Virus record (IMG/VR): IMGVR_UViG_3300037585_002615 | Coordinates: 1 to 47,785 of that record | DNA: 47,785 bases | Reading direction: 5' to 3' (one strand) | Source of the DNA: a virus | Part shown: one piece after another, positions 1-47,785 of the stretch | Position numbering within the stretch: position 1 is the first letter of the stretch | Layout of the letters: each line of letters starts with the position of its first letter | Translations under genes and position numbers: made by a program | Notes under the pieces: model-generated | What the model saw: only the letters and a program-made list of their open reading frames with translations | Databases searched by the model: none | What the model was told of the DNA's origin: nothing

Positions 1-102
1 AAGTATTGTAAAGGCAAAGTAGGTCGGACTAAAAAAGCCGGCGGTGGAATATGTAAAGTAGCTACTAAAGGTAAAGGAAACGCTTATGGAAAGAATTCAT
101 GA
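1..102 (+). CDS. C-terminal end of a small Lys/Gly/Cys-rich protein (partial)
   Basis: The reading frame is open from the first base to TGA at 100-102. It gives about 33 residues rich in Lys and Gly with two Cys, ending in GNAYGKNS. The start lies outside the window. The next gene begins at 99 in an ATGA overlap, so the two are probably translated together. No family is recognised. Its place in front of other tiny basic proteins suggests one cluster of virion or DNA-associated proteins, which is inference. Confidence 0.55.
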   Translation, partial: KYCKGKVGRTKKAGGGICKVATKGKGNAYGKNS

Positions 103-368
103 GTGGATTAAAAAAATGGCTCGACGACAAATGGGTGGATATTGGAGCTCCAAAGAAAAATGGAAAGTATCAACCTTGTGGAAGACAAAAGGGAAGCAAG
201 AGAGCTTATCCGAAATGCGTCCCACTTGCAAAAGCCACACGGATGTCAAAAGGGCAAAAGGCGAGTGCTGTCAAACGAAAACGAGCAGTATCTAATACTG
301 GACCTAAACCAACCAACGTTGCAACGTTTTCTAAACGAGATAGAAAAGCAATTGGAGGAATGATATGA
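99..368 (+). CDS. Small basic conserved phage protein (DUF5872-like)
   Basis: The protein has 89 residues and is strongly basic. The core WVDIGAPKKNGKYQPCGR is followed by a Lys-rich stretch with PKCVPLAKATRMSKGQ. I recall this pattern from small uncharacterised proteins of marine phages and some algal viruses (DUF5872-like), but could not check it here. The conserved CGR and KCVP cysteines could bind a metal, which is inference. The start overlaps the previous stop (ATGA) and its own stop overlaps the next ATG, so it sits in a tightly coupled run of basic genes. Confidence 0.75.
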   Translation: MSGLKKWLDDKWVDIGAPKKNGKYQPCGRQKGSKRAYPKCVPLAKATRMSKGQKASAVKRKRAVSNTGPKPTNVATFSKRDRKAIGGMI

Positions 369-481
369 AAACACAAAAAAGAAAATCAGTTAAAAAAGTA
401 ATTAAAGGTTTAAAGAAAGCTTCCAAGTTACATGCAAGTCAAGCTAAAGTTTTAAAAAAAGTTATTGGATCTAAAAAATGA
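365..481 (+). CDS. Tiny Lys-rich protein, 38 aa
   Basis: ATG at 365 overlaps the previous gene's TGA, and its TGA overlaps the next ATG at 478. The protein has 38 residues, about a third of them Lys. It has the helical pattern KKVIKGLKKASKLHASQAK and could bind nucleic acid. Proteins of this style recur in marine phages next to the neighbouring basic genes. No function is known to me. The overlaps on both sides are the main reason to accept so short a gene. Confidence 0.65.
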   Translation: MKTQKRKSVKKVIKGLKKASKLHASQAKVLKKVIGSKK

Positions 482-861
482 AAATGCCTAACACCAAATA
501 TACTGGTAGTTTTATAAAAGGTGGTCCTGGAGAAAATCAAAGTTATAAAAAATATTACGGCAAAATGCTTACTGGTTTTAAAAGAGGCGGTGACGTGATG
601 CCTAAAAGAAATAAAAAAAATTTTCGTGCAACTGATAAAGGTGCAGGAATGACAGAAGCAGGTGTTAAAGCATATAGAGCAGCTAACCCTGGTTCTAAAT
701 TAAAAACAGCAGTAACTGGAAAAGTTAAAAAAGGTTCAGCTGCTGCAAACCGTAGAAAGTCATATTGTGCAAGAAGTGCTGGTCAAATGAAACAGTTTCC
801 TAAAGCTGCTAAAGACCCTAATTCTAGACTACGTCAGGCTAGAAGAAGATGGAAGTGCTAG
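478..861 (+). CDS. Basic conserved protein with KRRKS/RRRWKC-type domain (DUF6321-like)
   Basis: The protein has 127 residues and is very basic. The N-terminal part (1-45) is Gly/Lys-rich with FKRGGDVM. The C-terminal part holds GMTEAGVKAYRAANPGSK, then ANRRKSYCARSAGQMK, and ends in RQARRRWKC. I recall the C-terminal block as an uncharacterised domain (DUF6321-like) of cyanophages, other marine phages and some eukaryotic viruses. An internal ATG at 598 lies in frame, so a shorter form starting near the conserved block is possible. The charge suggests DNA packing or a virion role, which is inference. Confidence 0.75.
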   Translation: MKMPNTKYTGSFIKGGPGENQSYKKYYGKMLTGFKRGGDVMPKRNKKNFRATDKGAGMTEAGVKAYRAANPGSKLKTAVTGKVKKGSAAANRRKSYCARSAGQMKQFPKAAKDPNSRLRQARRRWKC

Positions 862-884
862 ACCTATTCACAAACGTTTAAATT

Positions 885-1547
885 ATGAGACAAACAAATT
901 TTATTACTAGTGTTACAAGTAAAAATTTACCAAAAGATGCTTTTGAGATATTATATGAAGAAGCCTCTCGAGAATCAGCAGAATATATTAGACAGTATAT
1001 TGATACTTGTATTATTGCTGACGGAGGTTGGTGGGATGTTGCAATTAAAAAAATAAAAATTCCAGGTCTTTGTTTAGAATTTGGAGTGTATAAAGGTGAA
1101 AGTATAAATTTTTTTTCAAAAAGATGTCCTGATAAAATTTGGTATGGCTTCGATAGTTTTGAAGGTTTTCAAGAAGATTGGTTAGGTGGTTATTTTGGAA
1201 AAAATCAATTTACTCTTGAGGGTAAACTGCCGTCCGTAAATAAAAATGTTATTTTAGTCAAAGGATGGTTTAAAGATACACTACCTAATTTTTTATTAGA
1301 AAATAATACCAACGTTTCTTTTGTGCATATTGATTGTGATACTTATGAATCAACAATTGAAATTTTAGAGATGTTAGGTCCTAAAAGATTTGTACAGAAT
1401 TCAAGAATATTATTTGATGAGTATATAAGTTATATTGGTTGGAAAAATAATGAATTTAAAGCTTGGAAAGAATTTACTAAAAAATATAATGTAAAATATA
1501 AATACGAAATGTTTGGTTCAAGACAAGCTTTAATTAAAATATTATAA
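885..1547 (+). CDS. SAM-dependent methyltransferase, TylF/macrocin O-methyltransferase-like
   Basis: The protein has 220 residues. LEFGVYKGES (about 64-73) is the SAM-binding loop of the TylF/MycF family, GFDSFEGF (88-95) is the next conserved block, and HIDCDTYEST (about 148-157) holds the acidic metal/catalytic region. Family members O-methylate sugars. In a phage the target could be capsule, lipopolysaccharide or a virion glycan, which is inference. The gene is AT-rich and sits between basic small proteins and the GroES gene, with no other sugar gene beside it. The two glycosyltransferases at 18893-20753 are possible partners. Confidence 0.85.
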   Translation: MRQTNFITSVTSKNLPKDAFEILYEEASRESAEYIRQYIDTCIIADGGWWDVAIKKIKIPGLCLEFGVYKGESINFFSKRCPDKIWYGFDSFEGFQEDWLGGYFGKNQFTLEGKLPSVNKNVILVKGWFKDTLPNFLLENNTNVSFVHIDCDTYESTIEILEMLGPKRFVQNSRILFDEYISYIGWKNNEFKAWKEFTKKYNVKYKYEMFGSRQALIKIL

Positions 1548-1549
1548 AA

Positions 1550-1705
1550 ATGTTAGATAAATGGCTCTATAAAATTTTTGAAGGTATTGACAATATAATG
1601 CTTTCCATGGATAACTGGTGTAATGAGAGATACAAAAATGTTGGAAACTTTTTCACTAAAAAAAGAAAAAGAAGAAAAACAAAAAAATATGTTTCGAAGC
1701 CTTAA
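1550..1705 (+). CDS. Hypothetical small protein, 51 aa
   Basis: ATG at 1550 follows the previous stop by two bases. The protein has 51 residues: an amphipathic N-terminal half with three Trp/Tyr-type aromatics, then a basic tail (KKRKRRKTKK). It overlaps the next gene by 17 bases. No family is recognised. The compact packing supports it as a real gene. Confidence 0.5.
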   Translation: MLDKWLYKIFEGIDNIMLSMDNWCNERYKNVGNFFTKKRKRRKTKKYVSKP

Positions 1706-1793
1706 AAAAGAAGTAGAGACAGGTGCAAACGGAACACAAGATTACATAATTAAGAAAGGTGTAAATAAAGGTAAAAAAGCAAATGTTAGATGA
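1689..1793 (+). CDS. Hypothetical small protein, 34 aa
   Basis: ATG at 1689 opens a 34-residue frame that ends in TGA at 1791-1793, overlapping the next gene's ATG at 1783. It is basic and Gly-rich (GVNKGKKANVR). It bridges two otherwise separated genes in the same direction, which is the main support. No function is recognised. Confidence 0.4.
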   Translation: MFRSLKKEVETGANGTQDYIIKKGVNKGKKANVR

Positions 1794-2034
1794 ATTAAAC
1801 TTAATAACTAAAATACAAAAACAATTAAAAGAAAACTACCAACAAATTGCAAATGCAATGGTGAGTGGTGGTGTTGACAATATGGAAAAATACAAGTACA
1901 TGTTAGGACAGGCACACGCCTACCAATTTATTTCAGGGGAAATATCCAACCTGCTAAACAAAGGAGCTACGAATGGAAAAGACAGAGACGGCAAAGTTGT
2001 CGACATTGGAAAAGACAGAAGTCCCAAAACATAA
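1783..2034 (+). CDS. Hypothetical protein, 83 aa, helical
   Basis: The protein has 83 residues. The N-terminal half (ITKIQKQLKENYQQIANAM) is predicted helical, followed by YMLGQAHAYQFISGEISNLL. This layout is common in small proteins next to portal and scaffold genes of marine phages, often of unknown role. The start overlaps the previous gene, and its last 62 bases overlap the co-chaperonin gene in another frame. A virion assembly role is possible but not shown. Confidence 0.65.
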   Translation: MLDELNLITKIQKQLKENYQQIANAMVSGGVDNMEKYKYMLGQAHAYQFISGEISNLLNKGATNGKDRDGKVVDIGKDRSPKT

Positions 2035-2455
2035 AAACGCTTTGGCGGAAAAATACGAAAAAGAAGATAAAGAAAAACATCAAAAAGAAGTTGATGGTTA
2101 CGAACGTTTAAAAACCAAAGAAACTTCAAAGTTACCTCAGCCAACTGGCTGGAGACTTTTAGTTTTACCTTTTAAGATGCCAGAGAAAACTAAAGGTGGT
2201 TTGCTTTTAGGAGCAGACACGCTTGAAAGACAACAAGTTGCATCTACATGTGGACTCGTCCTTTCAATGGGACCATATTGTTATGATAAACAAAAATTTC
2301 CTGAAGGTCCTTGGTGCAAAAAAGGAGATTGGGTTATCTTTGCTCGTTATGCGGGTTCAAGATTACCTATAGATGGTGGGGAAGTTAGATTGCTAAATGA
2401 TGATGAAGTTTTAGCAACCATCGATAAACCCGAAGACATACTTCATACATTTTAA
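1973..2455 (+). CDS. Phage co-chaperonin, GroES/Cpn10-like
   Basis: The protein has 160 residues. After a charged extension of about 55 residues comes a GroES-like fold: GWRLLVLPFKMP (59-70), a mobile-loop region with KGGLLLGADTLERQQ (74-88), CGLVLSMG, then KKGDWVIFARYAGS (116-129) and a last strand DDEVLATI (143-150). Host GroES is about 95 residues, so the N-terminal extension is unusual. Family knowledge (T4 gp31) suggests it caps host GroEL so that the phage capsid protein can fold. The start has a GGAG site seven bases upstream. The capsid gene lies 2 kb downstream in the same direction. Confidence 0.88.
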   Translation: MEKTETAKLSTLEKTEVPKHKNALAEKYEKEDKEKHQKEVDGYERLKTKETSKLPQPTGWRLLVLPFKMPEKTKGGLLLGADTLERQQVASTCGLVLSMGPYCYDKQKFPEGPWCKKGDWVIFARYAGSRLPIDGGEVRLLNDDEVLATIDKPEDILHTF

Positions 2456-2472
2456 CAACCATAGGAGATACT

Positions 2473-3486
2473 ATGCAAGACACAGACAAACCAGTTAACA
2501 TTGATACATCTGGACCCGGTGCCGAAGTAGAGTTAGATTCAGTTAAAGAAGAATTAATTGAAGAAACTATTATCGAGGATAAAACACCAGCGGAGGATAA
2601 ATCACATGAAAACGAACGTGAAACAAAACTTGAAGACGGTGGTAGCGCCGATGACGCAATTGCGAAATCTGATGAGCCAACTAATGTTCAAGCTAACGAA
2701 GAGAATACAGAAAAAAAGAAAGAATTAGATGAATACTCTGATGGAGTAAAAAGAAGAATAGCTAAACTAACTAAAAAAATGCGTGAATCGGAGCGAAGAG
2801 AAGAAGCTGCAACAATTTATGCAAAAAGTGTTTTAGCTGAAAAAGAAGCGTTAAGTTCTAGACTTTCAAAATTAGATACAGGATTTGTAACTGAAAAAGA
2901 AAATAGAATTAAATCAGGTATGGAAGCGGCTGTTGCAAAACTTGCAAAAGCTAGAGAAGAAAGTGACCTTAAAGCTGAAGTTGCTGCAACTGCAGAAATT
3001 TCAAGACTGGGTTATGAAGAGGCAAGGTTAGGCGATTTAAAAGCTAGACAAGCTGAACAAAAAACTCAAACTCCTGTGCCACAACAACAACAAGAAGTGG
3101 AAATGCCAAGACAAGTGGACTCTAGAGCAAGAGATTGGGCTAGAAAAAACGAATGGTTTAACAAAGACCCTATAATGACTGAGGGAGCAAAGGTAATACA
3201 CAGACAGTTGACTGAAATTGAAGGATATGATCCTAATATCGAAGCTGAAGAATATTATTCAGAGGTAGATAGAAGAATAAGACTTGAATTTCCGCACAAG
3301 TTTGATACTAATACTACTCAGGAATCGACTAGACCTACTCAAACTGTAGCTTCGGCTACGCGAGTAAATAAGTCTTCAGGTCGCAAAGTTGTGAAACTCA
3401 CACCCTCACAGGTAGCAATTGCTAAAAAATTAGGTGTGCCACTTAAAGACTATGCGGAACAATTAAAAATCACGGAAGGAGTATAA
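2473..3486 (+). CDS. Scaffold-like acidic coiled-coil protein
   Basis: The protein has 337 residues. The first 90 are highly acidic and low in complexity. Residues 90-215 are charged and predicted coiled coil (GVKRRIAKLTKKMRESE), with QQQQ near 207. The C-terminal part has RDWARKNEWFN and ends in a Lys-rich segment. This composition and the place just before the capsid genes match phage scaffolding or head-assembly proteins. GGAG lies five bases before the start. No protease is visible, so processing is unknown. An N-terminal portal-binding role is equally possible. Confidence 0.7.
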   Translation: MQDTDKPVNIDTSGPGAEVELDSVKEELIEETIIEDKTPAEDKSHENERETKLEDGGSADDAIAKSDEPTNVQANEENTEKKKELDEYSDGVKRRIAKLTKKMRESERREEAATIYAKSVLAEKEALSSRLSKLDTGFVTEKENRIKSGMEAAVAKLAKAREESDLKAEVAATAEISRLGYEEARLGDLKARQAEQKTQTPVPQQQQEVEMPRQVDSRARDWARKNEWFNKDPIMTEGAKVIHRQLTEIEGYDPNIEAEEYYSEVDRRIRLEFPHKFDTNTTQESTRPTQTVASATRVNKSSGRKVVKLTPSQVAIAKKLGVPLKDYAEQLKITEGV

Positions 3487-3488
3487 GC

Positions 3489-3947
3489 ATGGAAAATCAA
3501 GATAAAAAAACTTCACGTGCGAGTCAGACTAGAGAAAAAACATCTCGACCAAAAGTCTGGTCTCCACCATCTTTATTAGATGCACCCCCTGCACCGGCAG
3601 GATTTGTACACAGATGGCTTAGAGCTGAGTCAATGGGATTCGACGATTCTAAAAATGTACAAAGCAGAATAAGATCTGGCTTTGAACTAGTAAGAGCGGA
3701 TGAATACAATGAAACGGACTATGCTGTAGTACAAGACGGTAAATACAAGGGAGTGATCGGTCAAGGTGGCCTAGTGCTCGCTAGAGTATCTGTAGAGATC
3801 GCAAAACAATACGCTGATTACTATCGTAAACAAGCGCAGGATAACGAAAATGCCTTTGACAACGATCTACTAAAGGAAGAGCATCCAAGTATGCCTATCA
3901 GTGTTGATAGAAATACTCGTGTAACTTTTGGTGGTACGAAGAAATAA
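3489..3947 (+). CDS. Hypothetical head-region protein, 152 aa
   Basis: The protein has 152 residues. It starts with a basic Ser/Thr/Lys stretch, then PPSLLDAPPAPAGFVHRWLR, GFELVRADEY, and GVIGQGGLVLARVSVEIAKQ. I recall similar proteins between scaffold and capsid genes of marine podo- and siphoviruses, annotated only as hypothetical. GGAG sits ahead of the ATG and the gene is two bases from the previous stop. It is probably a head-assembly factor, inferred from position only. Confidence 0.7.
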   Translation: MENQDKKTSRASQTREKTSRPKVWSPPSLLDAPPAPAGFVHRWLRAESMGFDDSKNVQSRIRSGFELVRADEYNETDYAVVQDGKYKGVIGQGGLVLARVSVEIAKQYADYYRKQAQDNENAFDNDLLKEEHPSMPISVDRNTRVTFGGTKK

Positions 3948-3952
3948 GTTTT

Positions 3953-3981
3953 TTAACAATTTCTAGTTCATCATTTAAATT
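3953..3981 (+). promoter_or_regulatory. Possible sigma-70 promoter before capsid genes
   Basis: TTAACA (3953-3958) and TAAATT (3976-3981) are 17 bases apart in the short gap before the gene at 4000. Both boxes match only partly, so this is tentative. A separate promoter for the two most abundant head proteins would make sense. Confidence 0.3.
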
Positions 3982-3999
3982 AAACAATGGAGAAAAACT

Positions 4000-4569
4000 A
4001 TGGCAAACCAAGATAGTCCTTTCGGCTTAAGAGCAATTGGAAAAATCGGTCAAAATAGAGATAACCAAGGTTTAGCAGAATTTAGTATTGCAGCATCAGC
4101 AGGCGCTATATTCGGTCAAGATCCAGTAGAAGCATTAAATACTGGAACTATCGGTGTAGCAGCAGCGGGTGATGTTTTACTAGGAGCTCTAAACGGAGTT
4201 TTCTTTACTGACGCGAATACAAGTAAACCAACGTTTGCGAACCATCTGTTAGCAGGTAACACAGCTACAGATATCGTAGGCTTTGTATCTTCAGATCCTT
4301 ACGAGAGATTTGAGATTCAATCAGACAACACACTAGCTTCTGCACAAACTGATGTTTTTATGAACTATGACATCGCTTATGCAGCAGGAAGTACACACGA
4401 TCATCTTTCAGGCGTTGAATTAGATGATTCAACTTTGAACTCAACTACTGGACAACTAAAAGTAGTTGGTGTTTCAAAAGACATTAAGAACAATGATTTA
4501 ACTGCATCGCATGTTAACTTTGTTGTAATGATTAATGAGCACTTCTTGAAACAAGTAGCTGGCGTATAA
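4000..4569 (+). CDS. Putative head decoration/stabilisation protein
   Basis: The protein has 189 residues, is Ala/Gly/Thr-rich and is likely beta-rich. It opens with SPFGLRAIGKIGQ and has a repeated AAGDVLLGALNGV-like strand pattern. It sits directly upstream of the capsid gene, where decoration proteins commonly lie. A GGAG site lies upstream. The call comes from position and composition. It could also be a minor capsid protein. Confidence 0.6.
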   Translation: MANQDSPFGLRAIGKIGQNRDNQGLAEFSIAASAGAIFGQDPVEALNTGTIGVAAAGDVLLGALNGVFFTDANTSKPTFANHLLAGNTATDIVGFVSSDPYERFEIQSDNTLASAQTDVFMNYDIAYAAGSTHDHLSGVELDDSTLNSTTGQLKVVGVSKDIKNNDLTASHVNFVVMINEHFLKQVAGV

Positions 4570-4591
4570 TAGCAGAATAGGAGATTAAATT

Positions 4592-5500
4592 ATGGCTATA
4601 TCACGAGGACAACTAGTTAAAGAACTAGAGCCAGGTTTGAACGCACTGTTCGGCTTGGAATACAAAAGATACGAAAACCAACATGCTGAGATCTACGCGA
4701 CAGAAACTTCAGACAGAGCTTTCGAAGAGGAAGTTATGTTATCTGGATTCGCTAATGCTCAAGTAAAACCTGAAGGTTCAGGTGTAGTTTTTGACAATGC
4801 TCAAGAAACTTACACTGCAAGATACACTATGGAAACTGTGGCTCTTGCCTTCGCTATTACTGAGGAAGCGGTGGAAGATAACCTGTATGACAGACTGTCA
4901 AGCAGATACACAAAAGCGTTAGCTAGAAGTATGGCTAATACTAAGCAAGTTAAATCTGTTAACCCTTTGGTTAATGGTTTCGGAGGTGGTTTCACTTCTG
5001 GGGATGGTGTTAATTTATTTAGCACAGCTCACCCAACAATTGCTGGTACTACGTCAAACACTTTAGCTACAGCAGCTGACTTAAACGAAACTTCATTAGA
5101 GCAATCTCTTATTGACATTGCAGCGTTTACTGATGAAAGAGGTTTAAAAATTGCAGCGAAAGCAACAAAAATGATTGTTCCTTCTGCGCTACAATTTCAA
5201 GCTGAAAGATTGATGAAATCAGAAGGCAGAGTTCAAACTGCTGATAATGATATCAACGCAATCAGATCAATGGGAATGGTTCCTCAAGGTTACAGAGTGA
5301 ACAATTTCTTAACTGATCCTAATGCGTTCTTCCTTATCACTGATGTTCCAAACGGAATGAAACATTTCGTTAGAACACCAATCAAAACAGCTATGGAAGG
5401 TGACTTCGATACTGGAAACTTAAGATTCAAAGCTAGAGAAAGATACCAATTTGGTGTTTCTGACTTTAGAGGAATTTTCGGTTCTCCTGGAATCAGTTAA
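4592..5500 (+). CDS. Major capsid protein (HK97-fold, Mu gpT-like family)
   Basis: The protein has 302 residues, a normal size for an HK97-fold capsid subunit. It shows LEPGLNALFGLEYKRYENQ near the start, an E-loop-like region, KMIVPSALQFQAERLM (about 193-208), FFLITDVPNGMKHFVR, and RFKARERYQFGVSDFRGIFG at the C terminus. This pattern matches Mu gpT-like major head subunits in marine phages. No N-terminal cleavage site is obvious. A GGAG site precedes the ATG, and a strong hairpin terminator follows at 5511-5535, fitting a highly expressed gene. Confidence 0.85.
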   Translation: MAISRGQLVKELEPGLNALFGLEYKRYENQHAEIYATETSDRAFEEEVMLSGFANAQVKPEGSGVVFDNAQETYTARYTMETVALAFAITEEAVEDNLYDRLSSRYTKALARSMANTKQVKSVNPLVNGFGGGFTSGDGVNLFSTAHPTIAGTTSNTLATAADLNETSLEQSLIDIAAFTDERGLKIAAKATKMIVPSALQFQAERLMKSEGRVQTADNDINAIRSMGMVPQGYRVNNFLTDPNAFFLITDVPNGMKHFVRTPIKTAMEGDFDTGNLRFKARERYQFGVSDFRGIFGSPGIS

Positions 5501-5510
5501 TAGATAATTT

Positions 5511-5535
5511 TGAGGCGGGACACAATCCCGCCTCA
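5511..5535 (+). terminator. Hairpin terminator after the capsid gene
   Basis: A perfect 10-bp GC-rich stem (TGAGGCGGGA / TCCCGCCTCA) with a five-base loop, ten bases after the capsid stop codon and followed by TTTAAG. The T-run is short, so it may act as a partial terminator or protect the 3' end of the capsid mRNA. Confidence 0.75.
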
Positions 5536-5560
5536 TTTAAGAAATAAGAAAGATAAACCT

Positions 5561-5818
5561 ATGAAACAACTTCTCATTAATATCTTTGCGTACAATCATC
5601 ATGCTAAGTTTGAAATATTAGCTGAAGATAATGCAAAAGCTGTAGAATTAGCCATACTTGACAAGCTAGGAGAAAATAGTATAAAATGGGAAGATCTTGG
5701 AAACAATTATGATTCTAGGATTAATAGAATAACTTTTGAAGAGGTTATAAATGATACAAGACCTATACAAAGCAAAAAGGTCCTTGGAGTTGAAGTGGGA
5801 ACAGGAGCATCTGGATAA
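5561..5818 (+). CDS. Hypothetical protein, 85 aa
   Basis: The ATG at 5561 is chosen because a longer frame from TTG at 5510 would run through the terminator hairpin. The protein has 85 residues: KQLLINIFAYNHHAKFEILAE, then DNAKAVELAILDKLGENS. No family is recognised. A promoter-like pair (TTGACA at 5658, TATAAA at 5680) lies inside the gene. It overlaps the next gene by 68 bases. Confidence 0.5.
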   Translation: MKQLLINIFAYNHHAKFEILAEDNAKAVELAILDKLGENSIKWEDLGNNYDSRINRITFEEVINDTRPIQSKKVLGVEVGTGASG

Positions 5819-5960
5819 TAACAGATACACTCTTGAAATGGTCAGAATTGATGACAAAGTTAAAGAGGTCATTACAAAGATCAAGCTGGAAGAAGCAGCT
5901 ATTGCCCATAGACAAAATGCTGTAGAAGGCGCTGCTCCTGAAGTTTCTGTAGCTACTTAA
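5751..5960 (+). CDS. Hypothetical small coiled-coil protein, 69 aa
   Basis: The protein has 69 residues and is helical and charged (LELKWEQEHLDNNRYTLE, VKEVITKIKLEEAAIA). It overlaps the previous gene by 68 bases in another frame, so only one of the two may be strongly expressed. Small helical proteins at this position can be head-completion factors, but nothing specific supports that. Confidence 0.5.
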   Translation: MIQDLYKAKRSLELKWEQEHLDNNRYTLEMVRIDDKVKEVITKIKLEEAAIAHRQNAVEGAAPEVSVAT

Positions 5961-6007
5961 TAAAAAGCTACATCGTTGGAAAAATCCACTCCACATTACA
6001 GGCTCTC

Positions 6008-6036
6008 TTGCACTCTACTTAAATCTAGTATATAAA
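6008..6036 (+). promoter_or_regulatory. Probable promoter upstream of the structural gene at 6120
   Basis: TTGCAC (6008-6013) and TATAAA (6031-6036) are 17 bases apart in a 159-base gap. The -10 box matches well and the -35 box poorly. The transcript would have a leader of about 75 bases that contains the inverted repeat at 6055-6099. Confidence 0.45.
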
Positions 6037-6054
6037 AAACACACTATACATAAA

Positions 6055-6099
6055 TTGAATATCGACGCGTATAGTCGACGGCCTAGAGACGATATTCAA
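6055..6099. repeat. Inverted repeat in the leader of the gene at 6120
   Basis: TTGAATATCG (6055-6064) is repeated exactly as its reverse complement CGATATTCAA (6090-6099), 25 bases apart. The spacer contains GTCGAC and GCGCGT-like GC-rich pieces that stand out from the AT-rich gap. It could be an operator or an mRNA leader hairpin just before the AGGAGG site at 6105-6111. Confidence 0.6.
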
Positions 6100-6119
6100 A
6101 TAACTAGGAGGATAATAAT

Positions 6120-6638
6120 ATGGCAAATACTACGTTTTCAGGACCGGTCATTTCTAAAAATGGCTTTATAGGTACTGGACCAGGTTCAACTGTGGCACTA
6201 ACAGCTAATACTTCATTAACTGTAAATGCTCACGCAGGAAGAATCTTATTAACACAAGACGCGGATGGTATCTTTACTTTACCATCAATCAATACAAATG
6301 CTAATGGAGCAACTGCAGGCACTACAGATTACAACAATCTAAATAACATTGGTGCAAGTTTTTACTTTTATGTAGATACAACTGCAACTGATGTTCAAAT
6401 TGTAACTGATGGTGTGGATAAATTCACAGGTGCAGCTATGATTGCAGTGGATAATGGAGCTAAAAAAGCTTTCTTTCCAGGAGCTTCTAATGATGTTTTA
6501 TCTATGAATGGTACTACAACAGGTGGAATTGTTGGATCTGTAATTCAAGTTACAGCGTTAGAAAATGATCAATACTTGGTGCATAATAGTTTGATTTTAG
6601 GATCAGGAACTATTGTTACACCATTTAGCGATACGTAA
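6120..6638 (+). CDS. Structural protein, 172 aa
   Basis: The protein has 172 residues with Ala/Thr/Gly/Asn-rich beta composition, beginning FSGPVISKNGFIGTGPGS. This resembles small marine phage virion proteins that form surface or head-fibre domains. It has its own promoter, a strong AGGAGG site and a following terminator hairpin, so it is probably made in quantity. Head fibre or decoration is a reasonable inference; no family is certain. Confidence 0.6.
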   Translation: MANTTFSGPVISKNGFIGTGPGSTVALTANTSLTVNAHAGRILLTQDADGIFTLPSINTNANGATAGTTDYNNLNNIGASFYFYVDTTATDVQIVTDGVDKFTGAAMIAVDNGAKKAFFPGASNDVLSMNGTTTGGIVGSVIQVTALENDQYLVHNSLILGSGTIVTPFSDT

Positions 6639-6649
6639 TAAATAATTAG

Positions 6650-6669
6650 TGTGGGGCTTCGGCCCCACA
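6650..6669 (+). terminator. Hairpin with TTCG tetraloop
   Basis: TGTGGGGC and GCCCCACA pair perfectly around a TTCG loop, a very stable form. It follows the stop codon by eleven bases. The T-run after it is weak (TGTAAATTTTA), so it may be a terminator or an mRNA-stabilising hairpin. Confidence 0.75.
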
Positions 6670-6689
6670 TGTAAATTTTAGGAGAAAAT

Positions 6690-6995
6690 ATGGAATCAGA
6701 TCAAACAACATTAAATAAAACTACAGGTGCGATTTCTGTTTTAAGAGCAGCTAGGTCTAGAGTTACTTCTATTCAAGGTAGAGGTGAAGCAGGTTCTGTT
6801 TTACTTTTACATGATTCAGCTACAACAGGTGGAGCTGCAGCAGGTAATTTAAAAGCAACTTACAAATTTGAAACTGAAGGTTTACAGGTATACGTTCCAG
6901 GTTCTGGAATTCTTTTTAAAGATGGAATTTGCGCAACCTTGACACAAACTACCGGTGCAGACGGCAGTGTTACACTAACTATTACAGGAGCGTAA
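6690..6995 (+). CDS. Small structural protein, 101 aa
   Basis: The protein has 101 residues, is Thr/Gly/Ala-rich and is likely beta-rich. It has RAARSRVTSIQGRGEAGSVL near the start and ends in DGSVTLTITGA. It looks like a compact virion protein of the kind found between capsid and adaptor genes in marine phages. The SD is AGGAGA. A role at the head surface or connector is inferred only from position. Confidence 0.6.
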   Translation: MESDQTTLNKTTGAISVLRAARSRVTSIQGRGEAGSVLLLHDSATTGGAAAGNLKATYKFETEGLQVYVPGSGILFKDGICATLTQTTGADGSVTLTITGA

Positions 6996-6999
6996 GCTC

Positions 7000-7941
7000 A
7001 TGGCCAACACTACTTCGGGCACTACAACGTTTGACAAAACGTTTTCGATCGATGAGATAATTGAAGAGTCTTATAACAGACTCGGTCAATTTGACATGAG
7101 CGGTTATAATTTAAAAACTGCTCGAAGATCGCTAAACATAATGTTTCAAGAATGGGGTAATAGAGGACTTCATTTTTGGGAAGTAGCGAATACTAATATT
7201 ACGTTAGCAACAAATAAAAACGAATATAAAATTTTTAGAGCAACATCTGATGGTAATTCTGACGGAGTTACATCTACCCTAACTGCAGCCATAGCCACTA
7301 CAACTGCAACCGCTGGAATTACAATTGCATCTAAAGATCGTATGCCTGATTCAGGAACAATTAATGTAGGATCTGAAAACATTTCTTACACTGGATTTAG
7401 TGATTTAGAGCTTACAGGGGTAACTCGTGGAGTTAATGGAACTACTGCAGCCACTCACTCAGATGGAGCCGCAATAACTAACTTTGTTAATCAAGCTACA
7501 GAAATTTTAGAATGTTCTTTTAGAAATAGTTCTAATGTGGATTCTCCTTTAGAAAAAATAAATAGATCTCAATACCAGGCTTTATCTAATAAAACTTCAA
7601 CAGGTCAACCCTCACAATACTTTGTTCAAAGATTCATTGACCATGTTTTAATAACAATTTATCTGACTCCAAGTTCTACTCAAAATGGAGATGTTATAAA
7701 TTTTTATTATGAAAAAAGAATTCAAGATGCAGGTGCTTATAGTAATGCAACAGACGTACCATATAGATTTGTACCTTGCATGGTTGCAGGTTTAAGTTAT
7801 TACTTAGCTATGAAATATGCACAACCAAGAATACAAGAATTAAAATTAATCTACGAGGATGAATTGGCTAGAGCTCTAGAAGAAGATGGATCTTCAGCTA
7901 GTGTTTACATTTCTCCTAAAACTTACTTTCCGAGTATATAA
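7000..7941 (+). CDS. Head-tail adaptor-like protein with inserted beta domain
   Basis: The protein has 313 residues. The N-terminal third (IDEIIEESYNRLGQFDMSG, then LNIMFQEWGNRGLHFWE) and the C-terminal third (DVPYRFVPCMVAGLSYYLA, then YEDELARALEED) match podovirus head-tail adaptors (T7 gp11 / P22 gp4 type). Between them, about residues 93-165, lies an inserted beta module (GTINVGSENISYTG, LTGVTRGVNGTTAATHSDGA) that recurs in altered form in the next gene. The protein probably sits between portal and tail nozzle. Confidence 0.7.
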   Translation: MANTTSGTTTFDKTFSIDEIIEESYNRLGQFDMSGYNLKTARRSLNIMFQEWGNRGLHFWEVANTNITLATNKNEYKIFRATSDGNSDGVTSTLTAAIATTTATAGITIASKDRMPDSGTINVGSENISYTGFSDLELTGVTRGVNGTTAATHSDGAAITNFVNQATEILECSFRNSSNVDSPLEKINRSQYQALSNKTSTGQPSQYFVQRFIDHVLITIYLTPSSTQNGDVINFYYEKRIQDAGAYSNATDVPYRFVPCMVAGLSYYLAMKYAQPRIQELKLIYEDELARALEEDGSSASVYISPKTYFPSI

Positions 7942-7943
7942 TT

Positions 7944-8741
7944 ATGGGTAACACAGCAAGAGGAAAACACGCATTATTTATTTCAGACCGATCCGGTCTG
8001 GCATATCCATACACTGAAATGGTTAAAGAGTGGAATGGTGCAAGAGTACATACTTCTGAGTATGAACCTAAACAACCACAATTAGAACCTAAACCTTACA
8101 CTGCAGATCCTCAAGGATTAATGCATCCAAGACCTGCGAGAACAGAATTTCCAACAACAGATTTTTTACCAAAAAATCCATTTACGATGACTGACTCTTC
8201 AACTCAAGTATCTGTTAATTTTCCCTTTAGTGGTTATCAAACCGGAGACTTTATTAGATTTTATGACGTAAAAAATGTTGTAGGTGGAGTTGCAATTTCT
8301 ACTTTACAATTAGAAACTACTTTAAATGGTGACATCACTGCAACAGCTACTTCAATTACTTTAACAGACTCATCTGCTTTTCCTAGTCAAGGATATATTG
8401 CAATTGAAAAAGTAAATTCAACATCTGGATTGTTTGAAACGGAAACTATTTACTATAATGGAAATACAGGAAACGTTTTATCGAATTGTGTTCGAGGAAC
8501 AGCTGCTCCTTTCAGAGGACAGACTCCCAAAAACACACCCGCAGGTGAACACTCAAGTGGAGCAAAAGTTTACAGTGCTTATGCAGTAACGATGGTTCCA
8601 ACCGTAGTTACACAAGCGGGTCAACCTTCAACTGTTACAGAATTTAACAGTTTTACTTTTAACTTAATCAGTGCTGCGAGTAGCACAGAAACAGGAGGCG
8701 GGTTCCAATGTTTAGCTGGACCTGTTAATGATAGAGCATGA
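7944..8741 (+). CDS. Structural protein with IYYNG/RGT beta module, 265 aa
   Basis: The protein has 265 residues. The N-terminal part has TARGKHALFISDRSGLAYPY and IRFYDVKNVVGGVAISTLQ. The middle has the same kind of module as the previous gene (SITLTDSSAFPSQGYIAIE, ETIYYNG, NCVRGTAAPF). The C-terminal part is beta-rich. It lies two bases from the previous stop and overlaps the next gene by four, inside the connector/tail block. It is probably a tail or connector protein; no family is recognised. Confidence 0.6.
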   Translation: MGNTARGKHALFISDRSGLAYPYTEMVKEWNGARVHTSEYEPKQPQLEPKPYTADPQGLMHPRPARTEFPTTDFLPKNPFTMTDSSTQVSVNFPFSGYQTGDFIRFYDVKNVVGGVAISTLQLETTLNGDITATATSITLTDSSAFPSQGYIAIEKVNSTSGLFETETIYYNGNTGNVLSNCVRGTAAPFRGQTPKNTPAGEHSSGAKVYSAYAVTMVPTVVTQAGQPSTVTEFNSFTFNLISAASSTETGGGFQCLAGPVNDRA

Positions 8742-9397
8742 CATACGACGAATTAAAACAAAAAATTATAGACTACACAGAGGTAGGAGCAAATGTTTTT
8801 ACTGATACTATTTTGAATGGATTTATTCAAGACGCAGAATTTAGAATTTTAAGAGAAGTAGATTCTGATAATAATAGAAAATATGTTACAGCTAACTTAA
8901 TAGCGTCTACTAGGTTTATAGACGTACCACCAGGTTTATTAATCATAAGATCCGCTCAAATTGTAGATTCAGATTTAGCGGATGGAAGCACAGATCAAAA
9001 CAGAGATTTTTTACAGTTTAGAGACACAAGCTTTATGTCTGAATTTAATCCTGCAGCAGCCACTGGGGTGCCAAAATATTACAGCAACTGGGACGAAACT
9101 AGAATAGTAGTGGCCCCAACACCAAACGCAACTTATACCATTCAGTTAAATTATATCTTGAAACCAACTGGATTATCGAGTACAAATACCACTACATACT
9201 TAAGCACCGAATTTCCCAACGGCTTATTGTATGCTTGCCTAGTCGAGGCTTACGGATTTTTAAAAGGACCCGTTGACATGCTCCAATTATATGATAAAAA
9301 ATATGTCGAAGCAGTCAAAGGATTCTCAATAGAACAAATGGGAAGACGAAGACGAGATGAATACCAAGCAGGTGTTCCTCGAATAGGAAAACAGTAA
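8738..9397 (+). CDS. Head-tail adaptor protein (SU10 adaptor-like)
   Basis: The protein has 219 residues. The opening TYDELKQKIIDYTEVGAN, the helix ILNGFIQDAEFRILREV and the late DKKYVEAVKGFSIEQMGRR match the adaptor family of podoviruses such as SU10, in which a ring bridges the portal and the nozzle. YSNWDETRIVVAPTPNATY is the conserved beta segment. It overlaps the previous gene by four bases (ATGA) and is followed by another tail gene. Confidence 0.78.
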   Translation: MTYDELKQKIIDYTEVGANVFTDTILNGFIQDAEFRILREVDSDNNRKYVTANLIASTRFIDVPPGLLIIRSAQIVDSDLADGSTDQNRDFLQFRDTSFMSEFNPAAATGVPKYYSNWDETRIVVAPTPNATYTIQLNYILKPTGLSSTNTTTYLSTEFPNGLLYACLVEAYGFLKGPVDMLQLYDKKYVEAVKGFSIEQMGRRRRDEYQAGVPRIGKQ

Positions 9398-9407
9398 GGA
9401 GAAAACT

Positions 9408-9854
9408 ATGGCTATAACACAAGCGATTGCAAACAACTTTAAAAAGTTACTACTAGAAGGTGATTCAAATTTTAAACAATCTGGTGGTGATAAATATAAG
9501 TTAGCTCTTTATACTTCTTCAGCTACTCTTAACTCAGCAACAACTTCTCTATTAACTTCTGCACCAACTAACGAAGTTACATCAGCAAACTATTCAGCTG
9601 GTGGTGGTGCACTCGTTAACGCGCCAACTTCTTTAACAGCGGGTGTTGCAAGAGCAGATTTTGCTGACCTGTCGTTTCAAAACGTTACGTTGACAGCAAG
9701 AGGAGCTTTAATTTACAACACATCATCTGCGACTACTAACTCTGCAGTTTGTGTTTTAGATTTCGGAGCAGATAAAACAGCTACTTCAGGTACGTTTACA
9801 GTTCAGTTTCCAGCACCAACATCAACAGCAGCGATTTTAAGAATCTCTGGTTAA
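9408..9854 (+). CDS. Tail structural protein, 148 aa
   Basis: The protein has 148 residues. ITQAIANNFKKLLLEGD and KYKLALYTSSATL open a beta-rich Thr/Ala/Ser protein that ends in AAILRISG. I recall the same layout from many marine phage virion proteins with no assigned role. It has an AGGAG site. A perfect inverted repeat starts one base after its stop codon and covers the start of the next gene. Confidence 0.65.
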   Translation: MAITQAIANNFKKLLLEGDSNFKQSGGDKYKLALYTSSATLNSATTSLLTSAPTNEVTSANYSAGGGALVNAPTSLTAGVARADFADLSFQNVTLTARGALIYNTSSATTNSAVCVLDFGADKTATSGTFTVQFPAPTSTAAILRISG

Positions 9855-9873
9855 ATAGGAGGTAACCTCCTAT
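9855..9873 (+). promoter_or_regulatory. Hairpin hiding the SD and start codon of the gene at 9872
   Basis: ATAGGAGG (9855-9862) and CCTCCTAT (9866-9873) pair perfectly around a three-base loop. The stem contains the AGGAGG ribosome site and the first two bases of the start codon. The stop codon of the upstream gene lies at 9852-9854, immediately before it. A ribosome finishing the upstream gene would melt the stem, so translation coupling is likely. Confidence 0.65.
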
Positions 9874-10837
9874 GGCAACAGGAACTTGGAATACTGGCTC
9901 TTGGAGTCAAAACCAATGGGGAGATAATGCTAATCCAACAGTTATCCCTACAGGGTTTGGCATGTCGGCAACACTCGGAGACGAGTCAAGCACAACAGAA
10001 ATTAATTTAGGTTGGGGTAGACAAGAATGGGGTCTTCAAGGTTGGGGTATTGGAGGAACTCTTATTCCTACAGGAATTTCTACAACATCTAGTTTAGGAA
10101 GTGTTACTACAACAGCTGATGCTAACACAGGTCCATCCACAAATAACAATCAAACATTAACAACAGGTCTTGGAAGCGTAACCGCTTTTGGTTTAGCTGA
10201 AGTTTCACCAACAGGTATTCCACTTACAACTAATTTAGGAGCAGTTGATGCTAGTCCTGATGCAATGCCTACAGGTGTTGCAGCTTCTATGGGACTTGGA
10301 ACTGTTGAAGCCTTTAACCTAGCAGGTTGGGGTAGACTTGGTTGGGGAGATAATGACTGGGGTGAACCGGGTAGTTCTGTTCAAGCAGATGTTTCTGGAA
10401 TTGCAATGACTGCAGCTTTAGGAACTCCAACAGAAATTACTGGTGATGCAACTATTGTTGCAAATACTTTAAACGTAGCTCAATTAACTTTAGGTGTTGT
10501 TGACCCTGCACCTGATGCAGCACTCACAGGTAATTTCATGATAGGTACTTTAGGTACTCTTGGAATGCAAGGGGATGTTTTACCTGTTCCAACAGGTATA
10601 GCAATGTCTGCAGCTTTAGGAAGCGTAACAGTAGACTTAAATCAACAAGTAAATGTTACTGGAAATCCTCTGTTAGCAAGGGTTGCTTCAGTATCTGCAT
10701 TTACAAATGCTACCGCAACTTTCAATGGTTTTGGGTTGACTACAACAGTAGGAAGTGGTAATGCTCTTATCTGGAACGAAGTAAATACCGGTTCCGCTCC
10801 AATAGACCCTCCAGGTTGGAGAGAAGTCGTTGCATAA
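9872..10837 (+). CDS. Repeat-rich tail protein with Trp-Gly motifs
   Basis: The protein has 321 residues built from at least seven degenerate repeats of the type PTGIxMSAALGSVT, spaced by about 25-40 residues. Trp-rich blocks (GWGRQEWGLQGWGIGG and GWGRLGWGDNDWG) sit between them. Related Trp-Gly blocks occur in the nozzle-like protein at 16140 (GWGTSSWGDETWG). The repeats suggest an elongated fibre or tail-surface protein. Its start is inside a hairpin (9855-9873), and its stop begins the terminator stem at 10834. Confidence 0.65.
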   Translation: MATGTWNTGSWSQNQWGDNANPTVIPTGFGMSATLGDESSTTEINLGWGRQEWGLQGWGIGGTLIPTGISTTSSLGSVTTTADANTGPSTNNNQTLTTGLGSVTAFGLAEVSPTGIPLTTNLGAVDASPDAMPTGVAASMGLGTVEAFNLAGWGRLGWGDNDWGEPGSSVQADVSGIAMTAALGTPTEITGDATIVANTLNVAQLTLGVVDPAPDAALTGNFMIGTLGTLGMQGDVLPVPTGIAMSAALGSVTVDLNQQVNVTGNPLLARVASVSAFTNATATFNGFGLTTTVGSGNALIWNEVNTGSAPIDPPGWREVVA

Positions 10838-10860
10838 AGAGTTTGACACTAACTCTTTAT
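10834..10860 (+). terminator. Hairpin terminator overlapping a promoter
   Basis: ATAAAGAGTT (10834-10843) pairs perfectly with AACTCTTTAT (10851-10860) around a seven-base loop, followed by TTTAATAAAAT. The stem begins in the stop codon of the upstream gene. Its loop carries most of a TTGACA box. Confidence 0.65.
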
Positions 10861-10871
10861 TTTAATAAAAT
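10843..10871 (+). promoter_or_regulatory. Sigma-70-like promoter for the fibre genes
   Basis: TTGACA (10843-10848) is a full consensus -35 box, and TAAAAT (10866-10871) lies 17 bases downstream. The predicted start near 10878 gives a short leader with AAGGA before the ATG at 10893. The promoter sits within the terminator hairpin. Confidence 0.6.
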
Positions 10872-10892
10872 AAACGATATAAGGAATTTAAT

Positions 10893-11594
10893 ATGGCGAA
10901 TTCAACATCAGCAAATTTAAAACTTACAGTACAAGCAACTGGAGAAAATTCAGGAACTTGGGGACAAATAACTAACACTAACCTTTTAATTTTAGAACAA
11001 GCGATTGGTGGTTTTACTACTTTTAATATTACTAACGCTGCTAGATCTTTAACTTTTACTAATGGTGCAGTATCCAATGGTAAAAATGATGTTATTAAAT
11101 TAACAGGGACTTTGGCTTCTAACCTTACTGTTAGTATCCCAAATTCAATTGAAAAAACTTACCAAGTTCAAGACGCATGTAATCATGCTGGAAATACTTT
11201 AACTTTCAAAACTGCATCTGGAACAGGTGTACTTTTATGTGAAGGAAATAATTACACATTATATTCTGATGGAACTAATGTTGTAAAACTTCATGAACAA
11301 AGAAATTGGAGAGCAGTATCAGCAGCAGAAACAGTTCAAGCTGGAGCTCAACTTTTAGTAAATACAAGTGGAGGAGCAGTTACAATAACTCTTCCAGCAT
11401 CACCGGCTGCAGGGGATCAAGTAAATTTTGTAGATCAAGGTTACGATTTTAACTCTAACGCATTAACTGTTGGTAGAAATTCTTCTAATATAACTAATGC
11501 AGCATCCGATCTTGTAGTTAATACTCAAGGAGCTGCTTTTGGATTAGTATATTCTGGAGACGCTACAACAGGATGGACTTACACGGAGAAATAG
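10893..11594 (+). CDS. Tail fibre-like structural protein, 233 aa
   Basis: The protein has 233 residues. The opening ANLKLTVQATGENSGTWG and WGQITNTNLLILEQAIGG form a conserved N-terminal anchor seen in marine phage fibre proteins. The rest is beta-rich with repeated VTITLPASPAAGD and VNTQGAAFGLVYSGD elements. It ends in a WTYTE-type segment. It heads a run of fibre and collar genes, has its own promoter, and has GGAG before the next gene. The exact place in the tail is unknown. Confidence 0.65.
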   Translation: MANSTSANLKLTVQATGENSGTWGQITNTNLLILEQAIGGFTTFNITNAARSLTFTNGAVSNGKNDVIKLTGTLASNLTVSIPNSIEKTYQVQDACNHAGNTLTFKTASGTGVLLCEGNNYTLYSDGTNVVKLHEQRNWRAVSAAETVQAGAQLLVNTSGGAVTITLPASPAAGDQVNFVDQGYDFNSNALTVGRNSSNITNAASDLVVNTQGAAFGLVYSGDATTGWTYTEK

Positions 11595-11595
11595 T

Positions 11596-11964
11596 ATGGC
11601 AACAAATGCAAACTGGAGTGTTATATTTGAGGATAAAAATATAGTTAAACAAACAGGAGATGCTGCTGGGACTGGCTATATTATTAATGATGACTCTTTT
11701 TGGAATCAGTCTAAATTTTCAAATATTTGGGCCATTCAATATGGAACATCAAATCCAAGTGATACTGTAGAATACAGAGATGGGACCTCTCATTCTAGTT
11801 GGGAAGATGCCGACTTAGGAAATTTTCAAGACTTTATCGATAAATGGGATTCAACTCATTTAATTAACCTTCAATCTAATTGGGATAATAACAATATAGA
11901 TGGTGAAACCGCAGAGGAGAAAATAATTAGATTAGGAGCTCGTCCAGTTTCATACAGTTCTTAA
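11596..11964 (+). CDS. Hypothetical tail-region protein, 122 aa
   Basis: The protein has 122 residues, acidic and aromatic: WSVIFEDKNIVKQTGD, FWNQSKFSNIWAIQYG, WDSTHLINLQSNWDNN. It ends in AEEKIIRLGARPVSYSS. Its place between two fibre genes suggests a fibre component or assembly helper. No family is recognised. A GGAG site ends in the previous gene. Its stop codon touches the hairpin at 11964-11985. Confidence 0.6.
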   Translation: MATNANWSVIFEDKNIVKQTGDAAGTGYIINDDSFWNQSKFSNIWAIQYGTSNPSDTVEYRDGTSHSSWEDADLGNFQDFIDKWDSTHLINLQSNWDNNNIDGETAEEKIIRLGARPVSYSS

Positions 11965-11985
11965 TTCTAATTTTATAATTAGAAT
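11964..11985 (+). promoter_or_regulatory. Hairpin joining the stop codon of one gene to the start of the first collar gene
   Basis: ATTCTAATT (11964-11972) pairs with AATTAGAAT (11977-11985) around a TTAT loop. It begins in the TAA of the upstream gene and ends within the ATG of the collar gene at 11984. No SD is visible, so translation of the collar gene may depend on re-initiation by ribosomes coming from upstream. Confidence 0.5.
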
Positions 11986-12553
11986 GTCAAATTACGAAGC
12001 AACAAAATACGATTTCAGTGCAGCAAACCTTACAGGTATTGAGGGGATTCCTTCGGCAACTATTGTGCCCTGGACATCTGCTTCTGTTCCCGCTGGATTT
12101 TTAGAATGTAATGGTGCAGCAGTTTCAAGATCAACCTACGCTGCATTATTTGCAATTATAGGTACAACCTATGGAGCAGGTAATGGTTCATCTACTTTTA
12201 ACGTTCCAGATTTACAAGATAATGCAGCCATGGGTAAATCAGGAACTAAGGCTTTAGCTTCAACGGGTGGTGCAAACACAGTTCAATCAACAGGAAACGT
12301 TGGAGGTTCAACTGCAGCTCATTCTTTAACAACTCCTGAAATGGCACCTCACTCTCACCCAGTTGGAGGTGGAAGTCGAAACACACCGGGAAATTTAAAT
12401 GCTAATCCATCAGGAATAAGCGTTAATCCTGGTAGTACAGGCAGCGCAGGAGGTGGTTCAAGTCATAGTCATAACATGAGTGCAACTTTTACAGGTGATG
12501 CAACTTCTGTTGTTCAGTCTTATTTAACTTTAATATATATTATAAAAACGTAG
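11984..12553 (+). CDS. Phage tail collar-domain protein, copy 1
   Basis: The protein has 189 residues. GFLECNGAAVSRSTYAALFA (38-57) and STFNVPDLQDNAAMGK (70-85) are the collar-domain signature, as in T4 gp12 and phage Mtd/short-fibre tips. HSH motifs at 123-125 and 161-163 flank a Gly/Ser/Asn-rich stretch that differs between the three copies. In T4 fibre tips such HxH motifs bind metal and form the receptor-binding end; that role here is inference. The start is inside a hairpin and lacks an SD. Confidence 0.85.
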   Translation: MSNYEATKYDFSAANLTGIEGIPSATIVPWTSASVPAGFLECNGAAVSRSTYAALFAIIGTTYGAGNGSSTFNVPDLQDNAAMGKSGTKALASTGGANTVQSTGNVGGSTAAHSLTTPEMAPHSHPVGGGSRNTPGNLNANPSGISVNPGSTGSAGGGSSHSHNMSATFTGDATSVVQSYLTLIYIIKT

Positions 12554-12559
12554 GAAAAA

Positions 12560-13132
12560 ATGTCAAATTACGAAGCAACAAAATACGATTACGATGGATC
12601 AAATATAACAGGGATTGAAGGTATTCCTTCAGCAACTATTATTCCATGGTCAGACTCATCTATCCCCTCTGGATTTTTAGAATGTAATGGTGCAGCAGTT
12701 TCAAGGTCTACTTATGCAGCCTTATTTGCAATAGTAGGTACAACTTATGGTGTAGGAGACGGTTCGAGCACTTTTAACGTTCCAGATTTACAGGATAATC
12801 TTCCAATAGGAAAATCAAACAATAAAGCTTTAGGCTCAACAGGTGGTGCAAACACTGTAACATCAACTGGAAACGTTGGCGGTTCGACAGCTAATGCAAC
12901 TTTAAGTAGTCCACAACTAGCTTCGCATAGTCACCCCGCTAATAAAAATTCAGCTCCTGGAGCTCCCTCAAATTCTGAAATGCCTTACAGTGGTGCATAT
13001 AGTAATGATGGGGGTACAGGTGGTGCAGGCGGTGGAGGAGGACATTCTCATAACATGAGTGCAACTTTTGCAGGTGACGCTACCTCTGTTATTCAACCTT
13101 ATTTAACAATAATATATATTATAAAAACTTAG
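12560..13132 (+). CDS. Phage tail collar-domain protein, copy 2
   Basis: The protein has 190 residues and closely resembles copies 1 and 3. Collar signature GFLECNGAAVSRSTYAALFA is at 38-57 and HSH motifs are at 123-125 and 162-164. The segment between them (PANKNSAPGAPSNSEMPYSG and following) is its own and Pro/Ser-rich. It starts six bases after copy 1 with AGGAAAAA upstream. It is likely a tail tip or short-fibre protein that meets the host surface, possibly alternating with its paralogues. Confidence 0.85.
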   Translation: MSNYEATKYDYDGSNITGIEGIPSATIIPWSDSSIPSGFLECNGAAVSRSTYAALFAIVGTTYGVGDGSSTFNVPDLQDNLPIGKSNNKALGSTGGANTVTSTGNVGGSTANATLSSPQLASHSHPANKNSAPGAPSNSEMPYSGAYSNDGGTGGAGGGGGHSHNMSATFAGDATSVIQPYLTIIYIIKT

Positions 13133-13139
13133 GAAAAAA

Positions 13140-13700
13140 ATGGCAAATTACGAAGCAACAAAATACGATTTTTCAGGAGCAAATTTAACAGGTGTTGAAG
13201 GGATTCCTACAGCAACTATTGTTGAATGGTCATCTGCTTCTATTCCCGCTGGATTTTTAGAATGCACTGGCGCAGCAGTTTCTAGATCTACTTATGCAGC
13301 TTTATTTGCAATTGTGGGCACTACCTATGGAGCAGGTGATGGTTCATCTACTTTCAATTTACCTGATATTCAAGACAAAGTAGTTCTAGGTAAATCAAAC
13401 AACAAAGCTTTAGGTTCAACCGGTGGTGCAGCGACAACAACTACTACAGGAAACGTTGGTGGTTCGACAGCTAATGCAACTTTAAGTACATCACAATTAC
13501 CTAGTCACTCTCATCCAGGTCTTGTGCCTTCTGGAAATTTTGCAAGTCCTGCAGGTGGTAGTTTAGGTAGAACAAATGCTAATTCAGGTTCTACCGGAGG
13601 TGGAGGTGGACACTCTCATAATATGAGTGCTACTTTTTCAGGAGATGCAACTTCTATTGTTCAACCCTATTTGTCAGTAGTATATATTATAAAAACTTAA
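13140..13700 (+). CDS. Phage tail collar-domain protein, copy 3
   Basis: The protein has 186 residues. The collar signature GFLECTGAAVSRSTYAALFA has a Thr in place of Asn. HSH motifs are at 123-125 and 158-160, with a shorter variable stretch (PGLVPSGNFASPAGG and following). The last residues IVQPYLSVVYIIKT match the other copies. Its stop codon directly abuts the end of the minus-strand oxygenase gene, with no room for a terminator between the convergent genes. Confidence 0.85.
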   Translation: MANYEATKYDFSGANLTGVEGIPTATIVEWSSASIPAGFLECTGAAVSRSTYAALFAIVGTTYGAGDGSSTFNLPDIQDKVVLGKSNNKALGSTGGAATTTTTGNVGGSTANATLSTSQLPSHSHPGLVPSGNFASPAGGSLGRTNANSGSTGGGGGHSHNMSATFSGDATSIVQPYLSVVYIIKT

Positions 13701-14297
13701 TTATCTTAACAACATCCAGGAAGTTAATAAATATTTTTTACCAGATAGAGGTGAATTTCCTCTATGAACATATGGAAATCCAGCGGGCCAAATAACTATT
13801 CTACCTGTTTTGGGTTTTATCCTTTTTGAAAAATGTAAAAATTCTGTTTCCCCACCTTCTTCAACATCATTTAAATAAATAGAAAAAACAAAAGCTCTTG
13901 GTTCATTATCAAATCCTTTATTATGCTCTATATGCCAAATATGATAACCCTCTGTAGGTAATGTTTTTTGAATTTTTAAAGACGTAAAATGAAAAGGAAC
14001 TCCATAAGCATCACCTGCTCCAGTGTTTTCTATATAATGTTTAAAGGCCATTTCAAAATTAACTATTATAGATTTTAAATCTTCATACCATATATCTAAA
14101 TTATTAGAGGCTGCAAAAAATTGTTGATCTTGTTTTTGTAATACTGATACTTTTTCAAAACCCATTCTGTTAACTGTATTATTAAACTTATCTTGATTGT
14201 CATATAGTTTAATTGCGTTATTACATTCTTTTGCTGTTATATAATTATCATAAATACCTATGAAATTTTCTATTTTAACTGTTTTTTCTTTTATCAT
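13701..14297 (-). CDS. 2-oxoglutarate/Fe(II)-dependent oxygenase, prolyl 4-hydroxylase type (HxE variant)
   Basis: The protein has 198 residues. GYHIWHIEHN (117-126) is the first metal-binding block, with H122 and E124 instead of the usual HxD. The strand FSIYLNDVEEGGETEF (138-153) and YVHRGN (176-181, distal H178) follow. The 2-oxoglutarate-binding basic residue would be K187 or K188. The fold is prolyl-hydroxylase-like. The HxE variant is known in some active oxygenases, so activity is possible. It is the last gene of a four-gene minus-strand run. Confidence 0.82.
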   Translation of the reverse strand: MIKEKTVKIENFIGIYDNYITAKECNNAIKLYDNQDKFNNTVNRMGFEKVSVLQKQDQQFFAASNNLDIWYEDLKSIIVNFEMAFKHYIENTGAGDAYGVPFHFTSLKIQKTLPTEGYHIWHIEHNKGFDNEPRAFVFSIYLNDVEEGGETEFLHFSKRIKPKTGRIVIWPAGFPYVHRGNSPLSGKKYLLTSWMLLR

Positions 14298-14897
14298 TTA
14301 ATATTTTAATTTTTTTATAATTTCTTTGTCTTCAAAACTATATACTTGATTTGTTGTTTTAAGAATCTCATCATTTTTATGGTGAGGAAATAATCCATTT
14401 TTATCCACATAGTGTAAAAATAATTGAGCTAATGCTTCTCCTTTATTAAATCCGAATCTTGAATGTTTGTCTTCTATTCCTAAGTAAATAAGTCCTTCAC
14501 CTGGTTCTATTTCAATTTTTTTATTATTTATAACCATTGGCCAATTTTTTGTTTTATAAATATTAACAGTTACACTAATTTCACATGCAGGTCTGTCTTT
14601 ATGGGCTTTTAAAACAGCTCCGTAAGGATACCATCTCCAATAAGCATAGGTAGGATATAGTTTTAATCCGGTTTCTTTTTCCATTAATGAAAGTTTTGAT
14701 TTTAAAATAACTTCCATAAAATCATCATGTTTATAATCAAGACAATAAGGAGCTACAGAAAAATCGTTGTTGAAAATATTAGCCGAGGATAATTTATCTA
14801 ATTTGTGTATTACATATTTTTGTGATAAATTTAATTCTTCTTCATTTAAGAAATTTTTAATTAATTTATATCTGTAATCTTTTCTTATACAAGCCAT
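14298..14897 (-). CDS. 2-oxoglutarate/Fe(II)-dependent oxygenase-like protein
   Basis: The protein has 199 residues. WRWYPYGAVLKAHKDRPACE (87-106) carries an HxD motif (H99, D101). EISVTVNIYKT is the next strand, and DKHSRFGFNKGEALAQLFLH (143-162) holds the likely distal His (H145). This arrangement fits a phage 2OG-Fe(II) oxygenase family distinct from the neighbours. The substrate is unknown. It overlaps the upstream gene by 13 bases, and its stop codon touches the start of the next gene, so the three oxygenases are surely one transcript. Confidence 0.75.
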   Translation of the reverse strand: MACIRKDYRYKLIKNFLNEEELNLSQKYVIHKLDKLSSANIFNNDFSVAPYCLDYKHDDFMEVILKSKLSLMEKETGLKLYPTYAYWRWYPYGAVLKAHKDRPACEISVTVNIYKTKNWPMVINNKKIEIEPGEGLIYLGIEDKHSRFGFNKGEALAQLFLHYVDKNGLFPHHKNDEILKTTNQVYSFEDKEIIKKLKY

Positions 14898-15439
14898 GCT
14901 ATAATACTATATCTTTTTCCTTTTGTGATAGGTTCTATTTTATGTGGATAAAAAAAATTTGAAGGCCAAATAACAACACTTCCTGTTTTAAGAGGTATTC
15001 TTTTAGTCTCATTAAAAAACTGATCTGAAAAAAGTAAATCTCCTCCTTCATAATTTTCATTCAAATTTATAATGATACTAATATTTCTATAAGTTGAATC
15101 TGAAGAGTCTACGTGATAATCATACCTACCTCCTACATTATATTTCAATATATCCACTTGACTTACAACGTTCGATATCAATCTAGGAAATCTATATTTA
15201 TAATGGCTGTAGAAATTTTTAATTTGATTATTTATTAATTGAAAATAAATCTTATCTCCTACATTTGTATCTCTTAAAATATGTCCATTTACTCTTCTAT
15301 AATCTTGACTGCCGCCAGCAGTAGGTAGTTTACCTTTACAAACTTTATTAGAATAATTTATTACCATTTGACAAAATTTTTTATCAACGATATTGTGTAA
15401 TACCATTATTCCATCTTCAATTTTCATTTTTTCTTTCAT
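14885..15439 (-). CDS. 2-oxoglutarate/Fe(II)-dependent oxygenase (canonical triad)
   Basis: The protein has 184 residues. YDYHVDSSDSTYRNISIIIN (106-125) holds H109 and D111. NYEGGDLLF, GSVVIWPSNFFYPHKIEP (distal H166) and KGKRYSIIAWL (R176) complete a normal prolyl-hydroxylase-like active site. This is the best preserved of the three oxygenases. A sigma-70-like promoter lies just upstream (15449-15478), giving almost no leader. An in-frame ATG at codon 5, with an AAAGAAA site ahead, could be the true start. Confidence 0.85.
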   Translation of the reverse strand: MKEKMKIEDGIMVLHNIVDKKFCQMVINYSNKVCKGKLPTAGGSQDYRRVNGHILRDTNVGDKIYFQLINNQIKNFYSHYKYRFPRLISNVVSQVDILKYNVGGRYDYHVDSSDSTYRNISIIINLNENYEGGDLLFSDQFFNETKRIPLKTGSVVIWPSNFFYPHKIEPITKGKRYSIIAWLV

Positions 15440-15448
15440 TTAATATAA

Positions 15449-15478
15449 CATATAACATATTGTTTAATATTTTGTCAA
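15449..15478 (-). promoter_or_regulatory. Sigma-70-like promoter for the minus-strand oxygenases
   Basis: On the minus strand a perfect TTGACA (15473-15478) is followed after 18 bases by TATATG (15449-15454). The predicted transcript start is within a few bases of the first ATG at 15439, so the message would be nearly leaderless or start at codon 5. Confidence 0.5.
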
Positions 15479-15488
15479 ACAGAATGTT

Positions 15489-16115
15489 TTAAAAATTAGA
15501 CTTTACTTCTAAAGGTCTATATTTTTTAATTAGTTTATAATTAATATCCGCACATACAGGTTCTTTTTTTGTATCCAATAAATATAAACCGCAATTTAAA
15601 AGTTTGGGGTGATCTAAAGAGGCTCCAGAATTTATTACAACATCAAATTTTTTATCTTTAAAATCTGTTTCTATTAAATTAATTTGCTTATTAAATTTTT
15701 TATTAATCTTTTTTAAAAAATTATTATATGAATCCATTTTAACCCCATGAGCTAAGGTATCATAATTAAAACACTTAATACCAATCTTATCTAAAAAAAC
15801 AGATAAAATTCCAAAACCACAACCATTGTCTATTATATTTTTATCTTTAAAAAAATTAATATTTTTTAATACATAGTCTAAGATCGCGTAATTTGGGGGG
15901 TATAGTAATTTATTAAAATACAAAACATCGTCTTTAATAATTTTATCTTTTTCCCATCTTCCTTTAAATAAACCTGGATCGTTAAAATAGTTATTAAATA
16001 ATTCTCCTACATGATCTACATATATATCAGACACTAAATTTAACCATTCTTTGTTAAAAGAATTTTTTAATAGATTAAAGTCTATTTCTGCATATATTTC
16101 TTTCTTTTCATGCAT
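15489..16115 (-). CDS. Class I SAM-dependent methyltransferase-like protein
   Basis: The protein has 208 residues. NIIDNGCGFGILSVFLDKIG (93-112) is the SAM-binding loop. FDVVINSGASLDHPKLL (about 158-174) fits the region after motif IV. The first 90 residues are helical and aromatic with no match I recognise. The target (protein, small molecule or sugar) cannot be told. It is very AT-rich and opens the minus-strand cassette, 24 bases from the divergent tail gene at 16140. Confidence 0.75.
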   Translation of the reverse strand: MHEKKEIYAEIDFNLLKNSFNKEWLNLVSDIYVDHVGELFNNYFNDPGLFKGRWEKDKIIKDDVLYFNKLLYPPNYAILDYVLKNINFFKDKNIIDNGCGFGILSVFLDKIGIKCFNYDTLAHGVKMDSYNNFLKKINKKFNKQINLIETDFKDKKFDVVINSGASLDHPKLLNCGLYLLDTKKEPVCADINYKLIKKYRPLEVKSNF

Positions 16116-16133
16116 TAGTAATTAATATATAGT
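16105..16133 (+). promoter_or_regulatory. Possible promoter of the nozzle-like gene
   Basis: TTTTCA (16105-16110) and TATAGT (16128-16133) are 17 bases apart. The -10 box ends six bases before the ATG at 16140, so the message would be leaderless or nearly so. No SD is visible before this ATG, which agrees with that. Confidence 0.35.
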
Positions 16134-16139
16134 ACAATT

Positions 16140-18056
16140 ATGGCCTTAAAAAAAGTAAATTTTGCAGCTGGTTTTAATAAACAAAGCGTACCTTCCGCTC
16201 TTCCAGGACAATGGGTAGATGGAGATTTTGTGCGTTTTAGATATACCGCGCCAGAAAAAATAGGAGGTTGGGAACAACTTACTGTGGCTCAAGAAACTTT
16301 ACCTGGCGCAGCTAGAGCACAGATTTCTTTTACTTCATTAGCAGGAGAACGCTATGCTGCTATTGGAACTTCTCAAGGTTTATTTTTATATTATGGTAAT
16401 GCTTTTTTTGATATTACTCCCTTAGATACAGCTATAACAGGATGTACCTTAACAACTGTTAATGGATCAAATGTATTACAAGTTAATAAAGGATCACATG
16501 GTCTAAAAGTCGGAAGATATGTAACCTTGTCTTCTGTGACTGTTACAGGCGCATCAGACTATACCACAGCTGAATTAGAAAAAGTTTATGAAATATTAAC
16601 TGTTCCTGATGTAGATAAGTTTACAGTTCAAGCTGTAAGAAATGAAGGAGGATCTGGCATGACTGCAGCAGGAGCTGCAACTGTTAATCCTTATATTATA
16701 GTTGGACCAACAATTCAGACAGCAGGATATGGTTGGGGAACATCTTCTTGGGGAGATGAGACTTGGGGCACTGAAAGATCTACAGGTAGCGTAACTTTAG
16801 ATCCAGGAAACTGGAGTCTTGATAATTTTGGTGAAGTATTAATTGCAACTATTTTTGATGGTAAAACTTTTACGTGGGATGCTGGAGCGTCTAATGCTAG
16901 AACTGTAAGAGCCTCTACTTCTACCAGTGGATTTGCAACCACTAACAATCCAACAGCTACTCGATTTACATTAGTTTCAGATAGAGATAGACACTTATTT
17001 CATTTTGGAACTGAGACAACTATTGGTAATTCTGCATCTCAAGATCCTATGTTTGTAAGATTCTCAAACCAAGAAGATTTAAATACTTATTTACCTACTG
17101 CTACTAATACTGCGGGTACTTTTAGATTAGATACGGGTAATCAAATAAGAGCAGCTTTACAGGGTAAAGATTATGTTTTTGTATTAACAGACCTTGCAGC
17201 TTATGCGATTCAATTTGTAGGCCCACCTTTTACGTTCAGTGTTAGACAAGTTGGTACTAACTGTGGTTGTATAGGACAGCACGCCGCTTCTTATGTTAAT
17301 GGCGCAGTGTATTGGATGTCTAATGAAGGCGGGTTTTTTATGTACGATGGTACAGTAAAAGCTCTTCCATGTTTAGTTGAAGACTTTGTATTCACTACTC
17401 AAAATGGAAACTTAGGTCTTAATTTTGATTCCGCTGATGTAGTTTTTTCTTCTCCTAATTCTTTATATACTGAAGTAAATTGGTTTTATCCAAAATCAGG
17501 ATCGGAACAAATTGATAGATGCGTAACATATAATTACCAAGAAAATGTTTGGACCACTTCTTCTCTTGATAGAACCACTTATCAAGATCAAGGTGTATTT
17601 AATAACCCTTACGCAACCGATTACGAAACTACAGGTACTCCTGTTTTTTCAAGTATTTTAGGAATTACTAATTTATATGGTGCAAGTATGTATTATGCTC
17701 ATGAAACAGGAACAGATCAAGTCAATAGTTCGGGCAGAACTTCAATTAATGCTTTTATAAGATCTGGAGATTTTGATATTGATGATGGTGAATTATTTAT
17801 GTCTATGAGAAGATTTATGCCTGACTATAAATTTTTAGTAGGTAATTCTAAAGTAACTTTATTTATATCCGATTATCCATCAGATACTCAAACAGGTTCC
17901 CCTTTAGGTCCCTTTACAATAACCAGCACTACTGATAAAGTAGACACTAGAGCAAGAGGAAGATTACTATCATTAAAAGTTGAAAACGATGCTGCGGGTG
18001 AAACTTGGCGTTATGGTAGTTTTAGAATGGATGCACAACCAGACGGGAGAAGATAA
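16140..18056 (+). CDS. Large tail protein, probable nozzle (T7 gp12 / P22 gp10-like)
   Basis: The protein has 638 residues. LPGQWVDGDFVRFRYTAPEK and GWEQL near the start, YAAIGTSQGLFLYY, then KDYVFVLTDLAAYAIQFVG, FSVRQVGTNCGCIG and VYWMSNEGGFFMYDG form the blades of a beta-propeller like those of podovirus nozzle (tail tubular B) proteins. YGWGTSSWGDETWG is a Trp-rich insertion. A short-tailed phage would need this protein below the adaptor ring. It is separated from the other tail genes by the minus-strand cassette. Confidence 0.72.
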   Translation: MALKKVNFAAGFNKQSVPSALPGQWVDGDFVRFRYTAPEKIGGWEQLTVAQETLPGAARAQISFTSLAGERYAAIGTSQGLFLYYGNAFFDITPLDTAITGCTLTTVNGSNVLQVNKGSHGLKVGRYVTLSSVTVTGASDYTTAELEKVYEILTVPDVDKFTVQAVRNEGGSGMTAAGAATVNPYIIVGPTIQTAGYGWGTSSWGDETWGTERSTGSVTLDPGNWSLDNFGEVLIATIFDGKTFTWDAGASNARTVRASTSTSGFATTNNPTATRFTLVSDRDRHLFHFGTETTIGNSASQDPMFVRFSNQEDLNTYLPTATNTAGTFRLDTGNQIRAALQGKDYVFVLTDLAAYAIQFVGPPFTFSVRQVGTNCGCIGQHAASYVNGAVYWMSNEGGFFMYDGTVKALPCLVEDFVFTTQNGNLGLNFDSADVVFSSPNSLYTEVNWFYPKSGSEQIDRCVTYNYQENVWTTSSLDRTTYQDQGVFNNPYATDYETTGTPVFSSILGITNLYGASMYYAHETGTDQVNSSGRTSINAFIRSGDFDIDDGELFMSMRRFMPDYKFLVGNSKVTLFISDYPSDTQTGSPLGPFTITSTTDKVDTRARGRLLSLKVENDAAGETWRYGSFRMDAQPDGRR

Positions 18057-18238
18057 TGACTAAAAGATTAAATATTAAAAAAGCAATTAAAAAACCAGGT
18101 TCTTTAAGAAAAGCTTTAAATATTAAAAAAGGTGAAAAGATACCTTTAGATAAATTAAATAAAGCAGCTAAGGCAAAAGGTAAATTAGGTCAAAGAGCTA
18201 GGTTTGCTAAGACATTAAGAAAAATAAATAGAGCGTAA
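18056..18238 (+). CDS. Small basic protein, 60 aa
   Basis: The protein has 60 residues: KAIKKPGSLRKALNIKKGEK, then PLDKLNKAAKAKGKLGQRAR. The PGSLRKALxIKKGEKIP and KGKLGQRARFAKTLRK pattern recurs in tailed phages of many habitats, usually next to tail genes, with no assigned role. The start overlaps the previous stop, and its stop overlaps the next ATG. The charge suggests DNA or membrane binding, which is inference. Confidence 0.7.
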   Translation: MTKRLNIKKAIKKPGSLRKALNIKKGEKIPLDKLNKAAKAKGKLGQRARFAKTLRKINRA

Positions 18239-18402
18239 TGGCTAAACTAACTAACTATATACCTGAACCTGCACAAGAGTATGACGTAGAAAATCAAAGA
18301 CAAATTATTGAGTCTATGACTACTATGAAACAACAACTTAATTTTTCTTTTCAAGAAGATTTAAAAAACGAACAAGACGCTTTTAATTACTTTTTATCAT
18401 GA
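18238..18402 (+). CDS. Hypothetical protein, 54 aa
   Basis: TAATG overlap at 18236-18240 gives the start, and ATGA at 18399-18402 gives the end. The 54 residues are acidic and helical: EYDVENQRQIIESMTTMKQQ, then LKNEQDAFNYFLS. It is likely a small coiled-coil virion component given its position. No family is recognised. Confidence 0.6.
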   Translation: MAKLTNYIPEPAQEYDVENQRQIIESMTTMKQQLNFSFQEDLKNEQDAFNYFLS

Positions 18403-18740
18403 CAATACAATATAAAAACGCTAGCAAAATATTAGACGGAACGGCCATGACAACTCTTTTAACGATATCTACGTCTGCTATAGCTATTATAAAATCTGTA
18501 TATGTATCTAATAATAGTACCGGAGCCGTACTGGTTAATTGTGACTTACGAGATTCATCTGCTAGTACAGATGTAGAATTTTTTAGAAAAGACATACCTG
18601 CTACAAGCACAGTCAACGCTACAGAACAAGGGTTGAATTTAGAAGCAGGAGATGCTATAAAAGCTCAAGCAGAAACTGCTAATAAACTTAAAGTAGTAGT
18701 TAGTTATGCGCTTATAAACAGAGAGAATGAAAACGGATAA
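18399..18740 (+). CDS. Small beta-rich structural protein, 113 aa
   Basis: The protein has 113 residues. TTLLTISTSAIAIIKSVYVS, STGAVLVNCDLRDSSA and AGDAIKAQAETANKLKVVVS fit a compact beta-sandwich found in several marine phage tails. The start overlaps the previous gene and the end overlaps the next by 14 bases. It is probably a tail component; the exact role is unknown. Confidence 0.6.
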   Translation: MTIQYKNASKILDGTAMTTLLTISTSAIAIIKSVYVSNNSTGAVLVNCDLRDSSASTDVEFFRKDIPATSTVNATEQGLNLEAGDAIKAQAETANKLKVVVSYALINRENENG

Positions 18741-18918
18741 TATACATAAAATAGATTGCACAACGGTAACAATTTATAGAAACACAAAAACAGGCGAAAC
18801 GTCTAAAGAGAAAGTAGAGGGTCCTGACATTGTAACAGATATTACAGTTCACGTCTCACCGAAAGGATTGGATGTTTTCCAGAAAGTTATGAATGAAAAT
18901 AAGAAACCAAAGCCCTAA
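18727..18918 (+). CDS. Hypothetical protein, 63 aa
   Basis: The protein has 63 residues with alternating charged strands: CTTVTIYRNTKTGETSKEK, IVTDITVHVSPKGLDVFQK. It overlaps the next gene by 26 bases. It is unknown, probably a small beta protein made with its neighbours. Confidence 0.5.
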   Translation: MKTDNIHKIDCTTVTIYRNTKTGETSKEKVEGPDIVTDITVHVSPKGLDVFQKVMNENKKPKP

Positions 18919-19840
18919 AGGTGGAACTGAATTACAATTAGGTTTTCTACATCAATACGTAGATAAAAATTTATTAGATCAAGTACAAATTTGTACTAGC
19001 GTACCGGGTAAAGTACCTTTAGATCCTAATAAACTTAATGTACTTTGGCAAAAAAATTCTTACGATCAACCTAATTTATATCCGTGGTTTAAAAATAAAG
19101 CTAATCATCACAAATATGATTGGTATGTTTTTAATTCTCATTGGAATTATGAAAAATTTAGAATGATGTTTGGTATCCCTACTGAAAAATGTGTGGTTAT
19201 TAAAAATGGAGTTGAAAAAATAAAACAATCTCCACATTATGAAAAAGGTAAACCTATTAGAATAATTCATCAGAACACACCCTGGAGAGGATTATCTGTT
19301 TTACTTGGTGCAATGCAATTAATTAAAAACCCATTAATTACATTAGATGTTTATTCTTCATGTGAGGTATATGGTAAAGAGTTCCATGAACAAAATGATT
19401 ATAATTATAAAGCATTATATGACCAAGCTGAGTCTTTATCCAATGTAAATTACATTGGATATAAACCCAACGAATACATTAGAGAACATTTACCGGATTA
19501 TAATATGTATGCTTATCCTAGTATTTTTGAAGAGACTTCTTGTATTTCTTTATTAGAAGCAATGTCTGCGGGACTGTATAGTATTGTAACCGATTATGGA
19601 GCTTTGTTTGAAACAGGAGCAGAGTTTCCAATGTATATTCCTTATGACAGTAATTACAAAGCATTAGCAGAAAAGTTTGCCTATGGTATTGCTGCCGCTG
19701 CAGAAACTTTACACGAGCCACAAATACATAGTCATTTAACCACTCAAGCTAATTACACTCAGATATATTATTCTTGGCCTAAACAAGCATCTGCGTGGAC
19801 AACATTTTTAAAAGGAGCTCTTAATGCCAAAGCCAAATGA
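18893..19840 (+). CDS. Glycosyltransferase, GT-B fold (GT4-like)
   Basis: The protein has 315 residues. The N-terminal half has KGGTELQLGFLHQYV and a Lys/aromatic acceptor region. The C-terminal half has GKPIRIIHQNTPWRGLSVLL (about 120-140), NVNYIGYKPNEYI, and FEETSCISLLEAMSAGLY, the E-x7-E nucleotide-sugar motif of GT4 enzymes. It probably moves a sugar onto a phage protein or DNA base, or alters host surface glycans; the acceptor is not visible. It is shorter than most GT4 enzymes (about 350-400). It overlaps the next glycosyltransferase by 17 bases. Confidence 0.82.
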   Translation: MKIRNQSPKGGTELQLGFLHQYVDKNLLDQVQICTSVPGKVPLDPNKLNVLWQKNSYDQPNLYPWFKNKANHHKYDWYVFNSHWNYEKFRMMFGIPTEKCVVIKNGVEKIKQSPHYEKGKPIRIIHQNTPWRGLSVLLGAMQLIKNPLITLDVYSSCEVYGKEFHEQNDYNYKALYDQAESLSNVNYIGYKPNEYIREHLPDYNMYAYPSIFEETSCISLLEAMSAGLYSIVTDYGALFETGAEFPMYIPYDSNYKALAEKFAYGIAAAAETLHEPQIHSHLTTQANYTQIYYSWPKQASAWTTFLKGALNAKAK

Positions 19841-20753
19841 ACCCATATGGTTTAACGTGGATAAAACCGAAACAGCAAATGATGATACCTATCAAACAAT
19901 TAAAACCAATAAAATAGAAAATAAAATGGTAGAAATAAATTTAGGTACTTCACCTCACAAGATAATGGTATGCACTCCTTGTCATAGTGATGTTAGTATG
20001 CATTACTGTCAAGCTGTGTTAAAGTTTCAAATGGCGTGTTCTAAAGAAGGAATACAATGTAGTTTTACATTACTTAAATCATCGTTAGTTACACAAGGTA
20101 GAAATTTATGTGTAGCAGAATTTTTAAATCACGAAGATAAATATACTCATTTATTGTTTATAGACTCTGACATTGATTTTGATCACGAGCCTATTTTTAA
20201 GATGTTAGAGTTTGATAAAGACATAATTAGCTTACCCTATCCTATGAAACTTTTAAGTTGGGATAAAATATGGCGAAGACTTAACACTAAAGAAGATGCT
20301 ATCAGTAATGAAAAAGATTTGGCTACAGCAGGTTTTACTTATCCTGTTAAAGTAGAGAACCCTAATTCAATAACCGTGGACAAAGGATTAATGGAGCTTA
20401 CTCATGCCCCAACTGGATGTATGTTGATTAAAAGAAATGTATTTGAAAAAATGATTAAAGAATACCCTCATTTGGAAATATATCAGCCTACTAATATTAA
20501 TGGTAAAGAGGTTAAAAAAGATAATATGTACAATTTATTTGACACATTACATGACCCTAAAACTAAAAGATATTTTGGAGAAGACTTTGGATTCTGTCAA
20601 AGATGGACGGATATAGGTGGTAAGGTGTACGCTTACATAGATGCTCCTATAACTCACGTTGGAGAGTATTGTTATAAAGGTCGATTTAGAGATGATTTAT
20701 GGCAAGCAGGAAGACCTGTCAAATCTGTTGACGAGTCTAAAAAAATCAAATAA
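19824..20753 (+). CDS. Glycosyltransferase, GT-A fold with DxD motif
   Basis: The protein has 309 residues. MVCTPCHSDVSMHYCQAVLK (48-67) opens the nucleotide-sugar domain, QGRNLCVAEFL (91-101) follows, and FIDSDIDFD (112-120) is the DxD metal site. HAPTGCMLIKRNVFEKMIK and RYFGEDFGFCQRWTDIGG match the acceptor half. AAGGAG precedes the ATG. Together with the preceding GT-B enzyme this makes a two-step sugar addition plausible. Proteins of this type are common in marine phages and are usually of unknown target. Confidence 0.82.
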   Translation: MPKPNEPIWFNVDKTETANDDTYQTIKTNKIENKMVEINLGTSPHKIMVCTPCHSDVSMHYCQAVLKFQMACSKEGIQCSFTLLKSSLVTQGRNLCVAEFLNHEDKYTHLLFIDSDIDFDHEPIFKMLEFDKDIISLPYPMKLLSWDKIWRRLNTKEDAISNEKDLATAGFTYPVKVENPNSITVDKGLMELTHAPTGCMLIKRNVFEKMIKEYPHLEIYQPTNINGKEVKKDNMYNLFDTLHDPKTKRYFGEDFGFCQRWTDIGGKVYAYIDAPITHVGEYCYKGRFRDDLWQAGRPVKSVDESKKIK

Positions 20754-20809
20754 AGTATAATATTTACAGGATTTCTACGCCTGCTTAACAGTATAAATAT
20801 ATTTAAATT

Positions 20810-22597
20810 ATGGCGATATCTAGATCTTTAATGAACAGACAATTACAAGCAAATGGTGGCATTATGCAAGTGACACCAAGAGAAAATTTTGGCATAGGTA
20901 GCTCAATTAAAAAGTTTGTTAGAAAAGTTATACCTAATGAAGTTGCAGATATAGCAGTTAAAGCTGCTCCTTTTGTAGCTCCATTTAACCCTGCTCTTGC
21001 AGGTGCTATGGCTGGTATTGGTAGTTTTGATCAAACTGGTAGTATTGGTGACTCTTTAAAAAGAGGTGCATTAACTTATGGCGGTGGACAAGCTGCAAGA
21101 TACATTGGTGGTGCAGGATTTCAAGGCAACCCTTTTGCATCAGGTGGTGCATTTACACCAGCAGGTTTTACATCAGGATTTAGTTCTCCTATAGGTAGCG
21201 AGACTGGTCTTGGTAAGTTCTTCTCGAACCGAGGAACTGACGCGGTTCAAGGCGTAGGAGATAATACTATAATTCCTAAACAAAAACCTACTAATCTTTT
21301 ATCAGAACAAATGAGTGAAGTATCTTTATCTCCTAATAATTTAGCAGAACAAATGAGTGAAGTATCTTTATCTCCTAGGGGATCTGTAGTTAATACAGTA
21401 ATAGATAAATCTGTAGTAGCCGAAGAGCCTGGGTTTTTAAAAAATTTATTTGATGGAGTAAGTAATCAAGATTACGGTAAAGTTGCTCAAACAATTGGAG
21501 ATGGAGCTAAAAAATTTGGTAAAGCTATGTTTACAAAACCAGATGGTGAAGGCGGAACCATGATTGACAAAGCAGCAGTAATGGGAGCAGTAGCATTCGC
21601 TGGATCATACGCAGAAGCTCAAGCATTAGCAGCGGACGCTGGAGTAGAGATAACTCCAGAAGAGTATGATGAAGCAACTAAAGCAGAGAAAAAAGAAGAG
21701 TACGCAGGTTACTTAACTAACTTCTTTGGTGGTAAAAAAGATGGTGGCAGAATAGGATTTGACGAAGGAGCCAACAAAAAAATTTCTATGATAAAAGATA
21801 TGCTTTCAAGAAATGCAGATGAAAGTCTTATTATGTCTATAACCAATGCAACACAAGAAGAAATTGACTCTATTAAAAATTCTAAAGTAGAAGAAAAAGC
21901 CCAAGGCGGAAGAATAGGATTAAAGTTTGGTTCTGAACCAGAAGATGCAGAAGTAGGTATCATGACTATTGACGTTGAAGCAGGAGATGACGAAGAAGAA
22001 AATGATTTAATGGCGGGTATTACATTTAGCTCTGCCGAAAAATCATATTTGTTTAGAAGATTAGGTGGTGCTGGTGGATCAGATCGATCTTACACAATGC
22101 CTAACCTTTATAGAATTTTAAATAATCCAGATAGATATGCAGAAGATGCAGCAGTATTAAAAGAAATTGCTATTATGGGTCTTGGTAAAAAAGACGGCGG
22201 AAGAATAGGTTACAAAGGTGGTGCTAACAGAGTATCAGAACTATTAATTTTAAGAGATGAGTTAGTAGGTAAAGGTGAAGATGTGTCTGACATTGAAGCA
22301 GAGATATTTCAACTAACAGGTAAAACATTTAAATCAGTGGGTGGTATAAGTGATATACCAACAGGTCAAATGAGAAAAAATAATGCTGGTGTAGTTGAGA
22401 GAGACTACAGAGACGAAGGTGGTTTTGTACCAGTCGGTATCAAAGAAAGAGCCGATGATGTACCCGCTATGTTAAGTAAGAATGAATTTGTAATGACTGC
22501 TGATGCTGTACGTGGTATAGGTAATGGCAGCATTGAAGAAGGATCTAAGAAATTATACAACACAATGAAACAAGCAGAAAAAGTAGGTAAAGCATAA
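20810..22597 (+). CDS. Large virion protein with GGRIG motifs and conserved C-terminal domain
   Basis: The protein has 595 residues. It starts with a segment around IKKFVRKVIPNEVADIAVKA and hydrophobic Ala/Gly-rich helices. It contains a 33-base repeat (EQMSEVSLSP twice, about 165-190). The motif KKDGGRIGF / QGGRIGL / KKDGGRIGY occurs three times (about 310, 366, 466). The C-terminal end, GIKERADDVPAMLSKNEFVM and VRGIGNGSIEEGSKKLYNTM, is a block I recall from many marine phage virion proteins. An internal or ejected protein is likely. Confidence 0.65.
   Translation: MAISRSLMNRQLQANGGIMQVTPRENFGIGSSIKKFVRKVIPNEVADIAVKAAPFVAPFNPALAGAMAGIGSFDQTGSIGDSLKRGALTYGGGQAARYIGGAGFQGNPFASGGAFTPAGFTSGFSSPIGSETGLGKFFSNRGTDAVQGVGDNTIIPKQKPTNLLSEQMSEVSLSPNNLAEQMSEVSLSPRGSVVNTVIDKSVVAEEPGFLKNLFDGVSNQDYGKVAQTIGDGAKKFGKAMFTKPDGEGGTMIDKAAVMGAVAFAGSYAEAQALAADAGVEITPEEYDEATKAEKKEEYAGYLTNFFGGKKDGGRIGFDEGANKKISMIKDMLSRNADESLIMSITNATQEEIDSIKNSKVEEKAQGGRIGLKFGSEPEDAEVGIMTIDVEAGDDEEENDLMAGITFSSAEKSYLFRRLGGAGGSDRSYTMPNLYRILNNPDRYAEDAAVLKEIAIMGLGKKDGGRIGYKGGANRVSELLILRDELVGKGEDVSDIEAEIFQLTGKTFKSVGGISDIPTGQMRKNNAGVVERDYRDEGGFVPVGIKERADDVPAMLSKNEFVMTADAVRGIGNGSIEEGSKKLYNTMKQAEKVGKA
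21303..21377 (+). repeat. 33-base perfect direct repeat inside the virion gene
   Basis: Two exact 33-base copies (21303-21335 and 21345-21377) are offset by 42 bases, that is 14 codons, so the frame is kept. Each encodes EQMSEVSLSP. The exact match suggests a recent duplication. Confidence 0.85.
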
Positions 22598-23490
22598 TGG
22601 CAGCAACAGATTATACACAAACAGTAAGACGATCCCCTGCAATAGAAGCAGCACAAGAAAACTATATAGATTTATTAACAAAACAAGTTGGTAGAGCTCC
22701 AGGCTCTGCCGGTGTACCAACGTTATCGGCTCTTGGACCACAGATTGCAGGACAAAACGTTTTAACTCAAGCAGCACAACAACAAGCAGCCTCTCAAGCA
22801 GGCTTAGGTCAATTAAATTTTGATGCGTTTGGTGCAGTAACCGGTGTAGGTCAAGGTACAGGTGTTGCAGGATACCAACCCTTCTTAGATCAAGCAGCAG
22901 CTTATTCAGGCCCACAAGCTTTCCAATCTTTTATGTCACCTTATCAACAACAGGTAATTGATACAACACTACAAGAATTTGACACTCAAACTGCAATGGG
23001 CGTACCACAACTTGCAGCGAACGCTATTAATGCTGGAGCTTTTGGTGGCGGTAGAGAAGGTATAGCCCAAGCTCAGTATGCATCGGATGCAGCACAAAAT
23101 AGAGCTTTATTACAAGCAAGATTATTAGGTCAAGGATTTACTCAAGCAAACGCATTAGCTAATCAGGGTTTCGATCAACAAAGAAATTTAGCATCATTAC
23201 AACCATCACTCGCTGCAAGTGGTGTACAACAATTAGGTGCAGCTGGTACAGGGAACTTGGCTTACCAACAAGCTATAGTAGATGCTCAACAGCAGCAAAA
23301 TCAATTAGCATACAATGAACCTTTAAATAGAATCCAAGCTTTCGGATCAGGGATAGCTAGTCAAGCAAGCGGATCACCACTAACAACTACTAGTCAATCT
23401 ACAGGTGGTGCTGGAACAGTTGGACCATTATCACAAGCTCTATCAGCAGGATTAAATGCTTATGGTTTGGGAAGTATTTTTGGAGGATAA
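22597..23490 (+). CDS. Gln/Ala-rich internal virion protein, 297 aa
   Basis: The protein has 297 residues, about a third of them Gln and Ala. SPAIEAAQENYIDLLTKQVG, FMSPYQQQVIDTTLQEFDTQ and AQNRALLQARLLGQGFTQAN predict long helices. Similar proteins appear beside the ejection proteins of marine podoviruses. The start is in a TAATG overlap with the previous gene. An ejected or core-forming virion protein is likely, by context only. Confidence 0.65.
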   Translation: MAATDYTQTVRRSPAIEAAQENYIDLLTKQVGRAPGSAGVPTLSALGPQIAGQNVLTQAAQQQAASQAGLGQLNFDAFGAVTGVGQGTGVAGYQPFLDQAAAYSGPQAFQSFMSPYQQQVIDTTLQEFDTQTAMGVPQLAANAINAGAFGGGREGIAQAQYASDAAQNRALLQARLLGQGFTQANALANQGFDQQRNLASLQPSLAASGVQQLGAAGTGNLAYQQAIVDAQQQQNQLAYNEPLNRIQAFGSGIASQASGSPLTTTSQSTGGAGTVGPLSQALSAGLNAYGLGSIFGG

Positions 23491-23492
23491 TA

Positions 23493-24974
23493 ATGTATTT
23501 TAAAAGACCATCATTTAGAAGAGGCGGATCAACGGGTATAGGACAACTAACTCCTAGAGTAAAAGCTAATATGGGTTTTCCTAATTTTGGTGTAGGCCAA
23601 GGAGATAATACAGGTTATCAAAAGTATATGGAAAAAGTAAGAGCCGATAGAGCAAGCAATAAACCTAGTGGTCTTGCTGAATTAGTATTAGGACCAAGAT
23701 ACACAGATCCTAATTTTGTTTCCCCTTTTTTAAAACCAGACTCACCTTTCTTTTCTAATAGAACAGGTTTTGAGTTTATGGACTTAGGTGCACAAAACGA
23801 CGGTGGCACTACTTTTATGACTAATACAGGCCCAAAGGTTGTTGAAGAAGGTGAAGACATTAAAATAACATCGGACTCTGATGATTTAAAAGATACAGCA
23901 GTAACTGGTGTAATAAGACCAGGACGTGGAGTATCTTACGATGTAAAAGAAACTTCAACAGCTACAGGTACAGGTACAGGTACAGGTACAAACAAAGAAG
24001 ATATTTTAACAAGTGAACTTTCTATGAAAGATGCAATTAGTGATGAAGTAGATATTCTTAAAGACTTATTAAAAAACACTGGAATGAGCAAAGGTGAAAA
24101 AGCTTTACTACTTGCCAAAGCTGTTAAAACACCTGGAACAATTGCAGATAAATTAGAAGTAGGTGCTAATGAAGCTCTTAAATATAAAGCAGAAGAAAGA
24201 AAACAAGACAAGGCCATAATCTTAACTGCATATAAAAATTACAAAGCTACGGAGTTAGCGAACGGTAAAAAGAATGACAAACAAAAACAAGTTGAAACAT
24301 ACGTAAATTTAAAGAGACAAGCAGGAGATAAAAGACCACAAAGAGAATTAGAACTTGAGGCTATTGAAGTAGTTTACAAACCGAGAACAATAGCTCCCGC
24401 TGATGCTAACGTAGAAATAGGTGCAGCAGAGTTTAGAACAGCAGGTGGTGCAACAAGAGTAGGACAATTACAGGCAGACATTGCAAGATATTCAAAAAAT
24501 TTAAATTTAAAAGGAGCTAAAGAAAAGGTAGATCAAGCAAAAGCTGAATTAACTTTATTGGCAAAATCCTTAAGTGCGGCAGGAGCAGAAAAATTAATAG
24601 ATCTTTATAATCTTAGAGAATATTTACAAGATGGTGGCAGAGTCAAAAGAGCAATTGGTACTCCAGAAACAGGGGAGACTGATATAAGTGTAGTAGATGA
24701 AAGTATTGTTACTCCTACAGGAGAAGAAAAAATTGAAGCAACAGAAGTAACTGCTGCAGAAAATGTAGACCCTATGCAAGAAGTACCTGTTATGGATTTT
24801 TCTACATTAAGAAATAGATTACCAAAAGAAATAACAGACGACATTGTACAGCTATTAGCTAACAGCAAAGAGGCTTTACAAGATTTTTATTATTTAAATA
24901 ATCAACAAGATGTCAGTCGATTTAATACCAAGTACGGAGTTAATTTAATATTACCACCATCGGTATTGGCATAG
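23493..24974 (+). CDS. Virion-associated protein, 493 aa
   Basis: The protein has 493 residues. The N terminus is basic (RPSFRRGGSTGIGQLTPR). A Thr-Gly repeat (TGTGTGTG) near 160 comes from a six-base repeat. The middle is a charged helical region, KAVKTPGTIADKLEVGANEA, with coiled-coil stretches. DGGRVKRAIG near 382 resembles the GGRIG motifs of the gene at 20810. GGAGG precedes the start and AGGAGG follows the stop for the next gene. It belongs to the internal protein block; the function is unknown. Confidence 0.6.
   Translation: MYFKRPSFRRGGSTGIGQLTPRVKANMGFPNFGVGQGDNTGYQKYMEKVRADRASNKPSGLAELVLGPRYTDPNFVSPFLKPDSPFFSNRTGFEFMDLGAQNDGGTTFMTNTGPKVVEEGEDIKITSDSDDLKDTAVTGVIRPGRGVSYDVKETSTATGTGTGTGTNKEDILTSELSMKDAISDEVDILKDLLKNTGMSKGEKALLLAKAVKTPGTIADKLEVGANEALKYKAEERKQDKAIILTAYKNYKATELANGKKNDKQKQVETYVNLKRQAGDKRPQRELELEAIEVVYKPRTIAPADANVEIGAAEFRTAGGATRVGQLQADIARYSKNLNLKGAKEKVDQAKAELTLLAKSLSAAGAEKLIDLYNLREYLQDGGRVKRAIGTPETGETDISVVDESIVTPTGEEKIEATEVTAAENVDPMQEVPVMDFSTLRNRLPKEITDDIVQLLANSKEALQDFYYLNNQQDVSRFNTKYGVNLILPPSVLA
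23964..23990 (+). repeat. ACAGGT hexanucleotide repeat
   Basis: Four and a half copies of ACAGGT in a row encode alternating Thr-Gly. Copy-number change by slippage would keep the frame, so the linker length may vary between related phages. Confidence 0.9.
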
Positions 24975-24983
24975 GAGGATTCT

Positions 24984-27900
24984 ATGGATTGGAAAGAGCT
25001 ATCTCAAATTCCAGTGTTTTCAGAATCACAGGATGTTGCAACAGCCGCTCAAGGTGAAACAACTATTGGTGATTATGCTTTAGATATATTTAGAGCTCCT
25101 ATAGGAGGTATTAGTGATGCTCTACAAGGTTTGGTTACATTAGGTGTACTACCTTTTGATATGCTAACTGACAAAGATCTTACAGGAAAGATAGATGCTT
25201 TTTTTGATGCCGCTCCTATTTTAAATTTAGAAGCTAAAACCGGTCTTGGACAAATCGTTCAAACTATAACTCAATTTGGTGTACCTTTAGGTGTTGCATC
25301 AAAAATAGGTAGAGCAATTCCTCTTTTACAAAAAGCAGGACAAACTACAGCGCTTTCAAGTCTTCCAACCGTTGGAGCCAAAGGTGTAGAGATTGCAAGA
25401 AGAGCAGGTTACTGGGGAGCGTTAGGTGGAGCAACGGATATTGCAGTTAGTGTACCAACTAAGAACGTTGTCTTGTCAGACATGCTTGGTATAACGGAAA
25501 CACCGGATCTTGCATCAGCTACAGGTAAAGAACTAGCTGTAGAAAAAATGAAACAAAAATTAAAGTTTGGAGCTGAGGGTGCAGTTATTGGTGGAGGCGT
25601 TGCAATGTTACCTGTTGCAGGCGCAGTGGGTAAAAAACTTTTAGGACCTGTATACAATAAAGTAATTGATCCAGCAGGTAGACAAGTATTTAGACAATTA
25701 GATAGCAAAATTTTAAATCCCTTAACTCAAGTAATAGCAGGTACAGGTAAAGAAGGTACCTTTTTAACTAAAGGTGTAACTAAACTCGGTAAGAAAAAAG
25801 ATTTAGCTAAACAAACTATTTACGATAAATTAGATATACCGGATCCAGGACAATGGGCTTTTTTTAATACTAAAGGAGGTACCTTTGGTCAAGCAGTAGC
25901 GGGTAAACTAAGTAAAATAAAAGAATATTTTGGCTCTGCAGGTTTAATGTCTAAAACATTAAAAAATGAAGGAGACAAGGTAACCGGAAAATTAGAAGCT
26001 ATTACTAAAAAATTTAATCGTAAAGATGAAATGATTAATAAAAAACTTTATGACATAGTCTCTAAGTTTAAAAGAAATATTTTTGATGGCGTTCCTGACA
26101 TTAAATTATTAGGTAAGAATGTAACTAATCTTAAAAACATTAATCCTGGCTACCGAAACATTACAGACGAGCTTACTAGAGAACGAAATAAAATAACAGA
26201 TTACATTATAACTCCTGATAGAAAAGGAGCTGCTGAAAAATTAAAATTAGTTAATCCTGCAGTAAGACAAGAAGCTAAAGACATTAAACAAATGTTAAAA
26301 GAATCCAATATGTTGGTAGGAAATTTATTTGGCAACTCTCCAATTAAATCTTTTAAAACGTTAGCAGGTTTAAAAATGAATGATGCAGATAATTTCTTTA
26401 AACAAAGGTTAGCTTCTTTTAACAACAGTAAATTTGAATTTGATGTTAATGGACCCGCTGCAGCAGGAGCAAGAAAAGAATTAAAAAAAACTATTCTTTT
26501 AAATCAAAACATGCGGCCTAAAAATATTTCTTTTAAAGAGTCAAGAATTTTACAAAAAAAATTAAAAGAAGGTAAAAAACTTACAGAAAAAGAAACCGCA
26601 TTTAATAAATTATTAGACGCTGAAGTTAAAACTAGAATGCAAGGATTAAAAAGTGCAGTCATTAATGCAGGAGCTAATCCAGTTAAATACTTTAATGCAA
26701 TTGGTAGAGCGATCGGTAAAGATGTAAAAAAAGTAGACGATGTTTCTGATGAAATTAGAAATTTTCTATCTACTCCTAAAGGTCAAAAAGAAGCTATTAA
26801 TGATTTTAGTCCTGTCCTGGACACAATTATATGGAATAACAAACAAGTTTATCAAAGACAATATTTTGATCTTATAGAAGATCAATGGATGAAAAACGGT
26901 TTAGTTTTTAAAAACATTTTAACAGACGACGCGGCTTATCAAGATGTTTTAAGAAGAGGTATTGATCCAACTCGTTTAACAAAAATTACAGCTCGTACAA
27001 ATGCAGGTATAAATTCTATAGATGATTTTGCATTAGACTCTAAGTTTTTTAGAAATGAAAAATTAAGAAAACCTAAAGAAGGACAAGTTGCTAAAGCGGA
27101 TACTTATTATACATTGCCAGAAATAGCTAACGCTATCCAAGGAGTTAAAAGTAATTTTGATAATTTATTTGACGTTCCTATTTATTCTAACTTAATGAAA
27201 TTTAAAGCAGGTGGTCAAATTTCTAAAACAATTTTCTCACCAATGACTCAAGTAAGAAACGTATCTACCGCATCTTTCTTTCCACTAGCGAGTGGTTTGA
27301 TAGGTAGTCGTAGTTCAGTATCGCAAGCATTTAGAGATATATTTGAAGACATATTTCAAAGTGGAAAATTTGATCCTAAAATGTTTGATGAATGGATGGA
27401 CTCTAGTGTAACTAGAGGAATTATTGATCAAAGTATTCAAGTTAATGAGATGAAACGTTTAGCAGAAAGAGGAGTGAAAGGTCTTTTAAATGTAGATGAC
27501 TTTATGAAAAATCCAACAGTTAAAAAATTTGTTGATGTCTATCAAGGTGGAGATAACATTTGGAAAGTTTACTCTGATAGATTCTATCAATCAGCATTGA
27601 AACAAGCGTTTGGTGATCCAAAAGCCACACCTGCTAAAGTATTAGATCAAGTCAGAGAATGGTATAAAACTGTAGCCAAAGAAGATTTTATAGAGATTAG
27701 TTCTATTTCTGGAAAACAAAAAACGGCTCAAGAAGCTATAGAAGAAGTGTCTGCTTATTTAGTGACTAATACTATTCCAACTTATAGTAAAGTTCCTAAA
27801 GCAATACAAACTTTAAGAGATTTACCTTTAGGAAACTTTATAGCTTTCCCAGCAGAGATATTAAGAACGGGTGGCAATCTAATTACTTTAGGTGCAAGAG

Positions 27901-29273
27901 AATTAACTAGCACTAATCCTTACATTAGACAAATGGGAGCTCGTAGATTGATTGGAGCAAGCGCAACATTTGGTGGTATAGGCACAGTCATTGGTGGAAC
28001 AGCTCAAGCCATTACAGGAGTAACAGATGAAATGATGCAAAAAGCAAGAAGTTTTGTTCCTCAATATGAAAAGAATGCAACTTTAATTCCATTAAGTTCT
28101 CCCGATGCTGATGGTGTATTTAAATATTTTAATTTCTCTTACTCTAATCCTTATGATTTTTTAGTCAGACCTATTAATGCTGTTGTTAATGCTTATGGTA
28201 GACGTGAATTAAATCAAGACAACGCAGGGACATTTGTTTTAAATGCGCTTATTGGAGATAGACAGAATCCAGGTGCTTTAAGAGAATTTTTTGCTCCATT
28301 TATTGCTGAGTCTATTGGTACAGAAAGATTTACTGATGTTTCTCCTATACTTGGAAGAGGAGGTGAAACTGCAAGTGGTAAAAAAATATACAGAGAAACA
28401 GATTCAGATGGAGAAATATGGGCTAGAAGTTTAGAGCATATTATAGGTGGGTTAACTCCAGGAGCTTTTAGTTCTGCACAAAAAATATGGCAAGGAGCTA
28501 GTGGACAATTTACAGATTATGGTACCGGAAGAGACACTAGAGATGAAATAGTAGCATTGATGTCTGGTTTAAGAGTACAAGAAATTAAACCTAAACAAAG
28601 TATGCCTTTTGTTATTTCTTCTTACAGAAAAGATGAAGGAAACATTTCGCAAAAATTTAGTAGTTTAGCTTACTCAACAAATGTTTCACCTGAAAGAAAA
28701 GTAGCTGCTTACCAAGAGTGGATGAAAAATTCTTTTATATCTCAAAGAAATTTAAAAAATACGATAAATGATGCTTTGGATTTAGGAGTATCTACTAATG
28801 AAATAAGACAAATATTAACGGATCGTTTAGGAAATAAAAATAGAGTCGAAGCTCTTTTAAGAGGAAGATTTGTAGCTCCTACTCCTAGTCAATCTAGATT
28901 AGAATCTTCTATTAAAAGATTACAACAAGAAAATTTAAATGCATCTTTAAGCTATGAAATTGCTATGGATCTTGTAAATGATACATGGCAATCGTTAAGA
29001 AGAGACAATAATGGGTTTGATTTAGATCTTGGATTAGAAGCTTTTATTGAAAGCATGAACCTATCTGTAAGTCCAGACTTGTTTTCACTACGAGAATTAC
29101 CAGCTAAAGCTTCAAGTTTAGGTGTTCAAGAAACAGCGGATACTTCTGCAGTTTTACCAGTTGATCAAAACAAAAATACTGCTATAAATAATCAAGTAGT
29201 CTCAGCTTCTGTTCCTAATAGAACAACACCGGGACTATTTGAAAAATACTTTTCACGGGGGATATTTAGTTAA
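24984..29273 (+). CDS. Very large internal virion (ejection-type) protein, 1429 aa
   Basis: The protein has 1429 residues, the largest in the window. The first 150 contain hydrophobic helices (DALQGLVTLGVLPFDMLTD, QTITQFGVPLGVASKIGRA). A central region is Lys-rich and helical. Residues about 900-1100 carry further hydrophobic segments (GASATFGGIGTVIGGTAQAI). The C-terminal part has SRLESSIKRLQQENLNASLS. Size, helices and position after smaller internal proteins match the T7 gp16 class ejected into the host at infection. I see no transglycosylase motif. AGGAGG lies six bases before the ATG. Confidence 0.72.
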   Translation: MDWKELSQIPVFSESQDVATAAQGETTIGDYALDIFRAPIGGISDALQGLVTLGVLPFDMLTDKDLTGKIDAFFDAAPILNLEAKTGLGQIVQTITQFGVPLGVASKIGRAIPLLQKAGQTTALSSLPTVGAKGVEIARRAGYWGALGGATDIAVSVPTKNVVLSDMLGITETPDLASATGKELAVEKMKQKLKFGAEGAVIGGGVAMLPVAGAVGKKLLGPVYNKVIDPAGRQVFRQLDSKILNPLTQVIAGTGKEGTFLTKGVTKLGKKKDLAKQTIYDKLDIPDPGQWAFFNTKGGTFGQAVAGKLSKIKEYFGSAGLMSKTLKNEGDKVTGKLEAITKKFNRKDEMINKKLYDIVSKFKRNIFDGVPDIKLLGKNVTNLKNINPGYRNITDELTRERNKITDYIITPDRKGAAEKLKLVNPAVRQEAKDIKQMLKESNMLVGNLFGNSPIKSFKTLAGLKMNDADNFFKQRLASFNNSKFEFDVNGPAAAGARKELKKTILLNQNMRPKNISFKESRILQKKLKEGKKLTEKETAFNKLLDAEVKTRMQGLKSAVINAGANPVKYFNAIGRAIGKDVKKVDDVSDEIRNFLSTPKGQKEAINDFSPVLDTIIWNNKQVYQRQYFDLIEDQWMKNGLVFKNILTDDAAYQDVLRRGIDPTRLTKITARTNAGINSIDDFALDSKFFRNEKLRKPKEGQVAKADTYYTLPEIANAIQGVKSNFDNLFDVPIYSNLMKFKAGGQISKTIFSPMTQVRNVSTASFFPLASGLIGSRSSVSQAFRDIFEDIFQSGKFDPKMFDEWMDSSVTRGIIDQSIQVNEMKRLAERGVKGLLNVDDFMKNPTVKKFVDVYQGGDNIWKVYSDRFYQSALKQAFGDPKATPAKVLDQVREWYKTVAKEDFIEISSISGKQKTAQEAIEEVSAYLVTNTIPTYSKVPKAIQTLRDLPLGNFIAFPAEILRTGGNLITLGARELTSTNPYIRQMGARRLIGASATFGGIGTVIGGTAQAITGVTDEMMQKARSFVPQYEKNATLIPLSSPDADGVFKYFNFSYSNPYDFLVRPINAVVNAYGRRELNQDNAGTFVLNALIGDRQNPGALREFFAPFIAESIGTERFTDVSPILGRGGETASGKKIYRETDSDGEIWARSLEHIIGGLTPGAFSSAQKIWQGASGQFTDYGTGRDTRDEIVALMSGLRVQEIKPKQSMPFVISSYRKDEGNISQKFSSLAYSTNVSPERKVAAYQEWMKNSFISQRNLKNTINDALDLGVSTNEIRQILTDRLGNKNRVEALLRGRFVAPTPSQSRLESSIKRLQQENLNASLSYEIAMDLVNDTWQSLRRDNNGFDLDLGLEAFIESMNLSVSPDLFSLRELPAKASSLGVQETADTSAVLPVDQNKNTAINNQVVSASVPNRTTPGLFEKYFSRGIFS

Positions 29274-29275
29274 TT

Positions 29276-30076
29276 ATGGCAATAGATAAAAAAATAAAAT
29301 ACGAAATGCAAGGTGGTATTAGAAACTATCTTGGCAAACAAAAAACAGTAAGTGATGTTCCTCTTAAATGGAAATCTGGTCCAGGTCATCCCGAAACAGA
29401 ATTAGCATATATTACAAAAGCAGAAAAAAAATTATTAATTAAAAAAGATTTACACAAATCATTAAAAAATGGACCAAACAAAGGTCCTGGTGGAATAATG
29501 AGTTTAAACAATGATGGAATTGGAGATTTAGGAGGACCGGGTAATGTTGGTCCTGGTGGTGGTTATGGAGACACAGGAGATTTGGGTTCAGAGACAGCTA
29601 ATGATGCAAATTTAACTGCTGGAAATCAAAGTGTTGGTTATGGTGGAGACGATGGAGATCCAAGAACTGGTGGTGGAGTTACTACAGAAAGTCCTTTTCA
29701 ACAGGCTCTAAATTTTTATAATAAACTTCCAACACCTTTTAATATAGCAAAAAAAGTTTTAACTAAGATAGGTCCAATTAAGAACAAAGATTTCTATAAT
29801 GAAAAAGTTGTACCTGCAGGTAAAACAAATTTAAGTTATGATGACTACATGAGTGCTAGAATGGCGGGCACTATTGACGCTTACGGTAATCCTACAGGTA
29901 GTGGACAGGGAGGAAATAATAATAAATCTGTTTTAAATAGTGGTATAGCTGGTATTCAAGATATTAATACAATAGGTGAAGAAGTAATAGATCCTACAAA
30001 CACAGCTTCCACTCAAGATATGTATTTTAATTTTGGAACTTTTAGTAACCCTATTTACAAAAAAGATTTAGTATAA
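29276..30076 (+). CDS. Gly-rich hypothetical virion-block protein, 266 aa
   Basis: The protein has 266 residues. The start (KKIKYEMQGGIRNYLGKQK) is basic, with PLKWKSGPGHPETELAYITK. A long Gly/Asp/Asn-rich linker spans about 65-140 (GPGNVGPGGGYGDTGDLG). AFNIAKKVLTKIG-like and YDDYMSARMAGTIDAYGNPT segments follow. I recall the GPGHPETELAYIT segment from other marine phage genomes without a function. It lies two bases after the giant protein gene and is probably a virion component. Confidence 0.6.
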   Translation: MAIDKKIKYEMQGGIRNYLGKQKTVSDVPLKWKSGPGHPETELAYITKAEKKLLIKKDLHKSLKNGPNKGPGGIMSLNNDGIGDLGGPGNVGPGGGYGDTGDLGSETANDANLTAGNQSVGYGGDDGDPRTGGGVTTESPFQQALNFYNKLPTPFNIAKKVLTKIGPIKNKDFYNEKVVPAGKTNLSYDDYMSARMAGTIDAYGNPTGSGQGGNNNKSVLNSGIAGIQDINTIGEEVIDPTNTASTQDMYFNFGTFSNPIYKKDLV

Positions 30077-30255
30077 TGGCTAAAAAATCTGCATTAGAGA
30101 AAATAGAATCTCATGAAAAACTTTGCAGAATTATGCAAAAGCAAACATTTGAGCAGATAAAAGAAATGCAAGAAAGAATTAAAAGATTAGAGTATTGGAT
30201 CGTTGGTGGTATGGGTGCAGTGCTTATAACTTTACTTATGGATATGTTAAACTAA
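30076..30255 (+). CDS. Holin/XhlA-like small membrane protein, 59 aa
   Basis: The start overlaps the previous stop (TAATG). The protein has 59 residues: a charged helix up to 39 (EQIKEMQERIKRLEYW) then one membrane segment, WIVGGMGAVLITLLMDML. This is the layout of the XhlA family, which works with holins in lysis, but single-span tail proteins can look the same. The lysis peptidase is 10 kb away. The last four bases overlap the end of the minus-strand gene. Confidence 0.55.
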   Translation: MAKKSALEKIESHEKLCRIMQKQTFEQIKEMQERIKRLEYWIVGGMGAVLITLLMDMLN

Positions 30256-30455
30256 CAAATACATCCAACAAAATTACCACTACCATCATTCATAATGTGT
30301 AAGTTTAAAGTATTGGCATAGCCTGATAATTTTTCTCTTAGTATATTACAAAGATCTATGCAGCTAACCTCACTAGTTAATACTATTCCATTTAATATTT
30401 CTTTCGTAACAGGTATTAGTTGATATAGGCCATCATTTAATATTATTAAATCCAT
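30252..30455 (-). CDS. Hypothetical small protein downstream of the helicase
   Basis: The protein has 67 residues (LIILNDGLYQLIPVTKEILN, CNILREKLSGYANTLNLHIM) with three Cys. It overlaps the helicase gene by ten bases on the same strand, as coupled genes do, and the plus-strand gene by four bases at its end. No family is recognised. Confidence 0.5.
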   Translation of the reverse strand: MDLIILNDGLYQLIPVTKEILNGIVLTSEVSCIDLCNILREKLSGYANTLNLHIMNDGSGNFVGCIC

Positions 30456-31876
30456 TCTTTTAACTCTTCTCCCATAACTTCACTCGCTATATTAATTTTT
30501 TTACGTAAAGCTTTTACAATACGTTCGTCTACAGTTTTCTCACATATAATATCTATGTAAGTCATCTTTCTTTTTTGACCGATACGATTTATTCTAGCCT
30601 CAGATTGAGTACGTTTCTCAAGATCATAACCGTTAGAATAATAAATCATAACATTAGCTTCAGTAAGTGTAATACCATAACCACCGGTTTGAGGTGTACC
30701 TACTAAGAATCTAATTTTAGATTCTGGGTCCTGTATTTCTTTAATAGCTTTAGCTCTGTCTTCAGTAGACGTTGATCCATAATAAGTCATCACGGAACCC
30801 GGATATACTTTCTCAATTGCACTGACAATTGATTGTATATCGTGTCTCCAATGAGCCCAGATAATAGCTTTACCTTCTACCTCTTCTAGGATGTTCATCA
30901 AAGCAGGAATTCTTTCATTCTTAATTATTTTTAAAGTGTCATCATCTGCTTTAAAGTGACCACAAGTAATTTGTTGAAGTCTCATTAGCTGCACTAAGGC
31001 AGTTGAAGTAGTCATCAGCTTACCATCCATTTGAGCAAGCGCTACTTGTTTCATTTGATCGTAAAGTTTTTGTTGTTCTTTACTTAATTGAATAATTCTT
31101 TTTTGATAAGTATAATCAGGAAGATCTAAACAATCTTCTTTTAGTACACGATCTGAAAACGTAGTTATTTTTTCTGATAATTCAGCTAAATTTTTATAAC
31201 CAACTACTATCTGTGCATTATGTGTTGGTAGTCTCATAGTGCTCATGATTGCGTATCTTGTTCTAAATGCAAGATAAGAAGTAAAGTCTAATAACCCTTC
31301 ATCTAAAAATTCACACTGTTTATATAAATCTAATGGAGACTTTGTAATAGGAGATCCAGTCAAGATTCTTCTATACTTTGCATGTTTACCTAGTGAACAA
31401 ATATTTCTAGATCTTTTAGCGTCAGGATTTTTTATAGTTGTAGACTCATCAATAGCCATTAAAGTTCTATGACATCTTAAAAACTTAGCTGCAAACTCTA
31501 CACCTTTTTCTGTACTAAAAGCATCTACATTCATAATTAATATATGCAAATCTTCACCTGTTTCAAATAGAGTATCTAATTTTAATTGTTGTCCTTTATT
31601 TATATTGGCTTGCCACAACACCATTTTTTTATCTATGTGGTCCACCATATGTGTAGGTATCTCTGAGTCGAACCAGTTTTTATAAACACCTTTAGGTGCA
31701 ATTAAAAGTAGTCCATTAATTTTACCTTTGTCATAAAGCATAGATACATTATCTATTAAAACTTTAGATTTACCAGTACCCATCTCCATGAAGTACGCAA
31801 AGTTTTCTTTATTCCACGATTTTTTTAACGCAGATAATTGATGATCATACGGCTTAGTTTTAAATTTATAGTTCAT
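30446..31876 (-). CDS. SNF2-family DNA helicase/translocase
   Basis: The protein has 476 residues from the ATG at 31876. That start is chosen because the helicase fold starts there (KTKPYDHQLSALKKSW) and AGAAG precedes it; a frame 29 codons longer exists. MEMGTGKSKVL (30-40) is the P-loop, MAIDEST (140-146) is the DExx box, RRILTGSP (169-176) is motif III and SEARINRIGQ is motif VI. SNF2 proteins in phages assist replication or recombination. It is the only replication gene on the minus strand, facing away from the replication block. Confidence 0.9.
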   Translation of the reverse strand: MNYKFKTKPYDHQLSALKKSWNKENFAYFMEMGTGKSKVLIDNVSMLYDKGKINGLLLIAPKGVYKNWFDSEIPTHMVDHIDKKMVLWQANINKGQQLKLDTLFETGEDLHILIMNVDAFSTEKGVEFAAKFLRCHRTLMAIDESTTIKNPDAKRSRNICSLGKHAKYRRILTGSPITKSPLDLYKQCEFLDEGLLDFTSYLAFRTRYAIMSTMRLPTHNAQIVVGYKNLAELSEKITTFSDRVLKEDCLDLPDYTYQKRIIQLSKEQQKLYDQMKQVALAQMDGKLMTTSTALVQLMRLQQITCGHFKADDDTLKIIKNERIPALMNILEEVEGKAIIWAHWRHDIQSIVSAIEKVYPGSVMTYYGSTSTEDRAKAIKEIQDPESKIRFLVGTPQTGGYGITLTEANVMIYYSNGYDLEKRTQSEARINRIGQKRKMTYIDIICEKTVDERIVKALRKKINIASEVMGEELKEWI

Positions 31877-31893
31877 AATAATTCTTCTTTCTG

Positions 31894-31920
31894 TTGACAG
31901 AGATAACATAACCTTATAAT
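31894..31920 (+). promoter_or_regulatory. Strong promoter for the replication block
   Basis: A perfect TTGACA (31894-31899) and a perfect TATAAT (31915-31920) are 15 bases apart, which is short. The predicted start is near 31927, and AGGAAAG precedes the ATG at 31940. On the opposite strand another TTGACA (31924-31929) points toward the helicase gene, so this gap seems to drive both directions. Confidence 0.6.
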
Positions 31921-31939
31921 AGATGTCAATAGGAAAGTT

Positions 31940-32290
31940 ATGAACACAGTTTATATAATACAAGAATTACCAGGAACCAAAATAGGAACACCTAAATTTA
32001 ATATTATGGGAGCTCAAAAGTTTGGCACATTAAAAACTTTATTACCAGAACATTCACAAATTATATTATCTCCAGGGCCCTTAATTTTTAAATTAAGAAA
32101 ACTATTAGATAAATATACTCCAGATGATTATTTACTACTTACAGGTGACCCTGCAATCATAGGTGTAGCCTGTTCAATTGTGGCAGATAAAACTGGAGGA
32201 AAATTTAATTTACTTAAATGGGATAGACAAGAGAAGACTTATTATCCTATAGAAATAAATTTATATGAACAAGGAAAGATTGAAGAATAA
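31940..32290 (+). CDS. Conserved marine-phage hypothetical protein, 116 aa
   Basis: The protein has 116 residues. MNTVYIIQELPGTKIGTPKF opens it, YLLLTGDPAIIGVACSIVAD is the conserved centre, and FNLLKWDRQEKTYYPIEINL follows. I recall this pattern from many cyano- and pelagiphage genomes, near replication genes and always without a function. It is the first gene after the strongest promoter in the window, so it is likely expressed early. Confidence 0.7.
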   Translation: MNTVYIIQELPGTKIGTPKFNIMGAQKFGTLKTLLPEHSQIILSPGPLIFKLRKLLDKYTPDDYLLLTGDPAIIGVACSIVADKTGGKFNLLKWDRQEKTYYPIEINLYEQGKIEE

Positions 32291-32292
32291 AC

Positions 32293-32320
32293 TTGACATA
32301 GGATATTATGACATTATATT
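32293..32320 (+). promoter_or_regulatory. Promoter with TAGGATAT motif between its boxes
   Basis: TTGACA (32293-32298) and TATATT (32315-32320) are 16 bases apart. TAGGATAT (32299-32306) fills the first half of the spacer. The same eight bases occur at two other promoters (41687 and 45276), so this may be an operator site. Confidence 0.6.
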
Positions 32321-32356
32321 AACAGAATCATTAACTACTACGAAAGGTAAAAAGAC

Positions 32357-32905
32357 ATGAGTATAAACTTAGAAGAAGACAAAGTCGATTCGTTAGCAAA
32401 CACGAATGACATGAAAGAACTATCAGAACAGGTTATTAAATTAAGAACCATGGAAGATAAGTTCGCTGCAAAAGAAGAAGAATTAAAAAAAATAAAAAAT
32501 GATATAGACGTTTTATCAGGTGAGGTTATACCTACGATGATGACAGAAATGAATATATCAAAATTTAGTTTATCAGATGGGGCTGGCGTAGAAGTCAAAC
32601 CCGTTTATGGTGCTTCAATTCCTAAAGCAAAACAGGAAGAGGCATTCAACTGGCTTCGTAATAATGGCTTAGGGGATCTTATTAAAAATGAGATTACCGT
32701 TTCCTTTGGTCGTAACGAGGATAACAAGGCGGCAGATTATGCTGTCCTTGCGCAAGGTCATGGATATCAACCCACCCAGAAGTTAAAGGTTGAGCCTATG
32801 ACACTTAAAGCATTGGTTCGTGAGCGTATCGAAAAGGGTGATGATATGCCCACGGATCTATTTAACGTGTTCGCAGGAAACAGAACCAAAATAACAAGGA
32901 AATAG
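32357..32905 (+). CDS. Hypothetical replication-block protein, 182 aa
   Basis: The protein has 182 residues. Residues 20-55 form a coiled coil (VIKLRTMEDKFAAKEEELKK), followed by IPTMMTEMNISKFSLSDGAG, KAKQEEAFNWLRNNGLGDLI and LVRERIEKGDDMPTDLFNVF. Similar proteins sit next to SSB-like genes in other marine phages and have no known role. It is four bases from the SSB-like gene, so a DNA-binding or recombination partner is plausible. The last 300 bases are richer in GC than the surroundings. Confidence 0.65.
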   Translation: MSINLEEDKVDSLANTNDMKELSEQVIKLRTMEDKFAAKEEELKKIKNDIDVLSGEVIPTMMTEMNISKFSLSDGAGVEVKPVYGASIPKAKQEEAFNWLRNNGLGDLIKNEITVSFGRNEDNKAADYAVLAQGHGYQPTQKLKVEPMTLKALVRERIEKGDDMPTDLFNVFAGNRTKITRK

Positions 32906-32909
32906 AAAC

Positions 32910-33689
32910 ATGAACAAAGAACCAACAGTAAAGAAAAATGGTGCATTGTCTACAAACATAGTGTTTGAAGCAGATGCAAATGTGCAAACTGGAACGGTAG
33001 GACAAGATGATCTTGCATTACCCTTCCTTAAAATACTTGGGCAGTTATCTCCTGAAGTAAACAAGAGAGACGGTAAGTATGTTGAAGGCGCAGAACCTGG
33101 AATGATTTACAATTCAGTAACAGGCGAACTCTTCAATGGTGAAAAAGGAGTTCCAGTGATTCCATGTTACTACAAACTCGAGTATGTCGAGTGGAAAGAT
33201 AGAGGAAAAGATGGATCTGGTGCGCCAGTAAATATCTATCCTTCATCAAGTGACATCATGACTAAAACAACTAGAGGTGCAGACTTTAAAGATAGACTTC
33301 CAAACGGTAATTATATTGAGAAGACTGCGCAGCATTTTGTATTAGTTAATAGTACTTCACCAACCACTGCGTTGATTGCTATGAAATCTACTCAATTAAA
33401 AATTAGTAGAAAATGGAATAGCATGATGCAAAGTATAAAGATGCAAGGTAAGAATGGTATGTTCACACCGGCATCTTTTAGCCATCTTTATCAACTAAAA
33501 ACCGTGCAGCAGTCTAACGACAAAGGTACATGGTTTGGTTGGGAAGTGAGCAAGACAGGTCCAATCGAAGACGCAGCAATGTATCAACAAGCCAGAAGTT
33601 TTTCTGAAAGCATTTCTAAAGGAGATGTTCAAGTTAAACATGGTGAGGAAGATACTGCTAAAGCTACGGATGGAGCAGCTCACTACTAA
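32910..33689 (+). CDS. Putative single-stranded DNA-binding protein
   Basis: The protein has 259 residues. LALPFLKILGQLSPEVNKRD and GMIYNSVTGELFNGEKGVPV fit a phage family in replication blocks, annotated as SSB-like or unknown. HFVLVNSTSPTTALIAMKST and SRKWNSMMQSIKMQGKNG are the later conserved strands. The C terminus is partly acidic (KHGEEDTAKATDG) but lacks a classical acidic tip. Its place just before the primase supports a replication role. AAGGAAA precedes the ATG. Confidence 0.6.
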   Translation: MNKEPTVKKNGALSTNIVFEADANVQTGTVGQDDLALPFLKILGQLSPEVNKRDGKYVEGAEPGMIYNSVTGELFNGEKGVPVIPCYYKLEYVEWKDRGKDGSGAPVNIYPSSSDIMTKTTRGADFKDRLPNGNYIEKTAQHFVLVNSTSPTTALIAMKSTQLKISRKWNSMMQSIKMQGKNGMFTPASFSHLYQLKTVQQSNDKGTWFGWEVSKTGPIEDAAMYQQARSFSESISKGDVQVKHGEEDTAKATDGAAHY

Positions 33690-33693
33690 TAAT

Positions 33694-33748
33694 TTCCCTC
33701 TGGGAATGGTTGCAACAGGGGTGGCGAAGCGAGAGTAGAGTCACCCCT
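33694..33748 (+). terminator. Two hairpins between the SSB-like and primase genes
   Basis: A small hairpin (TTCCC / GGGAA, 33694-33706) is followed by AGGGGTG (33717-33723) pairing with CACCCCT (33742-33748) around an 18-base GA-rich loop. The T-run is missing, so this may be a weak terminator, an mRNA-processing site or a leader structure. It lies just before the AGAGGAAAG site of the primase gene. Confidence 0.4.
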
Positions 33749-33762
33749 ATCAAAGAGGAAAG

Positions 33763-35385
33763 ATGGAAAACAAATTTATAGAAATATTTACAGGTCTTAA
33801 AAGAGATTATGGTTATGCAGATATAAACTCTGCTTACAAAGATCCTTCTACAGGTAAACTTAAATTAAAATATGGCTGGGCAGCTAAAGAATTATTAGAG
33901 TCTGATTATTTAGATCATCTTACAGGTAAAAAATCAATTGGTATCCAACCCTGTAATGATGAAGGACTCGCAAAGTTTGGAGCAATTGATATTGACTCGG
34001 ATGAGTATGATAACTTTGATTTAAGAAAGTATTTAGAAATTATTGATAAGAAAAATATTCCTGTAGTACCTGTTAAATCTAAAAGTGGTGGACTACATAT
34101 TTATGTGTTCTTCAAAGAACCCGTCAAAGCAAGTTTTGTTAGAAACTTTTTAGATAAATTATTATTTACATTTGATTTAAAAGCATCAACAGAAATATTT
34201 CCAAAACAAACACAGTTAGGTATAGGCTCAGATCAAAAACCAATCAACGGTAATTTTATTAATCTACCTTATTACAATCGTAATGAAAGAGTGGGTGTAA
34301 ATTTAGATGGTACTGAGTTTAGCTTTGAACAATTTATAAAAGTCGTCGAGGCTAACACAAAGACTAAAGAAGATCTAGAAGAGTTTGCTGATGAATTAAT
34401 AAGACTTGAACTTACAGGTGGTGCAGATGAATTTATAGATGGTCCTGTATGTCTGCAAAGATTATCAAAATCTAAACTAGATGATTACAGAGATAGATTT
34501 ATTTATAACTACATGGTGTTTGCTAAAAAGAAATACCCTGACAACTGGGAAGAAAAACTTTTAGAAGGTGCTAGAAATTATATTGTCTACGATAACATAT
34601 GGGGTGATGAAAAAGTAAAACAAAAAATCAAAGCCTATAAAAAAGATACTGCAGGACATACTTGCTCGGAAGAACCTATTAATAGTATGTGTGTTAAATC
34701 AGAATGTTTAAAAAGAAAGTTTGGTGTAGCATCGGACAAAGTTAAAAAGTTTCCAACACTATCTGCATTAATTAAAATAGATTATTCACCAGATCCAGAA
34801 TTTAGATTCACTGTTCACTACAATGACAAAGTAGAAGGTGAAACTACGCAGCAAATAATTGCTAGAGATATTAATTACATTATGGACCAAGAAAAACTTA
34901 GACGTTTAATTGGAGCACATACACCTATTCCACCACCACGAATCAAGGGTGACGATATGCAAACTGTATTAGATACTTTGTGGCAAGGGATGAAGACAGA
35001 AAAAGCTCCACCAGGTACATCACCAAAAGAAGTATTACATAAACATTTAGAAGATTATATTCATGGTGTTCCTGCAGTAAGTGATGCTGCATTTAGAAGT
35101 GGTAGTACATTGATTGATACTGATGGCTTTGCTTATTTTGTATTTGATCCTTTTTATAATTTTTTAAAAAATAAAGAATGGAAAGCTAAAATAGATAGAA
35201 CAGGACAAATGCTAATGGATTTTTTTGATGCTGAACTTAGACATCCTAAACGATATCCTAAAAAAGCAACTGAAAAGAAATCTAATAACCCTGTAAGATG
35301 TATAAAAGTTTCTATGAAATATTTTAACAAAGAAGAAAATGAAATAGAAATTTTACCGATGAAGAGTAAAAAAGATATTCTTTAA
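33763..35385 (+). CDS. Archaeo-eukaryotic-type primase (AEP, PrimPol-like)
   Basis: The protein has 540 residues. FGAIDIDSDEYD (72-83) is the AEP metal motif (D76, D78), and KSKSGGLHIYVFF (105-117) is the sGgxH motif with H112. EIFPKQ and GNFINLPYYNRNERVG complete the catalytic half. A Cys-rich segment (TCSEEPINSMCVKSECLKRK) lies near 300. The C-terminal half is likely helical and couples to the helicase. It probably makes primers for PolA. It abuts the SF1 helicase gene (ATG inside its stop). Confidence 0.85.
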   Translation: MENKFIEIFTGLKRDYGYADINSAYKDPSTGKLKLKYGWAAKELLESDYLDHLTGKKSIGIQPCNDEGLAKFGAIDIDSDEYDNFDLRKYLEIIDKKNIPVVPVKSKSGGLHIYVFFKEPVKASFVRNFLDKLLFTFDLKASTEIFPKQTQLGIGSDQKPINGNFINLPYYNRNERVGVNLDGTEFSFEQFIKVVEANTKTKEDLEEFADELIRLELTGGADEFIDGPVCLQRLSKSKLDDYRDRFIYNYMVFAKKKYPDNWEEKLLEGARNYIVYDNIWGDEKVKQKIKAYKKDTAGHTCSEEPINSMCVKSECLKRKFGVASDKVKKFPTLSALIKIDYSPDPEFRFTVHYNDKVEGETTQQIIARDINYIMDQEKLRRLIGAHTPIPPPRIKGDDMQTVLDTLWQGMKTEKAPPGTSPKEVLHKHLEDYIHGVPAVSDAAFRSGSTLIDTDGFAYFVFDPFYNFLKNKEWKAKIDRTGQMLMDFFDAELRHPKRYPKKATEKKSNNPVRCIKVSMKYFNKEENEIEILPMKSKKDIL

Positions 35386-36830
35386 TGACAAAGGTTACGA
35401 AGATATATGGCCCTCCAGGTACAGGGAAAACAGAGAAATTAATTAGAAGAGCCATGGCCTACATAAGAGTGGGCACTCCAGTAAATAAAATAGGTTACTT
35501 TGCATTTACTCGTAAGGCAGCTAATGAAGCAAGAGATAGAATGCTTAAGAAAAATCCTGAGTATAAAAAGAAACAACTTAGATACTTTCAAACATTACAC
35601 TCTTTAGCTTTTCATAGTCTAGGACTTAGAGAAGAAAATGTTATGCAAGACTACCACTACAATGATCTTGGAAAAGAATTAAGTATAAGGGTTAACGCTA
35701 AAAAAGATGCTGACGCTTCACCTTACCTAACTTGTGATAATGAATACTTTCAAATTATTTTAAAAGCAAAAGAAAAAGATATTCCGGTTTGGGATGAGTA
35801 TTGCACAGGAGAACATTCAACAAATGTAAAACCAGATTTATTAAAACACATTGAAGCAAACTACAACCATTACAAACATCCAGACATAAATAACTTAGTA
35901 GACTTTACTGATATGATTCATGACATCGTACAACAACCCAATAAGATTCCAAACTTTGATGTAGTTTTTATTGATGAAGCCCAGGATTTATCACCCATAC
36001 AATGGAAACTGTATGACATATTAAAATCTAAATCAAAGAATATTTATTTAGCGGGTGATGATGACCAAGCAATTTATGGCTGGGCTGGTGCAGATGTAGA
36101 TAGATTCATTCAAGAACCTGCTGCAGAAAAAGTATTATCAAGATCCCGAAGGATTCCAAAAGCAGTACAGGATGTATCTGAAATTATTACTGCACGAATC
36201 GCAGGACTTAGAGCAACTAAAAATTATTTACCAAGAGATGAAGAAGGATTGTGTAGTAAAATCAATAGCTTAGAAAACGTAGATCTTCACCAGGACAACT
36301 GGTTAATATTAACTAGAACTTTGTCTAGAGCTAAAGAAGTATGTGATCTTTTAAAAGTAAAAGGTTTGTATTATGAAAACAGACATCAAAAAAGTTACAA
36401 TACAAAACTTTACAAAGCAATTATCAATCATAGCAAATGGTTAAATGGTGAAGAGGTATCAGACACTGCATTGGAAGATATAAAAGAATATTTGGGTAAC
36501 CGAGAACTTAAAAAAGATTTAAAATGGTTTGAGTGTTTTGATACTGCACCAGCTGATGACAAAATTTATATAAGATTAATGTTGTCAAATAAAGAAAGAT
36601 TAAGTGATGAAGCACGAATCAAAGTATCTACCATTCACGCTGCAAAAGGGGGTGAATGTAAGAACGTAATTTTAGTATTAGACAATGCTAAAAAGATAAG
36701 AGAAGCTATTACTAAAAGTGTAATAAAGCGTGACGAAGAGCACAGAGTATGGTATGTAGGTTGCACGAGAGCAAAAAGAAATTTATATTTAATGAGAGCA
36801 AAAATAGAACGAAAGGGATATCCACTATGA
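35385..36830 (+). CDS. SF1 DNA helicase (UvrD/Rep/Dda-like)
   Basis: The protein has 481 residues. GPPGTGKT (9-16) is the P-loop, FAFTRKAANEARDRM is motif Ia, FIDEAQDLSP (about 195-204) is motif II, LAGDDDQAIYGWAGAD is motif III, STIHAAKGGECKNVIL is motif V, and RVWYVGCTRAKRNLYL is motif VI. All are intact. With no DnaB-type helicase in view, this enzyme may unwind the replication fork. The start overlaps the primase stop, and the stop overlaps the next ATG (ATGA). Confidence 0.92.
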   Translation: MTKVTKIYGPPGTGKTEKLIRRAMAYIRVGTPVNKIGYFAFTRKAANEARDRMLKKNPEYKKKQLRYFQTLHSLAFHSLGLREENVMQDYHYNDLGKELSIRVNAKKDADASPYLTCDNEYFQIILKAKEKDIPVWDEYCTGEHSTNVKPDLLKHIEANYNHYKHPDINNLVDFTDMIHDIVQQPNKIPNFDVVFIDEAQDLSPIQWKLYDILKSKSKNIYLAGDDDQAIYGWAGADVDRFIQEPAAEKVLSRSRRIPKAVQDVSEIITARIAGLRATKNYLPRDEEGLCSKINSLENVDLHQDNWLILTRTLSRAKEVCDLLKVKGLYYENRHQKSYNTKLYKAIINHSKWLNGEEVSDTALEDIKEYLGNRELKKDLKWFECFDTAPADDKIYIRLMLSNKERLSDEARIKVSTIHAAKGGECKNVILVLDNAKKIREAITKSVIKRDEEHRVWYVGCTRAKRNLYLMRAKIERKGYPL

Positions 36831-37075
36831 CATCAGAAGATATATTTAAAGAATCATTTCCACAATACACCCAGGTAGGCGGGAACCACTACACAAAGTT
36901 TCCCATTCAACCCTACGAATTTATTTCTAAAAATGATTTATCATTCTTTCAGGGCAATGTTGTGAAATACGTTTGTCGTTATCAACGGAAAGGGGGAGTG
37001 GAAGATCTTAAAAAGATTGTACACTACTGTCAACTAGAAATGTTGAAAATGAATGACATGAAAAAGAAAAAATGA
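36827..37075 (+). CDS. DUF3310 family protein
   Basis: The protein has 82 residues from the ATG at 36827; longer upstream frames overlap the helicase and carry no conserved sequence. QVGGNHYTKFPIQPYEFISK (16-35), FQGNVVKYVCRYQRKGGVED (41-60) and LKKIVHYCQLEML are the DUF3310 signature, common in phages beside nucleotide-metabolism or replication genes. The GNHY and KYxxRYxxKGG blocks are typical. The biochemical role is not established. Confidence 0.9.
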   Translation: MTSEDIFKESFPQYTQVGGNHYTKFPIQPYEFISKNDLSFFQGNVVKYVCRYQRKGGVEDLKKIVHYCQLEMLKMNDMKKKK

Positions 37076-37275
37076 TGCCAAAAAAATCTACTATACGTAG
37101 AACAATTAAATTTTCTAAAAATAAATTTAATTTAGAAATTTATCTTGGATTAGAGAAAGATCTTGCATGGGAAATATTTCCTCATGATTACAGTGCAGCT
37201 TTATATGCATTTAGTAACAAAGATAAGATGACTAAAATAATAGAAAACAAATATGTATACGAGGCAAAAAAATGA
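37072..37275 (+). CDS. Hypothetical protein, 67 aa
   Basis: The protein has 67 residues: KSTIRRTIKFSKNKFNLEIY, LEKDLAWEIFPHDYSAALYA. It overlaps the previous stop and the polymerase start by four bases each, so it is translated with both. No family is recognised. An alternative start lies one codon further. Confidence 0.6.
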   Translation: MMPKKSTIRRTIKFSKNKFNLEIYLGLEKDLAWEIFPHDYSAALYAFSNKDKMTKIIENKYVYEAKK

Positions 37276-39128
37276 AGGTACCTTTATTCGAAGCACAGAC
37301 AGAATGGAATGAACCAGAGGAATATCCGGATCTAAGAAAATACGACGAGATTGCAATTGACTTAGAGACAAGAGATCCAGATTTAAAATCTAAAGGTAGT
37401 GGTGCCATCATTGGTAATGGGGAAGTAGTTGGTATTGCGGTTGCTGTACCAGGAAGAAAATTTTATTTCCCGATTGCTCACGGATCAGGGCCAAACATGG
37501 ATCGTAAGAGAACCTTAAATTGGTTTCAAGATGTATTAGATAGTGACGCTATAAAAATATTTCACAACGCTATGTATGATGTTTGTTGGATTAGATCTAT
37601 GGGTCTTAAGATTAATGGACAGATAGTAGACACTATGATTGCAGCATCATTGATTGATGAGAATAGATTTAGATTTGATTTAAATAGTTTGTCGTGGGAT
37701 TATTTAGGTCATGGTAAAAATGAATCTGCACTGAATGAAGAAGCAAAGTCTAGAGGATTAGATCCTAAAGCAGATATGTGGCAACTGCCAGCAATGTATG
37801 TTGGATCTTACGCAGAGAAAGATGCAGAACTTACATTAGAACTTTGGCAAATATTTAAAAAAGAATTACTACACCAAGATGTAGAGTCTATTTTTGAACT
37901 TGAGACGGATTTGTTTCCTTGTCTGGTAGACATGAGATTTCTTGGGGTGAGAGTGGACGTTGAAAGAGCTCATAAATTGAAGCAACAATTAACATTGCAA
38001 GAAGAAACATTACTCCACCAAATAAAAAAAGAAACAGGAGTAGATGTTCAACTAATGGCTGCAAGAAGTGTTGCCAAAGTTTTTGATAAACTTGGTTTAA
38101 CTTATGAAAGAACTGCGAAATCACAGGCACCTTCTTTTACTAAAAATTTTATTTCGAATCATGAACATCCTGTAGTTAGAATGATTGCTAAGGCTAGAGA
38201 AGTTAATAAGGCTCATACTACCTTTATAGATACCATAATTAAACATGAACACAAAGGTCGTATCCATGCTGACATAAATCAAATAAGGTCAGATCAAGGC
38301 GGAACTGTGACAGGAAGATTTAGTTATTCTAACCCAAATTTACAGCAACTTCCTGCAAGAAATAAGGATCTTGGACCTATGATTAGGTCTATATTTATAC
38401 CCGAGAAGGGCCATAGATGGGGTAGTTTTGACTATTCTCAGCAAGAGCCTAGGCTGGTAGTGCATTATGCAGCTTTACATAAATTTCCATCAGTTAATGA
38501 TGTAATAGATAATTATGAAAATGACACCTCAACGGACTTTCACCAGGTCGTAGCAGACATGGCGAAGATTCCAAGATCACAAGCCAAGGTAATTAATCTT
38601 GGATTGTTCTACGGTATGGGTAAAGCAAAACTCCAGGCCGAACTTGGTGTATCAAAAGACAAAGCAGTAGAATTGTTCGATCAATACCACGCTAAAGTTC
38701 CCTTCGTTAAGCAGTTAATGAACAGTGCTTCCAATCGTGCCCAAGAGCGTGGTCAAATTCGAACTCTCTTGGGACGATTGTGTAGGTTTCATTTGTGGGA
38801 GCCTAATCAATTCGGTATGCATAAAGCATTGCCTCATGAAGATGCATTGCAGGAACACGGACCAGGGATTAGAAGAGCATTTACTTACAAATCTTTAAAT
38901 AAATTAATTCAAGGTAGTGCAGCTGATATGACAAAAAAAGCAATGTTAGATCTATATAAAAATGGTATAGTAGCTCACGTACAAATTCATGATGAACTTT
39001 GTATTTCTGTAAAGGATCAAGAACAAGCAGATAAAATTGTTGAGATCATGCAGGATGCAGTTACTTTAGAAGTCCCCAACAAAGTAGACTGCGAATTAGC
39101 AAACACTTGGGGGGATATTAATGGTTGA
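37272..39128 (+). CDS. DNA polymerase, family A, with 3'-5' exonuclease
   Basis: The protein has 618 residues and lacks a 5' nuclease domain. Exonuclease motifs: AIDLETRD (D30, E32), IFHNAMYDVCWI (D103), and SYAEKDAEL (Y180, D184). Polymerase motifs: FDYSQQEPR (D387), the O-helix RSQAKVINLGLFYG with K439, L443 and Y447, and IHDELC (D574). The residue at the E. coli F762 position is Leu (L443). It is the replicative polymerase of the phage and follows the primase and helicase genes. Confidence 0.95.
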   Translation: MKVPLFEAQTEWNEPEEYPDLRKYDEIAIDLETRDPDLKSKGSGAIIGNGEVVGIAVAVPGRKFYFPIAHGSGPNMDRKRTLNWFQDVLDSDAIKIFHNAMYDVCWIRSMGLKINGQIVDTMIAASLIDENRFRFDLNSLSWDYLGHGKNESALNEEAKSRGLDPKADMWQLPAMYVGSYAEKDAELTLELWQIFKKELLHQDVESIFELETDLFPCLVDMRFLGVRVDVERAHKLKQQLTLQEETLLHQIKKETGVDVQLMAARSVAKVFDKLGLTYERTAKSQAPSFTKNFISNHEHPVVRMIAKAREVNKAHTTFIDTIIKHEHKGRIHADINQIRSDQGGTVTGRFSYSNPNLQQLPARNKDLGPMIRSIFIPEKGHRWGSFDYSQQEPRLVVHYAALHKFPSVNDVIDNYENDTSTDFHQVVADMAKIPRSQAKVINLGLFYGMGKAKLQAELGVSKDKAVELFDQYHAKVPFVKQLMNSASNRAQERGQIRTLLGRLCRFHLWEPNQFGMHKALPHEDALQEHGPGIRRAFTYKSLNKLIQGSAADMTKKAMLDLYKNGIVAHVQIHDELCISVKDQEQADKIVEIMQDAVTLEVPNKVDCELANTWGDING

Positions 39129-39130
39129 TT

Positions 39131-39781
39131 ATGGCTTATTTAAATGCAAACATACCACCAATTTACGCACAAATTAGAAGGGAGTATTTATATGACTGTA
39201 AAAAACATCACGGAGAAGTTGAAGACTGTATTATCTTTGGTATTACCTCTATGGGAGGTCGTGCTATCTTATGGCATGCGCTTATGGAAAATGGTGCAAT
39301 CTTTTATCGTCTCCCAATTACGGCTTTTATTCAACGTGGTTATGAACCCGAGTCTGTTCCATCCAAGAGACTTGATGAACTGGAACTTTGGAATTCTTTT
39401 AGTTATTATCCTACTGTTACTAGTTGGTCTATTTTAACAGCATCTTCTGGTAAATACATAGGTAAAGATAAAAAATGGCACCACGGTAGTTATTTATTTA
39501 CTATTGACTGGGCTCATCCAGATAGTAATATACTTGACACTGATCATTCAGAGATCCCGCACGAACATAAGTGCGCTCACATAATTGCGTTAAACGACGG
39601 CAACTATGCAGCACAACCTAACAATAGATGTATTTGGGATCTACCTTCTTTTACAGTAAAAGATAATATTCCAGATTGGAAAGTGCAAACGAATGAATGG
39701 AACGTAGAAGATACGGGTAAATGGAAAACAGAAGATACCGATAATTTCTTTTACGAAATTGAGGAGAAAAAAAATGATTAA
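39131..39781 (+). CDS. Conserved marine-phage hypothetical protein, 216 aa
   Basis: Start at the ATG of 39131, three bases after the polymerase stop. Earlier TTG starts would only overlap the polymerase. LNANIPPIYAQIRREYLYDC and HGEVEDCIIFGITSMGGRAI open it. GAIFYRLPITAFI, LELWNSFSYYPTVTSW, HHGSYLFTIDWAHPD and NNRCIWDLPSFT follow. It is rich in Trp and Tyr. I recall this pattern after PolA in many marine phages, function unknown. Confidence 0.75.
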   Translation: MAYLNANIPPIYAQIRREYLYDCKKHHGEVEDCIIFGITSMGGRAILWHALMENGAIFYRLPITAFIQRGYEPESVPSKRLDELELWNSFSYYPTVTSWSILTASSGKYIGKDKKWHHGSYLFTIDWAHPDSNILDTDHSEIPHEHKCAHIIALNDGNYAAQPNNRCIWDLPSFTVKDNIPDWKVQTNEWNVEDTGKWKTEDTDNFFYEIEEKKND

Positions 39782-39938
39782 TGTAGTTAATGGAATATGC
39801 ATGGACTGTGGACACAGACACAGAGGAATTGCACAATGTTCTTTTTGTGATTGTGTTTGGGAAATAACACAAGAAAAAATAAACATAATTAAAAAAATAA
39901 AAGAAGTTTTAAAAAGATTACTTTTTTGGACAAGATAA
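39774..39938 (+). CDS. Small zinc-ribbon protein, 54 aa
   Basis: ATG at 39774 overlaps the end of the previous gene. The protein has 54 residues. CMDCGHRHRG (9-18) and QCSFCDC (21-27) give two CxxC pairs, a zinc ribbon. A Lys/Ile helix follows. It could bind nucleic acid or a protein. The previous gene's GGAGAAAA serves as SD. Confidence 0.6.
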   Translation: MINVVNGICMDCGHRHRGIAQCSFCDCVWEITQEKINIIKKIKEVLKRLLFWTR

Positions 39939-39940
39939 TT

Positions 39941-40039
39941 ATGGAGTATCAGAGGATGAATTATTATTTTACAGGTGCTTTAATTGTAGCTTTTGTATTG
40001 TTAGCTTTTTTTATACAACCAGGATACATACCTAGATGA
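39941..40039 (+). CDS. Single-span membrane microprotein, 32 aa
   Basis: Start two bases after the zinc-ribbon stop; its stop overlaps the next ATG (ATGA). Of 32 residues, ALIVAFVLLAFFI is one membrane segment with short polar ends. This short gene is supported by the overlap and hydrophobic pattern. A role in lysis or membrane signalling is guesswork. Confidence 0.5.
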   Translation: MEYQRMNYYFTGALIVAFVLLAFFIQPGYIPR

Positions 40040-40416
40040 GTAATAAACCACTAAACATCGGAGAAGAGGCAAGAGTGCAGATGCCTATGAAGACGGTTGC
40101 TAGTCTTATACTTCTTGTCGGAATGGGCGTGCTTGGATATACGGAGCTTACGGCAAGATTAGTATCGTTAGAGACATCACGTGAGTTGTTTGAAAATGAT
40201 TTGCTCAAGAAGTCAGAACAAGTCCCTGTGGATCAGGAGCAACTATTTTTATTGGAAGATCTTTATAAAACCGTAGAGAAAATGGAAGCGACTCAAGAAA
40301 TGAATATGACTAATAAAGTTAATATAGAATTTCTTAAATCACAATTAGAAAAAGCGTTAAATGATATTGAACATTTAAAAGATAAGGTAAGAGCAAATGG
40401 AAACGGTCATCAGTAG
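40036..40416 (+). CDS. Membrane-anchored coiled-coil protein, 126 aa
   Basis: The protein has 126 residues. EEARVQMPMKTVASLILLVG precedes a membrane span (about 20-36), then a coiled coil with LEKALNDIEHLKDKVRANG. SNKPLNIGEEARVQMPMKTV is a segment I recall from many marine phages. It resembles an inner-membrane spanin-like arrangement: one N-terminal span and a periplasmic coil. It overlaps the next gene by 20 bases, which is a typical lysis-cassette layout, but no partner is certain. Confidence 0.65.
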   Translation: MSNKPLNIGEEARVQMPMKTVASLILLVGMGVLGYTELTARLVSLETSRELFENDLLKKSEQVPVDQEQLFLLEDLYKTVEKMEATQEMNMTNKVNIEFLKSQLEKALNDIEHLKDKVRANGNGHQ

Positions 40417-40615
40417 TGTAGTAGCTCTTTGTATGTTTATAGGGGGCGTTCTTACAGAACATAGAATACAGCCTGCAATGTCGGATTGTTTAAAAGGAAA
40501 ACGTGTTGCAGAACGTACAGCAAATGATAATATTCAATACAAATGTGGTAAAGTAAAAGTTGAACTTGAAAAAAATATAGACGGATCTAAAGCAATCAAA
40601 AAAATTATAGAATAA
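40397..40615 (+). CDS. Small membrane protein, 72 aa
   Basis: The protein has 72 residues. VISSVVALCMFIGGVLTEHR is an N-terminal membrane span or signal. SDCLKGKRVAERTANDNIQY and KCGKVKVELEKNIDG follow with two Cys, likely in the periplasm. The gene overlaps the preceding membrane protein and ends exactly where the M15 peptidase begins. It may be a lysis-associated protein, by context only. Confidence 0.65.
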   Translation: METVISSVVALCMFIGGVLTEHRIQPAMSDCLKGKRVAERTANDNIQYKCGKVKVELEKNIDGSKAIKKIIE

Positions 40616-41101
40616 ATGCAGCTCAGTAAACACTTTACTCTTAAAGAGATGACCAATTCGATGACTGCTCAACGTAAGGGCATAGATAATACACCAGGAG
40701 CAGGTGAGATTAAAAGTTTAGGTGATCTTTGTTATGAAATCCTTGAACCGCTACGTGCACATTTTTCTAAACCTGTGACCATCACCAGCGGATACCGGAG
40801 CGAAGCGCTGTGTGAAGCAATCGGCAGCAAAAAGACTTCGCAGCATGCGAAGGGCCAGGCGGTCGACCTAGAGATCTTTGGCGTGCCCAACATTAAGACA
40901 GCTTACTGGCTACAAAATAACGTCGATTTTGATCAGCTGATCATGGAATACTATGATCCAACAGATCCTGCAGGGGGATGGGTCCACATATCTTATCATG
41001 AATCAGGTTCAAATAGAAAACAAGTTCTTACTTTTGACGGAAAAAAATACACTGAAGGTCTTCCAGATATGGAATGGAAGAATGGTAAAGTCGTTGGATA
41101 A
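40616..41101 (+). CDS. Peptidase M15 family endolysin-type enzyme
   Basis: The protein has 161 residues. SQHAKGQAVDLEIFG (75-89) holds H77 and D84, and GWVHISY (121-127) holds H124, the three zinc ligands of M15_3 peptidases. PVTITSGYRSEALCEAIG is the fold's entry block. It probably cuts peptide crosslinks in host peptidoglycan. There is no signal peptide, so it needs a holin. Bases about 40770-40900 are GC-rich compared with the rest of the window. Confidence 0.9.
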   Translation: MQLSKHFTLKEMTNSMTAQRKGIDNTPGAGEIKSLGDLCYEILEPLRAHFSKPVTITSGYRSEALCEAIGSKKTSQHAKGQAVDLEIFGVPNIKTAYWLQNNVDFDQLIMEYYDPTDPAGGWVHISYHESGSNRKQVLTFDGKKYTEGLPDMEWKNGKVVG

Positions 41102-41306
41102 ATTTAAACTGTTTCATAAAATAGATACTGTTACCGGTGTTTGTGAAGAGTGTAACGAAGAAAGTATTTTAGTTGCCATTGTTACAGAATTTTATAGATG
41201 TACTAATTGTGGTCATGATACAAAGCAGCATATCAATGGCTCTATCAGATATTTAAAATTAGATGAGTCTGATAAAAAATGGATAAAAGATAACTATATA
41301 AAATAA
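41082..41306 (+). CDS. Small zinc-ribbon protein, 74 aa
   Basis: ATG at 41082 is used because the conserved part begins there; earlier ATGs only overlap the peptidase. GVCEECNEESILVAIVTEFY, then CTNCGHDTKQHINGSIRYLK gives two CxxC pairs. I recall this ribbon protein from many marine phages, often before a tiny basic gene as here. A nucleic-acid binding role is possible. Confidence 0.75.
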   Translation: MVKSLDKFKLFHKIDTVTGVCEECNEESILVAIVTEFYRCTNCGHDTKQHINGSIRYLKLDESDKKWIKDNYIK

Positions 41307-41437
41307 TGGCTAGAAAATTTAAAGACTTTGTAGTTCGAGATAAGCCTAAGAAAAGAGGGCCTCGTCAACACAAAAAATCATTAAACAAAAATGAAAAACG
41401 TCAAAAAAATACGAAGCGTTACAAAGGTCAGGGGTAG
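41306..41437 (+). CDS. Tiny basic protein, 43 aa
   Basis: The start overlaps the previous stop (TAATG) and the stop touches the next GTG. The protein has 43 residues and about half are Lys or Arg: RKFKDFVVRDKPKKRGPRQH, KNEKRQKNTKRYKGQG. Marine phages often carry this gene after the zinc-ribbon protein. Probable nucleic-acid binder. Confidence 0.65.
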   Translation: MARKFKDFVVRDKPKKRGPRQHKKSLNKNEKRQKNTKRYKGQG

Positions 41438-41655
41438 TGAGTAAAGTAGTTTTGTTGATGGTTTTATGTAGTGAACTTGCAGTTAATCAATGCAAGATTA
41501 TACCTACACCAAACGTATTATTTAAGGATTATAGTAGCTGTATAGTTTATGGCTACGAATACTCGCATAAACTTATGGCTGGATTTGACCCAGAATGGAC
41601 AAATAGTATGATAGCGTATATTAAATTTTCATGCAAGCCAGATAAGATTATTTAA
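41437..41655 (+). CDS. Hypothetical exported-type protein, 72 aa
   Basis: The start is GTG at 41437, overlapping the TAG of the previous gene. The protein has 72 residues. KVVLLMVLCSELAVN is a possible signal or membrane segment. Later Cys residues (NQCKI, SSCIVYGYEY, KFSCKPD) could form disulphides in the periplasm. No function is known. Confidence 0.55.
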   Translation: MSKVVLLMVLCSELAVNQCKIIPTPNVLFKDYSSCIVYGYEYSHKLMAGFDPEWTNSMIAYIKFSCKPDKII

Positions 41656-41663
41656 AATAATTA

Positions 41664-41692
41664 TTGACACAAAGAATAATATTTTGTAGGAT
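41664..41692 (+). promoter_or_regulatory. Promoter and possible operator before the regulator/ParB-like pair
   Basis: TTGACA (41664-41669) and TAGGAT (41687-41692) are 17 bases apart. The -10 box lies in AGGATATCCT (41688-41697), a perfect ten-base palindrome, and AGGATAT recurs at 41714-41720 just before the ATG. A repressor bound there would block the promoter. Confidence 0.55.
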
Positions 41693-41725
41693 ATCCTCAT
41701 ATTAAAAAATGAAAGGATATAACAA

Positions 41726-41896
41726 ATGACTGATTTTAGCAAATACAAAAACATCTCTATTAAAAAAGAGACGTATGCGAAGATTGACAAAATTAGAAAA
41801 GTGTTAGTACCTGATGATCCCGAAGTATCGAGAGCACAGGTGGTGACTATTCTAGTAAACAAAGAAGCCAAACGTTTAAATGGCAAACTTAAATAA
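41726..41896 (+). CDS. Possible ribbon-helix-helix regulator, 56 aa
   Basis: The protein has 56 residues. KNISIKKETYAKIDKIRKVL fits a beta strand followed by helix A, and EVSRAQVVTILVNKEAKRLN fits helix B, the CopG/Arc layout. Small size and a promoter with a palindrome right in front (41664-41720) support a self-regulating DNA-binding protein. The family call is by pattern, not by search. It precedes the ParB-like gene by 18 bases, like small regulators of plasmid partition operons. Confidence 0.5.
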   Translation: MTDFSKYKNISIKKETYAKIDKIRKVLVPDDPEVSRAQVVTILVNKEAKRLNGKLK

Positions 41897-41914
41897 ACCA
41901 ATACAGGAGAAAGT

Positions 41915-42706
41915 ATGAGTACAGACACAAAAGTAAACCGAGAGTTTTTTACAAAAGAATACTCAAAGTTTAAAAAAACAAAGGGTAACCGACCAATAGA
42001 TCCTGGTCATGTAGCAAGTATAAAAAAATCTATTGCTGCACGAGATCTAGAGTTACCTATTTATGTTAATAAAGACATGGAGATAAGAGAAGGCCATCAC
42101 ACTTTTCAAGCAAGAAAAGAATTGGATCTAGGAATTTATTACATTGTAATTGATTCTAAAGATCCATTAGATATGGCTATCTTTAATGCAGGAAGAAAAG
42201 ATTGGAACATGAATAATTTTTTAAACTTTCACTGCACCAGAGGTAAACAAGATTATAAAATCTTGAGATCTAAAATGGAACAATATCAAATGCCAGTAAT
42301 TGAAACACATTATCTTTTGTTAGGTAAAGCTACAGGAGGTAAAAATATTGCAGAAGGTTTTAAACACGGTAATTTTAAAATACCTGCAGGAAATATAGCG
42401 GCCTTTGATAAACTTGCTGAAGAGATGAGATATGTAAATAATATCTTTAATTCGGGAAATAAATTAAAGAGACCTTTTATTAGAGCTTTTTCAATTATGA
42501 AAAAACATCCTAAGTATGATTTTGCTAGATTAAAATCTGCGTTAAAATCAAAGGCAAGCAAACTCTTAGCTGCTACTAGTAGCAATGAGTACATCACACA
42601 AATAGAAACTATTTATAATAGTGGTTTGAGTGATAAAAATAAAAAAATGAATCTAATTCAATTCGCTAAAGACAGAGAATATGAAGAAGATGTAACTATC
42701 AACTAA
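41915..42706 (+). CDS. ParB/Srx-domain protein
   Basis: The protein has 263 residues. NRPIDPGHVASIKKSIAARD and LPIYVNKDMEIREGHHTFQA (47-66) match the N-terminal ParB domain, with IREGHH in place of the usual GEHR/GHHR box. A middle region with WNMNNFLNFHCTRGKQDYKI and a C-terminal helical part follow. Such proteins in phages may bind CTP-like ligands, act as nucleases or regulate transcription. CAGGAG precedes the start. The pair with the small regulator upstream is notable. Confidence 0.78.
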   Translation: MSTDTKVNREFFTKEYSKFKKTKGNRPIDPGHVASIKKSIAARDLELPIYVNKDMEIREGHHTFQARKELDLGIYYIVIDSKDPLDMAIFNAGRKDWNMNNFLNFHCTRGKQDYKILRSKMEQYQMPVIETHYLLLGKATGGKNIAEGFKHGNFKIPAGNIAAFDKLAEEMRYVNNIFNSGNKLKRPFIRAFSIMKKHPKYDFARLKSALKSKASKLLAATSSNEYITQIETIYNSGLSDKNKKMNLIQFAKDREYEEDVTIN

Positions 42707-42715
42707 GGAGAAAGA

Positions 42716-42946
42716 ATGAAATATACAGTAGTAAAAAGAATACACTTTTCACATGCAAATGATTATGTGACGGTGATTAAAGAAGCAGAAACATTTGAGG
42801 ATGCTATGAAGTTTAAAGTAGCAGCAGAAATGTTAGAGTCTAAAGACTCGGAAAATACTATTCAAATTTTGATTAGTACCGATGATGCTTTTGACTTTAC
42901 ACGAAAGCCTTTACTGTTAACTGATGAGGTGAAACAAGCATCGTGA
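42716..42946 (+). CDS. Hypothetical protein, 76 aa
   Basis: The protein has 76 residues: VVKRIHFSHANDYVTVIKEA, FEDAMKFKVAAEMLESKDSE. AAGGAGAAAG precedes the ATG. It has a mixed alpha/beta pattern and is unknown. It sits in a string of small genes between the ParB-like protein and the second methyltransferase. Confidence 0.6.
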   Translation: MKYTVVKRIHFSHANDYVTVIKEAETFEDAMKFKVAAEMLESKDSENTIQILISTDDAFDFTRKPLLLTDEVKQAS

Positions 42947-43125
42947 CGGAACTTAGAGACGAGCATTTGGAGGTTATAAATCAAAACAAGGCCATAGCTT
43001 ATACAAAAGATAATAGTGATAAATTATTAAAAGCCCGTGAGATTTATAACCGAACCAAGGCTTTACAAGATATTTCGGAGCATGAACTTAAAAAGTTTAA
43101 TGAGTTGATGAAGTTCGGCGTATGA
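42943..43125 (+). CDS. Hypothetical helical protein, 60 aa
   Basis: The start is GTG at 42943, overlapping the previous stop. The protein has 60 residues and is charged and helical (RDEHLEVINQNKAIAYTKDN, LLKAREIYNRTKALQDI). Its end overlaps the next ATG. Unknown, probably translated with neighbours. Confidence 0.55.
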   Translation: MTELRDEHLEVINQNKAIAYTKDNSDKLLKAREIYNRTKALQDISEHELKKFNELMKFGV

Positions 43126-43340
43126 TGAGTGAGGCAGACATAATTGAATATCATAAACTGATAGAACAGTTAGAGTTATTAAAAAAGAAAGGGACTCCGG
43201 TCGATGATCGGGGCCCTAATGATCTTACTAAACAAATAGAAGTTTTAGAATTTAGAAATGAAAAACTACATAATTATAATGAGAAATTAATTGAAGAAGT
43301 AAGATCTCTTCGATCTAAACTGTACGTGAAAGGAAATTAA
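43122..43340 (+). CDS. Coiled-coil protein, 72 aa
   Basis: The protein has 72 residues with a predicted coil: EADIIEYHKLIEQLELLKKK, then LTKQIEVLEFRNEKLHNYNE. It overlaps the previous stop and the next start. A second ATG at codon 2 could be the start. Unknown function. Confidence 0.55.
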   Translation: MMSEADIIEYHKLIEQLELLKKKGTPVDDRGPNDLTKQIEVLEFRNEKLHNYNEKLIEEVRSLRSKLYVKGN

Positions 43341-44002
43341 TGCTTAAAGGAGACAGTAAAGACTATAACCTACTTGCTAAGTGGGCCAATCAATTAAGTC
43401 CTAGAGACTTTTATTTAAGTGTAGAAATTGGGGTTCGTGAGGGCTACGGCTCTCACGTCATCATGGAGAATTTTAAAAATAAAAATCATTTTCATATAGG
43501 CATAGATCCTTATGGAGACATTCTCTATGATCATGTAGATACTCAAGGAGGAGTAGTTCCTAGATGGACAGACTTTGACGGTAATATTTTATACAACCCA
43601 GATGGTTCTTTCAAGACTCCGACGTATCCTAACTCCATGAAACAAACTTTCTTAACTGCTTTTAACAAGCACGAAAATTTTATTTTATATCAACTAGAAG
43701 ACATTGAATATTTTAATGCGTTTGGCCAAGGTGTGCCTATCTATTACAAAGGTCAAAAAAATATCATGAACACTTATGACTTTGTACACTTCGATGGTCC
43801 TCACACTACCGCTGCAGTGCTACATGAAGCTTTATTCTTTGCTAATCGATCTAGACCAGGGACCAGGTTTGTATTTGATGATGTAGATACTTATGACATG
43901 CGTTCAATTCAACAAGCGTTAACTTACTATAATTTTTATTTAATAGAACGAGGTGCAAATAAAATGTGTTTAGAAAGGTCTAATGGCTTACAAAAATCCT
44001 AA
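43340..44002 (+). CDS. Class I SAM-dependent methyltransferase (Methyltransf_24-like)
   Basis: The protein has 220 residues. LSVEIGVREGYGSHVI (26-41) is the SAM loop. FHIGIDPYG is motif II, DFVHFDGPHTTAAVLHEALF is the active-site region, and GTRFVFDDVDTYDMRSI follows. The family usually methylates sugars or small molecules. I have seen such genes in marine phages beside HNH genes as here. It overlaps the HNH gene by 20 bases. Confidence 0.8.
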   Translation: MLKGDSKDYNLLAKWANQLSPRDFYLSVEIGVREGYGSHVIMENFKNKNHFHIGIDPYGDILYDHVDTQGGVVPRWTDFDGNILYNPDGSFKTPTYPNSMKQTFLTAFNKHENFILYQLEDIEYFNAFGQGVPIYYKGQKNIMNTYDFVHFDGPHTTAAVLHEALFFANRSRPGTRFVFDDVDTYDMRSIQQALTYYNFYLIERGANKMCLERSNGLQKS

Positions 44003-44456
44003 CGACGAGCGTCGAGTACAAAAAGATTTTGAATACATGAACTCGGAACGCGGATATGTAGGAAGAGCCATCGGAGGTAAACTCAAACCTAGTTATAAAA
44101 CTTATGGGGGTCACAAACCCGATCCGTCTATGGACAAGAAAGAATTTTGGAGATTGTATATGAATCATATTATTAATATGAAACATAAATTTCCAGGATC
44201 AGATGGTCGGATCTGTAGATATTGTGAAAGACCGTTTACATTTAAAGCAAGGCGTGGGACTCGAGGTTTTGGTTATTTAGGACGTAAAGGACAAATTCCT
44301 ACAAACTTTAGTATTGATAGATGGGATCCAAGACTAACATATATGGCCTCAAACATTATCTTTTGTTGTGTAAATTGTAATGATAAAAAAAGAAATAGTA
44401 ACCCGGACGATTGGAAAAATTTTCTAAGGGTTGGAAAAGAATTTATAAATGATTAG
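43983..44456 (+). CDS. HNH-type endonuclease
   Basis: The protein has 157 residues. ICRYCERPF (C78, C81), NFSIDRWDPRLTYMASNIIF (108-127) and CCVNCNDKKRNSN (C129, C132) form a Cys4 zinc knuckle with a DRW active-site block. The normal His is replaced by Asp-Arg, as in several phage HNH proteins. It could cut DNA at packaging or act as a homing enzyme. It overlaps the methyltransferase gene and the small lipoprotein gene. Confidence 0.8.
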   Translation: MAYKNPNDERRVQKDFEYMNSERGYVGRAIGGKLKPSYKTYGGHKPDPSMDKKEFWRLYMNHIINMKHKFPGSDGRICRYCERPFTFKARRGTRGFGYLGRKGQIPTNFSIDRWDPRLTYMASNIIFCCVNCNDKKRNSNPDDWKNFLRVGKEFIND

Positions 44457-44568
44457 AATATTAATTGTATTATTGTTGTTAAGTGGATGTGCTAAAGACT
44501 TTGACTTAAATCCCTGGACAACAGTTCTAAAACATACATTGAAAGGAAATAATGATAAAACTAAATAA
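44449..44568 (+). CDS. Tiny lipoprotein, 39 aa (possible o-spanin-like)
   Basis: The frame starts at ATG 44449, overlapping the HNH stop, and ends at TAA 44566-44568 inside the exonuclease gene start. IRILIVLLLLSGC is a signal with a lipobox (LSGC, Cys14), so the mature part is only 26 residues (AKDFDLNPWTTVLKHTLKG). Outer-membrane spanins are short lipoproteins, and the inner-membrane partner might be the protein at 40036. This is inference. Confidence 0.6.
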   Translation: MIRILIVLLLLSGCAKDFDLNPWTTVLKHTLKGNNDKTK

Positions 44569-45268
44569 GAAGTTTTACTACCCGACATCAACTCGAAAAA
44601 TAATTGATGGTAAAAGACATTACCTGGTAGGTGACGAGAAGTTACCAAGTGTTACAAGTATATTAAAAGCTTGTGAAAGTGAAGAGAAGAAAGCTTCATT
44701 AGCTGCGTGGAGATCTAGAGTAGGAGAGGCCGAAGCCACAAGGATCACGGACAATGCTGCATCGAGAGGGACCCTTATGCACTCGATTCTTGAAGGGTAT
44801 ATGTTAGATCAACCTATCGTGAATCTAACGCCTGAAGGAAGACATGCCACGAAAATGGCACAGATAATCGCGGACCAGGGATTAAAGGGTAGACTCGATG
44901 AGTTATGGGCTACAGAATGTGTTTTATTTTATCCTGAGATGTATGCAGGTGCAACCGATGGTGTTGGAATGTATGAAGGTAAAGAAGCTATTATAGATTT
45001 TAAACAAACTAATAAACCGAAACGAAAAGAATGGATCGAGGACTATTACTTACAACTTGCAGGATATGCAATTGCTCACAACCAAATATATGGCACCAAT
45101 ATTCAATTTGGAATCATTCTAATGTGTAGTAAAGACTTATTATTTCAAGAATTTCCCGTAGAAGGCGAAGAATTCAAACATTACGCGAACGAATGGTGGA
45201 AAAAAGTAGCACAATATTACAAGCAGAAAAAAGAATTTCAAGAAGTGGTTGACAGATCCGGGATGTGA
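44552..45268 (+). CDS. PD-(D/E)XK exonuclease (RecB/MGME1-like)
   Basis: The protein has 238 residues. SRGTLMHSILEGYM (71-84, H77), LWATECVLFYPEMYAGATDG (118-137, E122 and D136), EAIIDFKQTNKPKR (145-158, D149 and K151) and YLQLAGYA (166-173, Q168) form a complete active site. It probably trims DNA ends in recombination or host DNA degradation and fits with the SSB-like protein. GAAAGGAAA precedes the ATG. A promoter for the next gene lies in its last codons. Confidence 0.88.
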   Translation: MIKLNKKFYYPTSTRKIIDGKRHYLVGDEKLPSVTSILKACESEEKKASLAAWRSRVGEAEATRITDNAASRGTLMHSILEGYMLDQPIVNLTPEGRHATKMAQIIADQGLKGRLDELWATECVLFYPEMYAGATDGVGMYEGKEAIIDFKQTNKPKRKEWIEDYYLQLAGYAIAHNQIYGTNIQFGIILMCSKDLLFQEFPVEGEEFKHYANEWWKKVAQYYKQKKEFQEVVDRSGM

Positions 45269-45277
45269 TGTTATATA
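45249..45277 (+). promoter_or_regulatory. Promoter with TAGGATAT motif before the gene at 45302
   Basis: TTGACA (45249-45254) and TATATA (45272-45277) are 17 bases apart at the end of the exonuclease gene. TAGGATAT (45276-45283) follows the -10 box, the same motif as at 32299 and 41687. Confidence 0.6.
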
Positions 45278-45301
45278 GGATATTATATGAAAGGAATAAA
45301 T

Positions 45302-45541
45302 ATGAAAAAAAAGTTTAAGTTTCACTATAACACAATAGGTGATTGTTTTTACGACATATATTGTCAACCTAATTGCACTAAAAAAGAAGACTTGTTAAAA
45401 GACATGGCAGGTATTTTAAATGGTGAACTGACTGCAGAGGATTTTAAAAAAGATATTTTGCAGTGGGTAGGCGAACGAAGTGATGAGTGTTATCTAGACG
45501 ATGACTGTCAAATAAGGAGGTATGATGAAAAACATGCGTAA
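45302..45541 (+). CDS. Hypothetical protein, 79 aa
   Basis: The ATG at 45302 is chosen because AAAGGAATAAAT precedes it; a frame five codons longer lacks a site. The protein has 79 residues: KKKFKFHYNTIGDCFYDIYC, then GVERSDECYLDDDCQ-like Cys/Asp-rich end. No family is recognised. Its end overlaps the next gene. Confidence 0.6.
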   Translation: MKKKFKFHYNTIGDCFYDIYCQPNCTKKEDLLKDMAGILNGELTAEDFKKDILQWVGERSDECYLDDDCQIRRYDEKHA

Positions 45542-45716
45542 TTTATTAGATACATTTACTGAGTATGAATGGAAACGAGCTAAAAAAGAAATGACCAAAA
45601 GATTACCCTCTATGGATATTGATAAAATGTCCATGGACGAGTTTCAAACCTTAGCTAAGTTCTTAGCAAGTCCAGACTTTTCAGACATAGATGAATACAG
45701 AAGGAGGCTGCACTAA
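45525..45716 (+). CDS. Hypothetical helical protein, 63 aa
   Basis: AGGAGG (45515-45520) precedes ATGATG; the second ATG (45525) gives the better spacing. The protein has 63 residues and is helical: LLDTFTEYEWKRAKKEMTKR, FQTLAKFLASPDFSDIDEYR. Unknown. The last base overlaps the next start. Confidence 0.55.
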   Translation: MKNMRNLLDTFTEYEWKRAKKEMTKRLPSMDIDKMSMDEFQTLAKFLASPDFSDIDEYRRRLH

Positions 45717-46120
45717 TGAAGATAGAACAAATAATTGATGAAACCATGGAAAAAGAGCGAATCAAACATTGTAATCATGTGTGTAATTATTGTGGATACT
45801 GCACTGATTACGACAATTATATTTTAAAAAAAATATGGAATATTGTGAAACCAATGTTAAGGAGAAAAAAACTAATGAAAAAAGAAAAATGGGATGGTCA
45901 ATCAAGGCCATCCAATGACCTATACAGAGATAACTTCAATAGGATCTTTAAGAAAAAAGAACAGGCTGACATTCAATCAGATAATTTAGAGATGGAGAAG
46001 TTTAGAGGAATCAACAAAAATCTAAAAGGCACTACAATTTGTAAGGCAAAGAATTGTAGTAACTACCTATACAAAAATGAGAGCCCCAATTTAAGGGGTT
46101 ATTGCATAGATTGTGGCTAA
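45716..46120 (+). CDS. Zinc-knuckle protein fused to a conserved small phage protein
   Basis: The protein has 134 residues. Residues 1-53 hold HCNHVCNYCGYC (18-29), a Cys-rich site. From M54 the sequence reads KKEKWDGQSRPSNDLYRDNF, which I recall as the start of a separate marine-phage protein, and ends with CKAKNCSNYL and GYCIDCG. AAGGAG (45859-45864) sits ten bases before the M54 codon at 45875, so an 81-residue protein may also be made. Two products from one frame are plausible. Confidence 0.7.
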   Translation: MKIEQIIDETMEKERIKHCNHVCNYCGYCTDYDNYILKKIWNIVKPMLRRKKLMKKEKWDGQSRPSNDLYRDNFNRIFKKKEQADIQSDNLEMEKFRGINKNLKGTTICKAKNCSNYLYKNESPNLRGYCIDCG

Positions 46121-46134
46121 AAAGCCACAATTTG
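46111..46134 (+). terminator. Terminator at the end of the plus-strand replication/recombination block
   Basis: TTGTGGCT (46111-46118) pairs perfectly with AGCCACAA (46123-46130) around AAAA, followed by TTTG. The stem overlaps the stop codon of the gene. A second hairpin (TTGTTGCA / TGCAACAA, 46132-46151) follows at once. Confidence 0.7.
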
Positions 46135-46456
46135 TTGCATATTTGCAACAATTATGTTCACAATGAGGCAAGTTTCTCCCTATAGACTTTTTTTGCCAGA
46201 AAAGTTTTTTTGTTTTTCAATTTCCAAAACAGTGTTACAATGGTTACAATGGCTTTTAAAGTGCTATTATTCGCATATACCAACACTTATAGACGATATT
46301 TTTGTAACAAAACGCTGTTACAATGGTGTTACAGCTGTTACAATTTACAATAATTGGCTTATACCAACACTTTTAGCAAACCCGTACGCGCGCATAAGAA
46401 AAAGTTTTTGAAAAAAATGTGCCTAGAGAAAAAACCTATAGGTGTTATACAGAGGT
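46121..46456. other. Gene-poor region with iteron-like repeats
   Basis: No convincing gene is present. An open frame at 46154-46411 mirrors the repeats and has no recognisable sequence. The region contains a second hairpin at 46132-46151, the GTTACA repeats at 46231-46344, a CCTATAGG palindrome near 46436 and long A- and T-runs. It is the longest non-coding stretch in the window. It could hold the replication origin or the control region between the right-hand and left-hand genes. Confidence 0.5.
46231..46372. repeat. GTTACA(ATG) repeats and TATACCAACACTT duplication
   Basis: GTTACAATG occurs twice in tandem (46234-46242, 46243-46251) and again at 46317. GTTACA also starts at 46328 and 46337, and its reverse complement lies at 46303-46308. 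TATACCAACACTT is present exactly at 46276-46288 and 46360-46372, 84 bases apart. Together these look like a degenerate duplication of about 84 bases. Confidence 0.75.
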
Positions 46457-46741
46457 ATGATCAAGAAAAAATCCAAATATAAATCAGTTCTTATAAATAA
46501 AAAAAGATATTACTTTTATAAAATAACCTGGTTGGATATTTTGGGTGATGCGGGCCATGCTGATATAAATGAATTTAACGAGATGAAACCTGCAGAGATG
46601 ATAACTCATGCGTATATATTTTCAAAAGATAAAAAGAATCTTAGAACCTTTGCGTCTTATGATAGTCACTTTGAATCTTTTTCGGATCGTAATGTATTTC
46701 CAACAGGATGTATTAAAAAACTAGAAAAAATTAATCTTTAG
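46457..46741 (+). CDS. Conserved marine-phage hypothetical protein, 94 aa
   Basis: Start at ATG 46457; a GTG five codons earlier is less likely. The protein has 94 residues: KYKSVLINKKRYYFYKITWL, then ILGDAGHADINEFNEMKPAE and FASYDSHFESFSDRNVFPTG. I recall this pattern in many marine phages, next to terminase or control genes, without a function. It converges with the terminase small subunit gene and overlaps it by 11 bases. Confidence 0.75.
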   Translation: MIKKKSKYKSVLINKKRYYFYKITWLDILGDAGHADINEFNEMKPAEMITHAYIFSKDKKNLRTFASYDSHFESFSDRNVFPTGCIKKLEKINL

Positions 46742-47210
46742 ATTCTTCAATTACTTCTGCGTCAGCATCAATAATAGGTTTGAAATTTTTCAATGCCTTC
46801 TCTAATTCTTTGTCTAACTCTGATTCGTCAACGTTATCTAAGTTTTTATGTAGATGTAGATTAGTATTATTTTGGAACCCTGCAGCCTTACCTCTAGCTA
46901 CTTCCATATTACCTGCAGCACTCCAGGCTTTACTTTCCCTAGCTTCATCTCTAATTTTACCTAGTTCTGCCAGGTGCTTTTCATAAGTGATGTCATATTT
47001 TTTTAACTTCTCTGCTCTAAGTCTTCCAATGTATTGAGCCACCAAAGGATACATTGATGGGTTTTGAAGTCGACTTGCACAGACGTAAGCACCGTCTGGT
47101 TTATAGCCCGCAGCAATAGCACATTCAGAATCAGTCTTTCGACCTTCTTCTGTTACAATTAGATTTGCAAATTTAATTTGTTTTTCTGTAAGTCTTTTAG
47201 GAACTCCCAT
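46731..47210 (-). CDS. Terminase small subunit
   Basis: The protein has 159 residues. LTEKQIKFANLIVTEEGRKT and SECAIAAGY (helix-turn-helix), then CASRLQNPSMYPLVAQYIGR match the Terminase_2 N-terminal domain. A central helical part (ELGKIRDEARESKAWSAAGN) and an acidic C-terminal tail follow. It recognises phage DNA for packaging and loads the large subunit, which is not in the window. It is alone on the minus strand, facing the repeat region. Confidence 0.85.
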   Translation of the reverse strand: MGVPKRLTEKQIKFANLIVTEEGRKTDSECAIAAGYKPDGAYVCASRLQNPSMYPLVAQYIGRLRAEKLKKYDITYEKHLAELGKIRDEARESKAWSAAGNMEVARGKAAGFQNNTNLHLHKNLDNVDESELDKELEKALKNFKPIIDADAEVIEESKD

Positions 47211-47248
47211 ACTTGCAATATAAATTATTTTTGATATATATTCAAGTG

Positions 47249-47473
47249 ATGGTATCAGGAAAGCTATTAAGACAGGCCCTAGATAAGTTTATGAAATCGC
47301 CAGTAGCACAAGAGGCAAGAGTACAGGTGTGTTTACCCGACGGGAAATATTATGACATCAAGGACATTAAATTAATGGAAAACAAAATACTTGGAGTCCG
47401 AGAGACACATAGATTGGTGATGACTTTGTATTCATCTAAATGGAATATGGGTGAAGTAATTAAGAAAATTTAG
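47249..47473 (+). CDS. Hypothetical protein, 74 aa
   Basis: ATG at 47249 is chosen because the conserved-looking part begins there (VSGKLLRQALDKFMKSP). A longer frame from 47213 starts in the promoter gap between two divergent genes. EARVQVCLPDGKYYDIKDIK and RLVMTLYSSKWNMGEVIKKI follow. It has an alpha/beta pattern and is unknown. Confidence 0.6.
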   Translation: MVSGKLLRQALDKFMKSPVAQEARVQVCLPDGKYYDIKDIKLMENKILGVRETHRLVMTLYSSKWNMGEVIKKI

Positions 47474-47505
47474 TTAACTTTAATGCTCCGGACTTAACTT
47501 GAAAA

Positions 47506-47785
47506 ATGATTAAGGGAGAGACTAAATTTTGGCATGAAATTAAAGCGTTCAATATTAAAAATAATTGCAAATTATCATTTACACGCTTGGAAAATAGTGC
47601 TGCACATGGGACTCCTGATCTATTGGTTTATAATACTTCTGGCCACTTTTTTACCATCGAATTAAAGTTAAATTTGGTTAAAAAAATTCGCTTCTCTCCG
47701 CATCAAATTGGCTTCCATATCAAACATCCGCACAACAGTTTTATCATGGCCAAGGGCCTCTGTCAGAGAGACATAAAACTTTATG
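47506..47785 (+). CDS. VRR-NUC-type nuclease (partial at window end)
   Basis: The frame runs from ATG 47506 to the last base and is open, giving 93 residues. SAAHGTPDLLVY (31-42) and FTIELKL (49-55) hold the PD-(D/E)XK active-site residues (D38, E52, K54), and RFSPHQIGF follows with Q67. Small phage VRR-NUC nucleases of about 100-130 residues often resolve Holliday junctions or act near packaging. The missing end is small. Confidence 0.8.
   Translation, partial: MIKGETKFWHEIKAFNIKNNCKLSFTRLENSAAHGTPDLLVYNTSGHFFTIELKLNLVKKIRFSPHQIGFHIKHPHNSFIMAKGLCQRDIKLY

Follow-up and report, generated by a model that had tools for sequence, protein, structure and literature searches.

The receptor tip of a phage is usually a symmetric trimer built from one kind of chain. 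The fibres of T4 are homotrimers of one gene, unlike the trimer proposed here, and the tips of its gp12 and gp37 proteins (1ocy, 2xgf) combine a PF07484 collar with HxH motifs as does the locus described below, to which their sequence similarity is weak. In R-pyocin fibres the HxH motifs bind metal octahedrally through six histidines, two from each of the three chains; a similar metal site containing iron is found in gp37, and in the gp12 crystal zinc accompanies an HxH motif (PMC6116203). The sole printed precedent for a collar heterotrimer found among openly licensed papers comes from a virophage, DSLV2, in which three consecutive PF07484 proteins (QIG59353-QIG59355; 196-247 aa, gp37-tip-like, with a variable tip region) co-purify, forming a 1:1:1 heterotrimer, and attach to Synechococcus cells, so that the three-collar heterotrimer as a kind is known already (PMC12724248). 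The locus described here likewise has three consecutive PF07484 genes, but the DSLV2 trio is a virophage capsid fibre beside a minor capsid gene, whereas these genes belong to a tailed phage. Position-specific clades are reported for DSLV2; here the classes hold within the family of the phage described below, with the order permuted in one relative (L007). The accessible text on DSLV2 mentions no relatives with a single gene in that virus group (PMC12724248), whereas about three quarters of the relatives here have one gene. Variable tail-fibre ends are known in pelagiphages generally (PMC3909814). A heterotrimeric collar tip in a tailed phage with one- and two-gene relatives and a residue signature was not found among openly licensed papers, and PMC9599517, on uncultivated pelagiphages, contains no word beginning with 'collar' and no phrase 'tail fiber'.

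The window, that is the whole stretch of DNA analysed, is a virus record of 47,785 bases in which three tandem collar genes follow a tail gene (U) and a small gene (X):

10893-11594, forward strand: tail gene U upstream of the array, at the position taken in HTVC027P by gp69 ('putative tail protein')
11596-11964, forward strand: gene X, 122 aa, without family match in Pfam or PHROGs
11984-12553, forward strand: collar copy 1, 189 aa, with Phe11, Gly18 and Ala82
12227-12229, forward strand: codon 82 of copy 1 (Ala), in the column differing most within arrays
12350-12358, forward strand: first HSH of copy 1, residues 123-125
12359-12463, forward strand: hypervariable tip loop of copy 1, between its two HSH motifs
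12464-12472, forward strand: second HSH of copy 1, residues 161-163
12560-13132, forward strand: collar copy 2, 190 aa, with Tyr11, Gly18 and Pro82
12803-12805, forward strand: codon 82 of copy 2 (Pro), same column
12935-13042, forward strand: hypervariable tip loop of copy 2, between HSH 123-125 and HSH 162-164
13140-13700, forward strand: collar copy 3, 186 aa, with Phe11, Gly18 and Val82
13383-13385, forward strand: codon 82 of copy 3 (Val), same column
13515-13610, forward strand: hypervariable tip loop of copy 3, between HSH 123-125 and HSH 158-160

Adjacent collar genes are separated by gaps of 6 and 7 bases and, regarded as DNA repeats, the copies are about 80% identical. Contigs from other metagenomes (L002, L003, L004) match the window at 100% protein identity, which argues against an assembly artefact. 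Each copy matches the Pfam family PF07484 (Collar) with E-values of 1.7e-22 to 2e-20 and scores of 79.6, 76.6 and 72.9 bits against a gathering cut-off of 24, and all three are therefore members of the family, in agreement with an earlier note, made from the sequence alone, that had taken them for collar-type fibre tips. The same note described three consecutive paralogues with near-identical ends that diverge only between two HSH motifs. The paralogues and the contrast are borne out: amino acid identity among the copies is 78-80% over residues 1-90 and 79-86% in the C-terminal part, against 33-40% in the tip between the motifs, where the lengths differ too; from residue 90 to the first HSH it is 56-81%. 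The word 'only' has to be given up, as divergence is strongest between the motifs but residues 11, 18, 28 and 80-82 also differ between copies of one array, and do so in a pattern. The first HSH occupies residues 123-125 in all three copies and the second residues 161-163, 162-164 and 158-160 in copies 1, 2 and 3.

The best annotated match of the collar protein is gp70 of the Pelagibacter phage HTVC027P (MN698241), with 69.8% identity over the whole protein. Gp70 lies in the same place as the array in the window, between the gp69-like gene and an oxygenase island, but is the single collar gene of its genome, where the window has three. The order in the window (gp69-like gene, collar, reverse-strand genes with oxygenase, large forward structural gene) and the homology around the collar are as in HTVC027P, and on these grounds the phage is a relative of the HTVC023P-type pelagiphages. 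This kinship, together with the labels Alphaproteobacteria (one) and Pelagibacteraceae (one) on the single-cell-type assemblies that carry the collar relatives L508 and L512, makes a SAR11 host likely. Gene U, which served as the anchor for copy counts, probably encodes a protein on which the collar protein docks or beside which it lies. Gene X stays near the collar genes (C) in varying places (UCX, UXCCC, UCXCC, UCCCX) and could possibly be a fibre-assembly factor.

Between the fibre and structural genes lies the reverse-strand island (13701-16115), which encodes two 2OG-Fe(II) oxygenases with one protein without Pfam match between them, as well as a weak methyltransferase match; the island of HTVC027P is similar, not identical. 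Upstream of gene U, positions 9872-10837 encode a 321-aa protein with short repeats (PTGI...LG, WG...WG) and no PHROG match. In the structural region, positions 24984-29273 encode a 1429-aa protein that has no match in Pfam and a marginal one in PHROGs. A diversity-generating retroelement was considered and set aside, no reverse transcriptase being found with Pfam among 29 scanned window proteins, which are part of the ORFs of a fragment.

The two HxH motifs are present in all 239 collar copies compared, a set that leaves out the truncated third copy of one array (L068). Random pairs of copies are 81% identical in their cores and 33% in their tips, against 27% for shuffled tips. The retention of the motifs around such divergent tips indicates that the motifs are structural and that the loop between them is the variable module, and the view of the earlier note that HxH motifs frame the variable end is upheld. 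In phage fibres such motifs bind a single metal between three chains (PMC6116203). Since each chain of the window has two HxH motifs, two metals per trimer would be expected. The best profile matches are 8kec, a 'Long tail fiber' (E 1.9e-9), and 9qgo (E 1.3e-5); 1ocy is matched weakly (E 0.0076). An AlphaFold2 model of copy 1 built from 127 sequences is of low confidence (mean pLDDT 54.4, pTM 0.28), and a pseudo-trimer obtained by reading the in-frame three-gene array of L342 through its stops reached pLDDT 45.3 and pTM 0.26.

Among the paralogues dN reaches 0.85-1.10 in the tip, compared with 0.14-0.15 for residues 1-90 and 0.09-0.13 for the C-terminal part. The earlier note had proposed comparing synonymous and non-synonymous change with related phages, and for this two orthologous arrays, L005 and L006, were used as references for change along the window genes. 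In the comparison with L006, the tips have 0.597 non-synonymous differences per codon and the other parts 0.086 (for synonymous differences, 0.207 and 0.128); with L005 the values are 0.272 and 0.056 (for synonymous differences, 0.068 and 0.056). The tips thus carry 5 to 7 times more non-synonymous change per codon than the remainder, with a permutation P of 5e-5, which is the floor of the test; all three tips contribute to the change against L006, and copy 1 leads against L005. Selection on the three tips is diversifying or very relaxed. The rest of each copy, with a pN/pS of about 0.2 to 0.5, is under purifying selection, so that all three genes are kept as proteins and none looks inert.

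Eight scans of viral contigs yielded 501 loci, among them overlapping pieces of the same contig. After removal of loci that lacked the upstream anchor or had fewer than 1300 bases past the last collar ORF, the 374 loci with anchor and complete array, HTVC027P and the window included, were collapsed at 95% DNA identity into 188 clusters. Of these, 140 have one copy, eight have two, 28 have three, 12 have none and none has more than three, in a sample biased by the use of collar genes of three-copy arrays as queries in part of the scans. Loci fetched by neighbouring genes only gave 76 clusters with one copy, one with two, nine with three and 12 with none (98 clusters). A maximum of three, with two copies rarer than three, is what trimeric assembly predicts, unlike plain duplication. 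Two-copy arrays had seemed almost absent from a first set of 82 loci, a view that the wider sampling weakened (8/188 clusters). Three-copy arrays occur in three gene orders (UXCCC, UCXCC, UCCCX), and in a quick tree the well-supported branches require the single-copy label to change at least four times; several independent triplications are suggested, without being proven. On the core tree, also a quick tree, L382, one of the eight two-copy clusters, equals L074 minus its middle collar copy, so either a deletion or an assembly join could account for it.

Core columns were compared between the 28 three-copy arrays and the 140 single-copy phages, in which Phe11, Gly18 and Ala82 are the rule; some columns with little or no variation among the single-copy phages differ between the copies of one array. 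Column 82 of the single-copy phages is Ala in 120 and Pro in 20, whereas in 26 of the 28 arrays exactly one copy has Pro82 (none in two arrays, two copies never), against a mean of 12.6 and a maximum of 21 in 2000 shuffles among arrays, and the three copies have three different residues in this column in 25 arrays. Tyr11 is found in exactly one copy in 23 arrays (none in four, two in one; shuffle mean 12.4, maximum 21) and Asp18 in exactly one copy in 20 (none in seven, two in one; shuffle mean 12.3, P 0.004); each is absent from all 140 single-copy phages. When 85 variable core columns were tested across 27 arrays, leaving out the array of L068 with its truncated third copy of 110 aa, columns 82 (0.004) and 11 (0.013) passed Bonferroni correction; at the median core column the copies of one array are more alike than chance (z -1.63). 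With related arrays collapsed to 14 families the P values are 0.003 for column 82, 0.022 for 11 and 0.15 for 18, and with nine families 0.033, 0.093 and 0.29. The one-of-each pattern, which lies outside the tip and is the strongest evidence, gives the copies the appearance of being matched to each other. Tyr39 and Val91, which are likewise absent from single-copy phages, do not follow the one-per-array rule, and opposite charges between copies, when tested, gave the reverse sign (838 against a null of 804.8).

The copy that bears each mark varies among arrays. Outside the test, the distant array L015 has one Pro82 and one Tyr11, L371/L372 lacks Tyr11 and has one Asp18, column 82 being unread in one copy, and L511, judged by eye, likewise lacks Tyr11 and has one Pro82 and one Asp18; nine further held-out loci are near-copies (0.95 or more) of counted arrays. 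Within the family of the window three classes persist despite permuted order, which in L007 is b-a-c, with SH-aLRT values of 98, 97 and 96 (97, 91 and 96 in the core tree). Of the 28 arrays, 23 map 1:1 onto their nearest other array, and the deep tree is without resolution.

The three genes probably encode three chains of a single 1:1:1 heterotrimeric receptor-binding tip of a pelagiphage, a reading drawn from comparison of the sequences. Each chain would be a short collar protein with two HSH motifs, which would come together with those of its two partners and enclose two metal ions on the threefold axis. Docking on the tail would fall to the near-invariant N-terminal stretch, and the receptor-facing tip would consist of the hypervariable loops that lie between the motifs. 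A single gene would in most relatives give all three chains of a symmetric homotrimer, and in the lineage of the window this gene would have been triplicated and the copies specialised at a few core positions (11, 18, 82), such that each chain takes its own place and three different loops make up an asymmetric composite binding surface. We infer trimerisation, metal and receptor binding, the presence of all three chains in virions and the location of residues 11, 18 and 82 at the interface.

The three proteins could instead form three independent homotrimers, separate tips of different specificity in which the differences at 11, 18 and 82 only prevent chain mixing. All three genes are complete and under purifying selection, the near identity of their N-terminal residues would let all three dock in the same way, 20 of the 140 single-gene phages tolerate Pro82, and interface divergence could also keep three homotrimers apart. 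However, homotrimers with Tyr11 or Asp18, if viable, should occur in single-copy phages and do so in none of 140; insulation alone needs no single Pro82 and single Tyr11 per array, and copy number ends at three with two copies rarer than three. Independent homotrimers are accordingly judged unlikely, and one trimer with one chain of each kind is the simplest account of the absence of Tyr11 and Asp18 from single-copy phages and of the once-per-array marks. The earlier note had offered alternative or heteromeric tips, of which heteromeric fits better and alternative, in the sense of copies that are independent or silent, fares poorly in view of the purifying selection on all copies and the one-of-each pattern. 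As that note proposed, the arrangement might broaden the host range.

Far less probable is an array of one working gene and donor copies, in which the latter supply sequence for gene conversion or phase variation of the tip. Exchange of tips between phages does appear to exist, since a few single-copy phages have the same tip on different cores, as expected if tips are exchanged: L038 and L326 have 100% identical tips on cores of 85% identity, and L449 and L459 tips of 90% on cores of 83%. Each copy in the window, however, has its own start and stop, a GGA stretch precedes copies 2 and 3, and all three are under purifying selection; moreover, 83 of 84 copies have their nearest core in another phage rather than in an array neighbour, and tips within one array resemble each other scarcely more than random tips do (0.353 against 0.329). 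Redundant tandem duplication without specialised function, through dosage or drift, deserves as little credence, for although the tips of the two-copy phages L025 and L399 are alike (identity 0.79 and 0.68) as in young duplicates, all copies are under purifying selection, their differences are patterned and non-random with the marks dosed once per array, and copy number never exceeds three.

For the heterotrimeric tip, the two-copy phages offer a possible intermediate. Six of the eight two-copy clusters (L025, L077, L135, L330, L351, L399) have exactly one Pro82, the other copy having Ala82 or Val82, and in L025, L330, L351 and L399 the residues typical of single-copy phages are retained by the first copy and changed in the second. 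Such phages may build AAB trimers. In L025 (2530-4078) and L399 (556-2131) the tips are similar and the core marks already apart (Phe/Tyr11, Ala/Pro82), which suggests that core specialisation precedes tip divergence. The balance tips slightly towards a broader proposition, namely that SAR11 tailed phages have repeatedly made an obligate three-gene ABC heterotrimer from a one-gene homotrimer by a few core-residue changes (one Pro82, one Tyr11 and often one Asp18 per trimer), that three independently evolving loops form one asymmetric receptor site, and that the two-gene L025, L330, L351 and L399 are living AAB intermediates. With one-, two- and three-gene relatives side by side, the step from symmetric to asymmetric tip would be readable in sequences and testable by single residues. 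If the heterotrimer reading is right, it would explain how a phage of a very abundant ocean bacterium can vary three loops independently on one tip, and the sequence signature could serve to find heterotrimeric fibres elsewhere.

The twelve clusters without a collar gene (L182, L184, L185, L186, L192, L193, L197, L211, L213, L221, L223, L227) have a different, often glycine-rich gene after the anchor gene, which is longer there; the start of this different gene is of the MPLIGTFGAG type in most. In L185 it has a match to phrog_2295, and a phrog_7759 gene comes next. In these relatives the tip module seems to have been swapped as a whole. Three adjacent collar genes (196, 192 and 182 aa) also occur at about 1350-3070 of L552, a distant bacterial-MAG contig with a GC content of 0.50.

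Follow-up and report, generated by a model that had tools for sequence, protein, structure and literature searches.

Why do four enzyme genes, all on the minus strand, interrupt the plus-strand tail genes of a pelagiphage, and might their products act on the tail tip beside which they are encoded? The question arises from the window, by which we mean the whole stretch of DNA analysed here, a complete IMG/VR virus record of 47,785 bases. Its tail/head ‘stabilisation’ structural protein (16140..18056, plus strand; phrog_3287, E = 1.6e-81) is 76% identical to gp75 of Pelagibacter phage HTVC027P and 54% identical to the protein of HTVC023P, and we therefore assign the window to the HTVC023P-type pelagiphages.

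The cassette and its surroundings

The stabilisation gene bounds on the right what we refer to as the slot, a region that the tail-tip genes bound on the left, and it served as the marker for comparing relatives. To the left lie three plus-strand copies of a collar-type tail-tip protein (11984..12553, 12560..13132 and 13140..13700; PF07484 with E = 1.7e-22, 1.4e-21 and 2e-20), which are the proposed substrates of the enzymes. They are preceded by a plus-strand gene for a 122-aa protein of unknown function (g11596, 11596..11964) that accompanies collar genes and matched no Pfam or PHROG family.

Between the end of the third collar gene at 13700 and the start of the stabilisation gene at 16140, four packed minus-strand open reading frames lie exactly at 13701-16115, as the earlier note on this DNA had read them. 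Their order is MT (15489..16115, 208 aa), ox3 (14885..15439, 184 aa), ox2 (14298..14897, 199 aa) and ox1 (13701..14297, 198 aa), with 49 bp between MT and ox3, a 13-bp overlap of ox3 and ox2, and 0 bp between ox2 and ox1. The AT-richness remarked on earlier is pronounced: GC content is 24.9% in the cassette against 35.0% in the rest of the window, and no other 2415-bp stretch of the window falls below 30.5%. Compared with relatives, all four genes have dN/dS < 1 and thus are not decaying. A search for promoter or terminator signals of the cassette came up empty (22 promoter-like sites, 19.9 expected).

Two prolyl-hydroxylase-like oxygenases

The metal motifs recognised from the letters alone hold for all three oxygenases (HxE in ox1, HxD in ox2 and ox3, each with a distal His), as does the SAM loop of the fourth gene. 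The accompanying remark that the oxygenases share little similarity is true of ox2 only. ox1 and ox3 are recognisably homologous, with 33% identity over 84 aa (E = 1e-12), a common PHROG and a common Pfam family (PF13640, E = 8e-10 for ox1 and 9e-16 for ox3).

The only solved structures matched by the ox1 family profile are prolyl 4-hydroxylases (5hv0, 3itq, 5c5t), and the top PDB match of the ox1 AF2 model (pLDDT 83) is the PBCV-1 prolyl hydroxylase 5c5t (E = 7e-10). In an alignment of 39 relatives, H119, W121, H122 and E124 are invariant and H178 and K188 are present in at least 90%. K188 provides a basic residue near the C-terminal strand, a place taken by Arg in the ox3 sequence of the window. 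Typical prolyl 4-hydroxylases (P4Hs) have an HxD metal motif. ox1 thus shares fold and metal-site class with the PBCV-1 and Pseudomonas putida enzymes (5c5t, 4iw3) but differs from typical P4Hs in having HxE instead. For ox3, the solved structures matched by sequence are the PKHD hydroxylase PiuC and prolyl 3-hydroxylase 1. The double-stranded beta-helix fold is assigned from models for ox1 and ox2, and from the Pfam and PDB sequence matches for ox3. Among cassette oxygenases of the ox1/ox3 type, 305 of 354 contain the HxD/E...H triad, compared with 136 of 354 shuffled sequences. We infer that ox1 and ox3 are homologous, prolyl-hydroxylase-like (ox1 P4H-like, ox3 PKHD/prolyl-3-hydroxylase-like) members of the 2OG-Fe(II) oxygenase superfamily, with predicted catalytic activity. 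The name DNA endonuclease V, attached to phrog_2297 in related clusters, is doubtful: ox3 itself matches phrog_2297, and the ox3 profile also picks out phrog_2297-type genes in Mosig and S-SM1.

Could such an enzyme instead modify a host protein, for example EF-Tu as solved for the P. putida P4H, and so tune translation during infection? Among the folds closest to the predicted ox1 model is indeed that of the P. putida P4H in complex with EF-Tu (4iw3), and chromosomal relatives of ox1 in Massilia (about 30% identity) sit among housekeeping-type neighbours. However, a host target leaves unexplained both the restriction of ox1 to collar-type phages, described below, and the presence of several divergent oxygenases per phage, and we consider it very unlikely. 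None of the bacterial ox1 relatives checked, in Massilia and others, adjoins collar genes. The genome contigs that do bear collar genes look like phage contigs.

The ‘ferrochelatase’ family and the methyltransferase

ox2 belongs to phrog_2954 (E = 1.5e-39), a family that carries the name ‘ferrochelatase’ in phage records. It matches no Pfam family and no PDB sequence at E ≤ 1. Its AF2 model is confident (pLDDT 93.6), and the PDB neighbours of the model are PHD2, P4H, PiuC and other 2OG enzymes (Z about 16). H99, D101, H145, R147, Q158 and H162 are invariant in 41 ox2 sequences; a basic residue at the usual 2OG-binding spacing is missing, and R88, R102 and R147 are invariant instead. A ferrochelatase or haem function is rejected, given the absence of a family match and a confident model with a 2OG oxygenase fold. 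Based on the modelled fold and the invariant HxD...H triad, we conclude that ox2 is a divergent 2OG oxygenase, with predicted catalysis, and that the ferrochelatase name is wrong. This correction appears to be new. The PHROG family phrog_3531 fuses an ox2-like with an ox3-like domain in a single protein, which suggests that ox2 and ox3 work together.

By its sequence, MT is a class I SAM-dependent methyltransferase. It matches Methyltransf_23 (E = 8e-6, just under the cut-off) and PrmA (E = 5e-5; 23.4 bits against a cut-off of 22), and its motif I, DNGCGFG, is invariant in 7 relatives. IMG/VR viral contigs contain 16 MT loci, nearly all of those with readable context in the same slot, and the annotated phage collection contains no relatives. 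MT is thus best described as a putative accessory confined to close relatives.

A variable slot with a constant pair

How constant is this arrangement among relatives? We counted 58 slots, each with a readable tip gene and a distinct stabilisation protein. They hold 0-13 genes, with 1-8 in collar-type phages and up to 13 in those with Gly-rich tips, and most of the genes are oxygenases. Others, in the slots or between slot genes, encode Trp halogenases, NodU-type carbamoyltransferases, JmjC/cupin proteins, TylF-type and other methyltransferases, and sulfotransferase-like proteins. Against this turnover, the association with tip type is sharp. Where the tip is collar-type, a minus-strand cassette is present in all 28 slots and ox1 in 27, the exception being slot L077; where the tip is Gly-rich or of another kind, neither the minus-strand cassette nor ox1 occurs in any of 30 slots. 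The co-occurrence with collar-type genes that the earlier note proposed to check is borne out for a minus-strand cassette and for ox1. HTVC027P (host HTCC1062) is a case in point: its slot holds ox1 (78% identity) and two other oxygenases on the minus strand, and its gp70 and gp71 correspond to the collar protein and g11596. The oxygenases recognised in the window, HTVC027P and HTVC023P all lie in or beside the slot, with about 93-95% of the latter two genomes searched.

A separate ox1-seeded search, combined with other loci, yielded 97 distinct ox1 genes, of which 91 could be tested, having an opposite-strand gene on the same contig. All 91 converge on collar/g11596, 88 directly and 3 past one extra gene. 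Association by both measures provides a genetic tie between the enzymes and the adjacent collar proteins, and to that extent the suggestion that the former serve the latter stands. The idea of a fixed, four-gene, multi-step pathway does not. MT and single oxygenases are separable from the rest, MT occurring only in close relatives, and ox1 is the sole cassette gene in five distinct collar-type slots. The earlier note had named independent occurrence of the genes in relatives as grounds for refutation, and the four genes as one unit fail on those grounds; conservation applies to the slot and to the pairing of ox1 with collar genes. We also rejected a glycosyltransferase pair as a part of the system, as its genes are found beyond the slot and occur irrespective of oxygenases.

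Two main rivals to an action on the tail tip need to be weighed: that the slot is a recombination hot spot filled with cargo, and that the genes serve host metabolism. In the first case, switching of the tip would swap the whole region and bring along hitchhikers of mixed function with no common substrate. The tip genes adjoin the cassette, and recombinational co-inheritance therefore explains part of the association. The AT-rich composition, strong turnover and varied enzyme classes are as expected of such cargo, and independent tip switches are few. The stabilisation-protein tree implies at least 6 changes of tip type, and 4 independent pairs rest on well supported branches; strand follows tip type in 4 of 4 and ox1 in 3.8 on average, four pairs being too few for p < 0.05. 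However, in about 8 of 27 slots ox1 is kept despite intervening genes toward the tip, while the remaining cassette has turned over, which linkage alone does not predict. Purifying selection and a like arrangement in unrelated myoviruses also argue against mere hitchhiking, which we therefore regard as an unlikely explanation, albeit one to be taken seriously. The linkage of the oxygenase cassette to tip type appears to be new.

Similar clusters in other marine phages

Outside the HTVC023P group, we hand-picked phages from a tblastn list. In the SAR11 myovirus HTVC008M, six minus-strand genes form a cassette that separates the neck genes from a Gly-rich gene following the fibre genes. Oxygenase clusters also occur beside fibre or Gly-rich genes in HTVC033P, Mosig, S-SM1, Syn10, S-RIM44 and S-SM2, some of them with halogenases, and in S-T4 a fibre gene lies a few genes away from an ox2 homologue. 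Other ox2 homologues are away from tail genes: in the replication module of P-SSM7 and S-CAM22, beside NAD synthetase in ACG-2014f, and in a glycosyltransferase cluster in S-SCSM2R. Tip adjacency of ox2 is therefore common, not universal.

Several of these genes have been described before, and the system is less novel than the earlier note supposed when it named the cassette its best candidate for an undescribed one. Co-located 2OG-Fe(II) oxygenases and ‘ferrochelatases’ of HTVC023P-type pelagiphages (HTVC027P gp72-74, HTVC023P gp65-67), the same phage group and gene families as here, were read as auxiliary metabolic genes (PMC9599517). In that reading the partner is a ferrochelatase; in ours it is an oxygenase, and both the content of the cassette and its strand go with tip type. 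The 2OG oxygenases of cyanomyoviruses (T4-GC 104, 240, 412, 611, 615) were given a role in 2OG/nitrogen status or DNA repair (PMC3037559). They belong to homologous families, and the copies in S-SM1, S-SM2, Syn10 and S-RIM44 lie beside fibre or Gly-rich genes; none of the cyanomyovirus stretches examined has a collar/ox1 pairing. More broadly, studies of abundant ocean viruses count phrog_61 2OG oxygenases and phrog_2954 ‘ferrochelatases’ among the metabolic genes and argue from them that viruses control host metabolism (PMC9599517, PMC11561400). In the literature covered, which was incomplete, we found no publication tying such oxygenases to tail tips.

Are these oxygenases, then, metabolic genes? 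During infection they would change metabolites of the host, or its 2-oxoglutarate/nitrogen or iron status, and the slot would simply tolerate them. This is the published interpretation both for cyanophages, as the 2OG/NtcA model (PMC3037559), and for pelagiphages (PMC9599517, PMC11561400), and the ox2 homologues in replication modules are consistent with it. But the ‘ferrochelatase’ half of the published pair is an oxygenase, the solved structures nearest ox1 are protein hydroxylases, and a metabolic role predicts neither the tie of ox1 to collar tips nor the fast turnover of slot content. We judge it improbable as an account of this locus.

A further possibility is that the enzymes make a small secondary metabolite or decorate the polysaccharide on the host surface. 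Such a proposal exists for the jumbo cyanophage S-SSM6a, in which a cluster of carbamoyltransferases, halogenase, 2OG enzymes and methylases was read as secondary-metabolite or capsule biosynthesis (PMC7824862). Those enzyme classes overlap with the slots of relatives, which share Trp halogenase, NodU-type carbamoyltransferase, TylF-type methyltransferase and sulfotransferase. The cassette of the window, however, consists of oxygenases and one methyltransferase only. Its lack of the halogenase, carbamoyltransferase and HAD phosphatase set led us to reject it as a cluster of the S-SSM6a kind, although single relatives hold a halogenase or a carbamoyltransferase. Moreover, no slot examined encodes a scaffold-building enzyme, the glycosyltransferase pair is independent of the oxygenases, single-oxygenase cassettes exist, and the link to tip type is left unexplained. 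Secondary-metabolite or polysaccharide chemistry thus seems a poor prospect.

A hypervariable tip loop and possible tail-tip tailoring

The collar protein has one hypervariable loop, at about residues 125-150 of copy 3, between HSHP and HSHN motifs. Across 124 collar relatives, the entropy of the loop core is 3.1-3.3 bits, compared with 0.4-1.0 elsewhere, and the loop is enriched in Gly, Asn and Pro (Pro 7.5% versus 4.6% overall, Asn 10.8% versus 7.7%). Loop composition shows no correlation with the presence of individual enzymes after allowing for many tests; the sole small p-value, for loop Glu with MT, stems from four loci, possibly all members of one clade.

So, is the slot a tail-tip tailoring island, with ox1 as a collar-specific hydroxylase and the other enzymes as exchangeable accessories? 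From genomic association, this is the reading we favour over its rivals, and we hold it to be evenly poised between right and wrong. In the slot, HTVC023P-type pelagiphages carry fast-changing, protein-hydroxylase-like 2OG oxygenases, some with other group-transfer enzymes, and collar-type members have them on the minus strand, with ox1 always or nearly always among them. ox1 may hydroxylate the collar protein once it is synthesised, or else the accompanying g11596, which we propose as an alternative substrate or an assembly factor. The target residue would probably be a Pro or Asn in the hypervariable, Gly/Ser/Asn/Pro-containing loop. ox2 and ox3 might hydroxylate other positions or other virion proteins, and MT might add a methyl group to a residue or to a hydroxyl so formed. 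A tip surface altered in this way could then change receptor binding, and with it adsorption, or stability.

Besides the tie of ox1 to collar tips, the position of the recognised oxygenases in or beside the slot and the single hypervariable loop, we count in favour of tailoring that the solved proteins most closely related to ox1 and ox3, and many folds nearest ox2, are peptidyl-prolyl hydroxylases or PKHD enzymes, and that unrelated marine phages such as HTVC008M have a like architecture. Counted against it are the ox2 homologues away from tail genes, the collar slot without ox1, the small number of supported independent tip switches, the share of the association that co-inheritance explains, the loop composition that no enzyme's presence follows, the near-absence of Trp from the tips in halogenase-bearing loci, and the missing basic residue of ox2 at the usual 2OG-binding spacing. 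There is a precedent in principle for phages modifying their own structural proteins, as mycobacteriophages encode glycosylation of virion proteins. That involves sugar transfer by different enzymes, whereas hydroxylation and methylation are proposed here.

Should tail-tip tailoring extend across several marine phage families, hypervariable tip-side enzyme islands would diversify receptor-binding tips by chemistry, on top of sequence hypervariation, and many of the genes called ‘auxiliary metabolic’ in pelagiphages and cyanophages would serve tip maturation. We put this forward as a tentative generalization, more probably wrong than right. The chemistries named for such islands are hydroxylation, methylation, carbamoylation, halogenation and sulfation. 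As regards halogenation, the Gly-rich tips in halogenase-bearing loci contain 0-1 Trp, so halogenases cannot act mainly on tip Trp; a relationship between halogenase presence and the Trp content of Gly-rich tips found no support and was rejected.

If tip tailoring is true, the metabolic reading of phrog_61 and phrog_2954 genes changes, and phages diversify receptor binding chemically in addition to varying the sequence. This can be put to a direct test in HTVC027P, a collar-type relative with ox1 that is in culture.

Database names of the oxygenase families

The phage family annotated as 'ferrochelatase' (phrog_2954, T4-GC 615), which is present in more than 150 phage records and includes ox2 of the window (14298-14897, minus strand) and its phage matches H1-H40, is a 2OG oxygenase as judged by its modelled fold and metal motif. 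Like this label, the name 'DNA endonuclease V' is doubtful, because the genes that carry it in Mosig and S-SM1 (L029 6660-7172, L112 17249-17737) match the profile of ox3, a PF13640 oxygenase.

Tryptophan halogenase homologues lie among or adjoin the oxygenases in five pelagiphage-type contigs (L061, L069, L092, L200 and L211). Tryptophan is nearly absent from the Gly-rich tips of these contigs.

Collar genes and their neighbours

Across 35 complete collar-type slots, from the window (11984-13700, plus strand) and its relatives, the collar gene always occurs in either one or three copies, and tandem copies differ mainly in a hypervariable loop. Oxygenase number correlates weakly with collar copy number (rho 0.35, p 0.04). 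Found alongside the collar genes is g11596 (11596-11964), which encodes 122 aa of no known family and switches position with copy number, following a single copy and usually preceding three.

In one contig (L215), g11596, a collar gene and the PF13640 oxygenase ox1 occur together; its assignment to a single-cell genome of the Pelagibacteraceae is consistent with a SAR11 host. Full-length chromosomal relatives of ox1 (about 30% identity) occur in Massilia and related bacteria (L217-L249), in a conserved neighbourhood of what look like cobalamin adenosyltransferase and glycolate oxidase subunit genes.

A conserved gene pair (18893-20753) lies downstream of the stabilisation gene; one member encodes a glycosyltransferase and the other a protein that is probably GT-A-like (phrog_1574). 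The presence of this pair is independent of both tip type and oxygenases.
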